Below are positions 1-64,000 of a DNA stretch of 64,000 bases, one piece after another (the first letter of the stretch is position 1; every line of letters starts with the position of its first letter). Below the pieces are notes generated by a model that made no database searches, was not told the origin of the DNA, and was given only the letters and a program-made list of their open reading frames with translations. The position numbers were made by a program, and so were the translations under genes. The stretch covers positions 1,612,001 through 1,676,000 of the forward strand of contig AP017959.1 of assembly GCA_002356215.1 (NCBI GenBank), written 5' to 3'. This DNA is from [Synechococcus] sp. NIES-970. Lineage in GTDB: Bacteria; Cyanobacteriota; Cyanobacteriia; Cyanobacteriales; MRBY01.

Positions 1-1
1 T

Positions 2-154
2 GAGCGGAGCACCGACCCGATGCAGGTCATCTATGAAGCGCGCGCCCAGCACTTTCACTATATCGGCTCCTACCCTGACCGTCCCCGAGCTACTGGTACC
101 GATGTGGATGTCTGCTTCTCCGGAAATATTGCCGTGACTCAAATTGCCCTGTAG
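2..154 (+). CDS. C-terminal end of a SurE-like 5'-nucleotidase (partial)
   Basis: An open frame enters from the left edge and ends at TAG 152-154, leaving 50 residues. The visible part has a Tyr-Ile-Gly, a basic/proline stretch and a closing GTDV...GNIAVT segment. This resembles the C-terminal end of SurE nucleotidases, which usually finish with a TDV...GYVSVTPL-like strand. SurE proteins remove phosphate from nucleoside monophosphates. The catalytic N-terminal part is outside the window, so this assignment rests on the tail only. The next gene begins 181 bases later on the same strand. Confidence 0.45.
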   Translation, partial: ERSTDPMQVIYEARAQHFHYIGSYPDRPRATGTDVDVCFSGNIAVTQIAL

Positions 155-335
155 ATTGTCCACTTCCCACCGGCGCTACCGAAGCAATTCTTCCTGACCG
201 TGGCCCTTGTTCAAAGGAATAGATTGGTGTTGCCGAGCTGTCCCCCTTTTCCCTAAGCTTAGACAGTCAGCCTCTATGCTGACGCCACATTTTTTAGAAA
301 ACTTTTTACCAATTTATTCCTTTTATTAAAGCCCT

Positions 336-935
336 ATGTCCCACTCTACCGACGCCCAAACCTTGGCCCGCTGGATGGCTGGAGAATTTTCTAATGAAGC
401 CCAAGCCCTCGCTAATCCACCCCTCTGGGCTCACATCAAAGTCTGTATGCGCCCCTTACCCAACTCATTTTTTGATGGCTATGGCCTCTACCTTGAGCAA
501 GCTTATAGCTCTGACACCAGCGCCCCCTATCGCCTGCGTTTGTTCCACATCAAACCCGTCGGTGATCACCTAGAACTGATCCACTACAAGCCCCAAGAAG
601 CGGTCAAAAGTAAATATATCGGTGCGGCCCGCAATCCCGGGATGATGCAACAGTTTGCCATGGCAGATTTAGAACCCATGCCCGGCTGCGACATGATTGT
701 CACCTGGAGCGGTACAAGCTTTAAGGGGACAGTCCAAGAGGGCAAAGGCTGCCGCGTGGTGCGCTATAACAAAGAAAGTTATCTCGACAACAGCTTTGAA
801 ATTACTGACAATGCCCTGATTAGTATTGACCGGGGTCGTGATCCTGTCACTGACCAAATTCTTTGGGGTTCCCTCGCTGGGGCCTTTGAATTTGAAAAAA
901 TCAATAATTTTTCTGGGGAAGTCCAACCCCACTAA
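336..935 (+). CDS. cpcT: CpcT-type phycobiliprotein chromophore lyase
   Basis: A 199-residue protein of the CpcT/CpeT family. CpcT attaches phycocyanobilin by a thioether bond to Cys-153 of beta-phycocyanin and works in the cytosol during phycobilisome rod assembly. Supporting features are the family length, the N-terminal LARWMAGEF stretch, and the central NPGMMQQF and GCDM segments with a GTSFKG motif typical of this beta-barrel lyase. ndhO follows after 45 bases and mdh after that, so the genes may share a transcript. I base the subtype (CpcT rather than CpeT) on general resemblance and on this organism apparently lacking phycoerythrin, which is an inference. Confidence 0.9.
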   Translation: MSHSTDAQTLARWMAGEFSNEAQALANPPLWAHIKVCMRPLPNSFFDGYGLYLEQAYSSDTSAPYRLRLFHIKPVGDHLELIHYKPQEAVKSKYIGAARNPGMMQQFAMADLEPMPGCDMIVTWSGTSFKGTVQEGKGCRVVRYNKESYLDNSFEITDNALISIDRGRDPVTDQILWGSLAGAFEFEKINNFSGEVQPH

Positions 936-980
936 CCCCTTAAAATAACATTCATCACAATCAGGAGAACAATAGAAATT

Positions 981-1196
981 ATGGCGGCTAAACTCAAGAA
1001 AGGAAGCCTTGTGCGGGTGAGCAAGGAGCAGTTCACCAATAGTCTCGAAGCCCAAGCGAGTGATTCTCGTTTACCCGCCTACTTTCTGGAAAGTAAAGGG
1101 GAAATTCTTGACCTCAATGATGAGTATGCCCTAGTGCGCTTCTATACGCCGACCCCAAGCGTTTGGCTCCGCCTTGACCAACTCGAAGCTGTCTAA
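981..1196 (+). CDS. ndhO: NAD(P)H-quinone oxidoreductase subunit O (NdhO)
   Basis: A 71-residue protein matching NdhO, a small peripheral subunit of the thylakoid NDH-1 complex found in cyanobacteria and chloroplasts. NDH-1 passes electrons from ferredoxin to plastoquinone in respiration and cyclic electron flow. Diagnostic segments are KKGSLVRV near the N-terminus, [26 protein letters not shown] and the closing [11 protein letters not shown]. The start ATG has an upstream AGGAGAAC ribosome binding site. It lies 45 bases after cpcT and 17 bases before mdh. Confidence 0.93.
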
Positions 1197-1213
1197 AACT
1201 TTGGAACCTGCCC

Positions 1214-2185
1214 ATGTGTGCGATCGCCGCCCCTAATATTTCCTATAAAGCGCCCCAGGTGGCGGTGATCGGCGCAGGCAAGGTAGGGAGTACCCTTGCC
1301 CAACGTCTCATCGAAAAAGATCTCGCCCAGGTGGTTCTTCTCGACATTGTGGAGGGGCTCCCCCAAGGCCTTGCCCTAGATTTGGCCCAGGCCCAAGGGT
1401 TAGAAAAGCACCATAAAACGATCCTGGGCACAAATCACTATGACGACACCGTGGGCTCAGACATTGTGGTGATTGCGGCCGGGTTACCCCGCAAGCCCGG
1501 CATGAGCCGAGAAGATCTGCTCCATTACAATGCCAAAATTGTCGCCCATGCCGCTAAGGAAGCCATAAAACGCAACCCCCAAGCTTTATTTATTGTTGTC
1601 ACCAACCCCCTCGACGTGATGACTTACCTTGCTTGGACTGTGACGGGATTGCCTCCAGAACGAATTATGGGGATGGGGGGCGTTTTAGATTCAGCTCGTC
1701 TACGCACTTTCATCGCCCGCGAGTTGGGGGTCGGCACTGGGGATATTTCGACCCTAGTCCTCGGGGGCCACGGTGATCTGATGGTGCCGCTGCCGCGATA
1801 TTGCACAGTCAGCGGTATTCCATTGCCAGAGCTGCTGGACGAAACCCGCATTCAATCACTCATCGAACGCACAAAAAATGGCGGGGCCGAAATTGTCAAA
1901 TTGCTCCAGATGGGGAGCGCCTTTTATGCCCCTGCTTCAGCGGTGTGTTACATGGTGGAAGTGCTTCTGCAGGATCAGGCCCATCTGTTACCGGCGTCGG
2001 TCTATCTCCAGGGCCAGTATGGGTTAACAGATCTGTTTCTGGGGGTTCCTTGTCGCCTTGGGGCCGGCGGGGTAGAGTCGGTTGTGGAATTACCTCTGAC
2101 GGCATCGGAATTCGCCCAGCTCCAACAGTCAGCCCAGGCGGTACGGGAGGGAATTGACCAAGTTTTAGCGAAATTGCAGGTTTAA
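1214..2185 (+). CDS. mdh: Malate dehydrogenase (lactate/malate dehydrogenase family)
   Basis: A 323-residue cytosolic NAD-dependent dehydrogenase interconverting malate and oxaloacetate. The Rossmann motif GAGKVG lies near residues 20-25 and is followed by the acidic adenosine-binding residue in LLDIVEG. Substrate-binding arginines are in LPRKPGMSRED (about residues 91-100), NPLDVMT follows at about 137, and the catalytic His is in GGHGD near residue 185. An Arg in the substrate loop favours malate over lactate. It starts 17 bases after ndhO, and the following gene starts eight bases after its stop. It supplies the malate/oxaloacetate step of the cyanobacterial TCA network, which acnB in this window also serves. 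Confidence 0.9.
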   Translation: MCAIAAPNISYKAPQVAVIGAGKVGSTLAQRLIEKDLAQVVLLDIVEGLPQGLALDLAQAQGLEKHHKTILGTNHYDDTVGSDIVVIAAGLPRKPGMSREDLLHYNAKIVAHAAKEAIKRNPQALFIVVTNPLDVMTYLAWTVTGLPPERIMGMGGVLDSARLRTFIARELGVGTGDISTLVLGGHGDLMVPLPRYCTVSGIPLPELLDETRIQSLIERTKNGGAEIVKLLQMGSAFYAPASAVCYMVEVLLQDQAHLLPASVYLQGQYGLTDLFLGVPCRLGAGGVESVVELPLTASEFAQLQQSAQAVREGIDQVLAKLQV

Positions 2186-2193
2186 CAATTCCG

Positions 2194-2865
2194 GTGGCGG
2201 TACTGCGGGTTGAGTATTGGGTGATCCCCCTGGCAAATTTGGAACAGTCCCCCAATTTTTGGCCTCTCCTCGACCATGGAGAACAGGCGCGGGCACTGGG
2301 CTTTAAGTTCCCTGAGTTGCAACAGCGTTTTGTGCTGGCCCGGGGAGTGTTGCGGCAAATTCTCGGCGTTTATCTTCAGCGAGATCCAAAGGCGATCGCC
2401 TTCCACTATGGCGACCATGGCAAACCCTTTGTACCGGGCATAAGCTTTAATTTGGCCCACACCCAAACCCTGGCGCTCTGTGCTGTGGCGCCAGATTGTC
2501 CCCAGGGAAATTTGGGGGTGGATATCGAGAAAAAAAAACGCCGTAATCAAGTTTTAGGATTGGTGAAGCGTTTTTTTACCGCAGCGGAATTTGATTTTTT
2601 GCAGCAATTGCCAGAAACGGCGCGGCAAAAAGCTTTTTTGCAACTCTGGACCGCCAAAGAAGCTTATCTTAAGGGGCTGGGTCTGGGTTTACAGGGGGGA
2701 CTCGACCGGGTACAAGTGCAGTTAACCCCGACGCCACAGTTCATAACATCGAACGAACAGCCCTGGTCATTGCATCTTTTTGAGCCGGATCTAGATCATT
2801 TTGGGGCGATCGCCATCGACCAAACTGATTGTCAGTTTACGAACCGGGGCAGGTGGATGATATAA
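2194..2865 (+). CDS. 4'-phosphopantetheinyl transferase (Sfp/HetI type)
   Basis: A 223-residue Sfp-like enzyme that transfers the phosphopantetheine arm of coenzyme A to a serine on acyl carrier proteins. Cyanobacteria typically rely on one such enzyme for fatty-acid and polyketide carriers. The Mg-binding motif GVDIEKK (about residues 108-114) and the signature WTAKEAYLKGLG (about 150-161) are intact. The start is GTG at 2194, eight bases after the mdh stop. No downstream in-frame ATG keeps the N-terminal domain. Close spacing suggests co-transcription with mdh. A HetI-like role cannot be told from sequence. Confidence 0.88.
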   Translation: MAVLRVEYWVIPLANLEQSPNFWPLLDHGEQARALGFKFPELQQRFVLARGVLRQILGVYLQRDPKAIAFHYGDHGKPFVPGISFNLAHTQTLALCAVAPDCPQGNLGVDIEKKKRRNQVLGLVKRFFTAAEFDFLQQLPETARQKAFLQLWTAKEAYLKGLGLGLQGGLDRVQVQLTPTPQFITSNEQPWSLHLFEPDLDHFGAIAIDQTDCQFTNRGRWMI

Positions 2866-2947
2866 GATGGGGCAGCCTAGGGGCTTTTTCTCTTTATTCA
2901 AGCTATTTTTCTCAATATCTATAAAATTTCTAAAAAGTAAATAAACT

Positions 2948-4048
2948 ATGGTCGGCTATCTCGTCTATCTCACCATCTCAGCGGCAACCTATGGCATTTT
3001 TTGCCTGGGTCTAAATTTGCAATGGGGCTTTACAGGGCTGATTAACTTTGGCCATGTGGCTTTTCTGGCGATCGGCGCTTACACCACCGTGCTGCTATCT
3101 AACCAGGGGGTTCCCCTATTGCTCGCCCTTGCTGCCGGGGCCGGGGGCGCGGCCTGTCTCGGTCTGTTCATCGGCATTTCGACCCTGCGGCTCCGGGAAG
3201 ATTATTTGGCGATCGTCACTATTGGGGTGTCTGAATTGGTACGCTTAATCGCCCTCAATGAAGAGTGGTTAACCCAAGGTTCCTTCGGGATTCAGCGTTA
3301 CCCCCTCCCCCTCGGCACATTTCGGCCTAATCCCGTCGAAAAATTTGGCTTGATTCTTTGTTTGGTGGCGATTGGGGTCTTTGCGGCGTGGCAACTGTGG
3401 CGGGGACTACGGTGGCATTGGAAGCAGCTCAAGAAACAAGGTAAATCTGGCATTGAGGCGATCGCCTGGGGGGTGATTGGTGGGGGAATTATCACTAGTT
3501 TGTTTGTAAATAGCTTGATTGCCCTCCAAAATTACAACTTCAAGGCGGGTTTAATGCTGCTATCGATCCTGGCTTTGGCGCTGGTGTATGCGGGCTTAGA
3601 ATATCTGGTGAAATCCCCCTGGGGCCGGATTCTCAAAGCGATTCGCGAAGATGAAGAAATCCCCCGTGCCCTCGGGAAAAATGTGTTTTGGTATAAGTTA
3701 CAGGCCTTTATGCTTGGTGGGGCGATCGCCGGTGGGGCGGGTTCTTTCTACGCCTGGCAGCTGACCAATGTGTACCCTTCAAATTTCGACCCGTTGGTGA
3801 CCTTTAACGCCTGGACGATCATCGTGCTTGGTGGGGCGGGGAGCAATCCTGGGACTCTGCTCGGCTCTCTGATTTTCTTTGGCTATGATTCCCTCACGCG
3901 GTTTGTGCTGCCCCAGTTGAACCTTGTGGATGATACTCGTCTGGGGGCATTGCGGATTATGGTGATCGGTATCATTTTAATGGTCTTGATGGTCTGGCGG
4001 CCCCAGGGCATTTTGGGGAACAAAGATGAGCTGACCCTCGGTAAATAA
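2948..4048 (+). CDS. livM: LivM-type branched-chain/neutral amino acid ABC permease
   Basis: A 366-residue inner-membrane permease of the LivM family, likely part of a Nat-type neutral amino acid importer. Many hydrophobic segments are visible. The conserved GLNLQWGFTGLINFGHVAF stretch is at residues 21-39, RLREDYLAIVTIG near 80, and the cytoplasmic EAA-like loop AIREDE-PRALG near 230, which contacts the ATPase. The tail WRPQGILG is typical. No ATPase, binding protein or partner permease is adjacent, so the subunits must be encoded elsewhere. A rho-independent terminator follows the gene. It is distinct from the LivM at 12604-13500. Confidence 0.85.
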   Translation: MVGYLVYLTISAATYGIFCLGLNLQWGFTGLINFGHVAFLAIGAYTTVLLSNQGVPLLLALAAGAGGAACLGLFIGISTLRLREDYLAIVTIGVSELVRLIALNEEWLTQGSFGIQRYPLPLGTFRPNPVEKFGLILCLVAIGVFAAWQLWRGLRWHWKQLKKQGKSGIEAIAWGVIGGGIITSLFVNSLIALQNYNFKAGLMLLSILALALVYAGLEYLVKSPWGRILKAIREDEEIPRALGKNVFWYKLQAFMLGGAIAGGAGSFYAWQLTNVYPSNFDPLVTFNAWTIIVLGGAGSNPGTLLGSLIFFGYDSLTRFVLPQLNLVDDTRLGALRIMVIGIILMVLMVWRPQGILGNKDELTLGK

Positions 4049-4093
4049 ACAAGCAGCAATTTTTCAGTAATTTAACCCCGTTTGCGATTCCCC

Positions 4094-4130
4094 AAGCACT
4101 TCCTACGCTACCCTATGGAGGTGCTTTTTA
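4094..4130 (+). terminator. Rho-independent terminator after livM
   Basis: AAGCACTTCC (4094-4103) pairs with GGAGGTGCTT (4117-4126) through ten positions with one G-T wobble, followed by a run of T. It lies 46 bases after the permease stop and before the next gene on the same strand. Confidence 0.75.
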
Positions 4131-4156
4131 TATTGCTTCAATCCCAGTGATCTGCC

Positions 4157-5164
4157 ATGTCCACCGTTAGCTTACTCGCGGCCCAAACTTACGAAATTCA
4201 AGCGTTACGCCAATCTTTAGAAACGCTATTGGAACCCCTGGGGGGCATGGCGGCATTCGTTAAACCAGGCGATCGCGTGTTGCTGAAGCCGAATATGCTC
4301 ACCGGGGCCAGGCCCAGCAAGGAATGCATTACCCGCAAGGAAATCGTTTATTGCGTCGCCCAACTGGTGCTAGAGGCCGGCGGGAAACCTTTTATCGGTG
4401 ATAGTCCCGCCTTTGGGTCAGCCCAGGGGGTGGCAAAGAATAATGGCTATCTGCCCCTACTAGAAGAATTAGGAATTCCCTTGGTGGAATTCCACGGTAA
4501 GCGCTACAGCACCGAAGGGGACAATTACCGAAATCTGCGCCTCTCGAAGGAAGCAATGGAAGCGGATGTGGTGATCAATTTGCCCAAGGTAAAATCCCAC
4601 GTACAACTGACCTTGACCCTGGGCGTGAAAAATCTATTTGGCTGTGTACCCGGAAAAATGAAGGCCTGGTGGCACATGGAAGCGGGCAAGGATCCCCAAC
4701 AGTTCGCGACGATGCTCATTGAAACTGCCCAGGCGATCGCCCCCGATTTGACGATTCTCGATGGCATCATTGGCCATGAAGGAAACGGCCCCAGCGGTGG
4801 CGAACCGAAGCAATTGGGTGTATTGGGCGCTGCGGCGGATGTTTTTGCCCTAGACCGGGCAATAGTAGATATTTTGGGCGTTGAACCGGCACTAGTACCC
4901 ACCGTCGCGAAATCTATGGAACTGGGGCTGTGCGGTGACCTGGCCAAAATTCACTTCCCCCTGGCGACACCGAAACAGTTGGCGATCGCCGACTGGAAAC
5001 TCCCCGAAGCCCTGATGCCCATCGATTTTGCCCTGCCCCGCATCCTCAAATCCACCTTCCGGCATTTCTATATCCGCTTTATCAAGGAGCCCATGGCCTC
5101 CTACAGCGGCAAATTAGACAAAAAAAAGTCCCAGAAGGTTAAAAGCACTACATTTAACCAATGA
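4157..5164 (+). CDS. DUF362 domain protein
   Basis: A 335-residue protein of the DUF362 family, whose biochemical function I do not know; some members carry iron-sulfur domains. Family signatures are VLLKPNML near residue 41, GDSPAFGSAQGVAKNNGY near 78-95, VINLPKVKSH near 139-148, and GVKNLFGCVPGKMK near 155-168. The region after residue 290 is basic. No ferredoxin-type cysteine motif is present, so this is the shorter, cluster-free form. It stands alone between a terminator upstream and a probable terminator downstream. Confidence 0.8.
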   Translation: MSTVSLLAAQTYEIQALRQSLETLLEPLGGMAAFVKPGDRVLLKPNMLTGARPSKECITRKEIVYCVAQLVLEAGGKPFIGDSPAFGSAQGVAKNNGYLPLLEELGIPLVEFHGKRYSTEGDNYRNLRLSKEAMEADVVINLPKVKSHVQLTLTLGVKNLFGCVPGKMKAWWHMEAGKDPQQFATMLIETAQAIAPDLTILDGIIGHEGNGPSGGEPKQLGVLGAAADVFALDRAIVDILGVEPALVPTVAKSMELGLCGDLAKIHFPLATPKQLAIADWKLPEALMPIDFALPRILKSTFRHFYIRFIKEPMASYSGKLDKKKSQKVKSTTFNQ

Positions 5165-5210
5165 TCCCCGCGCTAGGTTAGCAGTACCCTCCGATTGCTT
5201 ATCAAGCTAG

Positions 5211-5238
5211 ACCGTCCTGACCCAGCGGCGGTTTTTTT
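5211..5238 (+). terminator. Probable terminator after the DUF362 gene
   Basis: ACCGTC (5211-5216) pairs with GGCGGT (5227-5232), with one wobble pair, and is followed directly by seven T. The stem is short, so confidence is moderate. Confidence 0.5.
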
Positions 5239-5329
5239 ATGGCCGGGTTTACAGAGATAACCGCCCCACCCGCCTCTGGAAATTAAGGCACAATAGAACA
5301 AATTGCACGCCCCCATCTCCCTAGGCCCC

Positions 5330-6514
5330 ATGAGTCACCATCCCCACATCGTCATTATCGGCGGCGGTTTTGCCGGATTGTATACAGCGCTTCGTCTCCT
5401 GCAATTTCCCTGGGAAGCCTCCCATCGCCCGGACATCACCCTCATCGACCGGCAGGATCATTTTGTTTTTAGCCCCCTGCTCTATGAACTCATTACCGAG
5501 GAAATGCAGCCCTGGGAAGTGGCCCCCACCTACGCCGAGTTACTCCGCCATGGCCCGGTAAAATTCCTCCAGACCCAGGTACAAACGATCAATCCAGCCG
5601 AAAAACAGGTGATTTGTGGCGATCGCCAAATTGCCTACGACTATCTCGTGATTGCGGCGGGGGGCACGACGAAAATTCTCGATATCCCTGGGGTCAAAGA
5701 ACACGCGATTCCTTTTAAAACCCTCAACGATGCCCTACGCCTCAAGGAAAAACTACGGGCCTTAGAAACCAGCGAGGCGGAAAAAATTCGGGTGGCCATC
5801 GTCGGCGGTGGCTACAGCGGCGTGGAATTGGCCTGTAAGCTGGCAGACCGCTTAGGCGATCGCGGCCGGTTGCGGATTATTGATCGCGGTGAAACCATCC
5901 TCAAAAATGCCCCTAAGTTCAACCAAGAGGCCGCCCAAAAAGCCCTCGAAGAACGGGGTATCTGGATTGACTACGAAACGGAAGTCACCGAGCTCACCGC
6001 CGATAGTCTCAGCCTGCGCTACAAAGGGGAAGTCGACACGATTCCCGTTGAACTGGTGCTCTGGACGGGAGGCACGGCGATCGCCCCTTGGATTCGAGAG
6101 TTAACTCTTCCCCATGCTGATAATGGAAAACTGCAAGTTAATTCCCAGTTGCAAATTAGCGATCAGCCTGAAATTTTTGCCCTCGGTGATGTGGCCCAGG
6201 GCACCGATGATCTGCCGATGACAGCCCAAGTTGCCATTCAACAGGCCGATGTTTGTGCCTGGAATTTGCGGGGCCTCATCGCTAATAAACCATTGCTGCC
6301 ATTTAACTTCTTTAACCTCGGTGAAATGCTTACCCTCGGTGAGGACAATGCCACCCTCAGCGGTCTGGGCATCGAACTGGAAGGAAATCTCGCCCATCTG
6401 GCCCGCCGCCTGGTGTACCTCTACCGTTTACCCACCTGGGAGCATCAGGTGCAGGTGGGTCTGAACTGGCTCGTGCAACCCCTCGCAAAATTATTGGCGC
6501 AGTCCGCAAAATAA
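5330..6514 (+). CDS. ndbB: Type-2 NADH dehydrogenase-like flavoprotein (NdbB type)
   Basis: A 394-residue single-chain FAD/NAD(P)H oxidoreductase related to NDH-2. The FAD-binding motif GGGFAGLYTA is at the N-terminus, and a second nucleotide motif GGGYSGVELA lies near residue 160. FALGDVAQ near residue 290 is the ATG-like flavin-site motif. The phrase LLYELITEEMQPWEVAP fits my memory of NdbB of Synechocystis, reported to reduce demethylphylloquinone. The assignment within the Ndb group is inferred. I chose ATG 5330 rather than an upstream TTG at 5303 because it immediately precedes the flavin motif. Membrane association would be peripheral. Confidence 0.8.
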   Translation: MSHHPHIVIIGGGFAGLYTALRLLQFPWEASHRPDITLIDRQDHFVFSPLLYELITEEMQPWEVAPTYAELLRHGPVKFLQTQVQTINPAEKQVICGDRQIAYDYLVIAAGGTTKILDIPGVKEHAIPFKTLNDALRLKEKLRALETSEAEKIRVAIVGGGYSGVELACKLADRLGDRGRLRIIDRGETILKNAPKFNQEAAQKALEERGIWIDYETEVTELTADSLSLRYKGEVDTIPVELVLWTGGTAIAPWIRELTLPHADNGKLQVNSQLQISDQPEIFALGDVAQGTDDLPMTAQVAIQQADVCAWNLRGLIANKPLLPFNFFNLGEMLTLGEDNATLSGLGIELEGNLAHLARRLVYLYRLPTWEHQVQVGLNWLVQPLAKLLAQSAK

Positions 6515-6534
6515 AGCAACAACATTAAAAAGTT

Positions 6535-7209
6535 ATGGAAACACAGCCGAAGGTTATTTTTTTCGATGCGGTGGGCACTCTTTTTGGGGTAAAAAATGGG
6601 GTCGGGGCAGCCTATGCCAAAATTGCTGATCGCCACGGGGTCATTACGGATCCAGACCGCTTGGAGCAAGGTTTTCGTCGTGCTTTCAAACAGAAACCAG
6701 CCCCCGCATTTCCTGGCATTGAAGCTGCTTTGATCCCCAAAGCAGAGTTTCTCTGGTGGGAGGCGATCGCCCAAGAGACATTTACTAGCGTCGGCGTGAT
6801 GGAACAGTTTGAAGATTTTCGCGTTTTCTTTACAGATTTGTACCAGTATTTTGCGACGGCAGAGCCCTGGTTTGTCTTCCCAGAAACCCTCGCTTCGGTG
6901 CAGGCTTGGCATGCCCAGGGCATTGAATTAGGACTCATCTCTAACTTTGACTCTCGTTTATTGTCGGTGTTAGAAGCCCTAGATTTAGCGCAATATTTCC
7001 AGAGTGTCACGATTTCATCCCTGACGGGGGCGGCGAAACCAGATCCGAAAATTTTCCAAGCAGCCCTTGCTAAACATGGTTATCAGCCAGCGGAAGCACT
7101 CCACATCGGTGACAGTCGCCTCGAAGACTATGAAGCGGCAAAACGTCTTGGGATGCAAGCTCAGCTCATCGAACGGGATCAGCCTTTTCCCTATAGCCGT
7201 CAACCTTAA
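6535..7209 (+). CDS. HAD-superfamily hydrolase, subfamily IA
   Basis: A 224-residue HAD fold protein. Motif I is DAVGT starting at Asp11, motif II is LISNFDSR, motif III is KPDPKIF and motif IV is HIGDSRLEDYEAA. The second aspartate of the usual DxDxT motif is replaced by valine. Phosphatases use that residue as general acid/base, so substrate or activity may differ from a simple phosphatase. The gene starts 20 bases after the Ndb gene, which suggests an operon. The physiological substrate is unknown. Confidence 0.82.
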   Translation: METQPKVIFFDAVGTLFGVKNGVGAAYAKIADRHGVITDPDRLEQGFRRAFKQKPAPAFPGIEAALIPKAEFLWWEAIAQETFTSVGVMEQFEDFRVFFTDLYQYFATAEPWFVFPETLASVQAWHAQGIELGLISNFDSRLLSVLEALDLAQYFQSVTISSLTGAAKPDPKIFQAALAKHGYQPAEALHIGDSRLEDYEAAKRLGMQAQLIERDQPFPYSRQP

Positions 7210-7310
7210 CCTCCCTCTAGCTCTCCCTGTGGGGGGCACCCTCCACCTTCGGCACCTCCCTGAAGGGAGGATCTTTCTAGTTCCCCTCCACTGGAGGGGT
7301 TAGGAGAGGA
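7210..7310. repeat. Palindrome-rich intergenic repeat remnant
   Basis: This convergent gap holds several short palindromes: CCTCCC...GGGAGG around 7255-7270 and CCCCTCCACTGGAGGGG at 7283-7299. The segment CGGCACCTCCCTGAAGGGAG (7250-7269), read on the minus strand, resembles the element at 42352-42373. It may be a degraded short dispersed repeat and may also terminate both flanking genes. Confidence 0.45.
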
Positions 7311-8168
7311 TTAGTAGGTTTGCCAGACCCGGGGGATGGTGGGGGGTTGATCGGTGTAGAATGATCGCCAACTTTGCCAGAGCTGCATGAACCACCGTTT
7401 TGCCTCTGTGCTGGAGTGACCCCGGTAGCGACAAAGGACCCCTTTAGGGAGCTGGGTGATTCCCCCCAAGCCCTGCTGAATCATCGTCATCGTTTGCCGT
7501 AATTCATGGACTTGGGCTTCCCCGATTTCAACCCCGACCAAGGCTAGACTGCCGACAACAGCTTGATTATTTAAGCCATTCCAAGCGGCGAACATTTCAG
7601 GAGACCCAGGTAGCCATTGGCGATCGCCCCAGAGTAATTCTGCCCCTTGCCAAATTTCTGTTGCCCCCCGCCAATTGCCAGCAGTGAATTTTTCCCCCCG
7701 GGCGGTGCGCCCAAAACGGAGAATTTCCCAGCCACACCACACCGCCCCCGGCCCCAGATCGATCCGCAAGCTCTGGTGATATTCTGCCCCCTCGAAGACG
7801 ATCATCTCCTGGGGAAAATATTCCAAAATACTGCCCGGTGCTTGTCGAATGACCCCATCCTGCTGCGCTGTTTCCCCATTGGTGCGGTAAATTTTGTTCG
7901 CCGCCGCCGTTGTGAAGAAAACATGACTTTCTGGTTTTAGGTCAAGGTCTAAGGAAAGGCGATCGCCCCCGACAACACCGCCTGCCGTGTGCAGCAAAAC
8001 AGTATGACAAACGCGATCGCCCTCCGGATAAAAGGGTCGCTGAATTCGAAAAGGAGCCTGGGTAAAACACCGCTGCATTTCTGTTTTACCTTGGTGTGCC
8101 CCATAGATGAGACTTAATTTGCCATGCCATGGTTGAACTGGGTTGAGCGCTTGTGGTGGCTGTTGCAT
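7311..8168 (-). CDS. ureD: Urease accessory protein UreD
   Basis: A 285-residue UreD/UreH family protein. UreD is a cytosolic chaperone that, with UreF and UreG, inserts nickel into urease. Typical features are HTAGGVVGGDRLSLDLDL near residues 60-77, TTAAANKIYRTNG near 86-98, EYFPQEMIVFEGAEY near 116-130 and WEILRFGRTARGE near 147-159. No urease structural or other accessory gene lies in the window, so it is an isolated member of a scattered urease system, as is common in cyanobacteria. It is divergent from glgA. Confidence 0.92.
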   Translation of the reverse strand: MQQPPQALNPVQPWHGKLSLIYGAHQGKTEMQRCFTQAPFRIQRPFYPEGDRVCHTVLLHTAGGVVGGDRLSLDLDLKPESHVFFTTAAANKIYRTNGETAQQDGVIRQAPGSILEYFPQEMIVFEGAEYHQSLRIDLGPGAVWCGWEILRFGRTARGEKFTAGNWRGATEIWQGAELLWGDRQWLPGSPEMFAAWNGLNNQAVVGSLALVGVEIGEAQVHELRQTMTMIQQGLGGITQLPKGVLCRYRGHSSTEAKRWFMQLWQSWRSFYTDQPPTIPRVWQTY

Positions 8169-8417
8169 CCGTCAAAAAAATCCTCGGCGACGCCTTTAGA
8201 ATTGCGTTTTATTTTCTAACGATTCTATGGATCCTAGGAAAAATCTAGGCGATCGCCACATATTTTGTTCCTAAAACAATGGAGCACCTAAGCCCCAAAA
8301 ATCCTAATCAAAGTTCCATCCTCGTACAGTTGCCGCTCATCCATAGATGCTTTATCGTTGGAAAAAATTTCCATTTCCACAAATCCCCCGTTTTGCCAAG
8401 AAACCTAAGGAGTCTTT

Positions 8418-9890
8418 ATGTATATTGTCCAGATTGCTTCGGAATGCGCCCCCGTCGCGAAGGTAGGTGGACTTGGAGATGTGGTTTATGGGCTCAGCCG
8501 TGAGCTTAGTCTACGGGGCCATTGCGTTGAAATCATCTTGCCCAAATATGACTGTCTCCGCTACGACCATATTTGGGGGATGCACGAAGCCTACAAAGAT
8601 CTGTGGGTTCCCTGGTTTGGAGGCGCGATTCACTGCACCGTTTATTACGGCTGGGTTCATGGTCAGCAGTGTTTCTTTATTGAACCCCACTCCGGTGATA
8701 ACTTTTTCAATCGGGGCTTTTTCTACGGGGCGACAGATGACCACATGCGTTTTGCCTTCTTTAGTAAAGCAGCCCTTGAGTTTTTCCAAAAATCTAATAA
8801 ACGCCCAGATGTGATCCACTGCCATGACTGGCAAACAGGCCTTGTGCCGGTAATGCTCTTTGAAATGTATAAGTGGCACGGCCTCTGGAATCAGCGGATT
8901 TGTTACACGATTCATAACTTCAAACACCAGGGGATCGCCGGGGCTGACGTTCTCTGGGCGACAGGTCTAAATAACGAAGGTTACTATTTTCACTACGATC
9001 GCCTCCGGGACAACTTCAACCCCTTTGCGCTCAACTTCATGAAGGGGGGGATTGTTTATGCCAACGCCGTTACTACCGTTTCCCCCCACCATGCTTGGGA
9101 AGCCCACTACACTGATATCGGTTGCGGCCTCAGTCATACTCTCCATCTCCACCAGGATAAATTCAAGGGGATTCTCAATGGGATCGACTACAGCATCTGG
9201 AACCCGGAGGTAGACCACAATATCGAGATGCAATACGGCTGGGATAGCCTCGAAAATAAAGCGAAAAATAAAAAAGTTCTGCGCGATCGCCTCCTACTTG
9301 AAGACAACGACAGGCCGTTGATCGCCTACATTGGTCGCCTTGATGATCAAAAAGGTGTCCACCTTGTCCACCACGCCATGTACTATGCCCTCAACCGGGG
9401 GGCCCAATTTGTACTCCTGGGGTCAGCCACCGAAGGCTCGATTAATTCTTGGTTTTGGCACGAAAAATTCCACCTCAATGACAATCCCAACTGCCACATC
9501 GAATTAGGCTTTAATGCAGAGCTGTCTCACATGATCTATGCGGGGGCTGACATGTTGGTAGTCCCCAGTAACTATGAACCCTGTGGCCTCACCCAGCTGA
9601 TCGGTCTCAAGTATGGTGTCGTGCCCATTGTGCGTGGTGTCGGTGGTCTGGTGAGTACTGTTTTTGACCGCGACCATGATGATACGCACCCCCCCCAAGC
9701 GCGTAATGGCTATGTCTTTTATCAAACAGACCAGCATGCCCTAGAATCGGCCATGGAACGGGCGATCGGGCTTTATACGGTATATCCCGAAGAATTTAGA
9801 AAACTCCAAATTCAGGGGATGCAATATGACTACTCTTGGAATAATCCGGGCAGCGAGTACCTCGAACTCTACGAATTTATCCGCGCTTAG
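8418..9890 (+). CDS. glgA: Glycogen synthase (GT5 family)
   Basis: A 490-residue starch/glycogen synthase that extends alpha-1,4-glucan from ADP-glucose. The ADP-glucose binding KVGGLGDV motif is at residues 15-22, HCHDWQTGLVP near 134, GILNGIDYSIWNP near 255, YIGRLDDQKG near 307 and the C-terminal NYEPCGLTQLIG near 385-396. The start has a clear AAGGAG ribosome binding site at 8407-8412. Cyanobacteria often carry two synthases. This sequence looks like the second, GlgA2-like type, but that subtype call is from memory. It stands alone and is divergent from ureD; glgP is far away at 43-46 kb. Confidence 0.92.
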   Translation: MYIVQIASECAPVAKVGGLGDVVYGLSRELSLRGHCVEIILPKYDCLRYDHIWGMHEAYKDLWVPWFGGAIHCTVYYGWVHGQQCFFIEPHSGDNFFNRGFFYGATDDHMRFAFFSKAALEFFQKSNKRPDVIHCHDWQTGLVPVMLFEMYKWHGLWNQRICYTIHNFKHQGIAGADVLWATGLNNEGYYFHYDRLRDNFNPFALNFMKGGIVYANAVTTVSPHHAWEAHYTDIGCGLSHTLHLHQDKFKGILNGIDYSIWNPEVDHNIEMQYGWDSLENKAKNKKVLRDRLLLEDNDRPLIAYIGRLDDQKGVHLVHHAMYYALNRGAQFVLLGSATEGSINSWFWHEKFHLNDNPNCHIELGFNAELSHMIYAGADMLVVPSNYEPCGLTQLIGLKYGVVPIVRGVGGLVSTVFDRDHDDTHPPQARNGYVFYQTDQHALESAMERAIGLYTVYPEEFRKLQIQGMQYDYSWNNPGSEYLELYEFIRA

Positions 9891-10011
9891 CATCATTAGG
9901 ACTAGATGGATCAAGTCTGGGGCGTCAACTGTTCAGACTGAAACAATAGCAACCAACAATCTCCAGGGAACTCGTTACCATGGTAGGCAAGTTTTTTAGT
10001 TGCCTGTGCCT

Positions 10012-10293
10012 ATGGATGCTTTTAGTCCCTATCCCCCCGCATGGATCAAGAATGCCAGCCATGCTCTGAGTTTTCACTGTCCCAGTTGTGAGGCGTTACC
10101 CCATGATGCCCAGCGAGCTTGGTTAAACCGTTATGCCCCTGTGACAGATGCTCTCCACCGACGGCGCTGGCAGGAATTTTATGAATGTCGATGTGGCACA
10201 GTATGGTGGGCCTGGAGCAGTGATCGGCCCCCTTCCCCCTACCAAAAAGATGACCAAGGCGATCGCGATGAGTTCCGCCGGGGCTTATTTTAA
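10012..10293 (+). CDS. Small cysteine-containing protein of unknown function
   Basis: A predicted 93-residue protein. It contains a CPSC pair near residues 24-27 and an ECRCG pair near 60-64. The spacing suggests a zinc-ribbon fold. The sequence is rich in Trp and Arg (RRRWQEFYECRCGTVWWAW). I chose ATG 10012; TTG 10000 and GTG 10006 are possible but lack a better ribosome site. I do not recognise the family. It lies between glgA and a cyanobacterial hypothetical gene, on the same strand as both. Confidence 0.6.
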   Translation: MDAFSPYPPAWIKNASHALSFHCPSCEALPHDAQRAWLNRYAPVTDALHRRRWQEFYECRCGTVWWAWSSDRPPSPYQKDDQGDRDEFRRGLF

Positions 10294-10436
10294 GGGGGTG
10301 TTGTTATCGTTGGGGGGCTCTGGGCTTTGGCAATTCTGAAAAAAAGCGGGGGTCTGGGGGGCGATCGCCCCTTGGTTGGTGCGGCATTCTCCCTTTCCTT
10401 TTGGCGCATCATCCCGGACAATAAAGCTCTCTAAAA

Positions 10437-10477
10437 TATCTAACGCAGTACTTAGAACCCCATTACTGCGTTAGATA
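10437..10477. promoter_or_regulatory. Perfect 14-bp inverted repeat before an unknown gene
   Basis: TATCTAACGCAGTA (10437-10450) and its exact reverse complement TACTGCGTTAGATA (10464-10477) flank 13 bases. It ends 32 bases before the start at 10510 and is not followed by a T run, so an operator or mRNA leader hairpin is more likely than a terminator. A TAAAAT at 10484-10489 could be a -10 element. Confidence 0.7.
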
Positions 10478-10509
10478 GGCCAGATAAAATCACTAAAATT
10501 GGGACATTC

Positions 10510-11526
10510 ATGGTCAAAGCAATCGAACAGGTCCGCCGTGATTTAACCGCGATTAGTGAGCGGGTGAACGTGGTACGTGAGGCGATCGCCGTTGTCTACA
10601 ACGACTATCTCAATTGTCTCGGCGAAAGTCTCAAGCGCCACCTCATTTTAGCCAGCTACCAGCTTTGTACCCAGGTTTATCCCCAGAAATTCTTAGAATT
10701 ACCCCATAATCAACGTCAGGCACTCCAGCAGGATTTGCGGCAGCTGGCCACTGGGCTCCAGGTTCAGTTGCCAGCATTGCTCAGCGACCTTCCAGATGAC
10801 CCAGAAGAGGCAGACCCCGAGCCAGAAGTGGTAGCGGAATTTTTTATGGATGAGGGAGAGGAGGAAGACCTCGATCAAGAACTTTTTGAGGTTTTTGAAA
10901 GTCTTGATCAGGCGATCGCCGCAGACCGAGCTGCCCCCAAAGCAGAACAAACACAATCACCCGACCAGACGGCAGACGAAAATCATGAGCCCCGGCGGGA
11001 ACTGTCCCAATTGGCCGAACGAATCGCCGATAGCCTTGCGGAAATGATGCAAGCACCCCAGACAGAAGCTCCCACCGATGAAAATAGCCCTGATTACTGG
11101 TTGGAGTGGTGTAAAACCATCGAAAAACGCCTCCGCCATACCCTGAATTGCGCTTCCCAGGCTGTTAATCGTCGTCTTCAGGCCGCCCAAATTCTCCCGG
11201 AGAATATTCCCTCGACAGTGCTCGATATGGCAATCCAAGCGGATAATCACCAACAGAGTGGCCAGTTGCCCAGTCACTTGGTGAATGTCATGATCGAGGC
11301 AGAATTAGGCCAAAAAAAGAAAAAACGTCGCACTCGCCTCACTGCCATCCATCTCAAGGTTTCGGAGGTGGAGTTTAGTGAACCGACGGTATCCGCCCAG
11401 CGGCGACGGCTCCGGGAACAGGTGATCAAGCTCCGTGACCTGCGCCAAGATTACCAGAGGGCAAAACGAAATTTGGCGATCGCCGAGGCTGAGGCCGCTT
11501 GGCGGGCCAGTTGGTATGAAGGTTAA
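10510..11526 (+). CDS. Conserved-looking cyanobacterial protein, function unknown
   Basis: A 338-residue soluble protein that I cannot assign to a named family. The N-terminal 90 residues look helical. Residues 95-165 are strongly acidic and low in complexity ([11 protein letters not shown]). Residues 180-260 form a second ordered region with [16 protein letters not shown] basic patch KKKKRRTR lies near 271, and the last 50 residues are an Arg-rich coiled coil. No membrane segment or signal peptide is visible. It is preceded by the perfect inverted repeat at 10437-10477. Its stop codon interlocks with that of pyrC on the opposite strand. Confidence 0.75.
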
Positions 11527-12560
11527 GCACTCAGCAATTTCCAGGTCAGTTCCTCCCCAGCCCAGAGGGGAACCAGGCTAGAGTCGGGGTAGGGCAATGC
11601 AGTGGGAATGCGCCAAGGCTGTTTTACGAGGGTAATCTGCGCAGTGTTGCGGGGCAGTTGGTAAAAATCTGGCCCATAAAAGCTAGCAAATCCTTCAAGT
11701 TTATCGAGGGCCCCCGCCGTTTCAAAGGCCGTCGCGTACAGTTCTAGGGCATGGAGCGCCGAATAACACCCCGCACAACCGCAGTCACTTTCCTTGCGAT
11801 CGCGGCCATGGGGAGCACTGTCAGTGCCAAGGAAAAATTTTGGATTGCCGGAGGTGACAGCCTCAATCAGGGCTTGGCGGTGGGTTTCTCGCTTGAGGAC
11901 CGGTAGACAGTAAAAGTGGGGCCGAATCCCCCCCTGAAAAATGCTGTTGCGATTAAATAATAGATGTTGTGGTGTAATCGTTGCCGCCACCTTTTCATCG
12001 CTGGCCAGGACAAACTGCACGGCGTCGGCGGTGGTGATGTGTTCTAGGACAATGCGCAATTTTGGATAGCGGGCCTTCAGGGGAATCAGATACTGCTCAA
12101 TAAAAACCTTTTCTCGGTCAAAGATATCTACATGGCGATCGGTGACTTCCCCATGGAGCAATAGGGGCAGATCCGCCATGGCCATCGCCTCAAAAACCCT
12201 GTCACATTTGCGGATATCGGTCACCCCAAAATCAGAATTGGTCGTTGCCCCGGCGGGATAATATTTCACTGCTTTCACAAAACCCGATGCCTTTGCGGCG
12301 TAAATCTCCTCCGGCTGGGTGTTGTCTGTTAAGTAAAGGGTCATCAATGGCTCAAAGGTTTGGCCAGGGGGAATCGCCGCCATAATGCGATCGCGGTAGG
12401 CCGCCGCCTCGGCCACGGTGCGCACTGGGGGTTTGAGGTTTGGCATGGCGATCGCCCGGGCAAATTGACGGACGGTATCGGGGAGAACAGCTTTCAAGGC
12501 ATCTCCATCGCGGAGGTGCAGATGCCAATCATCGGGGCGGGTGAGGGTGAGTTTTTCCAT
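11523..12560 (-). CDS. pyrC: Dihydroorotase (PyrC, homodimeric type)
   Basis: A 345-residue zinc amidohydrolase that cyclises carbamoyl aspartate to dihydroorotate in pyrimidine synthesis. The metal-binding DWHLHLRDG is at residues 11-19, the carboxylated lysine region [10 protein letters not shown] is near residue 100, further metal histidines lie in LLHGEV and LEHITT, and the catalytic Asp is in GTDSAPH near 249. Length and motifs match the E. coli-like class II enzyme. The last four bases overlap the convergent gene ending at 11526. The CGCAGC-rich segment near 262 belongs to the normal family sequence. Confidence 0.94.
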
Positions 12561-12603
12561 GGTTTCGTAATCTCAAGAGAGGCCGTAGTTTAAGGTCAAT
12601 TGC

Positions 12604-13500
12604 CTAGGACCTAGATTTTAAGGGACGGGGTAACCAGCGCTGGAGTAACTCCGGGGTGACCAGTCCCTGGGGATAAAAAATGGTGCCCAGCAGCAGCAGC
12701 GAGCCAAACAAAATTAACCGGGCATCTCCTAGTCCCCGCAGTACTTCTGGCAGAGCGGTAAGGACAATTCCCCCGAGGATCGGCCCGATAAAGGTGCGAC
12801 TGCCCCCCACCAGCACAAAGGCCAGGTAGGTAATGCTGCTATCAAAGGTTCCCTGGCGGGCGTTCCAGGTGTTGAGAAAATGGGCGGCGATCGCCCCGAC
12901 GATACCCGCCAAAATTGCCCCCAACACAAAGGCTAAAACCTTATAACGAGTCGGGTTAATCCCCATCGCGCCGGCGGCCAGTTCATCTTCTCGGATCGCT
13001 TTAAAGGCCCGGCCCACCTGGGTATTTTCTAGGCGCCAGATCACAAGTCCTACCAGAAGCAACAAAGGCCCCACCACCCAGAGATACCCTAGGGGACTCC
13101 CGAAGGGTTGGGGGATGCCAAAAATGCCGATCGCCCCGCCAGTAATAGTTAAATTCAAGGACAAAACCCGCACCACCTCCACCAGGGCAATGGTGGCGAT
13201 CGCCAAATAAATCCCCCGCAATCGCAGCACGGGGACACCAATAATCAGAGCCACAATCCCCGATGCCAAACCCGCCAAGAGCATTTCCCCCAGGAGCCAA
13301 GGCACCGGAAACATAACCCCTGTTACGGGAATAATTTGCGTGGACAAGATCGCCGTAATGTAGCCGCCCAGGGCATAGAATCCCGGTGTCGCCAGGGACA
13401 ATTGCCCCGTCATCAGCGGCAGATAGACAGAGATTCCCAGCATTGCCCCCAATAGGGTAGAGACAATTAACGAACCATAGGTACTGAAAAAAACGGCCAT
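12604..13500 (-). CDS. livM: LivM-type amino acid ABC permease
   Basis: A 298-residue polytopic permease. I chose ATG 13500, one base after the livH stop at 13502, rather than the frame's upstream extension, which would overlap livH by 134 bases. The segment GQLSLATPGFYALGGY near residue 32 and the loop AIREDELAAGAMGINPTRYKVLAFVLGA are characteristic of LivM. With LivH it would form the membrane channel of a branched-chain or neutral amino acid, amide or urea importer. The ATPases and the periplasmic binding protein are not nearby. Confidence 0.86.
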   Translation of the reverse strand: MAVFFSTYGSLIVSTLLGAMLGISVYLPLMTGQLSLATPGFYALGGYITAILSTQIIPVTGVMFPVPWLLGEMLLAGLASGIVALIIGVPVLRLRGIYLAIATIALVEVVRVLSLNLTITGGAIGIFGIPQPFGSPLGYLWVVGPLLLLVGLVIWRLENTQVGRAFKAIREDELAAGAMGINPTRYKVLAFVLGAILAGIVGAIAAHFLNTWNARQGTFDSSITYLAFVLVGGSRTFIGPILGGIVLTALPEVLRGLGDARLILFGSLLLLGTIFYPQGLVTPELLQRWLPRPLKSRS

Positions 13501-13501
13501 C

Positions 13502-14452
13502 TCACACCTTTTGAATATTTTTTTGACCAAAGAGCCCCTGGGGACGCACGAGGAGCATCCCAAAGAGCAAGGCAAAGGCGATCGCCTCCCGGTAGCCCGA
13601 CATTGCCCCTGGAATAAACGCCTCGGCAATGCCAATAATTAAACCGCCAGCGACGGCCCCCGGAATGTTCCCCAGGCCGCCTAAGACAATCACTCCCAGC
13701 CCCTTGAGGCCATAGCCAATGCCGAAGTATGGCCCCGCAATGCTGACACTGGAACCGACTAGTGTCCCAGCCAAACCCGCCAAGGCACCGCTGATAAAAA
13801 ACGTCACCCGCACGACCTGTTCTGTGTTGATCCCCAACAGACTTGCTGTGGTGCGATCCTCCGCCACCGCCTGGATCGCTTTGCCAAATTTTGTTTGGGT
13901 CATGCCATAGGTCAACAGGGCCACAATCACCGCCGCGACCCCAAAAATAATCACCTGCACTGTGCGGATCGGGATCGGGCGATCGCCAGAGCCAAAATTA
14001 ATCGCCGCTGGTAGGTTGCCGTAAATATTGCTCGGAAAAGTATAGAGCTCCGCCCCAGCCAACAGTTGAATCAAATTTACAAGCACCACCGCCGCCCCCA
14101 GACTCGACACCAAGCTAAGGAGGGGATCCGCGCCCCGTTGACGCAGGGGGCGAAAGGCAAGCCACTCTAAAAGCACAGAAACCCCCCCCGCAAGGCTACA
14201 ACTGATGATGAGAGCCAGCCAGAAAGGTAAAGAAAAAGGCAATTGCATCTGAGCCAAGAGGCCGTTAAAACTAAAACGTCCCCCCACCAATAGATAGGTA
14301 AAGTAAGCACCGAGGGTAAAGATTGCTCCATGAGCAAAGTTAATAATGCCGAGAATTGAAAAGACGAGGGTATACCCTAGGGCAAAGATCGCATAGACAC
14401 TCCCAATCGAAAGACCATTGAGAAGTTGCTGGAGGAACAGGTTAAGATCCAT
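13502..14452 (-). CDS. livH: LivH-type amino acid ABC permease
   Basis: A 316-residue membrane permease with about eight hydrophobic segments. Family signatures are LNGLSIGSVYAIFALGYTLV at residues 12-31, GIINFAHGA near residue 36, AVAEDRTTASLLGIN near 195 (the ATPase-contact loop), GYGLKGLGVIVLGGLGNIPG near 250, and the tail LVRPQGLFG. The downstream livM starts one base after this stop, so the pair is almost certainly translated together. The upstream 137 bases are shared with the divergent histidine kinase gene. Transport substrate is not determinable from sequence. Confidence 0.88.
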   Translation of the reverse strand: MDLNLFLQQLLNGLSIGSVYAIFALGYTLVFSILGIINFAHGAIFTLGAYFTYLLVGGRFSFNGLLAQMQLPFSLPFWLALIISCSLAGGVSVLLEWLAFRPLRQRGADPLLSLVSSLGAAVVLVNLIQLLAGAELYTFPSNIYGNLPAAINFGSGDRPIPIRTVQVIIFGVAAVIVALLTYGMTQTKFGKAIQAVAEDRTTASLLGINTEQVVRVTFFISGALAGLAGTLVGSSVSIAGPYFGIGYGLKGLGVIVLGGLGNIPGAVAGGLIIGIAEAFIPGAMSGYREAIAFALLFGMLLVRPQGLFGQKNIQKV

Positions 14453-14589
14453 GGTGTTAGGCGAAAAGTGGCAAAAGCGTCTCTCAATAGTAATACCACC
14501 GAAGAAAAAGTCTTACCCCGTTCTTCGGTCCCCTAAATCGAGTACCCTTGAGCCAGTAATGGCGATCGCCAAAAGTCCCTGTACAGAGC

Positions 14590-15885
14590 ATGATTTGGAT
14601 CCCAATAGCCATCGGTTGTGGCACCGCTGCCGTCATCTGTTTCGTTTGGCAACAACGTCAGCAGCAACAGGTGCGAAAAATGCTTTATTCCTACAGCGAG
14701 CACCCTGGCGATGAGCTGCTTTTTACACCGCTCTCCTCTATCCGTCGAGAACTCAAGAGCCTCTATGAAGAAAAAAAGAAACTCCAAGCCGAGTTAGACC
14801 AGTGGTATCGTGTGGTCGAATATGCCCCCTTTGGCTATCTGCGGGTTGATATGGACAATCAATTGATCCTATGCAACCCAAAGGCACGACAGCTGCTTTG
14901 TCTTAACCGCTGGCAAGAGGGGCAAATCCGCCTCCTTCTAGAATTAGTCCGCTCCTACGAACTAGACCAACTCATTGAAGCGACCCGTAAATCGGGGGTG
15001 GCCCAAAGTCGGGAATGGGAATTTTTCCCGAGCCATGACGCCCAGACCCTTACCGATGGACCAAACCAACCAGTACACCTGCGGGGAACTACTGTGCCCC
15101 TCAGTCGGGGTGATGTGGCGGTTTTTCTCGAAAATCAAGAACCGATCCACATTCTCAAGCGTTCCCAAGAAAAACTGCTGGCAGATCTGACCCATGAACT
15201 GCGCACGCCCCTGACCTCTATGCGCCTCTTGGCTGAAACCCTCGAACAGCGTTTGACGGGTCGAGAGCTCAAATGGGCCGGCCAAATCCTTAAGGAAATT
15301 AATCGCTTATTTTATCTGGTGCAGGACTGGTTAGAGCTGAGTCATTTGGAGTCTCATCCCCACCAAGTATTGAGTTATCAAACCTTTGATCTCGTGAAAT
15401 TGATCACCGAAGCTTGGGAAACTCTAATGCCCCTTGCCCAACAAAAACAAGTCACCCTTCAATATCAGGGGCCGGAGTCTCTAAAAATGACCGCCGATGG
15501 CGATCGCCTAACCCAGGTTTTTCTGAACCTGTTTGACAATGGCATTAAATACAACCCTGCGGGAGAAGCAATTATTGTGAATCTTATGCTGCTGGGGGCA
15601 GACCCAGAGCGAGTAACGGTGGAGGTGATTGACCAGGGGATTGGCTTTCATCCCGATGATTTACCGTTCATTTTTGAGCGGTTGTACCGGGGTGACCAGG
15701 CCAGGACGAGACAGGGAAATAGCGGTGATTTGCGCCAGGGAAGTGGCTTGGGACTGGCAATTGTCCAAGAAATCATTGCGGCCCACGGGGGAGAGATCAC
15801 AGCCCGTAACCACCCGAAATACCAAGGTGGCTGCTTGACTTTTACCTTGCCCCTCCAGCTCCCTAGCGAGGATCTTGATGCTTAA
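14590..15885 (+). CDS. PhoR/SphS-like sensor histidine kinase
   Basis: A 431-residue two-component kinase. An N-terminal hydrophobic segment (residues 1-20) is followed by a coiled linker (about 50-68), a PAS-like domain (about 70-190) beginning YAPFGYLRVD, then the phosphoacceptor HELRTPLTS with His near 201. The ATPase domain has NLFDNGIKYN near 315, DQGIGF near 345 and GSGLGLAIV near 384. Architecture matches PhoR and cyanobacterial SphS, which respond to phosphate starvation. No response regulator is adjacent, and the phosphate role is an inference. The 3' end is overlapped on the opposite strand by a possible 27-residue gene. Confidence 0.82.
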   Translation: MIWIPIAIGCGTAAVICFVWQQRQQQQVRKMLYSYSEHPGDELLFTPLSSIRRELKSLYEEKKKLQAELDQWYRVVEYAPFGYLRVDMDNQLILCNPKARQLLCLNRWQEGQIRLLLELVRSYELDQLIEATRKSGVAQSREWEFFPSHDAQTLTDGPNQPVHLRGTTVPLSRGDVAVFLENQEPIHILKRSQEKLLADLTHELRTPLTSMRLLAETLEQRLTGRELKWAGQILKEINRLFYLVQDWLELSHLESHPHQVLSYQTFDLVKLITEAWETLMPLAQQKQVTLQYQGPESLKMTADGDRLTQVFLNLFDNGIKYNPAGEAIIVNLMLLGADPERVTVEVIDQGIGFHPDDLPFIFERLYRGDQARTRQGNSGDLRQGSGLGLAIVQEIIAAHGGEITARNHPKYQGGCLTFTLPLQLPSEDLDA

Positions 15886-15946
15886 GTTTTTCCCAGAAGA
15901 TTGTGAGTAGGTAGACCACAATCAAAAAGTAAATTTGTGCTGGCAT
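15863..15946 (-). CDS. Candidate 27-residue single-span membrane protein
   Basis: A short minus-strand frame starts at ATG 15944-15946 behind an excellent ribosome site (GGAGGAG six bases upstream) and ends at TAG 15863-15865. The peptide has a hydrophobic core (IYFLIVVYLLTIFW) followed by a basic tail EKLKHQDPR. The size and form recall the small one-helix subunits of photosynthetic and NDH-1 complexes, but it does not match any I remember. It overlaps the last 23 bases of the kinase gene on the other strand. Expression is unproven. Confidence 0.4.
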   Translation of the reverse strand: MPAQIYFLIVVYLLTIFWEKLKHQDPR

Positions 15947-16186
15947 TTTTTGCTCCTCCACTACCTGGGTGGGGCGATCGCCTTTTGTGCTGCCCAGAGA
16001 CCGAAAACTACGCCAAAAAGTTTCTGGGTCAGGATAATGGGCGGTGGCTGGTTATTTTTTTATGCCATAGGGGGGATGATGATTCTGTTCCCTATGACCC
16101 AAATCGTCTAGTGGGTGAAGTTTAAAGATCGTCAATACTGTGGCCTGGGCTGCCAGGATTACTGTTTGCGGGCACACCACTGATCA
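15947..16186. other. Intergenic stretch without a convincing gene
   Basis: Between the candidate small gene and the exported protein gene I see one HIP1 site (15973-15980) and only a weak plus-strand frame (15937-16125), which lacks a ribosome site and a family resemblance. The candidate small gene would need its promoter here, reading leftward. Confidence 0.5.
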
Positions 16187-16540
16187 CTAATTGGGTGATC
16201 GCGATTGGGATGGGCGCTCGATTGTTCCTTGGACTCGAGTGTTATTGAGGGTCAAGCCTAGGGCCTGGGACGCCCGGATATTTCCTTCAATGACTGCACC
16301 ATGGGTGATTAAGGTTCCCATGGGTTGGACGGTGATGTTTCCTTTGACAACGGTTTGACGTAGGGTGCAGGTCGCCCCGGAGGGGACTTCGAGGTTACCG
16401 ATGGCGATCGCCCCGAGGTTCCCCTTACATTGAATAGTCTGCGCCAGGGCTAGACTCGGCTTAAACCCATTTAACCCAAGGGTTAGGGTCAGCCCCAAGC
16501 CGAGGTAGACGAAGCGTAGCGGATTGTGATGAGAACCCAT
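16187..16540 (-). CDS. Small exported protein with repeated GNI strands
   Basis: A 117-residue protein with a signal peptide: a short polar start, the hydrophobic stretch FVYLGLGLTLTLGLNGF, and a likely cut after ALA near residue 33. The mature part has spaced units (GAIAIGNLEV, GNITV, GNIRAS, TRVQGTI), each carrying a Gly-Asn or similar turn. This fits a small beta-helix or bactofilin-like polymer fold. Two cysteines (in QCKG and TCTL) may form a disulfide. Function is unknown. It is convergent with the kinase region and separated from the next minus-strand gene by 110 bases. Confidence 0.65.
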   Translation of the reverse strand: MGSHHNPLRFVYLGLGLTLTLGLNGFKPSLALAQTIQCKGNLGAIAIGNLEVPSGATCTLRQTVVKGNITVQPMGTLITHGAVIEGNIRASQALGLTLNNTRVQGTIERPSQSRSPN

Positions 16541-16650
16541 AAAAAATGGCCTAGATAAGGGGGGAAATGGGAGGAGTCCAGACTTTATTGCTCTAACTCT
16601 AAAATGCTTTTTGGAAATAAAGGGAGCTTAAATATTTTGTGAGAACTTTT

Positions 16651-17640
16651 TCATGGAATGTGGCCCAGGCGATCGCTACACAGGTCAATTAACAGCGGAA
16701 TATTGGGGCGACGCTCTGGGATGCGCGCACTGATCGCGATGTGACGCAGAAGAGTTAGGGTTGTATAAATATCGATTGCTTCCCCCATGGGCTGAGAGTC
16801 CCCTGGGTGATGCTGACAAAAGGCGATTTTTAAGGCCCGTTCGCGGTTCGCCAGGGTCACCGGGTTTCCATAGGTGCGTAGACTTTGCTCGGTGATGTGG
16901 GCAATAAAATTCCCGAGATCCACCGCCGGATTGCCCAGGCAGTAGAGGTCGAGATCGACTAACCAGAGACGATCGCCATCGACAAGAATTTGATCGGCAT
17001 AAAAATCCCGGTGAATGGTCGTGGTTGGCAAAGACAGTTTTTCGAGGGTTTTTCCCAGCTGCTCACTGTGACGTAAGAAATCTAACACTAAGCTTTGCCA
17101 TTGGGGTTGTTGCTGGGCAAAGATCTGGAGGCGATCGCCAAGGATCCGGAGTTCATCGGCAAGGGTATGTTGGCGCGTAGTGGGTACGGGATGGCAATGA
17201 ATTTTGTGGCTCAGAGCGGCAACTTTCGCCATCAAGGGTAAACCCCGATCCGTCGGGAGGAGGGCCGTTAAAGGCTCTCCAGGTACGTGACGCTGCAGCC
17301 ACATCCGCCAAGGTTCGACAACGCCGAGGGGTTCTGGCACGGCAAAATGATTGCCCAGGCGATCGCCAAAGGCCTTTTCCCAGAGAGCTCGTTGGCAATG
17401 GTAACTATTGCGGTCAGTGCCTTTGGCGCGAATTTTCCCAAGGATTTGTATATTTCCCGTGCTGGTTTCGAGGTGATAGGCAATCAAAGCCCGTCGCCCT
17501 GGTTTATGCCGCACTAGGTGCGCTTGGGTTACCCCCTGGAGATGGGGAAAAAGGGCTTTAAACTCTATTTGGGCGGCTCGGCAATCAAGGGCTGTGGCCA
17601 GCCAGGGCATAGTGGGGTCGGCGATCATTGCACTTGTCAT
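16651..17640 (-). CDS. Aminoglycoside-phosphotransferase-fold kinase-like protein
   Basis: A 329-residue protein of the APH/choline-kinase fold. The catalytic loop reads IHRDFYADQILVDGD near residues 209-223, followed by the Mg-binding LVDLDL and NPAVDLGNF. In most APH enzymes the loop ends in Asn (HGDxxxxN); here the position holds Gln, a variant that could alter metal binding. It is the third gene of an operon with two glycosyltransferases, and its start overlaps the upstream stop by four bases. A role phosphorylating a sugar or lipid intermediate is an inference; antibiotic resistance is unlikely. Confidence 0.75.
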   Translation of the reverse strand: MTSAMIADPTMPWLATALDCRAAQIEFKALFPHLQGVTQAHLVRHKPGRRALIAYHLETSTGNIQILGKIRAKGTDRNSYHCQRALWEKAFGDRLGNHFAVPEPLGVVEPWRMWLQRHVPGEPLTALLPTDRGLPLMAKVAALSHKIHCHPVPTTRQHTLADELRILGDRLQIFAQQQPQWQSLVLDFLRHSEQLGKTLEKLSLPTTTIHRDFYADQILVDGDRLWLVDLDLYCLGNPAVDLGNFIAHITEQSLRTYGNPVTLANRERALKIAFCQHHPGDSQPMGEAIDIYTTLTLLRHIAISARIPERRPNIPLLIDLCSDRLGHIP

Positions 17641-18803
17641 GGCAACAATGTGAGTTTGGCTGCACCTTGGGCGATCGCCAAAATATCTTCGGCGATGTGC
17701 TCCCAGGTGTGCCGCTCGAGCACAAAGGTGCGAGCCGCCTGGCCTAATTTGTAACGCTGCTCAGGCGATCGCCATAGTTGTTCTAGGGCTTGGGCTAAGG
17801 CCTGGGGCTCCCCCGGTGGACACAAAATGCCAGTCACGCCATGGTCAATAATGTCCGTCAGTTGCCCAATGGCGCTGGCAACCACTGGCAACCCCGCAGC
17901 CATGTATTCCATGACCTTGAGGGGAGAAAAATAAAAGGTTTCGCTGGCAGGATAGGGGGCCACAGCCACATCCATTTGCCCAAGCCAATAAGACACGGCT
18001 TCTGGATCAACGGCCCCTGTCCATTGCACCTGGGAGGTTAAATGTCGTCGGGCGATCGCCTCTTCGAGGACGGCCCTTTGGGGACCATCGCCCACGATCA
18101 ACAGCCGTGCTTCCGGTACGTTTTGGTGGAGCTGCATCAAGCCATCGATCAAAATATCAAGACCATGCCAGGGCTTGAGAGAACCGACGAAACCGATGGT
18201 AAATTGATCTGTGGTGGTCTGCCGTCGTAAATTCTGGGGGAAGCGTTTGGGGTTAACTCCATTGGGCATTACAAATAGGCGATCGCTCTGCGCCCACTGG
18301 GCTAAATACGCTTTTACCCCCGCCGATACCGCGATTAAAGCCGTCGCTCCTTGAAATGCTTGAGTGGCCACCTGTTGTGCCAAATCGGTATGAATCAAAT
18401 CCCGGTGGGTAGCCTGTTCTTCGATGAGCGGAGCATTGACCTCTAAAATGCCCGGAATACCTAGCTGCTGGGCTGTGGCCATCCCCCCCATAGACCAGAG
18501 AGAATAGCGCTCATAGATAAAATCATAGGGAGCCAAGGCGAATAGAAGATCCTGTAGATCAGCGTTGAGGGCCAGGAGCCTTTTTTCTCGGGTGGCCAGA
18601 TCGCCCTTGGGTACTGCGGGCAGTTGGTGCACCACCAGGTCCGTGAGGTCGGCTGGGGGGGCACCCCCAAGGCGAGCGGCGATCAGGGTGACCGTTGCTC
18701 CCTGGCTACGGAAGGCCCGGATCGTCTCCTGTACGTGGATCGATGCCCCTTTGCAACCAAAAACAGGAATACCTGGATCTGCGCAAACATAGATGATTTT
18801 CAT
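17637..18803 (-). CDS. GT4-family glycosyltransferase
   Basis: A 388-residue GT-B enzyme of glycosyltransferase family 4, retaining. I chose ATG 18803 because it has an AGGAGG ribosome site and begins MKIIYVCADPG, the usual first strand. The frame extends 30 residues further upstream without similarity. The N-terminal GASIHVQE loop, PNGVNPKRF near residue 187, GFVGSLKPWHG near 208, and the donor-site segment YFSPLKVMEYMAAGLPVVAS near 300 are visible. It probably builds a surface glycan together with the gene before and the phosphotransferase after it. Confidence 0.85.
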   Translation of the reverse strand: MKIIYVCADPGIPVFGCKGASIHVQETIRAFRSQGATVTLIAARLGGAPPADLTDLVVHQLPAVPKGDLATREKRLLALNADLQDLLFALAPYDFIYERYSLWSMGGMATAQQLGIPGILEVNAPLIEEQATHRDLIHTDLAQQVATQAFQGATALIAVSAGVKAYLAQWAQSDRLFVMPNGVNPKRFPQNLRRQTTTDQFTIGFVGSLKPWHGLDILIDGLMQLHQNVPEARLLIVGDGPQRAVLEEAIARRHLTSQVQWTGAVDPEAVSYWLGQMDVAVAPYPASETFYFSPLKVMEYMAAGLPVVASAIGQLTDIIDHGVTGILCPPGEPQALAQALEQLWRSPEQRYKLGQAARTFVLERHTWEHIAEDILAIAQGAAKLTLLP

Positions 18804-18926
18804 CGGTAGAGAACCTCCTGGGACAGGTTTGAAGTGAGCGATCGCCCGCACCTTAGAATGGAAATCGTTGTTGGCATCGAGAAACAAGACCATTGAGCGG
18901 CCATCGATATCACGCCAAAGACCTCC

Positions 18927-20219
18927 CTAGGATGCTTGGGCAGTAAAGCTGGGGGCCGCCAATACATGACTTAGGGCGAGGGGAAGCCGTTGGGTGGCCT
19001 GGAGATTGAGAGTAAAATCTGTGGGAGGCACTGAGGGAGTACCCTGGAGCCAAGTGGTTAAATTTTTAGTATTGACTTGGTTCGGGTGAAGTACGTCGAC
19101 AAGTCCCAATTGCTTCAGGCGATTGGCCCGGAGCCATTGTTCCTGACGGGGGGTAATGCGGGGAATAATGAGGGCTTGTTTGCGGAAGGACAGAATTTCG
19201 CAGGTGGTGTTGTAGCCCCCCATGGTAATCACCCGTTCAGCGGCGGCCATTAGCACCGTGGGCTCTGGGTGGTAGGGCAAAATGATGAGGTTGGGGTTGT
19301 GTTGGGCGATCGCCTGGAGCTTCTTACAAACCGGTGCCGGCATAAATGGCCCCGTTAACAGCACCCCTGGTAGTTGAGCGCTAAAGGGCATTTGGGCGAA
19401 GGCGATCGCTAGGGCCGCGCCATCTTGACCGCCGCCGACGGCCCCTAATACAAATCGCTCGGGTAAGGCCAACTGGTGGAGATTTTTGCGCCAGGGCTGG
19501 GCCTTCTTGCGTAGGCGATCGCGTTGGTCGAAATAGCCCAGGGGCTGCATTTTAGCGATGATATCTGGGGCAAAATGGTACTCTCGGCGCAGATCATAGA
19601 CCTGGGGATCTCCGTAGATCCAGACCGCATCATAATAACGGCGAATGGCCGTCTCATTGTCCGCCCGTTGCCAATCCCGCCGCACGGCTTCCGGTTGGTC
19701 GAGCACATCCCGTAAACCCAGCACGCAGCGTATCCGGGGATGTTTTTGAATGTAGGCCAAGCTGAGGTCTAATTCCCGCTCTACTCCCCGGGGCACATTG
19801 TCCACAATAAAAACATCGGGCTGAAACTGTTCGATCGCCGTCAAAATCAACTGCGATCGCCAAGCAATAATTTTGTCCAATGGTAGATACAGATGGCGTG
19901 ACTTGTAGGAACCATCTGCCTGTTTTTTGAGAGCCGGTAAATTGAGATAATCGATGCCGGCAGCGGCTAAGGTTTCATTACCTTGACCCGTTCCTGTAAT
20001 CACTAGAATTTCGACAGGTAAGGCCGAATCTTGAAGCGTTTGGGCAATAAGTAAATTTCGTCGCTTATGGCCAAGGCCCATGGTGTCGTGGGAATAGAGC
20101 GCGATCCGGTACCGAGATTTCTGCCCCTGGGGAGAAGGGCGAGAGGCTCGTGGACTTTTGAGGGATGATTTTTTAGGCGATCGCCGTTGAGTCTTCCGTT
20201 GTTCCTGGGCTGATTGCAT
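18927..20219 (-). CDS. MurG/GT28-like glycosyltransferase
   Basis: A 430-residue GT-B fold protein. The first 35 residues are a basic, Ser/Pro-rich extension. The N-terminal domain starts with RIALYSHDTMGLGHKRRN, a glycine loop like that of MurG. The C-terminal donor domain has GAVGGGQDGAALA near 263 and VITMGGYNTTCEILSF near 337, closely following MurG-type nucleotide-sugar binding. It is not MurG itself, as the lipid-acceptor motifs and length differ. It opens a three-gene minus-strand operon. Sugar donor and acceptor are unknown. Confidence 0.78.
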   Translation of the reverse strand: MQSAQEQRKTQRRSPKKSSLKSPRASRPSPQGQKSRYRIALYSHDTMGLGHKRRNLLIAQTLQDSALPVEILVITGTGQGNETLAAAGIDYLNLPALKKQADGSYKSRHLYLPLDKIIAWRSQLILTAIEQFQPDVFIVDNVPRGVERELDLSLAYIQKHPRIRCVLGLRDVLDQPEAVRRDWQRADNETAIRRYYDAVWIYGDPQVYDLRREYHFAPDIIAKMQPLGYFDQRDRLRKKAQPWRKNLHQLALPERFVLGAVGGGQDGAALAIAFAQMPFSAQLPGVLLTGPFMPAPVCKKLQAIAQHNPNLIILPYHPEPTVLMAAAERVITMGGYNTTCEILSFRKQALIIPRITPRQEQWLRANRLKQLGLVDVLHPNQVNTKNLTTWLQGTPSVPPTDFTLNLQATQRLPLALSHVLAAPSFTAQAS

Positions 20220-20731
20220 GGACGCGTACCTCTTCGCTTGGGGTTAGCCTGCGATCGGTTATCAAACAACATTTATCAGGCTATCTAACCTAGGATGCTC
20301 TGCTTCCCTAAGCCTCCGGTGAGGATTGTATGAGAAAGCCTTCATCAAAAAAGTGAAGATTCATTCGCCATTGTAGAGGATCTCATCCACCGCAGCCTGG
20401 AGGTGTTACCCATGCTTCGTTACAAAAAAAATCAAAAAACAATTTTTCTTATTCAGATCTTATGCCAATTCCAACAAAGCTTAAAGGTTCACTGCTTTTT
20501 GTTATTTCCTATCAAGAAAAATCGAAATCTCTTTAAAATTAAAAGTATCAACACCTGTGCTAATCAGTCGATTTTAAGAGGCTGGCTTTAAAAAATTACC
20601 ACCACTATTTAACAAGGAAAAAATTGTTAAATGCTCCTCAAAATATCCTTAATATTTACCCTGTTTGAGCACCGCTCTTCAACGAAAACCATCAATAGCG
20701 ACAAACCCTAGACCTCCACCGTAGGATATCT
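20220..20731. other. 512-base AT-rich divergent intergenic region before nifJ
   Basis: This region separates the glycosyltransferase operon (leftward) from nifJ (rightward). It lacks HIP1 octamers and is AT-rich from about 20410 on. The one small frame here (20403-20591) is Lys/Ile/Phe-rich in the way expected of AT-rich noncoding DNA. It holds the inverted repeat at 20607-20632 and must contain promoters for both directions. Confidence 0.6.
20607..20632. promoter_or_regulatory. 8-bp perfect inverted repeat upstream of nifJ
   Basis: ATTTAACA (20607-20614) and TGTTAAAT (20625-20632) are exact reverse complements separated by ten bases, ending 99 bases before the nifJ start. The half-sites do not fit the NtcA (GTA-N8-TAC), CRP (TGTGA-N6-TCACA) or FNR (TTGAT-N4-ATCAA) patterns. 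It could be an operator for anaerobic or redox control of nifJ, which is inference. Confidence 0.5.
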
Positions 20732-23700
20732 ATGATGATTACCACGATCGCGACCCTAGATGCTAACGAAGCTGTGGCAAAAGTCGCCTACAAGCTCAAT
20801 GAAGTCATCGCCATCTACCCCATTACTCCCGCTTCACCGATGGGCGAATGGGCGGACGCATGGGCAGCCCAAGGGTATAAAAATCTCTGGGGAACTGTGC
20901 CAAGTATTATCGAAATGCAGAGCGAAGGCGGTGCGGCGGGGGCTGTCCATGGGGCATTGCAAACGGGTTCCCTCACCACGACCTTTACTGCTTCCCAAGG
21001 GTTGATGTTGATGCTCCCGAACCTCTACAAAATTGCGGGGGAATTAACCTGTGCGGTAATCCATGTGGCGGCGCGATCGCTGGCGGCGCAGGGATTATCG
21101 ATTTTTGGGGATCATGCTGATGTGATGGCGGCACGTTCCACAGGATTTGCGCTCCTCTGTTCCGCTTCGGTACAGGAGGCACAGGATTTAGCGTTAATTG
21201 CCCATGCCGCAACCCTGAAAAGTCGGATTCCTTTCCTTCACTTTTTTGATGGGTTCCGCACCTCCCACGAGATTCAAAAAATTGAATTACTGGACGATGG
21301 GGTCTTACGGGAATTAATCGATGATGAGGCGATTTTTGCCCACCGTGCCAGAGCGTTAACACCCGATCGCCCAGTGATGCGGGGTACGGCTCAAAACCCT
21401 GATGTGTATTTCCAAGCGCGGGAATCGGTGAATCCGTTTTATAACGATTGTCCGGCGATCGTACAGGAGATGATGGATCGCTTTGGAGCCTTAACGGGAC
21501 GGGCTTACAAACTATTTGAATACCACGGCGCATCCGATGCAACTCGTGTATTGATGTTGATGGGTTCCGGTTGTGAAACAGTCCATGAAACGGTGGATTA
21601 TCTTAATGCCCAAGGGGAAAAAGTTGGGGTGGTTAAAGTTCGTTTATATCGCCCCCTTGATGTCTCTGCTTTAGTGGCGGCTTTACCTAAAACCGTTGAA
21701 AAAATTGCCGTTTTAGATCGCACCAAAGAACCAGGGGCTGGGGGCGAACCGCTGTATTTAGATGTCGTTTCTGCTTTGATGGAAGCTTGGGAAGGCACAA
21801 TGCCTAAAGTTGTCGGTGGACGCTATGGCTTGTCTTCTAAAGAGTTTAATCCGGCGATGGTTAAGGGGATTTTTGATGAATTAAAGCAAGCAAAACCAAA
21901 GAATCATTTTACCATTGGGATCGATGATGATGTCACCCATACTTCCCTTGCATATGATCCAGAATTTTCTACCGAGCCGGATACTGTGGTGCGGGCGATG
22001 TTCTATGGTTTGGGTGCGGATGGCACAGTGGGCGCGAATAAAAATTCCATCAAAATTATTGGGGAAGAAACGGATAATTATGCCCAAGGTTATTTTGTTT
22101 ATGACTCGAAAAAATCAGGGGCTGTGACAGTTTCTCATCTGCGATTTGGTCCAAATTTAATTCGTTCCACCTATCTGATTAGTCAAGCCAATTTTATTGG
22201 TTGCCATCAATGGAATTTCCTCGAAAAATTTGATGTCCTCAAGGATGCAAAAAATGGGGCAACGTTCCTCTTAAATAGTCCCTACGTAGCGGATCAAGTG
22301 TGGCATGAACTACCCATTGAAGTCCAAGATCAAATTGTTCGGAAAAATCTCAAACTCTATGTGATTAATGCCAATAAAGTTGCCCGTGAAAGTGGCATGG
22401 CTGGGCGCATTAATACGGTGATGCAAACCTGTTTCTTTGCCCTATCTGGAGTGTTACCTAAAGATGAGGCGCACTCGCCAGAGGCGAGATCCACATGGTG
22501 GATCGCCAAAATTAAGGAAGCGATCACGAAGAGTTACAGCAAGAAAGGGGCAGATATTGTCACCATGAACATGCAGGCGGTGGATAATACCCTTGCGAAC
22601 CTGTTTGAAGTCAAAATTGGTGAGGTCAATAGCCCCATTCGGAAGCCTCCTGCCGTGTCCCCTGATGCACCGGATTTCATGAAAAATGTGCAAATTCCGA
22701 TGCTGATCAAAGAGGGCGATCGCCTACCTGTGAGTGTGTTGCCCTGTGACGGAACCTATCCGACAGGTACTTCTAAATGGGAAAAACGCAACGTGGCGGA
22801 GTCGATTCCGGTGTGGGATCCCGACGTTTGTATTCAGTGCGGTAAATGCGTGATGGTTTGTCCCCATGCCACAATTCGCGCCAAAGTTTACGAGCCAAAT
22901 CTGTTAGAAAATGCGCCCAAAACATTCAAAGCAATTGATGCGAAGGATAAGAGTTTTGCGGGTCAAAAATTCACGATTCAAGTCGCACCCGAAGACTGTA
23001 CTGGCTGCGGCATTTGTGTTGATGTTTGCCCTGCGAAAAATAAGGCACAACCGTCCCTCAAAGCAATTAATATGGCGGAACAATTACCACTGCGGGAACA
23101 GGAACGAACGAATTGGGACTATTTCCTCAGTTTGCCGCTGCCCGAACGCCGTGAATTGAAACTCAACCAAATCCGTGAACAACAACTCCAAGAGCCGCTC
23201 TTTGAATTCTCTGGAGCCTGCGCAGGTTGTGGGGAAACGCCATACATCAAACTGATCTCCCAATTATTTGGCGATCGCACAGTGATTGCCAATGCGACGG
23301 GTTGTTCCTCTATTTATGGCGGCAATTTACCCACAACACCCTACACCACCAATGCAGAAGGAAGAGGCATTGCATGGTCGAATTCTCTCTTTGAAGATAA
23401 CGCCGAATTCGGTTTAGGATTCCGTCTTTCCATCGATAAACAAGCCCAATTTGCGACGGAATTACTCCAACGTTTCAGCGTCGATCTTGGTGATAATTTG
23501 GTCGGTGAAATTATTAACGCTCGCCAGGCTGATGAAGCCGATATTTGGGAACAACGACAACGGGTACGGGAACTGAAAAATAAACTGGCAAGCCTCTATT
23601 CTCCCGATGCAAAACAGTTAGAAACCCTCGCCGATTATCTTGTGAAAAAATCCGTTTGGATCGTCGGAGGAGACGGTTGGGCGTATGACATTGGGTTCGG

Positions 23701-24298
23701 CGGTTTGGATCACGTCATCGCAGGGGGCAAAAACGTCAATATCTTGGTCATGGACACCGAAGTCTATTCCAACACAGGCGGACAATCCTCCAAAGCCACA
23801 CCCCGCGCCGCCGTCGCCAAATTCGCAGCAGGGGGCAAACCCGCCTCGAAGAAAGATCTCGGTTTAATCGCCATGACCTACGGCAACGTGTACGTAGCAT
23901 CCGTGGCAATGGGAGCCAGAGACGAACATACATTACGCGCTTTCCTCGAAGCCGAAGCCTACGATGGACCTTCCTTGATCATCGCCTACAGCCACTGCAT
24001 CGCCCACGGCATCAACATGACCACCGCCATGACGCACCAAAAAGAATTGGTGGAAAGCGGTCGTTGGTTGCTCTATCGGTACAATCCCGACCTCAGAGCC
24101 GAGGGTAAAAATCCCCTGCAACTGGATAGCCGATCGCCAAAAGGTAGCGTTGAAAACTCGATGTACAAAGAAAATCGCTTCAAGATGTTAACCATGACGA
24201 AACCTAAAGAGGCGAAGGCACTACTCAAACAAGCCCAAGAAGATGTCGATACCCGTTGGCAGATGTACGAATATTTGGCAAAACGTACTGAAGAATAA
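20732..24298 (+). CDS. nifJ: Pyruvate:ferredoxin (flavodoxin) oxidoreductase
   Basis: A 1188-residue single-chain PFOR that decarboxylates pyruvate to acetyl-CoA and reduces ferredoxin or flavodoxin. The N-terminal thiamine-diphosphate domain begins with YPITPASPMGEW near residue 30. Two 4Fe-4S motifs (CIQCGKCVMVCP near 700, CTGCGICVDVCP near 757) form the ferredoxin-like domain. The proximal cluster cysteines include CAGCGETP near 829, and the TPP-Mg motif GGDGWAYDIG is near 979. In non-diazotrophic cyanobacteria it serves fermentation and possibly low-oxygen or redox-stressed metabolism. A DHOD-like gene follows after 85 bases. Confidence 0.96.
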   Translation: MMITTIATLDANEAVAKVAYKLNEVIAIYPITPASPMGEWADAWAAQGYKNLWGTVPSIIEMQSEGGAAGAVHGALQTGSLTTTFTASQGLMLMLPNLYKIAGELTCAVIHVAARSLAAQGLSIFGDHADVMAARSTGFALLCSASVQEAQDLALIAHAATLKSRIPFLHFFDGFRTSHEIQKIELLDDGVLRELIDDEAIFAHRARALTPDRPVMRGTAQNPDVYFQARESVNPFYNDCPAIVQEMMDRFGALTGRAYKLFEYHGASDATRVLMLMGSGCETVHETVDYLNAQGEKVGVVKVRLYRPLDVSALVAALPKTVEKIAVLDRTKEPGAGGEPLYLDVVSALMEAWEGTMPKVVGGRYGLSSKEFNPAMVKGIFDELKQAKPKNHFTIGIDDDVTHTSLAYDPEFSTEPDTVVRAMFYGLGADGTVGANKNSIKIIGEETDNYAQGYFVYDSKKSGAVTVSHLRFGPNLIRSTYLISQANFIGCHQWNFLEKFDVLKDAKNGATFLLNSPYVADQVWHELPIEVQDQIVRKNLKLYVINANKVARESGMAGRINTVMQTCFFALSGVLPKDEAHSPEARSTWWIAKIKEAITKSYSKKGADIVTMNMQAVDNTLANLFEVKIGEVNSPIRKPPAVSPDAPDFMKNVQIPMLIKEGDRLPVSVLPCDGTYPTGTSKWEKRNVAESIPVWDPDVCIQCGKCVMVCPHATIRAKVYEPNLLENAPKTFKAIDAKDKSFAGQKFTIQVAPEDCTGCGICVDVCPAKNKAQPSLKAINMAEQLPLREQERTNWDYFLSLPLPERRELKLNQIREQQLQEPLFEFSGACAGCGETPYIKLISQLFGDRTVIANATGCSSIYGGNLPTTPYTTNAEGRGIAWSNSLFEDNAEFGLGFRLSIDKQAQFATELLQRFSVDLGDNLVGEIINARQADEADIWEQRQRVRELKNKLASLYSPDAKQLETLADYLVKKSVWIVGGDGWAYDIGFGGLDHVIAGGKNVNILVMDTEVYSNTGGQSSKATPRAAVAKFAAGGKPASKKDLGLIAMTYGNVYVASVAMGARDEHTLRAFLEAEAYDGPSLIIAYSHCIAHGINMTTAMTHQKELVESGRWLLYRYNPDLRAEGKNPLQLDSRSPKGSVENSMYKENRFKMLTMTKPKEAKALLKQAQEDVDTRWQMYEYLAKRTEE

Positions 24299-24312
24299 AT
24301 TCCCCTAGTCCC

Positions 24313-24346
24313 CAGAAACTCCCTCTTAGATTTAGGGGGGTTTTGG
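24313..24346 (+). terminator. Hairpin between nifJ and the DHOD-like gene
   Basis: AAACTCCCT pairs imperfectly with AGGGGGGTTT, followed by a short T run. It may be an attenuating or partial terminator that lowers expression of the downstream gene. Confidence 0.45.
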
Positions 24347-24383
24347 GGCTTCCTAAACCTTTTAACATCACTGGAGAAATATC

Positions 24384-25400
24384 ATGGATTTGACAACAAA
24401 CTATCTGGGTTTAACCTTGCGATCGCCTTTGATTGTTGGTGCTGCTGCTCCCCTCACTGAAGAACTCGATAATCTCAAAAAAATGGAAGATGCTGGAGCC
24501 GGGGCGATCGTTCTTCATTCCTTATTTGAAGAACAAATCCGTAAGGAAAAGCTCGAACTACATCACCATTTTACCTACGGCACTAACGCCTTCGCAGAAG
24601 CCTTAGATTATTTTCCGGAAAATGCCTCTAACGTCTTCCATGTGGGCGTAGAAACCTATTTAGAGCATATCCAGACCGCCAAATCCATGGTGAGAACTCC
24701 GATTATTGCCAGCCTCAATGGTTCCCATGAAGGGGAATGGGAACACACCGCTCAACTGATGGAACAGGCCGGGGCCGATGCAATCGAATTAAATATTTAC
24801 ACCGTTCCCACGGATATACATAAGGGTGGCTCGGAGGTGGAATATGAATACATTAAGATTGTGCGCACCGTCAAAGAAAACCTGAATATTCCCGTGGCAG
24901 TAAAATTGAGTCCATTTTTTAGCAATATGGCTAATATGGCCAAGCGCCTTGTAGAAAATGGTGCTGATGGTTTGGTGTTTTTTAATCGTTTCTATCAGCC
25001 AGATATCGACATCGAAAATCTCAAAGTCACCCCTGATTTGATCCTCAGCAGTTCCCTTGATATGCGTTTGCCCATGCGCTGGATTGCAATTCTCTATGGA
25101 CGGCTTGATGTAGACTTTGCTGCCACTAGTGGGATCCAAAAAGGCACCGATGCGATCAAAATGTTAATGGCTGGTGCAACAGTCACAGCTCTAGTTGCCA
25201 CTTTGTTACGCCATGGGATTGGTCACATTGCAACGATAGAACAGGAGATGATTCAGTGGTTGGAAGAGCATGAGTATCTTTCCCTTGAACAACTACGGGG
25301 TAGCATGAGTCAGATCAATTGTCCCGATGAGAGTGAGTACGAACGGGCACAATACATGCGTGCGATCCAATCCTATCACCCAGATACCAGTATTCTTTAG
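24384..25400 (+). CDS. Dihydroorotate dehydrogenase-like flavoprotein
   Basis: A 338-residue TIM-barrel protein of the dihydroorotate oxidase family, beginning MDLTTNYLGLTLRSPLIVGAA. FMN-binding features include SLNGSHEGEW near 113, VAVKLSPFFSN near 172 and TSGIQKGTDAIKMLMAGA near 253. The usual NxSCPN catalytic loop of family 1 enzymes is replaced by LNIYTVPTDIHKGG. That makes a role in pyrimidine synthesis doubtful. Its position right after nifJ, with similar base composition, suggests a redox role linked to PFOR. The true substrate is unknown. Confidence 0.82.
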   Translation: MDLTTNYLGLTLRSPLIVGAAAPLTEELDNLKKMEDAGAGAIVLHSLFEEQIRKEKLELHHHFTYGTNAFAEALDYFPENASNVFHVGVETYLEHIQTAKSMVRTPIIASLNGSHEGEWEHTAQLMEQAGADAIELNIYTVPTDIHKGGSEVEYEYIKIVRTVKENLNIPVAVKLSPFFSNMANMAKRLVENGADGLVFFNRFYQPDIDIENLKVTPDLILSSSLDMRLPMRWIAILYGRLDVDFAATSGIQKGTDAIKMLMAGATVTALVATLLRHGIGHIATIEQEMIQWLEEHEYLSLEQLRGSMSQINCPDESEYERAQYMRAIQSYHPDTSIL

Positions 25401-25535
25401 GGACATTTTGTAAAAGTCTACTAAAAGAATTATCATTTGCAATCAAGAAAACTTCTTTTTTAAAAGCCTTAATAAAAAAAGCAACTCTTGGATTTTTGTC
25501 AATCCAAAACATCTTGGAGGTTTTTTTTGTGACGA

Positions 25536-25566
25536 TTGATCTCAAGCCTGACAATTGTCTTATAAT
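25536..25566 (+). promoter_or_regulatory. Promoter with an embedded palindrome
   Basis: A consensus -10 TATAAT (25561-25566) lies 32 bases before the start at 25598. TTGATC at 25536-25541 may be a -35 with a long 19-base spacer. The perfect palindrome GACAATTGTC (25550-25559) sits directly against the -10 box, where a repressor would block the polymerase. Confidence 0.5.
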
Positions 25567-25597
25567 TCTGACGTAAAAGTTTGAATTTTTTAAACCC

Positions 25598-25966
25598 ATG
25601 AAAAAAATCCTTAGCTTGCTTCTCCTTGCGGGCCTAGCTTCATCAGCTTTTCCTGCTCCAGTAGAATCAATGGATCTTTTATCCTGTGATGATTTGGCAT
25701 TTGTTGCCGATGACTTAGCCTATATTAGCGATGGTATGGCAGAAGGAGTTCCTATCGAAGAAGGAGATGAATTAGATTCTGCTTTAGCTGATGTGGTTGA
25801 CGCGCTTTATTCTGTGGCAGAATCTGAAGAAAATGAAATTCTGTATGATGCTGCTCTCAGCCTTGACTATGCTTGGGAAGAGATGGATCGTGACGCTTTT
25901 GTAGATGCTTTAGATGTCGCTGTTTATGAATTTGATAGCATCTATATTGCTGAATGTAGTGAATAA
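25598..25966 (+). CDS. Small acidic exported protein, unknown function
   Basis: A 122-residue protein with a clear signal peptide: MKK, a hydrophobic core LSLLLLAGLASSAF, and a likely cut near residue 20. The mature part is extremely acidic, with almost no Lys or Arg, and rich in Asp, Glu and Ala. It appears helical, with repeated LADV, LDYAW and FVDALDVA segments. Two cysteines (in LSCDD and AECSE) could form a disulfide. I do not recognise a family. Its AT-rich, HIP1-free surroundings differ from the neighbours and may indicate acquired DNA. It has its own promoter. Confidence 0.65.
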   Translation: MKKILSLLLLAGLASSAFPAPVESMDLLSCDDLAFVADDLAYISDGMAEGVPIEEGDELDSALADVVDALYSVAESEENEILYDAALSLDYAWEEMDRDAFVDALDVAVYEFDSIYIAECSE

Positions 25967-26142
25967 TATTCATGTCTTGATGGACTAATTTATAGGGCAA
26001 CGAATTCTACTGAATTTATCTATTTATTAGTTCATTGAACAGAACAATCTTTTCCTTTTAAGAAATTTTTTCCCATGGTTTCAATCGCGATGGGGATTTT
26101 TATTTTGGTAATTCATCGTTCTATGAAAAAGAACCTATCTGC

Positions 26143-26739
26143 TTATTTTTTCAGAGCATGGGCGATCGCCCGGAGAGCGCGTTTATCAGACAACATCCAA
26201 GGATGGAAGGGAATCGGTAACTGAATTTCTGCGCCGATGGGAAGCTTTGTGCTGTCCGCCGGGAGAATCATCAGGTCAAAGGGCGTCCAAAGACAGGTTA
26301 CTTTTATGTGCCCTAAGGCGATCGCCACATCCTGATTCAGATCCTGGAGTAATTCGCTATTAGGGCGCATCTGACGAATGCCTGGTAGGGGGAGGCTGTA
26401 GGCCGAAATCGTCCCTTGATTAGGGGCTGAAACACTCACATAACGCTCTACCCGTACATTGCCCCCTAGGCGTTGCAGATAGTAGCGGGTGACGATACCC
26501 CCCATACTAAAACCGACTAAATCTAATCTTTGTTCCGGTGCAAAGGTGTCATGAACATAATCTTGTACCTGCTGGGCCAAGTAGGGCAACGGTTGTCGGC
26601 CATCATTCGGTTTCAAGTCGATCGCATGCACTGTGCGGCCCCGGTTTTCTAAATATTGCCTCAGGGGATTAAAAACCCGTTGTCGGTCTAAAAAGCCGTG
26701 GATCAGCAGCACTGGATTAGGGAAAAAATCAGGGTTCAT
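26143..26739 (-). CDS. Alpha/beta-hydrolase, lipase/esterase type
   Basis: A 198-residue hydrolase. The oxyanion HGF follows the first strand (PVLLIHGFLDRQ, residues 9-20) and the nucleophile elbow GFSMGG has Ser78. DLMILPADS near 155 supplies a candidate acid, and a late His is near 178 (FHPWM). The arrangement resembles compact bacterial lipases such as LipA/EstA. There is no signal peptide, so it is probably cytosolic or membrane-associated. Substrate is unknown. It is divergent from the HEAT-repeat gene, with 56 bases between starts. Confidence 0.8.
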   Translation of the reverse strand: MNPDFFPNPVLLIHGFLDRQRVFNPLRQYLENRGRTVHAIDLKPNDGRQPLPYLAQQVQDYVHDTFAPEQRLDLVGFSMGGIVTRYYLQRLGGNVRVERYVSVSAPNQGTISAYSLPLPGIRQMRPNSELLQDLNQDVAIALGHIKVTCLWTPFDLMILPADSTKLPIGAEIQLPIPFHPWMLSDKRALRAIAHALKK

Positions 26740-26795
26740 TGAAAAAATCTGAGAATCTTTTACAATTTTATTAAGAACCTTTACAAAATTTGGTT

Positions 26796-27461
26796 ATGGC
26801 TCACCCTAGCTTGGCGGAACTTTCCCAGAAACTTGAAAGCGAAAACTCCAAAGATCGCATGTTGGCATTAGCTCAGTTACGGGATGTGGCGCCCCTAGAA
26901 GCAATGCCATTGATCAAAAAAGTGCTGGATGACGAAGTCCTACAAATTCGTTCGATGGCGGTTTTTGCCCTGGGCATCAAACAGACAGAAGAATCTTACC
27001 CCCTATTAATTCGGCTACTGGAAACAGACGGTGATTATGGGATTCGAGCCGATGCGGCGGGAGCTTTAGGTTATCTCCAGGATGAGCGGGCCTTAAAACC
27101 GCTGCTACGGGCTTTTTATGAAGATACATCTTGGCTGGTGCGCTTTAGTGCGGCGGTGTCTTTGGGGAATTTGGGGCGCCCAGAAGCAAAAGATGCCCTC
27201 GTTCAAGCTTTAGGGAGTGGTGAGGCGATCTTAGAACAGGCGGCGATCGCCGCCCTTGGTGAAATTGGTGCAGTGGATACGGTCGATCGCCTAGTTGAGT
27301 TTGTATCCTCTGACAATTGGCTGGTGCGGCAACGGTTAGCGGAGGCCCTTGGCGCCTTGCCCTGTGAAAAAAGCTTGGCGGCGGTGAAGTTTCTGACCAA
27401 AGATGACCATCCCCAGGTGCAAGAGGCGGCCCAATTTAGTTTGCAAAAACTCGAAGCCTAG
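26796..27461 (+). CDS. HEAT-repeat protein (PBS-lyase/NblB-like)
   Basis: A 221-residue all-helical protein made of about six HEAT-like repeats, seen as recurring LRxxAAxALGxL patterns (SMAVFALGIK, RADAAGALGYL, RFSAAVSLGNLG, EQAAIAALGEIG, RQRLAEALGAL). This repeat type occurs in phycobilisome lyase subunits CpcE/F and in NblB, which helps degrade phycobilisomes. A role in phycobilisome turnover is possible but not shown. I chose ATG 26796 over TTG 26790. The next gene starts with GTG overlapping this stop codon by one base. Confidence 0.8.
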   Translation: MAHPSLAELSQKLESENSKDRMLALAQLRDVAPLEAMPLIKKVLDDEVLQIRSMAVFALGIKQTEESYPLLIRLLETDGDYGIRADAAGALGYLQDERALKPLLRAFYEDTSWLVRFSAAVSLGNLGRPEAKDALVQALGSGEAILEQAAIAALGEIGAVDTVDRLVEFVSSDNWLVRQRLAEALGALPCEKSLAAVKFLTKDDHPQVQEAAQFSLQKLEA

Positions 27462-28006
27462 TGGTCCCCCACAAAACAGTTCTACTGACTTCTTTTCGAC
27501 CGTGGTTGGTGCACCATGTTTCTAATGCTTCAGATGACCTGTTGGCCCGCCTAGAAGCAGCTAATTTAGATTTTGCAGACTTTGTTTTTCTCCGTCAGTT
27601 GCCTGTGGAAACGGCGATCGCCAGTGAAAAAACAATCCAGGCGATCGCCCAATACCAGCCTGACCTTGTGGTGTGCTGTGGCATGGCCGAAACGCGTGAT
27701 CGCCTGACGGTAGAATCCCAAGCTTTTGAAAACAATCGATCCTACCAAACCAGCCTTGATCTGGCTAAGTTAACCGCATCCCTCCGGTTTACAGAGGTGA
27801 GTAACGATGCTGGAAAATTTGTCTGCGAAGGCTTATATTTTCGGGTGTTGCAATACTTAAAAACATGGCGACCCCAGGCCGCTGGTTTATTTTTGCATGT
27901 GCCCCTCATCACCCCAGAAAATGAAATTTTCATCTGGCAAGATACGATCGCAATGCTCCGTTGGTTAACGCAGATTGAGTCGCACAAATCAGGTTATGAC
28001 CACTGA
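27461..28006 (+). CDS. Pyroglutamyl-peptidase I-like (C15) protein
   Basis: A 181-residue protein of peptidase family C15, which removes N-terminal pyroglutamate from peptides. The three expected active-site residues can be placed: Glu85 in LTVES, Cys122 in NDAGKFVCEG and His146 in LFLHVP. The sequence otherwise diverges from classical Pcp, with CGMAETRDR where CGLAGGR is usual, so specificity may differ. The start is GTG 27461, sharing one base with the upstream stop. The next gene begins inside its 3' end, so the three genes are translationally coupled. Confidence 0.75.
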   Translation: MVPHKTVLLTSFRPWLVHHVSNASDDLLARLEAANLDFADFVFLRQLPVETAIASEKTIQAIAQYQPDLVVCCGMAETRDRLTVESQAFENNRSYQTSLDLAKLTASLRFTEVSNDAGKFVCEGLYFRVLQYLKTWRPQAAGLFLHVPLITPENEIFIWQDTIAMLRWLTQIESHKSGYDH

Positions 28007-28484
28007 CCCAGCTAAGAAATTAAAGCGGCTCCGCGCCCTAAGTCAATGGCTCGATAGTGCTGTGGCGATCCCTGGGACAAAATATAAAGTTGGCTTTGAT
28101 CCGCTCATTAGTCTCATCCCAGGCATCGGCGATTACGTGGGTCTGATCCTGGCCAGTTATGTGATCTTTGAATCAGCAAAATTGGGGGCAAAGCAAGAAA
28201 CCCTGGTCAAAATGGCCTTAAATATCTTGGTGGATAGTGCGGTGGGTACTGTTCCCCTCGCGGGGGATATTTTTGATGTGGCCTGGAAAGCGAACGAAGC
28301 CAATCTCAAACTGCTCGAACAGGATTTACCTGAAATGTACAGTGACCTTGCTCCTGGAGAAAAAGCCCCCGTCAGTTGGCTCCCTTTGGTCTTAATTTTT
28401 GGGGCGATCGCCTTAATTTTGTTGCTCAGTAGTTTTTTGGCGATTTGGCTGTTGCGGGCGATATTTGCGGCGATCGTCCCATAG
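27996..28484 (+). CDS. DUF4112 membrane protein
   Basis: A 162-residue protein of the DUF4112 family. The core GFDPLISLIPGIGDYVGLILASYVI (quoted in parts: GFDPLIS, IPGIGDYVG) near residues 34-58 and DSAVGTVPLAGDIFDVAWKA near 82-101 are the family hallmarks. A long hydrophobic helix lies near the C-terminus (residues 130-160). I chose ATG 27996, which overlaps the upstream gene by 11 bases, over TTG 27975. Function is unknown. It ends 18 bases from the convergent dnaE stop. Confidence 0.82.
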   Translation: MTTDPAKKLKRLRALSQWLDSAVAIPGTKYKVGFDPLISLIPGIGDYVGLILASYVIFESAKLGAKQETLVKMALNILVDSAVGTVPLAGDIFDVAWKANEANLKLLEQDLPEMYSDLAPGEKAPVSWLPLVLIFGAIALILLLSSFLAIWLLRAIFAAIVP

Positions 28485-28502
28485 ATTTAGCCGCCCCAAA
28501 AC

Positions 28503-31175
28503 TCAGGCAACGATACCCACTGCCTGAGAACCAGACCCCCAGTGAGCTGTTGGCACAGGCCAGGCCGCAAGGTCTAGGTTGCGGACGAAAATTTCATCAA
28601 TGGGAAGCATTTCCCCCGTGGCCGTGAGGAATTTGTGATCTGGAGTCGCTCGAATCACCGCCCCTGTTTCCAGTTCGTATTCATACAGCAGGCGATCGCC
28701 CCGCCGATGCCACTGCTCCACGGGTTGTGTATAGATAAAGCCCTGGGGGTCAAGGCTATACACATGGCACAGTAACTCTTGGTCAACGATCGTCCGAATC
28801 GGCAGCACCCCATATTCCACCGTCACTACAGGGGTATCCCCGGCGAGGCAGTATTCGGCGAACTTCACCATCTGGTCAAATAAATCCCGGGCGATCGCCT
28901 CCGAAACACCATTTTCCCCAGCCCCTTTAACGAATTTGGCCTCGTGTTTTTTCATCTCATCGATTTTCTTTTTCCCCATGGCCCGCCGCAGCAGATCCGC
29001 TTCCCCGAGGGAATAGCCCGCCAAATCCTGGGCCATTTTCATAATTTGCTCCTGGTAAACCAAGACCCCGTAGGTTTCATTCAAGATGGGTTTGAGCATC
29101 TCGTGCTGATACTCAATTTTTTGGCGGCCATGTTTCCGGTCAATAAAAATCGGAATCAGCCCTGCATCCAAGGGCCCCGGTCGATAGAGCGCCAGGATCG
29201 ACGAAATATCTTCAATGCCCGACGGTTTGAGGTCCTGGACAATTTTTTTCATGCCGTCCGACTCCAACTGGAAAATCCCCTCCAGCAGACCATCTTCAAA
29301 TAATTTGTGGGTGTGCTGGATATCTTCCGGTAGCTTTTTGGCCGTGCCCTTCGCAATAATTTCCAGAGCTTTACGTTCGTCCAAGGGGAGCTGATCCAAG
29401 TCCAGGTCCACCTGGCGATATTCCCGCACCAAATCAGCGGTTTTTTTGATGGTGGTGAGATTTTTCAGGCCCAAAAAGTCCATCTTCAAGAGCCCCATTG
29501 CCTCCACATCTTCCATGTAGTACTGGGTGATCACCGCTCCCTCGTTATTGCGCTGGAGGGGAACCGCCTCATCTAAAGGAGTTGAAGAAATCACCACGCC
29601 AGCGGCATGGACCCCAAAGGTTTTGTTGGTGCCTTCGATGCGAATCGCCATATCCACCCAGCGGCGCACCTGGGGATCGGTTTCGTAGCGCCGTTTAAAC
29701 TCAGGCTCTGGGGTGTCATCGGAGATCATCACCTGGAGTTTGGCGGGTTTGCCCCGGGCCACAGGGATCATTTTTGCCATTTGGTCTGCTTCTCCGTAGG
29801 GAATATCCAGCACCCGGGCCACATCCTTGAGCACGGCTTTGGAGGTCATCCGGTTAAAGGTGATAATTTGCGCCACCCGGTCTTCGCCGTATTTTTCGGT
29901 GACGTACTTGATCATTTCGTCCCGCCGCTGGATGCAAAAATCTGTATCCACGTCAGGCATGGACTTCCGTTCGGGGTTGAGGAAGCGCTCAAATAAAAGG
30001 CTGTGGTGAATTGGGTCAATATTGGTAATGCCTAGGGCATAGGCCACTAGGGAACCCGCCGCCGAACCGCGCCCCGGCCCCACGGGAATGTCATTGTCCC
30101 GGGCATATTTAATGTAGTCCCACACCACAAGAAAGTAGGTGGCAAAGCCCATCTGCTGCATCATTTGCAGCTCGTATTCCAAGCGCTCTTTGTAGGTAGG
30201 ATCGACCTCGGCGCGGGTTTTGCATTTGAGGCGATCGAGCAAGCCGCCCCAGGTGACTTCGATGAGATAACTGTCGGCGGTGTAGCCTTCGGGGACGGGA
30301 TAGTCGGGAATGCGCGGTTCCCCCAAAATTTTGTAGGGTTCGACCTTTGCGGCGACTTCGAGGGTGTTGGCGATCGCCTGGTCGATAATGGCCGGATCGA
30401 GATGATCTCGGAAGAGCTGGCGCATCTCGTCAGCAGATTTGAGATATTCCGTGCCGCTGTAGCGGAGGCGTTTATCTTCGGTGATCAGTTTAGCCGTCTG
30501 GATACACAACAGGGCATCATGGGCTTCCACGTCATAGCAGGAAATGAAGTGGGAATCGTTGGTGGCGATAATTTTAATATCCAGTTCCTGGGCAATTTTG
30601 ACGATCTCAGTGTTGACGATGCGGTCTTCCTGGGAGCCGTGGTCTTGGATTTCGAGGTAATAATCGTCGCCGAGGAGGTCTTTGTACCACTTCGCCACTT
30701 CCCGCGCCCGTTTATACTCTCCTTTCAGGATGCATTGGGGCACTTCACCACCAAGGCAGGCACTGGTCATGATCAGCCCTTCGTGGTGCTTCTCGATCAG
30801 TTCTTTATTGATGCAGGGGCGGGCGAAAATTCCCTTGCCCTGGAACCCTTTGAGGTGGGAAATGGTGGTGAGTTTAACGAGATTTTTATAACCTTGGGTA
30901 TTCTTCGCGAGAACAACTTGGTGGTATTTCTTCAGGCGCTTGCTTTTATCTTCAATGTCACCGTTGATCACGTACATTTCATTGCCGATGATCGGTTTGA
31001 TACGCTTATTGCGGCAGGTTTTTAACAGCTCGATCGCCCCATACATTACCCCGTGATCTGTTAAGGCGATCGCCGGCATTTCCAGTTCCTCTGCCCGTTG
31101 GATCAACGGTTTAATCTGGGATGCCCCATCGAGCAAACTGTAATCACTGTGGATGTGTAAACCGACGAAGGACAT
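28503..31175 (-). CDS. dnaE: DNA polymerase III alpha, N-terminal half with split intein
   Basis: A 890-residue polypeptide holding the PHP domain ([11 protein letters not shown] at residues 7-17) and the polymerase palm of DnaE ([17 protein letters not shown] near 374, PDVDTDFC near 414). The polymerase sequence stops after FAEY and passes into the N-terminal half of an intein (residues 776-890). The remaining polymerase, with intein C, must be encoded elsewhere, since it is absent from this window. Cyanobacterial DnaE halves are joined by protein trans-splicing, so this truncation is normal for the lineage. A start at ATG 31175 fits the family N-terminus. Confidence 0.96.
28506..28850 (-). 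other. N-terminal half of the naturally split DnaE intein
   Basis: Coding for residues 776-890 (115 residues). It opens with the nucleophile Cys1 in [14 protein letters not shown] (block A), has the block B motif ATPDHKF with the conserved Thr and His near intein residue 69-72, and continues to LPIDEIF. The family core usually ends near residue 102. Here about 13-15 extra residues follow (TAHWGSG...), an extended tail. The N-extein ends in Tyr, as in related DnaE inteins. Confidence 0.95.
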
Positions 31176-31299
31176 AGTTTGAAGGTCACTGTTATGGGGA
31201 TAGCCAGTCTATTCTAAGCCATCCCCAAGGTCCCGAACACCAGCTTCTGGCCAGTGGCAAGGGCCTATAATCAACGTGGCCAAGGCATCGTAATGGCAC

Positions 31300-33282
31300 C
31301 TATGTACCGACGGTAAGCCGATATTGCAGACTGAGTAGGCTAAGCCACAGGGCAGGATATTTTTCGGCAAGCCAAGTTTCTGATTTTTCGAGCCATTGGG
31401 GAAACCAGCCCATCAACAACAAACTCAACACCGCATCGAAGCTAAAGGCCACATAAGCACCCACCCAACGCATAAAATCTCTCGCCCCGGCCATTTGCCA
31501 AATCCAGACAATCAGAGCTGGATTTTGTTGGGCCGCAATGAGAGCCAGTTTATTAAACATCAGCCAGTTGGTGCGGTCTTTAATGAAAGTTTCGGCTACC
31601 ACGGGGGGAGAATCTGCCAATAGCCCAAAAAAAGTATTGAGCATGGCGTTAATACGCTGGGGTGGCAAATAGGTGTGGGTCGGCACCATCATGCCCTTAG
31701 AAAAAAGCCAGGTGACAGCAATATTGCTCTGGTAGGCGCGGATTTGACTGAGATTTTGCTGACTGAGTAAATCTTTCTTGAGGGCAATATCCAGGAGCCG
31801 GGTTAGACGACCTAGGTTCCGCACGAGGGAACCAAACCCCGTAAACACCAGGGGCGATTGCAATGAAGCCGCATCACCGATCGCCAACAAGCGGTCAAAG
31901 GCCACTTGGCGATCGCCTGCTCCCACATTGAAATAGCCCGGGATATAGCCGAAAGTCGGCTTCACAAAGGTCAGCTCGTCCATGTCACAGCGGCGATACT
32001 CCGGCAAAATCGAGAAAAAGTCCTCATACATCTCTAACAGAGAGCCGGGATTATCTGGGTGCACCTCGTGGTAATGGAATAGATAAATCGTGCGCTCATC
32101 CCCCTCGAGTGGGAACAGCTCCCAAATCAACTGCCGCCCCCGGGAAATATCCCCATGGGCATTAAGCACATCGCCATAGGTGGGATCCCAAACCCGATCA
32201 TCAATTCCTTTGACGACGGCCCCAACCGTTGGACAGACACTATCAAAAGGGCGACCCTTATTGAGCTGGGCGGCGATCGGTGACGCTGTTCCCATGGCAT
32301 CAATGATCAGTCGCGTTTGAACGTCTTTTTCTTCCCCTGTGGTCAATTTTTTAGTGGACAGCTGCACCCGCTCCCGACCAATATCGGCCCGGAGAAATTC
32401 CGTTTGATCCCAAATTTCACCGCCCGCTGCCAAGAGTTTTTCGCCACATTTTTGAATCAAGAGATCGGAGAGAATGGCGATATTGAGAACTGTCGGCGTG
32501 TGAAGCACATTCGCTTTGAGGTGGGGGGGGTTATTGCCATCGAAGAACTTATTGAAACCGTCTTTGTATTCCCGGCCAATGAGGGCTTCGATTTCCTCTG
32601 CATCAAATAGCCCTAAGTCAATCAAACTCTGGAGCTCACTGCGGGAAATATTCCACTCCCGGTTCATCCGGCCAAAGGGGAGCCGCTCAATGAGCAGCAC
32701 TTTGTAGCCCAGCCGGGCCATCACTGCCCCGTGGATGACCCCCAAAGCCCCACCGACATAGACCAGGTCATATTGGGAAAGGTTGGGATTGAGGGGCTGA
32801 TTTTTTTCAAAAATAACCTGTTGGGGTTCCTGAGGGTTTTGCACTGTTTCCCGCCAGCGCTTTTCCCACCAGTAGGCCCGCTGCAAGTCAAATTCTCCCT
32901 GGGGAAATTTCTGGAAAAATTCAACGGTTTTTGGGTAATCGGCGGCCAGGGCTTCAAAGATAGACTGGCCGGGAGCGATCGCCGGGGGCGCTGGGTAGCG
33001 GATGGGGAAGGCGGCGCGGATATCGGTTTCAAGCTGACGGCAAAGACGCTGCTGTCCCGAAAAACCTCGGTCCCAAGCGAATACCTTAAGATAGGTGGTG
33101 CGCTGCACATTCCATGTAAAAATCGCAAGCTCGGCATTATTGTCTTGTAGCCGAAGCCCCGTCGGTGTTGGGTGTTTTTGTCCACGGACGGGTTGCCAGT
33201 CCGTTTGGAGCCAATGGCAAACCTTGTCGGTATCGGGAGTGGGGACTTCGAGATAAAGCAGTTCTTCCATGGAAATTGTCAT
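31300..33282 (-). CDS. cruA: Lycopene cyclase, CruA type
   Basis: A 660-residue flavoprotein of the CruA/CruP family, which closes lycopene ends to beta rings in cyanobacteria and green sulfur bacteria lacking CrtL. The nucleotide-binding strand-loop LVYVGGALGVIHG is at residues 173-185, with LLIER at 196-200. A GDAASLQSPLVFTGFGS segment near 470 is the flavin-contact motif. Length favours CruA; CruP paralogues have other features I cannot fully exclude. An alternative start is Met5. It is divergent from a 2Fe-2S ferredoxin gene, separated by 161 bases. Confidence 0.88.
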   Translation of the reverse strand: MTISMEELLYLEVPTPDTDKVCHWLQTDWQPVRGQKHPTPTGLRLQDNNAELAIFTWNVQRTTYLKVFAWDRGFSGQQRLCRQLETDIRAAFPIRYPAPPAIAPGQSIFEALAADYPKTVEFFQKFPQGEFDLQRAYWWEKRWRETVQNPQEPQQVIFEKNQPLNPNLSQYDLVYVGGALGVIHGAVMARLGYKVLLIERLPFGRMNREWNISRSELQSLIDLGLFDAEEIEALIGREYKDGFNKFFDGNNPPHLKANVLHTPTVLNIAILSDLLIQKCGEKLLAAGGEIWDQTEFLRADIGRERVQLSTKKLTTGEEKDVQTRLIIDAMGTASPIAAQLNKGRPFDSVCPTVGAVVKGIDDRVWDPTYGDVLNAHGDISRGRQLIWELFPLEGDERTIYLFHYHEVHPDNPGSLLEMYEDFFSILPEYRRCDMDELTFVKPTFGYIPGYFNVGAGDRQVAFDRLLAIGDAASLQSPLVFTGFGSLVRNLGRLTRLLDIALKKDLLSQQNLSQIRAYQSNIAVTWLFSKGMMVPTHTYLPPQRINAMLNTFFGLLADSPPVVAETFIKDRTNWLMFNKLALIAAQQNPALIVWIWQMAGARDFMRWVGAYVAFSFDAVLSLLLMGWFPQWLEKSETWLAEKYPALWLSLLSLQYRLTVGT

Positions 33283-33443
33283 CTTTGAGGTGTATGCCGC
33301 TCTGGTGGTCTATCATAGCTGCTTTGCTAGCCCTGGGGGAAAGCGCTCGAGTCTGGGCCCATCCAAGAAAGTTTGTAAAATTTCTTATAAAAACTTAATC
33401 TTGCTAAAATAAGAACCGTAGTTAATCCACACCAGGAGGGTTC

Positions 33444-33740
33444 ATGGCGAATATCACCTATGTTCCGGCAAATAAGGACGTGATTGCGGCAGATGGTGCC
33501 AATTTACGGGAGAAAGCGCTGCAAAACGGCGTCGATCTGTATACTTTCGGCGGAAAGCTGATGAATTGCGGTGGTGTTGGCCAATGCGGAACTTGCATTG
33601 TCGAGATTATCGAAGGCATGGAAAATCTTTCGCCAAAAACGCCTTTTGAGGAGCGTCGTCTCAAGCGCAAGCCTCCCAGTTACCGCCTGGCTTGTCAAAC
33701 CCTAGCCCATGGGGATGTGGTCGTCAAAACGAAGCCTTAG
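33444..33740 (+). CDS. 2Fe-2S ferredoxin
   Basis: A 98-residue plant-type ferredoxin-fold protein. The cluster cysteines are in [11 protein letters not shown] (Cys-x5-Cys-x2-Cys) and a fourth is in YRLACQT near residue 86. The spacing [10 protein letters not shown] differs slightly from photosynthetic PetF (Cys-x4-Cys-x2-Cys), so it is probably a specialised ferredoxin. The basic C-terminal part (RRLKRKPP) is unlike acidic PetF. The ribosome site AGGAGG is strong. It lies upstream of psbM on the same strand and divergent from cruA. Its partner is unknown. Confidence 0.88.
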
Positions 33741-33866
33741 GGACTAATTCTGGAACAAAAAAATATGTTTGGGATTCAGAAGAAAAGACGATCGCCCCTG
33801 GAAACGAGCCAGAGGTGATATTCTTGATATCATTATGATCTAGCTCAGTGAAGAGGCGATTATTTA

Positions 33867-33971
33867 ATGCAAGTTAACGATCTCGGTTTCATTGCAACGA
33901 TTCTTTTTGTACTCGTTCCCACCGTTTTTTTGTTGATTCTTTATATCCAGACCAACAAAACGGCTTCCTAA
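33867..33971 (+). CDS. psbM: Photosystem II reaction centre protein M
   Basis: A 34-residue one-helix thylakoid protein, starting [11 protein letters not shown] and ending YIQTNKTAS. The hydrophobic span [15 protein letters not shown] and the N-terminal MQVN match PsbM, which sits at the photosystem II dimer interface. It starts 126 bases after the ferredoxin stop and ends before a strong terminator, so it is probably the last gene of its transcript. Confidence 0.95.
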
Positions 33972-33997
33972 AACATTTTTTTTTAAGAAAATCCGAT

Positions 33998-34039
33998 AAA
34001 AAAATAGGGGTCTGATCCTTGGCGATCGCCCCTTTTTTT
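33998..34039 (+). terminator. Strong terminator after psbM
   Basis: An A-run plus AGGGG (34006-34010) pairs with CCCCT (34029-34033) and a T-run. The stem can extend through the A/T tracts, so it may work in both directions, for psbM and the convergent stress-protein gene. Confidence 0.8.
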
Positions 34040-34102
34040 ATGGCTATTGCTCCCTATGCTGCTCCAATGCAACGCAATGGCGCTAATTTGAGCCTCAAAA
34101 GT

Positions 34103-34954
34103 CTAGTTACTTTCGGTCCGCGCCAGAAGAACTGGACAAGGGGCATTGACCCGCACATAGTCAGACAGGGAAGTTCCGAGAAGTCGGTCGAGGTCAGGCA
34201 TACTTTTGGCGATCGAGGGCCGGCGATCGGGGGAACCTAAAACCAGCAGATCGACATTTTGTTCCTCAGCGACGCTACAGATGGTTGCCCCAGGGCGTCC
34301 CCCTGTAACCAAAGTTTTAAAGGGAATACCCATTTGTTTTGCCCGCTGTACAGCAGGAGCGAGGGCGGGGTTCGCATCCATTTCTGCTTGGGAAAGAGAC
34401 AAGTTGGCGGGGAGATCCGGGTTTACCCGCAGTAGCAGTAGTTCGCAGCCGCTGTAATCGCGCATCATCTGGAGGGCGAGATCGAGGCCGTACATCGCCG
34501 CTTCGGACTTGTCGATCGCCACCATCACTTTTTTAACGGTGCGCACATAAATGTCATCCTTGACCAGGAGCATCGGGCGGTTAGTGAGCTGGAAGACATA
34601 CTGGCTCACGGAATTACCGAGGATGGACTGGAGGCGCTTGAGGCCGCGAGAACCCATCAAAATTAAATCTGCATCGATTTCATCGGCCACTTTGCAGACG
34701 ACATCTTTAGGATCCCCTTGACGCAGGATCGTGTTCACATTGCCGGGGTCGAGCTTCAGGTCTTGGAGCGCCTGGGCGAGGAGTTTACCGCCAGTCTCGT
34801 AGCCTTCTTGTTCGGAGTCTGGGGTTAATTCTTTTTTGACAACGTGGAGAATATTAATACTGGTGTCTTTGAACGCAGGGAGCTTGAGCAAGTTTTTCAA
34901 CATGTCCTGGACTTGCCCGGTACCAGAATCAGCAAAGAGAATTTTTCTAATCAT
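34103..34954 (-). CDS. Tandem universal stress protein (UspA family)
   Basis: A 283-residue protein with two USP domains. The first (residues 1-135) has an ATP-binding-type loop GSRGLKRLQSILGNSVSQYV near 101. The second begins KKVMVAIDKSEAA near 141, and its corresponding loop (GSPDRRPSIAKS) is altered, so only one site may bind nucleotide. USP proteins are cytosolic stress-response proteins of varied function. The gene reads toward the psbM terminator and is divergent from the EcfT-like gene. Confidence 0.9.
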   Translation of the reverse strand: MIRKILFADSGTGQVQDMLKNLLKLPAFKDTSINILHVVKKELTPDSEQEGYETGGKLLAQALQDLKLDPGNVNTILRQGDPKDVVCKVADEIDADLILMGSRGLKRLQSILGNSVSQYVFQLTNRPMLLVKDDIYVRTVKKVMVAIDKSEAAMYGLDLALQMMRDYSGCELLLLRVNPDLPANLSLSQAEMDANPALAPAVQRAKQMGIPFKTLVTGGRPGATICSVAEEQNVDLLVLGSPDRRPSIAKSMPDLDRLLGTSLSDYVRVNAPCPVLLARTESN

Positions 34955-35085
34955 GGGACGACTATTAACGGGGGTTTTTATCTGGGCGTTGATCCCTACA
35001 ATCCAGCATACTCCCTTCTGAGGGCGGGAAATTTTAAGGCTTATTACATAATAGAGGGTGGCTTTTTTACGGAATTTTCACCACG

Positions 35086-35949
35086 ATGGATTTAATGCGA
35101 TCGCTGCCCCTTGGGTTGTACCTAGAACAGCCCCAAACTTGGCTCCACAGGCTAGATCCTCGGGTAAAGTTGGCTTGGCTGATGACGTTTTTGTTTGGGC
35201 CAATCCTGGCCAATAACCTCTGGCGGATGGGCCTAGTGGGACTGTTGATCGCCATTACCCTGACGGCCTTGATTCCGCTGCGGGTTTGGAAACAGCAAAT
35301 GGGCCTGTTGTTATTGTTTTGTTTTGCGCTGTTTGTTGTAACCCTGATTGCCCCCGATGGCCTGGTACTGAGTCACCAACCAAGGCTCCCAGCGGAGGAT
35401 CTCGACATTCCCCAGAGTTATAACTACGTGGTGTGGCAGTTTCGCTTCATTTCGATTACCCGCCTCAAATTAGACCTCGGAATTAAGCTCAGCACCCAGA
35501 TTTTTACCCTCCTCTACAGCACCAATCTTTACCTGCTCACCACGGCAGCAGAGGAAATTACCACGGGCTTGGAATTTATTTTTTCTCCCCTGCGGCGCTG
35601 GCGGATTCCTGTCACGGAAATTCTCCTCACCCTGACTCTCTCGCTCCGGTTTATCCCCCTCGTGCTGGAGGAAATTCAAAATCTCACCCGCTCTGTGCGC
35701 ACCCGGGCGATCGCCTGGAAGACCTTAGGCTTTAAACAGAGCGCTCAACTGTGGCTGATGGTCTCCGAAAAGTTGCTGGAAAATCTCCTGATGCGGGCCG
35801 AACAAATTGCCACCGCCATGGATATTCGGGGGTTCACCAGCCCTAATCGCCACCTGGTACGTTGGCATCAACTGCGTTTCCATCCTTGGGATTGGTTGAT
35901 TCTCATCCTGCTTATTCCCTTCTGGTCACTCCGTTTTCTCTGGGGTTAA
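35086..35949 (+). CDS. EcfT/CbiQ-like energy-coupling transmembrane protein
   Basis: A 287-residue membrane protein of the CbiQ/EcfT family. It begins with LDPRVKLAWLMTF near residues 24-36, the typical start of this fold, and has several membrane spans. Short helices ending in Ala-Arg-Gly-type motifs appear as RTRAIAWK near 205 and ATAMDIRGF near 245, the coupling helices that contact ATPases. No EcfA ATPase or substrate-binding S component is adjacent. Such solitary EcfT proteins are common in cyanobacteria and plastids. The stop interlocks with that of the convergent permease gene. Confidence 0.8.
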   Translation: MDLMRSLPLGLYLEQPQTWLHRLDPRVKLAWLMTFLFGPILANNLWRMGLVGLLIAITLTALIPLRVWKQQMGLLLLFCFALFVVTLIAPDGLVLSHQPRLPAEDLDIPQSYNYVVWQFRFISITRLKLDLGIKLSTQIFTLLYSTNLYLLTTAAEEITTGLEFIFSPLRRWRIPVTEILLTLTLSLRFIPLVLEEIQNLTRSVRTRAIAWKTLGFKQSAQLWLMVSEKLLENLLMRAEQIATAMDIRGFTSPNRHLVRWHQLRFHPWDWLILILLIPFWSLRFLWG

Positions 35950-36974
35950 TAGCGGATTCGGGGGTCGATCAGGGCATTGATAATATCAATCACCAAACTC
36001 ATCACCACCACGATCGCCCCAAAAAACACCATAATCCCCTGCACCGTCGGGTAATCGCGGAGGGAAATCGCCTCGTACAAGCGATTCCCCAGACCGGGCC
36101 AAGAAAAAGTCACCTCTGTCAATACTGCACCGCCCAATAAAGCCGCAAAGGTGAGTCCCAAAACCGTCACCACCGGGATCATCGCATTTTTCAGGGCGTG
36201 GTTCCAGAGAATTTTTCGTTCAGGGATTCCCCTCGCTCTGGCTGCTTCCACATAGTCCGACTGCAAAGTCTGCCGTAGGTTGACCCGGACAATCCGCTCA
36301 AAAATACCACTCAAGAGAACCCCTAACGTCGTACAGGGCAGCACCAGGTAATACAATGCCACTCTCAGCTGCAAAAAATTCCCCGTCAGTATACTGTCGA
36401 GGGTGTAGAGCCCAGAAATTGCTGGGGGCGGCGGCACATCTACCGGAAAGCGCGTCCCTAGGGGAAACCAACCTAACTGCACTGCAAAAATGAGCTGGAC
36501 CACCATTCCCATCCAGAACAACGGCAGGGCATAGGTGACAATCCCGAACAGCCGGCCGCCCACATCCCACCAAGTGCCGTGGCGAGAAGCCGCAAACATA
36601 CCGACCCCAGCCCCCACAACCACCGCGACCAACATCCCAAAAAAGGTCAGCTCCACCGTGGCCGGAAAATGCTGTTGGATCACTTCCCACACGGGCAAGC
36701 CACGACTGGTGAGGGAGGTGCCGAGATCAAACTGCAGCAAATTCCCTAGATAGCGAAAATATTGTAGCCAGAGAGGTAAATCTAAGCCCAACTGTTCTCG
36801 GAGTGCTGTCTTGGCCGCTTCGGGGGCGCGGTTCCCCAGGATGGCATCGGCTGGGTCCCCCGGGGTGGCCCGTAACAGAAGAAACACCACGGTGACAATG
36901 GTCAGCAACATCAGCGGTGCCAGGAGCAAACGCACAAAAATATAGTACTGGAGAGCTTTACTGCGGGAGGCCAT
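35946..36974 (-). CDS. DppB-type peptide/nickel ABC permease
   Basis: A 342-residue inner-membrane permease of the DppB/OppB family. I chose ATG 36974, giving MASRSKALQYYIFVR and a first membrane span; the frame could start at 37082 but the extra 36 residues look non-coding. Signatures are LRATPGDPADAILG near 34, GTSLTSRGLPVWEVI near 84, the EAA loop YVEAARARGIPERKILWNHALKNA near 245 (shown in part), and the tail DPRIRY. The other transporter subunits are not nearby. It is convergent with the EcfT-like gene. Confidence 0.87.
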   Translation of the reverse strand: MASRSKALQYYIFVRLLLAPLMLLTIVTVVFLLLRATPGDPADAILGNRAPEAAKTALREQLGLDLPLWLQYFRYLGNLLQFDLGTSLTSRGLPVWEVIQQHFPATVELTFFGMLVAVVVGAGVGMFAASRHGTWWDVGGRLFGIVTYALPLFWMGMVVQLIFAVQLGWFPLGTRFPVDVPPPPAISGLYTLDSILTGNFLQLRVALYYLVLPCTTLGVLLSGIFERIVRVNLRQTLQSDYVEAARARGIPERKILWNHALKNAMIPVVTVLGLTFAALLGGAVLTEVTFSWPGLGNRLYEAISLRDYPTVQGIMVFFGAIVVVMSLVIDIINALIDPRIRY

Positions 36975-37194
36975 GGATAATTTTGGGGAAAGAAGGAATT
37001 GCGACGGACTGGAAAAATTATAGGGAACTTGTGCGATCGCCTCAGTATAAAACGCGAATCTCGGGTAACCCTGCGTCATCACATCGAAGCGATCGCCTTG
37101 GTAATAATCCCTAGGGGAAAGGCGGTGGAGTTAGGGAACTGAGATACAATACAGTTTCAAAAATTTTTACTTCATCCTTCTTTCAACCAGACCT

Positions 37195-38289
37195 ATGGGC
37201 AACAGCTTCGGACATTTATTTCGGATTACAACCTATGGTGAATCCCATGGGGGCGGCGTTGGTGTGGTGATCGATGGTTGCCCGCCCCTCGTCAAAATTT
37301 CTGAAGCGGAAATCCAAGCCGAGCTCGATCGCCGTCGCCCTGGCCAAAGCCGGATCACCACCCCCCGCAATGAAGCCGATCGCTGTGAAATTATGTCCGG
37401 GGTCTTCGAAGGCAAAACCACAGGTACGCCCATTTCGATCCTGGTACGCAACCAAGACCAGCGCTCCAAGGATTATTCCGAGATGAAGGAGAAATATCGT
37501 CCTTCCCATGCAGATTTTACCTATGATGCGAAATACGGCATCCGCAACTATGAGGGGGGAGGCCGTTCCTCCGCTCGGGAAACTATTGGTCGGGTCGCAG
37601 CCGGGGCGATCGCCAAAAAAATCCTCCAGCAGGTGGCTGGGGTAGAAATCATCGGTTACGTCAAGCAAATCAAAGACTGTGCCGCCACCGACATTGACCC
37701 CAATACCGTCACCCTAGCCCAGGTAGAGAGCAATATTGTCCGCTGTCCCGATGCTGCCGCTGCCGAAAAAATGATCGAGCTCATCGATGAGATTCGTAAA
37801 CAAAAGGATTCCATCGGCGGGATCGTTGAATGTGTGGCCCGCAATGTACCCGTTGGCTTAGGCATGCCCGTATTTGACAAACTCGAAGCTGACCTCGCCA
37901 AAGGAGCCATGTCCCTGCCAGCGAGTAAAGGCTTTGAAATTGGCTCTGGTTTTGCGGGGACGCTCCTCACCGGCCAAGAGCATAATGATGAATTTGCCAT
38001 TGATGACCAAGGCCAGATCCGCACCAAAACGAACCGTTCCGGCGGGATCCAGGGGGGCATCTCCAACGGCGAAAATATTGTCCTGCGGGTCGCCTTTAAG
38101 CCCACCGCCACAATCGGCAAAGAACAACAGACCGCTACCCGCTCCGGGGAAGAAACGACCCTCGCCGCCAAAGGCCGCCATGATCCCTGTGTGCTGCCCC
38201 GGGCTGTGCCGATGGTGGAAGCAATGGTCGCCCTTGTCCTCTGTGATCACCTGCTGCGCCACCAGGGCCAATGCAAAGTTCTCGGCTAA
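37195..38289 (+). CDS. aroC: Chorismate synthase
   Basis: A 364-residue enzyme that converts 5-enolpyruvylshikimate-3-phosphate to chorismate, the last common step to aromatic amino acids and quinones. It needs reduced FMN. Signatures are [17 protein letters not shown] near 17, [14 protein letters not shown] near 103, [18 protein letters not shown] near 122, and [17 protein letters not shown] near 334. The start ATG is preceded by a 220-base divergent region shared with the DppB-like gene. Its stop codon interlocks with that of the convergent AEC transporter. Confidence 0.96.
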
Positions 38290-39224
38290 ACCCGGAACCA
38301 CAATAACCAAATGGGCAGGGTTCCCAGAAGTAGTAAGGTGCCGCTGGCCAGGGAACTGACGGCTAACTGGCGATCGAGGGCATAGGTTTCGCTGACGATC
38401 AAGGTGGCAAAGGCCGGCGGCATCGCAATCTGCAGCACCAACACCAGACAAATCACGTTGGGCAGATTGAAAAAGGGCAAAACTAAGCCAAACAGGAGCG
38501 GGGCGATCGCCATTTTGATCAACAGACTCCCCCCCACTGCGGTGAACTTGTGGCCCGGTTCTAGTTCTCCTAGGCGCATCCCAATCAAGACGATTGCCAA
38601 ACCGATCACTGCCCAGGAGGAGATTTCTAAACCCCATTCCAGCGGCGCAGGGAAAACCAACGGTTTGCAAACCAAGCCCAACACCAAACTCCAGAGAGAA
38701 GGGTTAATGCCAACCTGGGTTCCCATATTTTTCAGGCGCATCAGCCAGGTTTTATTTTCCCCCTGACCGTAGTAGGTGGCCACCATTACCCCCACGCCAT
38801 AGCCCCAGAGCAAGCTGCCGAGTAAATCATAAAAAAGCGCCCAGGCAAAGGTTTCTGATCCGGCGATCGCCAAACTGATCGGATAGCCCAGATAACCTGT
38901 GTTGCCGATGCTCGATACCAAAAGAAAACTCCCTTGGGAGGAACGCGACAACCCTTTCGCCCGATAACGCAACCAGAGCCAAGCCGCCCCAAAACAGAGC
39001 CCCATCGCCAGCCAAGCCACAACGGGTGCTAGCCATAAAGCGCCTGTCAAATCCACCTGACGCACGAAACCAAACACACTCAGGGGAATCCCAAACCAAA
39101 ATAATCCTTTCCCCAAACTTTCCCCCAGGCGAGGAGGAAAATATTTTCCCAGGAGCCAACCGCCCCCGATGCCCAGGCCCAATTTGCCATAGATTAGTGC
39201 CAATTGCAGTAGCAATTCCGCCAT
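38286..39224 (-). CDS. AEC-family membrane transporter
   Basis: A 312-residue integral membrane protein with about ten hydrophobic spans, of the auxin-efflux-carrier family. Family signatures are [13 protein letters not shown] near 104-116 and [13 protein letters not shown] near 264-276, the latter with the conserved Ala-Met-Pro kink. Bacterial members export organic acids or other small molecules, and the substrate is unknown here. The gene starts 130 bases from the divergent VanY-type gene. Its last four bases overlap aroC. Confidence 0.85.
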
Positions 39225-39359
39225 CGCTTTTTTCGCTGTATATTCTTGCCTGAAGCTAACATCAAACCATGATTTTGCTGGATAACTTTCCTATTCTCAG
39301 GAAAGCAACTTAAGATAGAACCACGAAATATCTAGGGAGTACAGCGGTAGGAATTGAGC

Positions 39360-40154
39360 GTGTCCGAAGAACTTAACGACCTTTCCGTCTTGGACGAAAT
39401 GGACATTCCCGAGGTGCTACGGGATGAACATCCAGACTTCAGTAAAAAGCCGAAAATCAAACCAACAACCAAGCGACTCCTATTCCGTTTGGGGGCATTT
39501 TTGTTCGGACTGGTTGCATTTGTGATTCTGGGCCTTGGGGCGATCGCCACCCGTCAAATGTTTACCGCTGCCCCGGAACCAACGGCCCGAGAGGCCATTT
39601 CTCCCCCTGAGACCACTGGTAATGGTGCTGCCCCCGAAGCGCAAATTTTAGGCCATTTTCTCTACCCTGAAGCAGCTCCCAGTGATCTAGTGCCGGTCAG
39701 TGCCGATGGTCGCTTTCAGTTACGGCCCGCCGCCGCCGAGAAATTCTTGCAGATGCAGGCCGATGCCAGCTCCGCTGGGATTAACTTGGTTTTGATTTCC
39801 GCCTTCCGTAGCATCGAGGAACAGCGGCATTTATTTTTTGATGTGAAAGAGCAACGAGCCCAGGATACTAGCCAGAGGGCCGAGGTGAGTGCCCCCCCCA
39901 ACTACAGCGAACATCACACAGGCTATGCGATCGATATTGGGGATGGCAATGCGCCCGACACGCATCTACAGGAAAATTTTGAGGATACAGCTGCGTTCCA
40001 GTGGCTCCAGGCCAATGCAGCCCGCTACAGCTTTGAGCTTTCTTTTCCGCGCAATAATCTCCAGGGTATCGCCTATGAACCTTGGCATTGGCGGTTTGTC
40101 GGCGATCAAGATAGCCTCGAAACGTTCTATCGTGCGCGCAACTTTAATCAATAA
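39360..40154 (+). CDS. VanY-type D-alanyl-D-alanine carboxypeptidase
   Basis: A 264-residue membrane-anchored M15B peptidase. The N-terminal 45 residues are cytoplasmic and acidic, followed by a span (LFRLGAFLFGLVAFVILGL) and a Pro-rich linker. The catalytic domain has SAFRSIEEQ near 145, the zinc ligands in SEHHTGYAIDIGD near 183, and EPWHWRFVG near 240. It would trim the last D-Ala from peptidoglycan side chains in the periplasm. I chose GTG 39360, seven bases after AGGA; TTG 39354 is the alternative. The SWIM gene follows after 41 bases. Confidence 0.87.
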   Translation: MSEELNDLSVLDEMDIPEVLRDEHPDFSKKPKIKPTTKRLLFRLGAFLFGLVAFVILGLGAIATRQMFTAAPEPTAREAISPPETTGNGAAPEAQILGHFLYPEAAPSDLVPVSADGRFQLRPAAAEKFLQMQADASSAGINLVLISAFRSIEEQRHLFFDVKEQRAQDTSQRAEVSAPPNYSEHHTGYAIDIGDGNAPDTHLQENFEDTAAFQWLQANAARYSFELSFPRNNLQGIAYEPWHWRFVGDQDSLETFYRARNFNQ

Positions 40155-40195
40155 TTTCTTGTTTTTGCGGAACCGGGGAGAGTAGGTAAGGAACA

Positions 40196-41023
40196 ATGCT
40201 TGACACAATAGATCAACAGCGCTGGTGGGTACAACGGTGGTTAGAGCTCCTGGATTCTTACCGTTTTAAAAAACGTCTAGAACGGGCCAGGAACTATGCA
40301 AAAGCAGGCCATGTTTTGCAAATTGATTTTATTGAAGCCCAGGCAATCGCCCTTGTGCAGGGGACAGAGCCAGAGCCTTATCGGGTGTCTTTAAACCTGG
40401 AGCCCTTTAGTGATGAAGCCTGGGGCTATGTGGTGGAAAGCTTGGCCCAGAAGGCGATCTTTTCGGCACAACTCTTGGCGGGAGAAATGCCAGCGGCCAT
40501 TGAACAGGTCTTTACTGAAAATGGCCTGAATCTCTTTCCTTTTACTCTGACAGATATTCACTCCCACTGCACCTGTCCGGATAAGGCCAATCCCTGTAAA
40601 CATATCGGCGCGGTTTACTATCAACTGGGCGATCGCTTCAATGAAGATCCCTTTGTGATTTTTCAATTGCGGGGCCGCACGAAAACCCAAATCCTAGAAG
40701 CACTCCAAGACTACCGCCGCCAGCATTGCGATGCAGAAACCGCTACTCGCCCCAATGTGGATCTATCAACAGGTCCTGAGGCGCCCACAAGCTCAAAAAA
40801 AACCATTGATCTCGAGCAATTCTGGCATTACGATCAGCCCTTGGATCCTGATTTGGTCGTATTGACGCCACCAACTGACGGAAAAACCAGTCTAGATTTA
40901 TTGGGGGCGATCGCCTTAAATCCCGAAGATGCCCAAGCGTTCCAAAATTACCTGAACTATGTCTATGGCAACGCCAGTCAGCAAGGTTTGATGCAGGCGC
41001 TCCAGGGGCTAAATGGCACCTAG
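40196..41023 (+). CDS. SWIM zinc-finger protein
   Basis: A 275-residue protein with a SWIM zinc-binding motif, Cys-x-Cys-x7-Cys-x-His, in HCTCPDKANPCKH near residues 121-133. In other bacteria such proteins often sit beside a SNF2 helicase and act with it. No helicase is present here. Residues 1-120 resemble the flanking region of these proteins (ARNYAKAGHVLQIDF). The C-terminal 80 residues are variable. A ribosome site (AAGGA) precedes ATG 40196. DNA-related function is inferred from the family only. Confidence 0.83.
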   Translation: MLDTIDQQRWWVQRWLELLDSYRFKKRLERARNYAKAGHVLQIDFIEAQAIALVQGTEPEPYRVSLNLEPFSDEAWGYVVESLAQKAIFSAQLLAGEMPAAIEQVFTENGLNLFPFTLTDIHSHCTCPDKANPCKHIGAVYYQLGDRFNEDPFVIFQLRGRTKTQILEALQDYRRQHCDAETATRPNVDLSTGPEAPTSSKKTIDLEQFWHYDQPLDPDLVVLTPPTDGKTSLDLLGAIALNPEDAQAFQNYLNYVYGNASQQGLMQALQGLNGT

Positions 41024-41133
41024 TAAGGTCTGAAGAATTTTCCCCGAAATCTAAAAACGACTCCCCAGATGGATGCAAAACAAGCCACAATGGATCTGCT
41101 TTTTAGCAATTTTGCGCGGAGGATACTGAAATT

Positions 41134-41694
41134 ATGGTCCCTACTATTATCTCTTTTGTGATTGGTTGTGCTGTCGGCGCCGGCGGCTTTTATTTAGCGA
41201 AAAAAGACGACCTTAATCGCCTCAGCACATTAGAAACAGAATTGAGTCAACTGCGACGCGATCTCCAAAATAGCGAAACCCAGCATGAGCAACGGCTGCG
41301 GGAGGCGATCGCCCAACTCGAAAAAGATTACCAAGGAAAAATCACGAGTCTTGAAGCAAAACTAGTTAGCCCTGAACCGGCTCCCCAAGAGCTTTCTGCC
41401 CCTGCTATTCCGGTTGCTGTTACCTTACCGGATACCATGGAACCACCGATCCTTGCAGCAGAGATCAAATGTGGCGATCGCCCGGCTCTCACGTTAAGTA
41501 ACCCCAGTGGACAAGCTTGCGTACCACCGATCTTGGCCCAGGGCATCACTGCCACACCTGCTGTCACAGTTACAGTCACCTTGGAGCCGCCGATCCTTGC
41601 CGCTGATATCCGCTGTCGTGCCGGAGCACCTACCCTTAATCTGGCCACCCCCAGCGGCAAAATTTGTGTGCCCCCCATTTTGGCCCAGGCTTAA
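41134..41694 (+). CDS. Membrane-anchored protein with a duplicated Cys module
   Basis: A 186-residue protein. An N-terminal span (residues 3-21) is followed by a coiled coil (about 25-77) and a Pro/Ala linker. Then two copies of a ~35-residue module occur at 103-137 and 151-186. Each copy starts with EPPILAA, has a first Cys, a central NPSG or TPSG turn, a second Cys and ends PPILAQ. Cysteines are 113, 129, 161 and 178. The copies are separated by a Thr/Val stretch (TPAVTVTVTL). A good ribosome site (GGAGG) precedes ATG 41134. I do not recognise the family. Confidence 0.7.
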   Translation: MVPTIISFVIGCAVGAGGFYLAKKDDLNRLSTLETELSQLRRDLQNSETQHEQRLREAIAQLEKDYQGKITSLEAKLVSPEPAPQELSAPAIPVAVTLPDTMEPPILAAEIKCGDRPALTLSNPSGQACVPPILAQGITATPAVTVTVTLEPPILAADIRCRAGAPTLNLATPSGKICVPPILAQA

Positions 41695-41736
41695 TCTCTA
41701 TTTGTTTCAATGGCTCTCTGGTTGTTCGGCAAAAAT

Positions 41737-42300
41737 CTAACTCCAGAGGGCATTAAGCCTTGTGAAAAATGGTGACTCCCACAAGGCGATCGCCCCAGGC
41801 CAATGTAGGAAACAATAGCCTCCTACCGCAAAGCTCCCGAGACCCAGGCCAGTAAGGATTATAAATACTTGCCAAAGCCTTGCCCCCCGGAGTTGTAAAT
41901 CAAGGTGACAAAGCATTCCCGCCGACAATAAAACAAAAAAACGAATAAATTCTTCTAGCCAAGAGATCAATAAAACCGCGACAAAAGCCCAAGTCAGTAC
42001 CGAAACAAAAGCATTCGCATCCGAGCGCAACCAACTGCCAAACAATAAGTGCATTAAATGCAGAGGGGCGACCAAAATCAGCATGAGTAGCAACACCGCA
42101 AGGCCACCTAGGCTCCAGGCCATCCCAGAGGCGATCGCCGGATTAATCGGCCAAAAAAAGAACGCACGATGATCGAAAATCCAGCTTTCCCATGTCGGTA
42201 CCATACTGCCGACAAGCCAACCAAACACCCCATAGGCCAGGCAAAAAAGCCCCAAAGAGAGCCAGGGCAAGCCCTGATTTTGAGTTTTGGAAGCGGCCAT
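41737..42300 (-). CDS. Hypothetical integral membrane protein
   Basis: A 187-residue, very hydrophobic protein with about five predicted membrane spans (for example WLSLGLFCLAYGVFGWLVG near residue 13 and VLLLMLILVAPLHLMHLLFG near 69). A charged pair SWLEEFIRFF near 113 lies inside the fourth span, which suggests a functional polar site. I recognise no family. It is convergent with the duplicated-module gene and 43 bases from it. Upstream lies the repeat-like intergenic region. Confidence 0.6.
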   Translation of the reverse strand: MAASKTQNQGLPWLSLGLFCLAYGVFGWLVGSMVPTWESWIFDHRAFFFWPINPAIASGMAWSLGGLAVLLLMLILVAPLHLMHLLFGSWLRSDANAFVSVLTWAFVAVLLISWLEEFIRFFVLLSAGMLCHLDLQLRGARLWQVFIILTGLGLGSFAVGGYCFLHWPGAIALWESPFFTRLNALWS

Positions 42301-42340
42301 CTACTTAACTTATTTTTGAATACATGCTACTTCTTAGGAT

Positions 42341-42420
42341 ACCCAACAACTATTCTCCCTTGGGAGAGCTGCCGTCAGGTTCCCTTGTTTCGAGAAGGTA
42401 GAGGAGAGTGAATCCCCTAC
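42341..42420. repeat. Palindromic intergenic repeat-like element
   Basis: CTCCCTTGGGAG (about 42356-42367) followed by AGCTGCCG resembles, allowing two inserted bases, the minus-strand reading of 7250-7269 (CTCCCTTCAGGGAGGTGCCG). The outer parts, ATTCTCCC and GGAGAGTGAAT, are weakly inverted. It appears to be a degraded dispersed repeat. Confidence 0.4.
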
Positions 42421-42454
42421 CCTCAGCGCTACCTGATATCCATAGAAAAACAAC

Positions 42455-42487
42455 AAAAAATCAGGGCGTCCATACAAACTACCCTGA
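42455..42487 (-). terminator. Terminator after apcD
   Basis: TCAGGG (42461-42466) and CCCTGA (42482-42487) form a perfect six-base stem. On the minus strand it is followed by a run of six T, placed 41 bases beyond the apcD stop. Confidence 0.75.
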
Positions 42488-42527
42488 CCTCAGACAAAAT
42501 AATCAAACCCAAAAAGACCCAGGGTGC

Positions 42528-43013
42528 CTAGGCCATTGACTGGGTAATAAAATCAAAATAAGGTGCAGCGATACTTGCTTCTTCTGCATCAAGCACACCC
42601 AAGGCGGCATCTTTCAGACAGCGGATAGCGTCAATCATCCCCGGTACCGGTACACCAAGGGCGTTGTACATTTCTTTAACACCGATCAGACCGATCCGTT
42701 CAATCGGATCTTTGTCTCCGGCGAGGATACCGTAGGTCACCAAACGGAGATACCAACCGTAGTCCCGCAGGCATTGGTTATATTGCTTGGTGGTGGCTGC
42801 ATTGCCACCGGCTGTCCGGTATTCAGGGTGAATACTAAACAGCTGTTTTTGGGCTTGATCGACGATCTTCTTTTCATTGTCGGCAAGGGTTTCGGCTACG
42901 CGAATCCGCACTGCTCCAGTGGCTAAAAAGTTGGCGATCCCCGAGAGTTCACCGCTGCTGGGATAGCGGAGTTCGTCATCGGCTCTCAGGATAACTTGAC
43001 TAACGACGCTCAT
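42528..43013 (-). CDS. apcD: Allophycocyanin alpha-B chain
   Basis: A 161-residue phycobiliprotein. It starts [20 protein letters not shown] and has the chromophore Cys81 in [11 protein letters not shown], with Arg83 and Asp84 following. The basic stretch [16 protein letters not shown] separates ApcD from ApcA. ApcD is a low-copy core subunit that acts as a terminal emitter, passing energy mainly toward photosystem I and involved in state transitions. It is monocistronic here, away from other apc genes, with its own terminator. Confidence 0.93.
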
Positions 43014-43166
43014 ATTATTGCTGTTTTAATAAATGGATTCTTGTTTAGTTTAATAGCTTAGACTATTGTCTCACAAGGCATTCAGGCTTTCATGATTGCC
43101 TGTTAATTTTAAGAAAAGTAAACTTTCCTAGGAAAGTTCCTCCCAAGTATAGGGGGAAATTCGCCC

Positions 43167-45731
43167 CTAGGCCCACCGAATTAAGCGCGGCTCGGTGGCA
43201 TCGGCCAGGTGGGGATGATGGGGCAAAATACGGAGGGCCATCCCTTGGTAGCCGCTTTTTTGATATTTGACGACATGTTCATAGATCGCTTTGTGATCAG
43301 GGGTCATGCCCTGGAAGACCATGGTGGTGCTTTCGCCGTCTATGAGTTCATCTTTGTCATTGATTGTGCCGAGGTAAATTTGCACAGCGAGATCATCTGG
43401 GGTAAGACCGACAAGATCAAGGATGGCTTGGACATGAATAGGCTGTTGAATATCGATCGCCATCGATTCTGTCACCTCAAAAGCTTCTATGCGGATGTTA
43501 TACCAAGCCTTAAATAATTCGGATTTCCAGTCAGCTAGGGCTTGGACAGCTTGGTAGTTATCCTGGCTGAGTTCAAAGTGGCGATCGCTCAATTTAAAAT
43601 AAGCCTGTTGGGCATAATCTCGCAGCATCCGCGAAGTATTAAACATCGGGCAGTTGAGGCGAATCGCCTCCTTCATTTTGTTCACCCAGCCCTCCGGCAC
43701 ATCGAAGCTGTTACGGGTATAAAACAAGGGCACAATTTCCTTTTCGAGCAGTTCGTAAAGAGCGCTGGCTTCCACCCGGTCTTGATAGTCTGGGTCGTCA
43801 TATATTTCTCCATTGCCGATCGCCCAACCCGTGCGAATATAATCTGCCTCATCCCACCAACCGTCGAGGATGCTCAAATTCGGCAGGCCATTCATCGCCG
43901 CTTTCATCCCCGAAGTGCCTGAGGCTTCCCGGGGTCGCCTGGGGGTATTAAGCCATACATCGCAGCCAGAAACCATCTTGCGGGCGATGTGGATATTGTA
44001 GTTCGGCAAAAACACCACATAATCTTCAATGCCCTCCTCACGAATGGTATGGATAATCTGCCGAATTAACTCTTTGCCAGGGATATCTTCAGGGTGTGCT
44101 TTGCCAGCGATCACGAACTGCACCCGTCGCTCAGGATCGGCCAGGATAATTTTTTTGATCCGCTCAATATCATAGAGAAAGAGGTTGGCCCGTTTGTAGG
44201 TGGCAAAGCGCCGGGCAAAACCAATGGTTAAAAAATTTGGTTTGAGGACTTGTCTGGCCTTTTCGATCGCCGCCTCTGTAGCCCCCTGCTGTTGGAGCTG
44301 GCTGACGAGATGTTGACGAATATAAACCACTAGATCGGAGCGTTGTCGCTCGTGGTTGCGCCAGAGTTCTTCGTTGGGAATGGTAGCAACTTTCTGCCAA
44401 ATCGGACTATTGGCCGGGGCTTCGTCCCAGTTGGGGGCTAGGTAGCGGTCATAGAGGTCTTGGGTGGCGGGGGCAGTGACACTCCGGGCATGGACACCAT
44501 TCGTAATAGCAGTAATCCCCACTTCGGCTAGGGGGAAATCAGGCCAGAGGCTGTGAAACATCTCCCGGGAAACATGGCCATGGAGTTGACTGACGCCATT
44601 GATAAAGGCACTGTGTTTGAGGGCAAAGATTGCCATGTTGAAAGGAGCTTCAAAGTCACCGGTATTTTCTCGACCGAGCCCGAGAAAGCGATCGCGGGAG
44701 AGGCCAAATTTTTCGGCGTAGTGACCCACATAATGGAGCGTCTGCTCTGGGGAAAACAGGTCAAACCCAGCAGAAACCGGGGTGTGGGTTGTGAACATTT
44801 GGGTAGAGAGGGCAAATTGTTTTGCGTGGCGGAAAGTCAAGCCGTCTTCTTGCATCAGCTTCCGGATCCGCTCCAGAATTAAAAAGGCGCTATGGCCTTC
44901 ATTCATGTGGTAAACCGTTGGTGTATAGCCTAGTTTTTCCAACATCCGCACCCCCCCAATCCCCAAGAGCATTTCTTGGTGGAGCCGCAAATTGCGATCG
45001 CCTCCGTAGAGTTTGTCGGTGATGTCGTGGTCGTAGGGGTTCGTATTTTGCTCAATATTGGTATCCAGCAGATAGAGGGGCACATTGCCCACATCGATGC
45101 GCCAAACCCTTGCGTAAACCAATCGCCCGGGAAATTCCACCTCAATGACCAGCTCATTACCCTGGTCGTCTTTCTCCAGGTGGAGGGGCATATTATAAAA
45201 ATCATTGATCGGGTATTCTTCCTGCTGCCAGCCGTCGTGGTTGAAATATTGGGCGAAATAACCCTCTTGATAGAGTAAACCCACGGCCACCAGTGGTAAT
45301 CCTAAATCACTGGCCGATTTGAGGTGATCGCCCGCCAGAATGCCTAAACCCCCTGAATAAATCGGCAGGCAATAGCTCAGGCCATATTCAGCGCAAAAAT
45401 AGGCATAGCATTCTTTCCCTTTGGTTTCGCCCCGGCTTTTGTGATACCAGGTGTGCTGCTGTAAGTAGTCGTCTAGTTGCTCGATCGCCCGTTCCATGTG
45501 GGCAATAAAACCATCATCCTGGGCCAACTCATCGAGGCGGCTTTGGTCCACCTGACCCAACATGGCGACCGGGTTATGGCAGGTCTGTTGCCACAGATCT
45601 GGGTCAAGACGCACAAAGAGACTCTTTGCCGCCACATTCCAATCCCAGTGGATGTTGTGGGCAAGGCGGCGCAGGGGTTCCAGGATTGTCGGTAAGATGG
45701 GCTTGACCTGGAACTTATAGGTGGGTTTCAT
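43167..45731 (-). CDS. glgP: Alpha-glucan (glycogen) phosphorylase
   Basis: An 854-residue GT35 enzyme with an N-terminal DUF3417 domain (residues 1-115), a form common in cyanobacteria and thermophiles. It releases glucose-1-phosphate from glycogen. Signatures are AEYGLSYCLPIYSGGLGILAGD near 115 (in part), THTPVSAGFD near 318, GFARRFATYKRA near 529, and the pyridoxal-phosphate lysine in ASGTSGMKAAMNG near 603. It pairs functionally with glgA, which lies 35 kb away. A C-terminal extension of about 120 residues is typical of this subfamily. Confidence 0.93.
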   Translation of the reverse strand: MKPTYKFQVKPILPTILEPLRRLAHNIHWDWNVAAKSLFVRLDPDLWQQTCHNPVAMLGQVDQSRLDELAQDDGFIAHMERAIEQLDDYLQQHTWYHKSRGETKGKECYAYFCAEYGLSYCLPIYSGGLGILAGDHLKSASDLGLPLVAVGLLYQEGYFAQYFNHDGWQQEEYPINDFYNMPLHLEKDDQGNELVIEVEFPGRLVYARVWRIDVGNVPLYLLDTNIEQNTNPYDHDITDKLYGGDRNLRLHQEMLLGIGGVRMLEKLGYTPTVYHMNEGHSAFLILERIRKLMQEDGLTFRHAKQFALSTQMFTTHTPVSAGFDLFSPEQTLHYVGHYAEKFGLSRDRFLGLGRENTGDFEAPFNMAIFALKHSAFINGVSQLHGHVSREMFHSLWPDFPLAEVGITAITNGVHARSVTAPATQDLYDRYLAPNWDEAPANSPIWQKVATIPNEELWRNHERQRSDLVVYIRQHLVSQLQQQGATEAAIEKARQVLKPNFLTIGFARRFATYKRANLFLYDIERIKKIILADPERRVQFVIAGKAHPEDIPGKELIRQIIHTIREEGIEDYVVFLPNYNIHIARKMVSGCDVWLNTPRRPREASGTSGMKAAMNGLPNLSILDGWWDEADYIRTGWAIGNGEIYDDPDYQDRVEASALYELLEKEIVPLFYTRNSFDVPEGWVNKMKEAIRLNCPMFNTSRMLRDYAQQAYFKLSDRHFELSQDNYQAVQALADWKSELFKAWYNIRIEAFEVTESMAIDIQQPIHVQAILDLVGLTPDDLAVQIYLGTINDKDELIDGESTTMVFQGMTPDHKAIYEHVVKYQKSGYQGMALRILPHHPHLADATEPRLIRWA

Positions 45732-45865
45732 AGGGAAATCTTGGGGGACAACAGAGGATATCTGTCTCTAATACATAGCGAATTTCTGGCAAATTTCAGG
45801 CGATCGCCAGGGGGGAATTTATATAAATTATTGATAGAATCTCAGCCTGCCCATGGGTCAAATGC

Positions 45866-45901
45866 AAAAATCCTCCAGGGTTTATTCAAAACCGCTGGAG
45901 G
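45866..45901 (-). terminator. Terminator after tRNA-Ser
   Basis: CCTCCAG (45872-45878) pairs with CTGGAGG (45895-45901), and the stem can extend through GGTTT/AAACC with one bulged base. On the minus strand it is followed by five T. It lies 26 bases beyond the tRNA 3' end. Confidence 0.8.
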
Positions 45902-45927
45902 GCTGCTTCTTGTTTAATTATTTAGAA

Positions 45928-46016
45928 CGGAGAGAGAGGGATTCGAACCCTCGGAGCCGCGTACACGACTCGGCACATTAGCAATGTGCTGCTTTCGACC
46001 ACTCAGCCATCTCTCC
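45928..46016 (-). tRNA. tRNA-Ser(GCU)
   Basis: An 89-base class II tRNA. The acceptor stem GGAGAGA/TCTCTCC closes perfectly and the discriminator is G. The anticodon arm is GCACA-TTGCTAA-TGTGC with anticodon GCT, a long variable arm (CGAGTCGTGTACGCGGCTC) is present, and the T arm is GAGGG-TTCGAAT-CCCTC. The CCA end is not encoded. It decodes AGC and AGU serine codons. Confidence 0.96.
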
Positions 46017-46097
46017 AGGCTTCGACGATAAATGATTGTAGCAGACCTCCCTAAAAAAAGCTAACCTAAAGTCAGCAATTGTCAGGACGGCGGAACT

Positions 46098-46685
46098 ATG
46101 GGCTTTTTCAATGAAGTGGGGCAATTTTTTGAGACGCGTTTGGAAGAATTTCTCAAGGCCCATCCCCAATTGGAACTACAGGCGATCGCCGAACAACTCC
46201 AAGAGCAGGAACGGGAAGCAAGTCGTCTTACCCAAGAATTGCAGCGGCAACTGATTCAGGTGGAGCAGCAAATTACCCAGGTTGCTCAGGATATCCAGCA
46301 TTGGCACAAGCGGGTGCAACAGGCCGAAGCTGGGGGCCGGCCTGATCTCGCCAGGGCCGCCCAAGCACGGGAAGCTGCGCTCCTCCGCCAGGGCAATCAA
46401 CTGTGGGGCAAGATGCAGGGCACAAAAAAACGTCTCGAACAGGCCCAAGCGCTCTTGGTACAACTCCAGCAGAAGCGCCAGGAAGTGAAGCAAAAAATGG
46501 ATGAATTGCAGGCTTCCCAAAAGGTGGAGGATGCTTACAGTAGCAGTTGGGAAAGTTTCACGGGCACAACAGGCGATCGCCAAACCTATACTTATAACAG
46601 TGCCACCGATCCCCTCGAAGCCCAGTTCCAAAAGTGGGAAATGGACGAACAGATCCGTCAGATGAAGCAAAAAATGGGTCGCTAG
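46098..46685 (+). CDS. Cyanobacterial coiled-coil protein (TIGR04376-like)
   Basis: A 195-residue soluble protein. After MGFFNEVGQFFETRLEEFL it is almost entirely a charged helix (residues 25-150), rich in Gln, Glu and Arg, suggesting a long coiled coil. The form and opening resemble the cyanobacterial family I recall as TIGR04376, similar in plan to PspA-like helix proteins but shorter. The tail has a conserved-looking DPLEAQFQKWEMDEQIRQMK segment. Function is unknown. The Uma2 gene starts 41 bases later. Confidence 0.72.
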   Translation: MGFFNEVGQFFETRLEEFLKAHPQLELQAIAEQLQEQEREASRLTQELQRQLIQVEQQITQVAQDIQHWHKRVQQAEAGGRPDLARAAQAREAALLRQGNQLWGKMQGTKKRLEQAQALLVQLQQKRQEVKQKMDELQASQKVEDAYSSSWESFTGTTGDRQTYTYNSATDPLEAQFQKWEMDEQIRQMKQKMGR

Positions 46686-46726
46686 TTTTTCGCCAAGCAA
46701 CTCAGCTTAGATTGAGGAAAATAACG

Positions 46727-47311
46727 ATGATTGCAACACCTCAGTTTCCAGAAAAAATGACTGCTGCGGAATATCTCCAGTGGGAAGAACGACAGGAACT
46801 TCGCTATGAATATATTGATGGTGAAGTTATTGCGATGACTGGAGGAACATTGCCCCACAATGATATTGCTATCAATCTATTAGTTGCTTTAAGAGCGCAC
46901 CTTAAGCCCAGAGGTTGTCGGGTAAATATGTCTGATGTGAAAGTGCAAGGGAAAGCAAATCGGCGTTATTTTTATCCGGATCTGGTAGTAAGTTGTCATC
47001 GTGAAGATCTCAAAGCGCGTAAATGGATTCAGTATCCGAAAGTAATTGTTGAAGTTTTATCGCCAAGCACTTCAAGTTATGACAGCAAAGAAAAGTTGAA
47101 ATATTATCGACAAATGCCTAGCCTAGAAGAATATATTTTGCTTGATTCTGAGCATATTTATGTAGAACCCTATCAACGGCAAACAGGAGAAATGTGGGGC
47201 TATCGAGATTTCGGGGTTGACGATACGCTGGTGATTCCCAGTATTGAATTTGAGTGGGCAGTAGCAGATATTTACGCTGATGTAATTTTAGCGGCGGAGA
47301 ATAGTGAATAA
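46727..47311 (+). CDS. Uma2 (DUF820) family endonuclease-like protein
   Basis: A 194-residue protein of the Uma2 family, which has a PD-(D/E)XK nuclease-like fold and is highly multiplied in cyanobacteria. Visible core: YEYIDGEVIAMTGG near 27-40, the acidic YFYPDLVVSC near 84-93 (Asp), and the VIVEVLSPSTSSYD-KEKL segment near 106-123, where Glu and Lys complete the motif. I chose ATG 46727; the open frame begins inside the upstream gene. Base composition is AT-richer than its neighbours and HIP1 is absent from the coding part. Cellular role is unknown. Confidence 0.85.
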   Translation: MIATPQFPEKMTAAEYLQWEERQELRYEYIDGEVIAMTGGTLPHNDIAINLLVALRAHLKPRGCRVNMSDVKVQGKANRRYFYPDLVVSCHREDLKARKWIQYPKVIVEVLSPSTSSYDSKEKLKYYRQMPSLEEYILLDSEHIYVEPYQRQTGEMWGYRDFGVDDTLVIPSIEFEWAVADIYADVILAAENSE

Positions 47312-47338
47312 TTAGGCGATCGCCGCATTGATTAATAC

Positions 47339-47368
47339 ACAAAAAATCCTCCAAGCATGTGGAGGATT
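47339..47368 (-). terminator. Terminator after homoserine dehydrogenase
   Basis: AATCCTCCA (47345-47353) and TGGAGGATT (47360-47368) form a perfect nine-base stem with a six-base loop. On the minus strand it is followed by T residues. It can also stop transcripts arriving from the Uma2 gene. Confidence 0.8.
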
Positions 47369-47392
47369 AATCGTTTTGAGTGTGAGAATTCA

Positions 47393-48688
47393 CTAAAGAA
47401 CGCGGAGAATACTTGGCACTTCTTTAATTGCCTCTAACCCTTCAATCTCCCGCAGTGCTTCCCGGAAGTTTGCTTCATGGACATCATGGGTAACAACAAC
47501 AATCTCTGCACAATCATCCTGGAGGCCAATCTGCACCACTGACTCCAAGCTCACTTGGTGCTGCCCGAAACAGGTACCCAGATCGCCGATGACACCGGGT
47601 AAATCTTGGGACAAGAAACGTGCATAGAAGCGGGTTTTTAGGGTATCAATGGGCAAAATTTTACTGTAATGCTCATGGGTGCAGCCGAGGAGGGGGTTGA
47701 GTTTTTGGATCACTTGATCCGAATGCAGCAGACCTACCACATGGACAATATCCGAAACCACTGCGCTGGCCGTCGCCCCAGCCCCAGCCCCAGGACCATA
47801 GAACATCACCTGACCGAGGGGTTCCCCTTCCACGAGGATCGCATTGAAGACCCCATTGACACTGGCGAGGGGATGATTTGCGGGAACCAAAGTCGGATGA
47901 ACCCGCAATTGCAGGGCATCTTCTTCGAGGTCGGGCCGTTCGGCGATCGCCAACAGTTTAATCACAAAGCCGAGCTTGGTCGCAAAACTAATATCCGCTG
48001 CGCTGACCGTACGAATTCCTTCGCAGTACACGTGGTCCCGGTTAATCCTGCCGCCAAAGGCCAGGGAGGCGAGAATTGCAATTTTATCGGCAGCATCACC
48101 CCCATCCACATCGGCGCTGGGGTCTGCTTCGGCGTAGCCCAATTGCTGCGCTTCAGCCAACACTTCCCCAAAGTCTGCGCCATGTTGGGCCATCTGGGTG
48201 AGGATGTAGTTCGTGGTGCCGTTGATAATGCCGATGACGCGGGTCAAACGGTTCACGCCTAGAGATTGCTTCAGGGGTTTAATGATCGGAATGCCCCCGC
48301 CGACGGCAGCTTCGAGCATGACGTAGACGCCGGCTTTGTTGGCGGCAGTGTAAATTTCTTCGCCATATTTGGCAATCACCGCCTTATTTGCTGTGACCAC
48401 ATGTTTACCGTTGGCGATCGCCTGAAGAATTAATGTCCGCGCTGGCTCCAAACCCCCCAAGAGTTCAACGACCACCTGAATTTCTGGATCCCTGGCGATC
48501 GCCTCTAGGTCTGTGGTGAGACAACCTGCGGGCAGGTCGATGCTGCGGGGCTTGTCGAGAGAACGTACCCCTACCTTTTTTAACACCACTTCTCCTAACA
48601 GCGGATGACGACCCTGGGGAGAGAGTAAAATCTCTGCCGTACCAGTGCCAACCGTCCCTAAGCCAAGTAAACCAATTCCGATAGCCAC
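47393..48688 (-). CDS. thrA: Homoserine dehydrogenase
   Basis: A 431-residue enzyme reducing aspartate semialdehyde to homoserine in threonine and methionine synthesis. The Rossmann motif GLGTVGTGTAEIL is at residues 8-20, ANKAVIAKYGEEI near 99 and AADPSADVDGGDAADKIAIL near 195-214 with the catalytic region. An ACT domain (residues 350-431) gives feedback control by threonine. It is the single-function form, not fused to aspartokinase. The symbol could equally be hom. Confidence 0.92.
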   Translation of the reverse strand: MAIGIGLLGLGTVGTGTAEILLSPQGRHPLLGEVVLKKVGVRSLDKPRSIDLPAGCLTTDLEAIARDPEIQVVVELLGGLEPARTLILQAIANGKHVVTANKAVIAKYGEEIYTAANKAGVYVMLEAAVGGGIPIIKPLKQSLGVNRLTRVIGIINGTTNYILTQMAQHGADFGEVLAEAQQLGYAEADPSADVDGGDAADKIAILASLAFGGRINRDHVYCEGIRTVSAADISFATKLGFVIKLLAIAERPDLEEDALQLRVHPTLVPANHPLASVNGVFNAILVEGEPLGQVMFYGPGAGAGATASAVVSDIVHVVGLLHSDQVIQKLNPLLGCTHEHYSKILPIDTLKTRFYARFLSQDLPGVIGDLGTCFGQHQVSLESVVQIGLQDDCAEIVVVTHDVHEANFREALREIEGLEAIKEVPSILRVL

Positions 48689-48763
48689 AACTTTTTCCTT
48701 AGCGTAACGTCAAGATAATATTCCATTATCCCCCATTACCTGGACGCCCGAGCCCCGTCGTTG

Positions 48764-49243
48764 TTACTTCCGGTGCTGAATTTCTAAAATATAGGGGTAA
48801 TATTGCCGCTCTTGTCGGGAGCCGACCCACACTTCATAATTGCCGACTTTCCATTCGCCCCGAATCTCTGGGTTGTGGCTCGCGGCATCATCATTGCACC
48901 AGACACCGCCCGGGCCACGTACGACTAGAACTGTATCACCGACACTTTCTACGCTCAGTTCCAGGTCACTAAAAAAATTGTGCAGACTAAGGCGATGGTC
49001 GGCGTGGGTATCAATAAAGCCAACACAGGGACCCGTAGGACTTTCGACGATGCCGATTAAATCGGCTGCCCGTTCATCACCACCACTGACCCCCCGCAAG
49101 ACCTGGGGGTTGGGGCTAAAACCAGACTTCAAATCGAGATTTTCAAAAATTGCCTGCTTTGGGGCTGGCTGGGCGATCACCGGAGCGATCGCCAATTCCA
49201 GACCCACAATACCCACGCAGACCCCAAAAAACCGTTGCCACAT
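48764..49243 (-). CDS. Exported protein of unknown function
   Basis: A 159-residue protein with a signal peptide (FFGVCVGIVGLELAIAPVIAQ, probable cut after residue 24). The mature part is a likely beta-sandwich with CVGFIDTHADHRLSL near residue 93, DTVLVVRGPGGVWCNDDAA near 117 and GEWKVGNYEVWVGS near 138. Two cysteines could pair. The closing pattern, a Trp-Cys-Asn-Asp motif and GxYxVWVG, recalls periplasmic or outer-surface domains found in many cyanobacteria, but I do not know a named function. It is 75 bases downstream-side of thrA's start, same strand. Confidence 0.7.
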   Translation of the reverse strand: MWQRFFGVCVGIVGLELAIAPVIAQPAPKQAIFENLDLKSGFSPNPQVLRGVSGGDERAADLIGIVESPTGPCVGFIDTHADHRLSLHNFFSDLELSVESVGDTVLVVRGPGGVWCNDDAASHNPEIRGEWKVGNYEVWVGSRQERQYYPYILEIQHRK

Positions 49244-49331
49244 AGATCAAATTACTTATTTTTATTGCTAGCCAAGCTTGATCTTGCTAGACGCGACCCA
49301 AAAGTCAAGAGTTCCGTGGCAGAGCATCGCC

Positions 49332-49619
49332 CTAGCGCAGGAGCATCATCAAAATTCCCTGTTGCCCGAGGAGGATTTCCCGCAATAGGGTAACAATCCC
49401 CACCCAAATCACCGGGGAGATATCAATACCACCCAGGGGGGGGACTAATTTTCGCGTCGGAGCTAAGAGGGGCTCCGTCGGCAGTACCACAAGGCTAAAG
49501 GGTAATTTTGTCAGCTCTGCCTGGGGATACCAAGTTAAAACAATCCGAAAAATAAAAAATAATGTCATTGCACCCAACAACAGGTTGAGCCCTAAACTCG
49601 TCGCCGCTAACCAAGCCAT
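49332..49619 (-). CDS. YggT-family membrane protein (Ycf19-like)
   Basis: A 95-residue protein with two membrane spans. The family core is FRIVLTWYPQ near residues 24-33, PTEPLLAPTRKLVPPLGGIDISPVI near 47-71 (in parts), and a second span after it. YggT/Ycf19 proteins act in membrane organisation; plant and cyanobacterial relatives influence thylakoid nucleoid or cytochrome b6 haem insertion. Which applies here is not known. Confidence 0.87.
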   Translation of the reverse strand: MAWLAATSLGLNLLLGAMTLFFIFRIVLTWYPQAELTKLPFSLVVLPTEPLLAPTRKLVPPLGGIDISPVIWVGIVTLLREILLGQQGILMMLLR

Positions 49620-49825
49620 GGCAATTTTCCTACAAAATTTTGATGCACCAAAGATTAATTTAGCTTAACTTCGGGCGCGATCTCCAAGAAAGCACTCCAA
49701 AATTGGGACACCTAAGCGACGCTGACTGCATCTGTTCCCCCAGGCGATCGCTATTACCCATTACTGGTTCCTACAAAGGAAACACCAGCCGATCAAACAT
49801 CACCCAAAAACCCAGGATAAAAACC

Positions 49826-50311
49826 GTGAAAAAACTGATTTTACCCACCTTCTGCCTCATTGCCCTTAGCCTCGGGGGCTGCGGTATGGTTCAAGAAATG
49901 ATCGTCGAAAAAGTCGTCGAAGTGGGAACTGGCGAAAAAGTGGATATCAACACGGCCCAAGAAAGTGTCACGATCAAATCAGGTGATGAGAGCATTGCCT
50001 TTAGTAGCGGCGAAAATGTCAAAATCCCTGCCGCCTTCCCCAACGATATCTATGTTTACAACAATGCTGAGGTGAAGATGGCGATGGATCTCCCTGAAGG
50101 GATTTCTGTTTCCTTTGTCACGAATGAGAGCGTTGCTGCTGTGCGCGAAAAATACGAAGCGGAAATGGCCAGGAGCGGTTGGTCAAAAGAAATGAGCATG
50201 GATCTCAATGGCCAAGTGATCTTCGGCTTCCAAAAACAAGACCGCGCTTCTCAAATCATGATCTATGAAGATGGGCAAAGTACATTGATTCAAATTACAG
50301 CGAAAAAGTAA
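49826..50311 (+). CDS. Lipoprotein of unknown function
   Basis: A 161-residue predicted lipoprotein. I chose GTG 49826, which has AGGA upstream and begins VKKLILPTFCLIALSLGGC, a signal peptide with lipobox Leu-Gly-Gly-Cys and lipidated Cys19. The mature part is a mixed alpha/beta domain with DIYVYNNAEVKMAMDLPEG near 75 and a MARSGWSKE turn near 118. The open frame extends further upstream without a signal. I do not recognise a family. It is convergent with accC. Confidence 0.68.
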   Translation: MKKLILPTFCLIALSLGGCGMVQEMIVEKVVEVGTGEKVDINTAQESVTIKSGDESIAFSSGENVKIPAAFPNDIYVYNNAEVKMAMDLPEGISVSFVTNESVAAVREKYEAEMARSGWSKEMSMDLNGQVIFGFQKQDRASQIMIYEDGQSTLIQITAKK

Positions 50312-50375
50312 GCCCTGCCCAAAATTTGTGGGGATGCCCATCTATGGGGGGAGGTTTAATGGCTCCCGGAGAGCC

Positions 50376-51722
50376 CTAGGGCAACATGTGTTGTTGGATA
50401 AAATTCGTATCCACATCCGCCGCTAAAAATGCCGGGTGATTGAGGATCTTTTGGTGGAAGCCAATGGTGGTGGAAACACCAGTAATGGCACATTCCCGTA
50501 AGGCCCGGCGCATTCGCCGGATCGCTGTGTCCCGATCTGGCCCCCAGACAATGAGTTTCCCGATGAGGGAGTCATAGTAGGGAGAAACTTCGTAATCGGT
50601 ATAAACGTGGGAATCCATTCGCACGCCGGGGCCGCCGGGGGGCAAATAGCCGCTGATTTTACCGGGGGTAGGCCGAAAGTCATGGTCGGGGTCTTCGGCA
50701 TTGATCCGACATTCGATCGCATGGCCATTAAGGACAACTTGGTTTTGATTAAGGCTGAGGCGATCGCCTTGGGCGATTTTGATTTGTTCAGCAATGAGAT
50801 CTAACCCTGTGATCATCTCCGTAACGGGGTGTTCTACTTGGATTCGAGTATTCATCTCCATGAAGTAAAAATCCCCGTTTTTGTCCACGAGAAATTCCAC
50901 CGTTCCCGCACCCACATAATCAATCGACTTCGCTGCCTTGACCGCCGCTTTTCCCATTCTTTCTCGCAGGCGGGGGGTAAGGATTGCGCTAGGAGCTTCT
51001 TCTAAGAGTTTTTGGTGTCGCCGCTGGATCGAACAATCCCGTTCCCCAAGGTGAATGACGTTGCCATATTGATCGGCCAAGATCTGAAACTCGATATGTC
51101 GCGGCCGCTCAATGAATTTTTCGATATAAACACCCCCATTGCCAAAGGCAGCCTCTGCTTCCCCTTGGGCCGCCCGGTACAACCGGGGTAGCTCTTCGGC
51201 ATTGGGTACGAGGCGCATCCCCCGACCACCCCCACCAGCGGTGGCTTTGATCATCACTGGGTAGCCGATTTGCTGGGCAATGTCGAGGGCTTGTTCTTCG
51301 CTGAGGACGAGGCCGGGACTCCCTGGGACCGTTGGGACCTTCGCCGCTTGCATGGTTTTTTTGGCTGTGGATTTATCCCCCATGGCGATCATTGCTTCGG
51401 GAGAAGGGCCAATGAAGGTAATTTGGTGGTCGGCACAAATTTCTGCAAATTTAGCATTTTCGGCGAGAAAGCCATAGCCGGGATGGATGGCATCGGCATT
51501 GCTGCTGAGGGCGGCGGCGATGATATTCGGAATATTGAGATAGCTCTTATTACTCTGGGGTGGGCCGATACAAATACTCTCATCGGCAAGCTGGACGTGG
51601 AGGGCTTGGCGATCTACGGTGGAGTGGACGGCAACTGTGGCAATGCCGAGTTCCTGACAGGTGTGAATAATGCGTAGGGCAACTTCTCCGCGATTGGCGA
51701 TGAGAATTTTTGAAAACTGCAT
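50376..51722 (-). CDS. accC: Biotin carboxylase subunit of acetyl-CoA carboxylase
   Basis: A 448-residue ATP-grasp enzyme that carboxylates biotin on AccB, the first step of fatty-acid synthesis. Signatures are [13 protein letters not shown] at residues 6-18, [15 protein letters not shown] near 80, the glycine loop [12 protein letters not shown] near 159-170, and [18 protein letters not shown] near 285-302. It is away from accB, as is usual in cyanobacteria. Its stop faces that of the lipoprotein gene 64 bases away. Confidence 0.95.
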
Positions 51723-51862
51723 GGTGTTCCGTTGGCGTTTGCATCCCCAGTGTGATGGGTAGCCAACATTATCATGGTAAGGGGGAGTTTAGGGCAAGGG
51801 ACAGCCTTCGGGATTGGCCATCTTCGGCGATCGCCTTTTTTAAAATGCTGTCTATCTATAAA

Positions 51863-51893
51863 TAAAAAAGGTGAGCCAGTTTTGACCCACCTT
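51863..51893 (-). terminator. Terminator after acnB
   Basis: On the minus strand, AAGGTGGG pairs with CTCACCTT (one mismatch), followed by six T. The arms are at 51868-51875 and 51886-51893. It lies 22 bases beyond the acnB stop. Confidence 0.78.
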
Positions 51894-51914
51894 GACTGAA
51901 TCTAATCAATTAAT

Positions 51915-54521
51915 TTATTTCGCACCAACAGGCATACCAAGGAGATCTTCAATCTTCGGCATATCTTCGAGGGCAATGACGCGACCCTCATCCTCAAACC
52001 CTGCAATTTCATCAAAGTTGAGGTAACGGTATAGATCGCCCTTAAACGGATCAATCTTTTCAGAGACGATCGCCTGATATTCTTCAACCGTGGGAATCTT
52101 ACCGAGGAGCGCACAAACTGCCGCCAATTCCGCCGAACCAAGGTACACCTGCGCCCCCTTACCCATGCGGTTATTGAAGTTACGGGTTGAAGTCGAAAAC
52201 ACCGTTGCATTATCTTCCACACGGGCTTGATTCCCCATACAGAGCGAACAACCGGGCATTTCTGTCCGCGCACCTGCCGCCGCAAATACACCGTAAACCC
52301 CTTCCTCGCGGAGCTGCTGTTCATCCATGCGGGTGGGCGGACAAATCCAGAGGCGACCTTTCACTGTGCCAGCCCCCTCAAGAATTTTCGCAGCGGCGCG
52401 ATAGTGACCGATGTTCGTCATGCAGGAACCGATAAACACCTCATCAACGCGATCGCCTGCGCATTCGGACATCAATTTGACGTTATCGGGATCGTTCGGC
52501 GCGGCGACGATGGGTTCTTTGATCTCATTGAGATTCACCTCGATCACATCGGCATATTCCGCATCAGGATCCGCAGACATCAACGAAGGATTTGCCAACC
52601 ATTCCTCCATCTTGGCAATACGACGAAGCAGGGTACGGGCATCAGAGTAACCACGGGCGATCATGTTTTTCATCAGCACCACGTTGGAACGCAGATATTC
52701 CGCGACAGTTTCCTCACTGAGCTTAATCGTCGAACCAGAACAGGAACGCTCAGCAGTGGCATCGGTCAATTCAAAGGCTTGCTCCACCTTGAGATCCGGC
52801 AGTCCTTCCATCTCCATGATGCGACCGTTAAAGACGTTAATCTTGTTCTCCTTGCCCACGGTCAATTTACCCTGTTGCATCGCCACCCAAGGAATCGCAT
52901 TAACGATATCGCGCAGGGTGACACCGGGTTGCAGTTCGCCCGTAAATTTCACGAGAACCGATTCCGGCATATCGAGGGGCATCACACCCAATGCCGCCGC
53001 AAATGCCACCAAACCGGAACCCGCCGGGAAGGAAATACCAAGAGGGAAACGGGTGTGGGAATCGCCACCAGTGCCAACGGTATCGGGCAACAACATCCGG
53101 TTCAGCCACGAGTGAATAATGCCATCCCCCGGACGCAACGCCACACCGCCACGGGTGGAGAAGAAATCGGGCAGTTGTTTGTGGGTTTTGATATCGACGG
53201 GTTTGGGATAGGCTGCCGTATGACAGAAGGTTTGCAGCACGAGATCGGCGTTGAAACCGAGACAGGCTAACTCTTTCAGTTCATCGCGAGTCATGGGACC
53301 AGTGGTATCTTGGGAACCTACGGTGGTCATGATCGGTTCGCAGGATGTGCCGGGACGAACGCCTTCTAAACCACACGCTTTACCCACCATTTTTTGGGCC
53401 AAGGTAAAGCCTTTGTGGGTATCTTCAGGCAGCGAGGGACGGACAAACAGGGTTGTCGGCTCCATGCCAAGGGCTGCACGGGTTTTATCGGTGAGGGCGC
53501 GACCAATCAGGAGGGGAATGCGACCGCCGGCCCGGACTTCATCGAGGATCGTTTCCGGCTTGAGATCGAAGCTGCAAAGGGTTTCGCCTGCTTCGTTGGT
53601 GATCTTGCCGGCGTAGGGATGGATGGTGATCACATCGCCTGTGTTGAGTTGGGTGACATCGCACTCGATGGGCAGGGCGCCAGAATCTTCGGCGGTGTTA
53701 AAGAAAATGGGGGCAATTTTGCCGCCGAGGATGTAACCACCTGCTTTTTTGTTGGGAACGAAGGGAATTTCTTCGCCAATGTGCCAGAGAACGGAGTTGA
53801 TCGCGGATTTACGGGAGGAGCCTGTACCGACCACATCCCCCACATAGGCAACGGGATGTCCTTTTTGCTTCAATTCAGCGATGGTCGCTAAACCGTCGGG
53901 CATTTTCGATTCCAACATCGCCAAGGCATGGAGCGGAATATCGGGGCGGGTCGTGGCGTGGGGCGCAGGGGAAAGATCGTCGGTGTTGGTTTCACCGGGG
54001 ACTTTAAAGACTGTCACCGTGATGGTTTCGGGGAGTTTTGACTTATTGATAAACCAGGCCGCTTCTGCCCAGGCATCGATCGCCTGTTTTGCGTAGGGGT
54101 TGGTTGCCGACAGTTCGAGCACGTCGTTAAACGCGTCAAAGACCAGAATGGTCTTACTCAGGGCATCCGCCGCCGCCTGGGCGATCGCCCCATCCTCAGA
54201 TTTGAGTAATTCGACGAGGGATTGCACATTGTAGCCGCCGATCATCGTGCCGAGCAGTTCTACGGCCCCTTGGGGGTTAATCAATGGACAGGTGATTTCT
54301 TTTTTCGCCACCGCTGTTAAAAAGCCAGCCTTCACATAGGCAGCCTCATCCACCCCAGGGGGAATGCGATCGCGCAACAAACTGAGCAATTCTTCCCTGT
54401 CGGCTTCAGGGGGATTTTTGAGCAGTTCACAGAGTTCCGCTGTCTGTTCTGCCGTGAGAGGGAGCGGCGGAATGCCTAATTCGGCACGTTCGGCGGCATG
54501 GTTGCGGTAGGCTTCTAGCAT
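51915..54521 (-). CDS. acnB: Aconitate hydratase B
   Basis: A 868-residue bifunctional aconitase B (2-methylisocitrate dehydratase capable). The N-terminal HEAT-like domain is seen at residues 1-160, the swivelling domain after it, and the iron-sulfur domain near the C-terminal half. Cluster ligands are in [10 protein letters not shown]-type GSCMTNIGH near 706 and [12 protein letters not shown] near 768. It isomerises citrate to isocitrate in the TCA pathway. Cyanobacteria normally have only AcnB. A strong terminator follows. Confidence 0.95.
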
Positions 54522-54638
54522 AGGGAGATTGATCGAATATCTAACGTTTTAGATACTCTATTGTAATGCCCGCTGTGATGGCGCTATGGGTGAACAATCT
54601 GGTGCTTCGTGAATTCTGCTGAGGTCAGATAGCCTTGC

Positions 54639-56090
54639 CTAAAGGATTTTTTGCAGCAGTCGATAAATCAGAGTAAACAAGGCGATCGCCGCCACTGAGG
54701 CTGCTCCAACTAAAACGGCAATAATCACGAGGGTCGTGAATTCTACTGTTTTCACCAGGAAAAAGGCCGCCCCCAGGGTAATCACCCCGAGGATAAACAT
54801 CTCCTTGAGTTCAAGAATTTTTCGGGCGATCGCCAAAATGATCAGACCCATGGCCCCGCCCCAAACACCGATTGCCAAATTTCCCGCCAGGAGACTCCCT
54901 GTAACCATAAACAGGAGGATGCCTTCAAAGCCTGTAAAGGCACTCCCAAGCAGCAGTGGGATCACCGAGCCCGATGATTTTTGTGTTGGCGCCGGGTTTT
55001 TTTGAGCAGATTTAGGGGGCTTTTGCAGCGCCGTAGGGGGTGACGGTTGAGCTGGGAGCACTGAAGCTGAAGCACTGGGAGCACTTGGGGTCGGAGGTGC
55101 TGCTGGTTGCATCGATGCTTGTCCCTGGCTCGGCAAGGCCAAAAGCTTCAGGGCTATCTGGGCTGATTTCGGGCGATCGCCTGGGGTCGGTTCTAACATC
55201 AAATCTAAAAGCGCCCCAAACCGGGGTTCAATTTTTTGGATAAATTTGCGCCAGAGCCACTTATTTTGATAGCCATCAAACAACGCTTCGGGGGTTTCCC
55301 CGGTTAACAAGACAACACAGGTTACCGCCAAGGCGTAGAGATCCGTGGCTGGATAAACCTGGGCGCCCCGCATCTGTTCCGGTGGCGCATAGCCTGGAGA
55401 ATAAATCCCCGTTGAGCGTTGGGACATACTGGTCCCACCAGCCCCGGCGGCCACTTCTTTCACCGCCCCAAAATCTAGCAGATAAAGCGTCCCGTCCACA
55501 TGGCGCATAATATTCGACGGCTTAATATCCCTGTGAATTGTTCCCTGGTCATGGACAAAGGCCAACACCTGCAACATCGATTCGAAAATTGCTCTGACCT
55601 CTGTTTCTGGCAACTTACCCCGGGCAGCCAATTCTTGTTCTAAATCTTGGCCCTCGATATATTCCTGTACCAAGTAGAAGTATTGATCCGTCCCTTGACC
55701 CTGAGATTTCGGCACGATCAACGGAAAAAACGCAAACAAATCCGGGATTTGGGGGTGACGGTTGCCAATGCGTTCTAGGACATGGGCTTCCCGCTCAAAC
55801 AACTCCTGGGCCAGAGCCAACTGTTGATCGTCTAAATTACCCATGGGTTGGAACTGCTTCACCACGCATAGACGCATTGTCGGGGTGTAGCGATCGCGCG
55901 CTAAAAAAGCCGTACCAAATCCCCCTTGCCCCAAAAGCTTTTGGGGTAAATAGCGCCCACCTAAAATTAAATGCATCCCACAACTGGTGCAATATTTTTG
56001 TTGTGCTGTTTTCAGTTGAGTCGGATCGTCGAGATCACTGAACTGATTTTGGGGATGGTGACATCCAGGACGGGTGCAGAGGATCTCCAT
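54639..56090 (-). CDS. SpkB-like Ser/Thr protein kinase with Cys-rich N-terminus
   Basis: A 483-residue Hanks-type kinase. The N-terminal 40 residues have four cysteines (5, 10, 34, 37) in a zinc-ribbon-like arrangement as in SpkB of Synechocystis. The kinase domain (about 47-310) has GQGGFG at 54-59, Lys78 in VVKQF, HRDIKPSN near 195 and DFGAVKE near 215. A Pro/Ala-rich linker (330-375) joins it to four or so membrane helices at the C-terminus. A redox-sensing role for the Cys pair region is an inference. Confidence 0.85.
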   Translation of the reverse strand: MEILCTRPGCHHPQNQFSDLDDPTQLKTAQQKYCTSCGMHLILGGRYLPQKLLGQGGFGTAFLARDRYTPTMRLCVVKQFQPMGNLDDQQLALAQELFEREAHVLERIGNRHPQIPDLFAFFPLIVPKSQGQGTDQYFYLVQEYIEGQDLEQELAARGKLPETEVRAIFESMLQVLAFVHDQGTIHRDIKPSNIMRHVDGTLYLLDFGAVKEVAAGAGGTSMSQRSTGIYSPGYAPPEQMRGAQVYPATDLYALAVTCVVLLTGETPEALFDGYQNKWLWRKFIQKIEPRFGALLDLMLEPTPGDRPKSAQIALKLLALPSQGQASMQPAAPPTPSAPSASASVLPAQPSPPTALQKPPKSAQKNPAPTQKSSGSVIPLLLGSAFTGFEGILLFMVTGSLLAGNLAIGVWGGAMGLIILAIARKILELKEMFILGVITLGAAFFLVKTVEFTTLVIIAVLVGAASVAAIALFTLIYRLLQKIL

Positions 56091-56160
56091 ACTAGGGGAT
56101 TGTAATCAAAAAGATGAGGTAAAAATTATGTTGCGCTGCTTTGGATCCTAACAGAGAACC

Positions 56161-57285
56161 CTAGTAGAGTTCGTATTTCAGCAGACGGCATTCGAGGCCG
56201 CCATTGTAAACCACAAACCGCCGCGATGCCCGTAGGCCAACTTTTTTGGCGAGCTCTGCGTTGCTCGTCAGGATATAGCCTGTCCAGCCCTTAAACCGTT
56301 GTTTGAAAATGTCACCGATGCGTTTATAAAGTAGCCCCAAGTCTTCGTCGGCCCCAAGACGATGACCATAGGGCGGATTACAGATAATCACCCCATGGTC
56401 GGCGGGTGCTTCCACGGCTTCTAATTCCCGACAGGCCAGTTGAATTTGCTCGGCAACACCGCAATTTTCGGCATTGGTCCAGGCCTGTTGAATGACCTCT
56501 TGGTCGCGATCTTGGCCAATGATCGCCTGAGAAAGCTGATCTTTGGTGGCATATTCTGCCTCATTTAGGAGAGTTTGCCAAAGATCTGCGTCAAAATCTT
56601 GCCAATGTTGGAATCCGAAATCCCCTTGAAACAGACCAGGGGCGAAGTTCAAACTTTTCAAGGCTGCTTCAATGACGAAAGTCCCGGAACCACAGAGGGG
56701 ATCGACGAGGGGCAGATCCGGCGTCCATTCGGCTAGATCAAGAAGGGCCGCCGCAAAGTTTTCTTTGAGGGGAGCTTTCCCCATAGCAGGTCGATAGCCG
56801 CGGCGGTGTAAGCTGTGGCCGGAACTGTCGAGGCTGAGGATGCAACGATTGTCATGGATGTGGGCATGGATCTGCACATCGGGGTCTGCGGTATCAATGT
56901 TGGAGCGATCGCCAAATTGGTCCCGCTGCTGATCGATGATTGCATTTTTGATTTGAAGGGCGGTGAAATGCGTGTGGTTGAGGTTTTTGTTTTTCCCGGT
57001 GCAGTGGACGGCGATCGTCTGCTGGGGGGTGAGATATTCAGTCCAGTCGATGCTTTGCACACCGCGATAGAGCTCCTGGACAGTGAAGGCTTTGATTTTT
57101 TTAATTTGCACTAAAATCCGGAAGGCGAGCCGCGACCAAAGATTGACTTTGTAGAGCAGTTGGCGATCGCCTTGAAAAGATACACCGCAATATTCTGTTT
57201 TAACGACCTGGGCGCCGAGGGCGACCAATTCCTGGGCAGCTAGGTCTTCGATGCCCTGGGCCACCGTTGCAAAATAGGTCTGCAT
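56161..57285 (-). CDS. THUMP-domain RNA methyltransferase (RlmL N-domain type)
   Basis: A 374-residue SAM-dependent methyltransferase with an N-terminal THUMP domain (about 45-155) and a Rossmann-like catalytic domain. Motifs are HRRGYRPAMGKAPLKENFAA near 161, DPLCGSGTFVIEAAL near 195, and the catalytic NPPYG near 302. The architecture corresponds to the first half of E. coli RlmL, which makes m2G2445 in 23S rRNA. It is therefore likely a guanine-N2 rRNA (or tRNA) methyltransferase, with the exact site unproven. Confidence 0.87.
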   Translation of the reverse strand: MQTYFATVAQGIEDLAAQELVALGAQVVKTEYCGVSFQGDRQLLYKVNLWSRLAFRILVQIKKIKAFTVQELYRGVQSIDWTEYLTPQQTIAVHCTGKNKNLNHTHFTALQIKNAIIDQQRDQFGDRSNIDTADPDVQIHAHIHDNRCILSLDSSGHSLHRRGYRPAMGKAPLKENFAAALLDLAEWTPDLPLVDPLCGSGTFVIEAALKSLNFAPGLFQGDFGFQHWQDFDADLWQTLLNEAEYATKDQLSQAIIGQDRDQEVIQQAWTNAENCGVAEQIQLACRELEAVEAPADHGVIICNPPYGHRLGADEDLGLLYKRIGDIFKQRFKGWTGYILTSNAELAKKVGLRASRRFVVYNGGLECRLLKYELY

Positions 57286-57403
57286 TCTATATTTATCGCC
57301 TGAAAATTCAACCCTCAGTTTAACGGATGGGACTAATCTGGTCTATGAAAGTCCTGGGCCTAGTTCCACATACTCCATTGGGATAAATCAGGCGATCGCC
57401 CCC

Positions 57404-57631
57404 TTAAACCGCGATCGGTAACATCGGCTCAAAATGTAACACCATGATTTGTTCGGGTAAGAGGCCAACAGATTCAAAGGTTCTCCCTTGGCGATCATTA
57501 AATTCCACCTCAAAAGCATTGCCTTCAGCGAGAATTTCGACCACAGTACCTACCTGTCCTTTTAATAGGTTGAATTCTGGCAAATCAACCATTAAAGCAA
57601 CAACATCTAATAACTTAATAGGGTTTTTCAT
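57404..57631 (-). CDS. DUF4926 small protein
   Basis: A 75-residue protein. Its core, DVVALMVDLPEFNLLKGQVGTVVEIL near residues 9-34 (in parts) and FEVEFNDRQGRTFESVGL, matches the DUF4926 family, a small beta-barrel of SH3-like type. It follows the DUF6883 gene by 18 bases on the same strand. The pair is widespread in cyanobacteria in my memory and behaves like a mobile accessory cassette. Function is unknown. Confidence 0.78.
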   Translation of the reverse strand: MKNPIKLLDVVALMVDLPEFNLLKGQVGTVVEILAEGNAFEVEFNDRQGRTFESVGLLPEQIMVLHFEPMLPIAV

Positions 57632-57649
57632 TAGATTTGTTCTCCAAAT

Positions 57650-57982
57650 TTATACGGGATAACAAGTGGTTAATTTAGGAATATTTGAGCCGTGTTCGAT
57701 AATCCAGCCACTACGTACAATCGCCCTTTTATTCTGCCATATCAATTCAAAATCGACAGTATAACGCTGACCAAACCGATCACGGCGACCCACTTGAGCC
57801 GCATGGGTTTGCACAATCTCAAAAAGGATCAACCGCAATCGGTCAGCATCTTGATCTGTAATTCCCAATTGAGAACGAAACAATCGCGCTTTATGTTTGC
57901 CATCCTTATGGTCTAGATTGAGGCAATAATCTCGCAATTTTCGAATATCAATAGTTGCATTTTCTGCATTAGGAACTTTCAT
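57650..57982 (-). CDS. DUF6883 protein
   Basis: A 110-residue protein starting MKVPNAENATIDIRKLRDY, with NLDHKDGKHKARLF near 22-35, typical of the family I recall as DUF6883. It has a DFELIWQNKRAIVRSGW segment near the C-terminus. The His-Lys-Ala-Arg segment and nearby acidic residues suggest a small enzyme or RNA-binding fold. It starts three bases after the purL stop and is followed by DUF4926. A toxin-antitoxin-like role is conceivable but unsupported by direct evidence. Confidence 0.75.
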   Translation of the reverse strand: MKVPNAENATIDIRKLRDYCLNLDHKDGKHKARLFRSQLGITDQDADRLRLILFEIVQTHAAQVGRRDRFGQRYTVDFELIWQNKRAIVRSGWIIEHGSNIPKLTTCYPV

Positions 57983-57985
57983 TTC

Positions 57986-60277
57986 TTAGGCGTGTAAACG
58001 ACGGGCGATCGCCTCACTCCAGTTGCTGGTCATGTCCTCAACGGAAACAGCGATTACAGCCTGATTGTTGACGGTAATTTGTAACTGATTGGTGTCGCTC
58101 ACGGAACCGATCACCTGCCAATTGTCCGCCAACGATTGATTGAGATGGGCTTCAAATTGGGCTTGTTTGTCGGGAGCAACAGAGACAATAATCTTGCCGC
58201 AGGTTTCGCCAAATAGGATGGTATCGAGGCGGTCAGTACCAGCAATCTCAACCGTTGCACCGAGATTCCCGCCAATACAACATTCCGCGATCGCCACGGC
58301 TAAACCACCCTCCGCAAGGTCATGGGCAGAGTTTAACAATCCACTGGCGATCGCCTCCCGCACGGTTTTTTGGACGGCTTTTTCGAGGGCAAAATCCACT
58401 TGGGGCGGAATACCAGCGACGGTGTCATGGATCGTATTCAAGTATTCCGAACCGCCGAGGCTTGTGGTTGCTTGAGTACCGAGGAGATAGAGGCGATCGC
58501 CCCCATTTTGGAAGGCTAAACCACAGACCTGATTAATATCTTCAACTCGTCCCACCATCCCGATTACAGGAGTCGGATAGATGGGAGTCGGTTTGCCATC
58601 GCTATCCAGGGTTTCGTTGTAGAGGGAAACATTACCGCCAGTGACAGGTGTATCTAATTCCCGACAAGCTTCCGCGATCCCTTTGCAAGCATTTGCCAAT
58701 TGCCAATAACCCACAGGTTTTTCGGGACTACCAAAGTTTAAATTGTTCGTAATTGCCAAGGGTTCAGCGCCGACACAACTTAAATTACGGGCTGCTTCAG
58801 CGACGGCTGCCTTTGCCCCTTCCAACGGATTTAAATACACATAACGAGGATTACAATCGGTACAGGCGGCAACACCAATCGTTGAGGCATCGGGCTTACC
58901 ATTGACCGGACGAACCCGTACCACTGCGGCATCTGCGCCCCCAGGGAAAATCACTGTATTGTTTTGTACTTGATGATCGTACTGGCGATAAATCCATTTT
59001 TTCGAGGCAATGGTCGGCACATCTAACAGGGTTAATAAAATCTCATTCCAAGATTTTTCGGCGATGCCATTCCCATCACAATTCGGCAAACTATCCACCG
59101 ACCAAGCCCAAGCCGTTTGGGCGTATTCAGGGGCTTCCGCCATCAATTCCCGATGGTAAATGGGCGTATTGTCTGATAGCGCAGTTGCCGGAACTTCCGC
59201 CGCGACTTCACCCTTAAACATGATTTTGACGATAGGTTCCGCGATCACTTCACCCGCAACAACTGCCTGTAAACCCCAACGATGGAAAATATCAATTAAC
59301 TCTTGTTCCCGTCCTTTATGGGCAACAAAAAGCATCCGTTCTTGGGATTCGGAGAGCAGATATTCGTAGGGAACCATCCCCGTTTCTCGCACCGGAATTT
59401 TATCGAGATCGAGTAACACACCGACCCCACCTTTGGCTGCCATTTCCGCCGTCGAACAGGTTAAACCCGCCGCGCCCATATCCTGCGCCGCCGCCACTGC
59501 CCCGGTTTTAAAAGCTTCGAGACAGGCTTCAATCAGAGATTTTTCGGTAAAGGGATCACCAACTTGCACCGCAGGGCGATCGTCCATAGATTCATCGGTC
59601 AATTCGGCACTGGCAAAACTTGCACCCCCCATACCATCGCGCCCCGTTGTGGAGCCGACATAGAGAACGGGATTACCGATGCCATAGGCGCCTGATTTGA
59701 TAATTTCCTCGGTTTCCATCAAGCCCAACGCCATCGCATTAACGAGGGGATTTCCGGCATAGGCTTTATCAAAATAGACTTCGCCGCCCACCGTCGGCAC
59801 ACCTACGCAATTGCCGTAGTGACTAATCCCTTCCACAACCCCCTGAAAAATACGGCGAGTTTGGGCATTGTCGAGGGTGCCGAAGCGCAGAGAATTTAAC
59901 AGGGCAATGGGGCGCGCCCCCATGGTGAAGATATCGCGGAGAATACCGCCGACTCCGGTTGCTGCGCCTTGGAATGGCTCGATCGCCGACGGGTGGTTAT
60001 GGGATTCAATTTTAAAGGCGAGGTGCAGACCATCCCCCATATCGACCACGCCCGCATTTTCACCGGGGCCGACGAGGACGCGATCGCCTTTCGTTGGGAA
60101 ACCAGACAGCAACGGGCGGGAATTCTTATAACAACAATGTTCTGACCACATCACGCCAAACATCCCCAGTTCCGCCTTGTTGGGATGGCGACCTAAACGG
60201 CTCACAATTTCGTCGTATTCTTCGGGTTTGATACCTTCGGAGGCGATTTCTGCGGGGGTGAAAGGGCTAGTGGTCAT
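57986..60277 (-). CDS. purL: Phosphoribosylformylglycinamidine synthase subunit PurL
   Basis: A 763-residue amidotransferase synthetase subunit that converts FGAR and ammonia, with ATP, to FGAM in purine synthesis. It works with PurS and PurQ, encoded elsewhere. Signatures are [13 protein letters not shown] near 43-55, [25 protein letters not shown] near 73-97 (in parts), and [17 protein letters not shown] near 270. The length is that of the small, three-subunit form. It is flanked downstream by the DUF6883-DUF4926 pair and divergent upstream from the phycobiliprotein-like/PIN pair. Confidence 0.95.
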
Positions 60278-60369
60278 AGTTTTACATCAATTCTTTCTGT
60301 AACAGCGTTATTGTATCGGTTTCGGTGACTACAATGGATAACGAACACAGTTAAATCCAATCATCCAAT

Positions 60370-60384
60370 AACGTATTATTCGTT
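60370..60384. promoter_or_regulatory. Imperfect palindrome in the purL/cassette divergent region
   Basis: AACGTATTATTCGTT reads nearly the same on both strands (12 of 15 positions, arms AACG/CGTT). Two more AACGAA half-sites lie at 60340-60345 and 60405-60410. Together they flank the start region of the gene at 60443, as expected for autoregulation of a toxin-antitoxin operon. Confidence 0.35.
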
Positions 60385-60442
60385 CACACACTAAAGCTCT
60401 TGTAAACGAAGTGAAGTTTTAAAGGTTGAAAATTTAAAAATC

Positions 60443-61042
60443 ATGGATGCTGCAAGTTTGATTTATGCCAAAGCCTACAATCAATCGCGTTTTCTCAGTA
60501 ATTCCGAGCTAGATTGTTTACGCAAGTGTGTTGCTGACGGTCTGGCGAATATTGAAGCTGCACAGGAAATTACCAATAATTGTGACTCTTTAATTCAAGA
60601 GTCATACGAAGCTATACGCAATGATTTTCCTGAGCATGCATCCAAAATAGAAGATTGGCAAAAAAAGTGTAGAAGAGATATTGATTATTTTTTAAGAGTA
60701 ATTACTTATTGTTTAGTCTCAGAAAATACTAGTCTTTTAAATAAATATTTTTTAAATGATATAGATCTGGCTTTACATATAGACTGTCTTGTTCTGGCAT
60801 TAAGTACAATTTTAAAAAGTAATTTTATTTCCAAACAAAGCCTGGAAATAATCACCCCTTATGTTAATCATATAATTTCAAATATTATCAGATCATCAGA
60901 AGCTCAGTTATTTTCAGAAGTAACATCTGATGAGTTTCCTAGGAAGTGGCCAGAGGAATTAGCAGAGTTTTATGGAAGCATACAAGATGAAAGTTTTGAC
61001 CGGCAACCTCAGCCAGAAATAGGCGGCAGAGAAGAGTTATGA
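60443..61042 (+). CDS. Divergent phycocyanin-alpha-like protein, PIN operon partner
   Basis: A 199-residue protein with a phycobiliprotein fold. It aligns by eye with CpcA over about 150 residues: NQSRFLSNSEL matches SQGRFLSSTEL, IEAAQEITNNCDSLIQES matches LQAAKALTDNAQSLVNGA, and KKCRRDIDYFLRVITYCLV matches DKCARDIGYYLRIVTYCLV. The chromophore Cys of CpcA (Cys84), with Arg86 and Asp87, corresponds to Cys76, Arg78 and Asp79. The loop before this Cys is shortened, and a 40-residue acidic tail is added. It overlaps the PIN gene by four bases, in the place of an antitoxin. The DNA is AT-rich and HIP1-free. Bilin binding is untested. Confidence 0.8.
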   Translation: MDAASLIYAKAYNQSRFLSNSELDCLRKCVADGLANIEAAQEITNNCDSLIQESYEAIRNDFPEHASKIEDWQKKCRRDIDYFLRVITYCLVSENTSLLNKYFLNDIDLALHIDCLVLALSTILKSNFISKQSLEIITPYVNHIISNIIRSSEAQLFSEVTSDEFPRKWPEELAEFYGSIQDESFDRQPQPEIGGREEL

Positions 61043-61446
61043 AATATCTCTTAGATACGAATGTCTGCATTGTCTACTTAAAAGGAAACAATAAATTATT
61101 ACGAATTAAGCTTGAGTCTCATGAGCCTTCAGAATTAATAGTTTGTTCTGTTGTTCGTTTTGAATTATTTTACGGGGCAATCAAAAGCCAAAAGAAAGTA
61201 GAGAATATAAAACAACAGCAACTTTTTCTGAAGAATTTCTCCTCTCTCTTCTTCGACGACCAAGCGGCACAATACTGCGGAGAAATTCGTGCTCATCTGG
61301 AAAAGCAAGGATTACCTATTGGAGCTTATGATCAACAGATTGCAGCAATCACTCTTGCCCATGATTTAACGTTGATTACTCATAACGTCCGTGAATTTAG
61401 TCGAATTCCCAATCTAAAAATAGAAGATTGGGAAGTTTCAAGTTGA
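61039..61446 (+). CDS. VapC-like PIN-domain ribonuclease
   Basis: A 135-residue PIN-domain protein, beginning MKYLLDTNVCIVYLKG. Catalytic acidic residues can be placed at Asp6, Glu42 (FELFYG) and Asp98 (AYDQQIAA); Asn116 lies in THNVREF. This is the pattern of VapC/FitB toxins, which cut tRNA or rRNA when released from an antitoxin. The ATG overlaps the upstream gene's stop by four bases, so translation is coupled. The partner is not a normal VapB, which would be about 75 residues with a DNA-binding domain. It is instead the phycobiliprotein-like gene. Confidence 0.9.
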   Translation: MKYLLDTNVCIVYLKGNNKLLRIKLESHEPSELIVCSVVRFELFYGAIKSQKKVENIKQQQLFLKNFSSLFFDDQAAQYCGEIRAHLEKQGLPIGAYDQQIAAITLAHDLTLITHNVREFSRIPNLKIEDWEVSS

Positions 61447-61521
61447 GATTTTCAATTATTTAGAAACTTTGGTGATCGCCTTTTTCTGAACCAGTGTTAT
61501 CAAACGCAAGCAATTCTAGAC

Positions 61522-61546
61522 AAACCGAACTCCAAACGGCGGTTTT
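61522..61546 (+). terminator. Possible weak terminator after the PIN gene
   Basis: AAACCG (61522-61527) and CGGTTT (61540-61545) form a six-base stem with a short T end. The T-run is only four bases, so function is uncertain. Confidence 0.3.
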
Positions 61547-61678
61547 CAACACTCTCAGGCGTCAAGCGCAAATTTACATTTTGTTACAATATGAGAAGTA
61601 GAGGCCCACAAAAAAGCTTGCAGTAGTGCTCATCATCAGTTTTTTTCGGCCTCAGCAACGACTTGGGAGGTTCATTTT

Positions 61679-62809
61679 ATGAACGGCAATTTTCGCATCG
61701 GGAATTTGTTTGGGATTCCTTTCTACATCAATATTTCTTGGTTTATCGTCCTAGTGCTTGTCACCCTAAACTTTGGGGGTGGACTGGCAGCCCAATTCCC
61801 GAGCCTTGGCATTGGTGCTTTATTGTTGGGATTTGTGGCCGGCTTAATGCTATTTGCCTCTGTATTGCTCCATGAATTGGGCCATAGCTACGCAGCAATT
61901 CGCCAGGGAATTGGCGTCAACTCCATTACCCTATTTCTCTTCGGGGGACTGGCGAGCCTTGATGAAGAAGCGAAGACTCCCGGTGGTGCGTTCTGGATTG
62001 CTGTTGCTGGGCCGCTTGTGAGTTTGGCTCTATTTATCGCACTTTTTCTTTTAACGGGTAGTGGTGTCCTGAGTGGGCCGCCAGCGGCGATCGCCGGATT
62101 GTTGGCTTACATCAACTTGATCTTAGCGACCTTTAACATGATTCCTGGGTTGCCCCTCGATGGTGGGAACGTGCTAAAGTCCATCGTTTGGAAACTGACG
62201 GGGAATCGTTTTACTGGCACCATTTGGGCGAGCCGCGTCGGTCAGTTTATCGGTTGGACGGCGATTATTCTCGGTGTATTATCTATCCTTGGGATTTCTA
62301 ACGTAGGTAGCTTCTGGACACTGATTATCGGTTGGTTCCTGTTACAAAATGCGGGACGTTCAGCCCAGTCAGCCACTATTCAATCGGCCCTTTCTGGTCT
62401 GACAGCAGCGGACGCGGTGCTTAAAGATAGCCCAATCATCGCGGCAGAGACGACATTACGGGATTTGGCCAATAGTGTGATTCGCTCTGGTAACCAATGG
62501 AAACGCTTCTTGGTCCAAGATGAAGCGGGTCAACTGCTTGGGGAGATCCATCTAGATGTGCTCAAGACAGTGCCTACTAACGAATGGCCCCACGAGCAAG
62601 TGAGTGCTTTCATCAAACCTGTGCCTGCTGAAAATCAAGTGTCGTCTGATTTATCACTCTTGGATGTGGCTGAAAAATTAGAACGCCAAGGTTTACAGGC
62701 CCTCGCTGTGATCCAGACGAATGGTACGCTCGTGGGCCTGCTAGAGAAGTCGGCTATTATTAAACGCCTCCAGGAAAGTCGTCAAAATCCGGAAATGCAA
62801 TCTGCTTAA
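61679..62809 (+). CDS. M50 site-2 protease with CBS-like C-terminal region
   Basis: A 376-residue intramembrane metalloprotease. The zinc motif HELGH is near residue 62 and the third ligand region GLPLDGGNV near 159, both within membrane spans. The C-terminal half (about 235-365) looks like two CBS-type regulatory domains (TAADAVLKDSPIIAAETTLRDL and QALAVIQTNGTLVGLLEKSAI). Such proteins cut membrane-bound regulators. The substrate here is unknown. A GGGAGG ribosome site precedes ATG 61679. The gene reads away from the PIN cassette. Confidence 0.9.
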   Translation: MNGNFRIGNLFGIPFYINISWFIVLVLVTLNFGGGLAAQFPSLGIGALLLGFVAGLMLFASVLLHELGHSYAAIRQGIGVNSITLFLFGGLASLDEEAKTPGGAFWIAVAGPLVSLALFIALFLLTGSGVLSGPPAAIAGLLAYINLILATFNMIPGLPLDGGNVLKSIVWKLTGNRFTGTIWASRVGQFIGWTAIILGVLSILGISNVGSFWTLIIGWFLLQNAGRSAQSATIQSALSGLTAADAVLKDSPIIAAETTLRDLANSVIRSGNQWKRFLVQDEAGQLLGEIHLDVLKTVPTNEWPHEQVSAFIKPVPAENQVSSDLSLLDVAEKLERQGLQALAVIQTNGTLVGLLEKSAIIKRLQESRQNPEMQSA

Positions 62810-62905
62810 GCACCATTTGCTATTGCAAAAATTATGAATATCAGGCAATCGCCTTTCAGAAATCTTAAGGGAACTGGGGCGATCGCCTTTTGATTTTGAA
62901 ATCGC

Positions 62906-64000
62906 TCAGATTGGGTCTGACTGGGCGGCACAAAGTGGTAGGCGTACCGTAAATGCAGTGCCATGATTCACCTGGCTCGCAAGATGAATGCTCCCTCTCA
63001 AGAGATCAACCGATTGTTTAACAATGCTCAAACCGAGCCCAGTACCGGGGATATTACTAACATTGCAGCCACGATGGAAGGGTTCAAACAGATATTTTTT
63101 ATCTTTTCTGGTGATCCCAATTCCCTGATCTTCTACTTTGATAATCACAGTATTTTTCCACTTGCGCACCCTGAGGGCGATCGCCTTAGCTTCGGCAGTA
63201 TAATGAATCGCATTAATTAATAGATTGCTGAGAATTGAGCGGAGCAAACGTTCATCAATTTCTGCCAGAATCTGACGACTAGAACAGATAAATTGGATGG
63301 GATTGATTGCACGGACAAATTCTCCCTCCGTGAGTAAATCGCGGCAAAAATCCACAATATCGATTGTTTCTAAGTTCACCTCTAAAACTTTGGCTTCAAT
63401 GCGGCCGAGCACCAAAATATCATCAATAATTTGGGTCATGCGCTCAACGTTTCCGTTGATATTCGCCAAATAATCTGCCTTCTCCTCAGGAGATAGATGT
63501 TCGTTATAACGTTTTAGAGAAGAAATCGAGAGGGTAATATTATTTAGAGGATTGCGAAATTCATGACAGACCATCGCAATAAAGCGCGATCGCATTTCGT
63601 TTAATTCCTTGAGCTGCTGATTGGCCTGCCGCAGCTTCTGGGTCCGTTCATGAATTTTTAGCTCCAAATCTTCATTGGTCTGCTCCAGTACCTTTTCTGC
63701 CCAACGCCGCTGGCTAATGTCCCGGAAAGTGACGACCGCCCCAATCAACGTGCCTGCTTCATCGCGCATTGGCGTACTGATATACTCCACCGGGAAATGG
63801 CTACCATCTTTGCGCCAAAATACCTCGGTCATCACCCGATGGGTACTACCATCTTTCAAGGCGGCATAAATCGGGCAGGCCTCCCGGGGATAGGCGCTGC
63901 CATCGGCGTGGGAATGGTGGAGCACAGCATGCATCGATTTGCCCACGAGTTCCTCTAGGGGCCAATCAATCATCTGCGCCGCCGCCGGATTCACAAAGGT
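62906..64000 (-). CDS. PAS-containing sensor histidine kinase (5' end cut off)
   Basis: The frame stays open to the right edge, so the N-terminus is missing. From the edge it shows a PAS domain (about 100 residues) with CPIYAALKDGSTHRV and WRKDGSHFPVEY, a short PAC-like segment GAVVTFRDISQRR, and a coiled linker. The phosphoacceptor is in CHEFRNPLNNI, followed by the ATPase domain with NLLINAIHY, DQGIGIT and GTGLGLSIV. It is a soluble or membrane two-component kinase; the signal is not determinable here. No partner regulator is visible. Confidence 0.88.
   Translation of the reverse strand, partial: TFVNPAAAQMIDWPLEELVGKSMHAVLHHSHADGSAYPREACPIYAALKDGSTHRVMTEVFWRKDGSHFPVEYISTPMRDEAGTLIGAVVTFRDISQRRWAEKVLEQTNEDLELKIHERTQKLRQANQQLKELNEMRSRFIAMVCHEFRNPLNNITLSISSLKRYNEHLSPEEKADYLANINGNVERMTQIIDDILVLGRIEAKVLEVNLETIDIVDFCRDLLTEGEFVRAINPIQFICSSRQILAEIDERLLRSILSNLLINAIHYTAEAKAIALRVRKWKNTVIIKVEDQGIGITRKDKKYLFEPFHRGCNVSNIPGTGLGLSIVKQSVDLLRGSIHLASQVNHGTAFTVRLPLCAAQSDPI

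What the first reader, a model, noticed from the sequence alone, without database searches (positions are those of the whole stretch)
10437..10477. Perfect 14-bp inverted repeat before an unknown cyanobacterial gene
TATCTAACGCAGTA and its exact complement flank 13 bases, ending 32 bases before the start at 10510. A 14-base perfect match is unlikely by chance, and no T-run follows, so an operator or a regulatory mRNA hairpin is plausible.
Basis: seen in the sequence. Interest (0 to 1): 0.52.

Follow-up and report, generated by a model that had tools for sequence, protein, structure and literature searches.

The report
One-off hairpin before a cyanobacterial gene
A perfect 14-base-pair hairpin really does sit just before an unstudied cyanobacterial gene, but it occurs once, is missing from the related species examined, and looks like a recent, ordinary hairpin rather than a conserved regulatory switch.

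Summary
The inverted repeat is real: TATCTAACGCAGTA / 13 nt / TACTGCGTTAGATA at 10437-10477, ending 32 bases before the ATG at 10510. It is rare for one 64-kb window (about 0.03 expected), but a 464-kb sample of the genome holds four hairpins of this size or larger. It is single-copy in its genome, absent from all five congeners searched although all five carry the gene, and its 9-bp core pairing is found in 1 of 386 Cyanobacteriota genomes, its own. It is also not a dispersed repeat. What is conserved in the genus is the block just upstream (10359-10425), probably the promoter; this would put the hairpin at the start of a fast-changing leader. Best reading: a lineage-specific leader hairpin, perhaps born in one replication template switch, acting at most as a passive RNA structure. 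Interest is low.

The parts
10437..10450 (+). left arm of the inverted repeat, TATCTAACGCAGTA
10451..10463 (+). 13-nt loop CTTAGAACCCCAT
   Evidence: no better than chance pairing with the ribosome-binding region (19% of 1000 shuffled loops pair as well)
10464..10477 (+). right arm, TACTGCGTTAGATA
10359..10425 (+). block conserved in the genus upstream of the same gene (HIP1 palindrome GGCGATCGCC, then ATCCTCCC-like and GACAAT-like stretches); probable promoter region by inference
   Evidence: 56 of 67 columns identical to each of two congeners; six-way alignment; no promoter called there by the consensus scan
10433..10436 (-). AAAA on +, i.e. TTTT directly after the stem on the - strand; weak terminator-like tail
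   Evidence: (terminator score -13.7, below the threshold of 0)
10510..11526 (+). 338-aa gene of a cyanobacterial protein family without a Pfam model; predicted mostly helical with long helices
11523..12560 (-). pyrC (dihydroorotase), convergent, overlapping the 338-aa gene by 4 bases

Best explanation
A lineage-specific, single-copy hairpin in the transcribed leader of the 338-aa gene. Inferred: transcription starts just after the conserved block that ends near 10425, so the RNA begins a few bases before the stem and folds into a 14-bp stem-loop near its 5' end. Inferred: the perfect pairing most likely arose in one replication template-switch event in a fast-changing leader. Its effect, if any, is passive (hindering 5'-end-dependent decay or slowing polymerase), with no dedicated protein or ligand. 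Shown: the repeat, its single copy, its absence from relatives, the conserved block upstream. Not shown: transcription start, RNA folding in the cell, origin by template switching, any effect on expression.
For: Single copy in the genome. Absent with up to 3 mismatches from 5 of 5 congeners, all of which carry the gene. Leaders of the two nearest congeners align with only 1-2 gap columns across the region but with 5 of 14 (arm 1, both) and 2 or 7 of 14 (arm 2) identical bases, so this is replacement within the leader, not insertion of a mobile element. The core 9+9 pairing is in 1 of 386 Cyanobacteriota genomes. The block 10359-10425 is conserved (56 of 67) while the leader is not. The stem folds strongly on the + strand and leaves predicted start-region pairing unchanged, arguing against a translation switch. 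Template switching creating perfect hairpins is described in PMC8794818 (abstract and one Results section read).
Against: No strain of the same species could be examined, so conservation within the species is untested. Polarity of the change cannot be settled: both arms are near random identity to the congeners. No start-site data; the only promoter candidate called by the consensus scan lies inside and after the right arm (10472-10499), and if it were the real one the hairpin would not be in the leader. Four hairpins this long in 464 kb, against about 0.24 expected, suggest that the genome keeps some such hairpins for a reason.
Confidence: 0.5

Rival explanations
1. A weak intrinsic terminator on the - strand. 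pyrC is convergent with the 338-aa gene and overlaps its end by 4 bases, so pyrC read-through runs antisense through the gene; the hairpin followed by TTTT would stop it before the gene's promoter and the + strand genes upstream (97-aa ORF and glgA).
For: TTTT follows the stem directly on the - strand; TTTT occurs at about 2% of intergenic strand-positions, so about 4% for either end. It is one of two best, though weak, terminator candidates on that strand between 12000 and 10300. In the congener G002 the upstream neighbour lies on the - strand instead, so a barrier could matter more in this species. Collision of sense and antisense transcription, with PCC 7002 among the data, is reported in PMC10349824 (search listing with start of abstract only).
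Against: Score -13.7, below threshold. A T-rich candidate nearer pyrC (11324 in own, score -12.0; a similar one at X-relative 818 in both congeners, -5.6 and -16.6) scores about as well. Congeners with the same overlap lack the hairpin.
Confidence: 0.2
2. A DNA operator for a repressor or activator that controls only this gene.
For: Perfect dyad between a probable promoter block and the gene.
Against: No other copy; half-sites at about chance level; not in congeners; the arms' centres are 27 bp apart, about 2.6 turns, and the spacer is long for a dimer site (general knowledge); no DNA-binding family found in the 338-aa protein.
Confidence: 0.1
3. A T-less (I-shaped) terminator on the + strand for the upstream 97-aa ORF / glgA.
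For: Upstream genes are on the + strand; no other terminator is called in 9850-10650; PMC7406221 (passages) uses hairpins without a U-tract as one terminator class for PCC 7002.
Against: It lies 143 bases after the ORF's stop and downstream of the conserved block; it would also stop the gene's own transcript if that starts at the block. + strand score -74.7.
Confidence: 0.1
4. Chance or neutral hairpin with no effect and no special origin.
For: About 0.03 per 64 kb is about one or two per 3.1-Mb genome.
Against: It lies in a short intergenic gap next to a start codon, and observed long hairpins exceed chance (4 in 464 kb).
Confidence: 0.1

Closest known systems
5' leader stem-loops that alter mRNA decay (the ompA type, recalled)
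   Same: stable stem near the presumed 5' end of the mRNA
   Different: start site unmapped here; no conservation; no measured effect
Intrinsic terminators, with U-tract (L-shaped) or without (I-shaped), as discussed for PCC 7002 in PMC7406221 (passages)
   Same: intergenic perfect stem; TTTT on the - strand
   Different: 13-nt loop, AT-rich stem base, score below threshold on both strands; upstream of a start, not close after a stop
Template-switch-born hairpins (PMC8794818)
   Same: long perfect stem appearing in one lineage in otherwise homologous sequence
   Different: ancestral state cannot be inferred from the relatives on hand

Membership tests
intrinsic terminator | stable hairpin followed at once by a U-rich tract, score above threshold | tested here: not met
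   d+ = -74.7, d- = -13.7; score formula and threshold recalled from E. coli work
conserved cis-regulatory RNA (riboswitch, leader element) | match to a described family | tested here: not met
   only a tRNA in the window at Rfam gathering scores
conserved cis-regulatory RNA (riboswitch, leader element) | structure conserved upstream of orthologs with covariation | tested here: not met
   not at the orthologous place in 5 of 5 congeners
regulon operator | several related sites in the genome | tested here: not met
dispersed repeat / MITE | multiple copies, or insertion visible against relatives | tested here: not met
   single copy; leader length kept in the two nearest congeners; no match in plasmids or phages
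5' leader stabilising stem-loop | located within the transcribed leader, near the 5' end | not testable with these tools
   needs start-site mapping; position relative to the conserved block is suggestive only
5' leader stabilising stem-loop | longer mRNA half-life than without the stem | not testable with these tools
   needs RNA decay measurement

The most novel reading that the evidence does not exclude
A newborn regulatory hairpin: in this species alone a template switch created a stem that now controls the 338-aa gene, or protects it from pyrC antisense transcription, after the gene's upstream neighbourhood was rearranged.
Probability: 0.1. Interest if true: 0.4.

Novelty: new member of a known kind. 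Interest (0 to 1): 0.15.

Why it matters
If it has an effect, it would be a clean single-lineage case of a perfect hairpin arising in a leader whose orthologs lack it. Otherwise it is a caution: a long perfect dyad before a gene is not by itself evidence of conserved regulation.

Tried and rejected
Dispersed repeat: rejected. Exact IR pattern in genome contigs: no hit (near-identical genomes may be left out there). Mobile insertion: rejected because the leader length is kept in the two nearest congeners. Loop to ribosome-binding-site pseudoknot: -6.7 kcal/mol, matched by 19% of 1000 shuffled loops. Start-codon occlusion: the predicted pairing of the start region is the same with and without the stem. 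A similar dyad in a congener (G005:C51, two half-sites 17 bp apart) lies inside a predicted coding region on the other strand. Hairpins before other homologs: 7 of 69 with arms of 9 or more against 7 of 175 control upstream regions (the 69 are those of 80 loci with a start codon at the match start). They looked promising (L045: 16-bp arms, 13-nt loop, -75 to -31), but in other cyanobacteria the gene follows a tsf-like gene (9 of the 10 loci read, recognised by eye; confirmed as tsf by NCBIfam in the 2 scanned), so they sit in another neighbourhood, differ in sequence, and several resemble terminators; not taken as the same element. A first control (-600 to -481) gave 0 of 69 at 9 or more but is mostly coding, so I do not rely on it. 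Structure of the protein: mean pLDDT 78.9; no PDB match with E of 0.001 or less among 198 at E of 10 or less; uninformative.

Errors of mine: the G004 locus was read on the wrong strand; it was redone correctly, where G004 was checked by folding and alignment but the script's perfect-repeat scan was not rerun. One search timed out and was replaced.

Full report
Observation. The inverted repeat is exactly as described: 10437-10450 and 10464-10477, 14 of 14 complementary, 13-nt loop, ending 32 bases before ATG 10510. It is the only pair with separated arms among nine inverted repeats listed in the window (the other eight are overlapping, imperfect palindromes, several around GCGATCGC). As RNA, 10420-10530 folds at -26.3 kcal/mol, z -4.5. 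A Markov simulation expects about 0.03 perfect hairpins with arms of at least 14 per 64 kb (one event in 30 replicates). A sample of 464 kb of the same genome (window plus 20 stretches taken at intervals) has four hairpins with arms of at least 14, this one included, and 25 with at least 11. Many of these lie just after gene ends, several with T-runs. So it is not chance for the window, but it belongs to a class the genome contains.

Setting. Upstream on + lie glgA (starch/glycogen synthase family) and a 97-aa ORF ending at 10293; downstream is the 338-aa gene, which overlaps convergent pyrC by 4 bases. The 338-aa protein has no Pfam match and no NCBIfam match above cut-off, is found in many cyanobacteria (101 loci passed, 80 kept), and is predicted to be mainly long helices with a conserved N-terminal part and C-terminal end. 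In other cyanobacteria it usually follows tsf: 9 of 10 loci read have a tsf-like upstream protein, and in both loci scanned the neighbours are tsf and recG. In the own genome, G002 and G003 it sits beside pyrC.

Comparison. The held genus has six genomes including the own one; all six carry the gene. The hairpin with up to 3 mismatches is in the own genome only. A script found no perfect repeat of 8 bp or more from -600 to +100 in L009, L010 and L013, and one unrelated one at -405 in L012; G004 was folded separately and shows no comparable stem. In the two nearest congeners the leader aligns with only 1-2 gap columns across the hairpin, but identity is near random: arm 1 5 of 14 with each; arm 2 2 of 14 and 7 of 14; loop 5 of 13. 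The block 10359-10425 keeps 56 of 67 positions with each, and the HIP1 palindrome and an ATCCTCCC-like stretch persist in all six (the own sequence has ATTCTCCC). I infer that this block holds the promoter; the consensus scan did not call one there, and its one candidate, at about the number expected by chance, lies inside and after the right arm (10472-10499). If that candidate were the real promoter, the hairpin would lie at or upstream of it, not in the leader.

Distribution. No other copy in the own genome; half-sites with up to 2 mismatches: 18 sites including the two arms, against 12 for the reversed control, and fewer than control in each of the five congeners. The core CTAACGCAG/CTGCGTTAG with 10-35 between is in 1 of 386 Cyanobacteriota genomes, the own one. 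The exact dyad is not in genome contigs, and 10340-10560 has no match in plasmids or phages.

Mechanism. The stem does not change predicted pairing around the start codon and the loop does not pair with the ribosome-binding region better than shuffled loops, so a translational switch is not favoured. On the - strand the stem is followed by TTTT; the terminator score is -13.7 there and -74.7 on + (threshold 0). Since there is no room between pyrC and the convergent gene for a terminator, a - strand role is a fair rival, but a T-rich candidate nearer pyrC, with a counterpart in both congeners, scores about as well. I judge the most likely case to be a hairpin recently formed in an unconstrained leader, plausibly by template switching (PMC8794818: abstract and section 5 read), with at most a passive effect on the RNA. 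This origin is inferred, not shown: the relatives are too diverged to tell which arm is ancestral.

Literature. PMC7406221 (RNA decay in PCC 7002; passages read) found stabilising motifs mostly in 3' UTRs, no enriched motif upstream in its discriminative motif search, and a few 5' UTR motifs from a statistical model; it does not address this gene in the passages seen. Searches listed no paper naming this hairpin, which is only a limited search.

Verdict. Observation right, conserved-regulator interpretation not supported, ordinary lineage-specific hairpin most likely.

Noticed in passing
10359-10425: Block upstream of the 338-aa gene conserved across the six genus genomes (HIP1 palindrome followed by an ATCCTCCC-like stretch); the exact ATCCTCCC is found upstream in only 2 of 69 wider homolog loci, both congeners. 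A better footprint target than the hairpin.
   Followed up: partly
10510-11526: Cyanobacterial protein family without Pfam model, usually after tsf (and before recG in the two loci scanned) in other cyanobacteria but beside pyrC here; invariant C-terminal IAEAEAAWR motif.
   Followed up: partly
11523-11526: Convergent genes (338-aa gene and pyrC) overlap by 4 bases with no room for terminators; the overlap is kept in congener G002.
   Followed up: partly
10293-10358: Synteny breakpoint: downstream genes match congener G002 in order and strand, upstream genes (97-aa ORF, glgA) do not.
   Followed up: partly
L043, L046, L049, L086, L098, about -115 to -58 before the homolog: Recurrent ACAGGTCA...TGACCTGT hairpins in the gap before this gene in several Nostocales; perhaps tsf terminators or a shared element.
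   Followed up: partly
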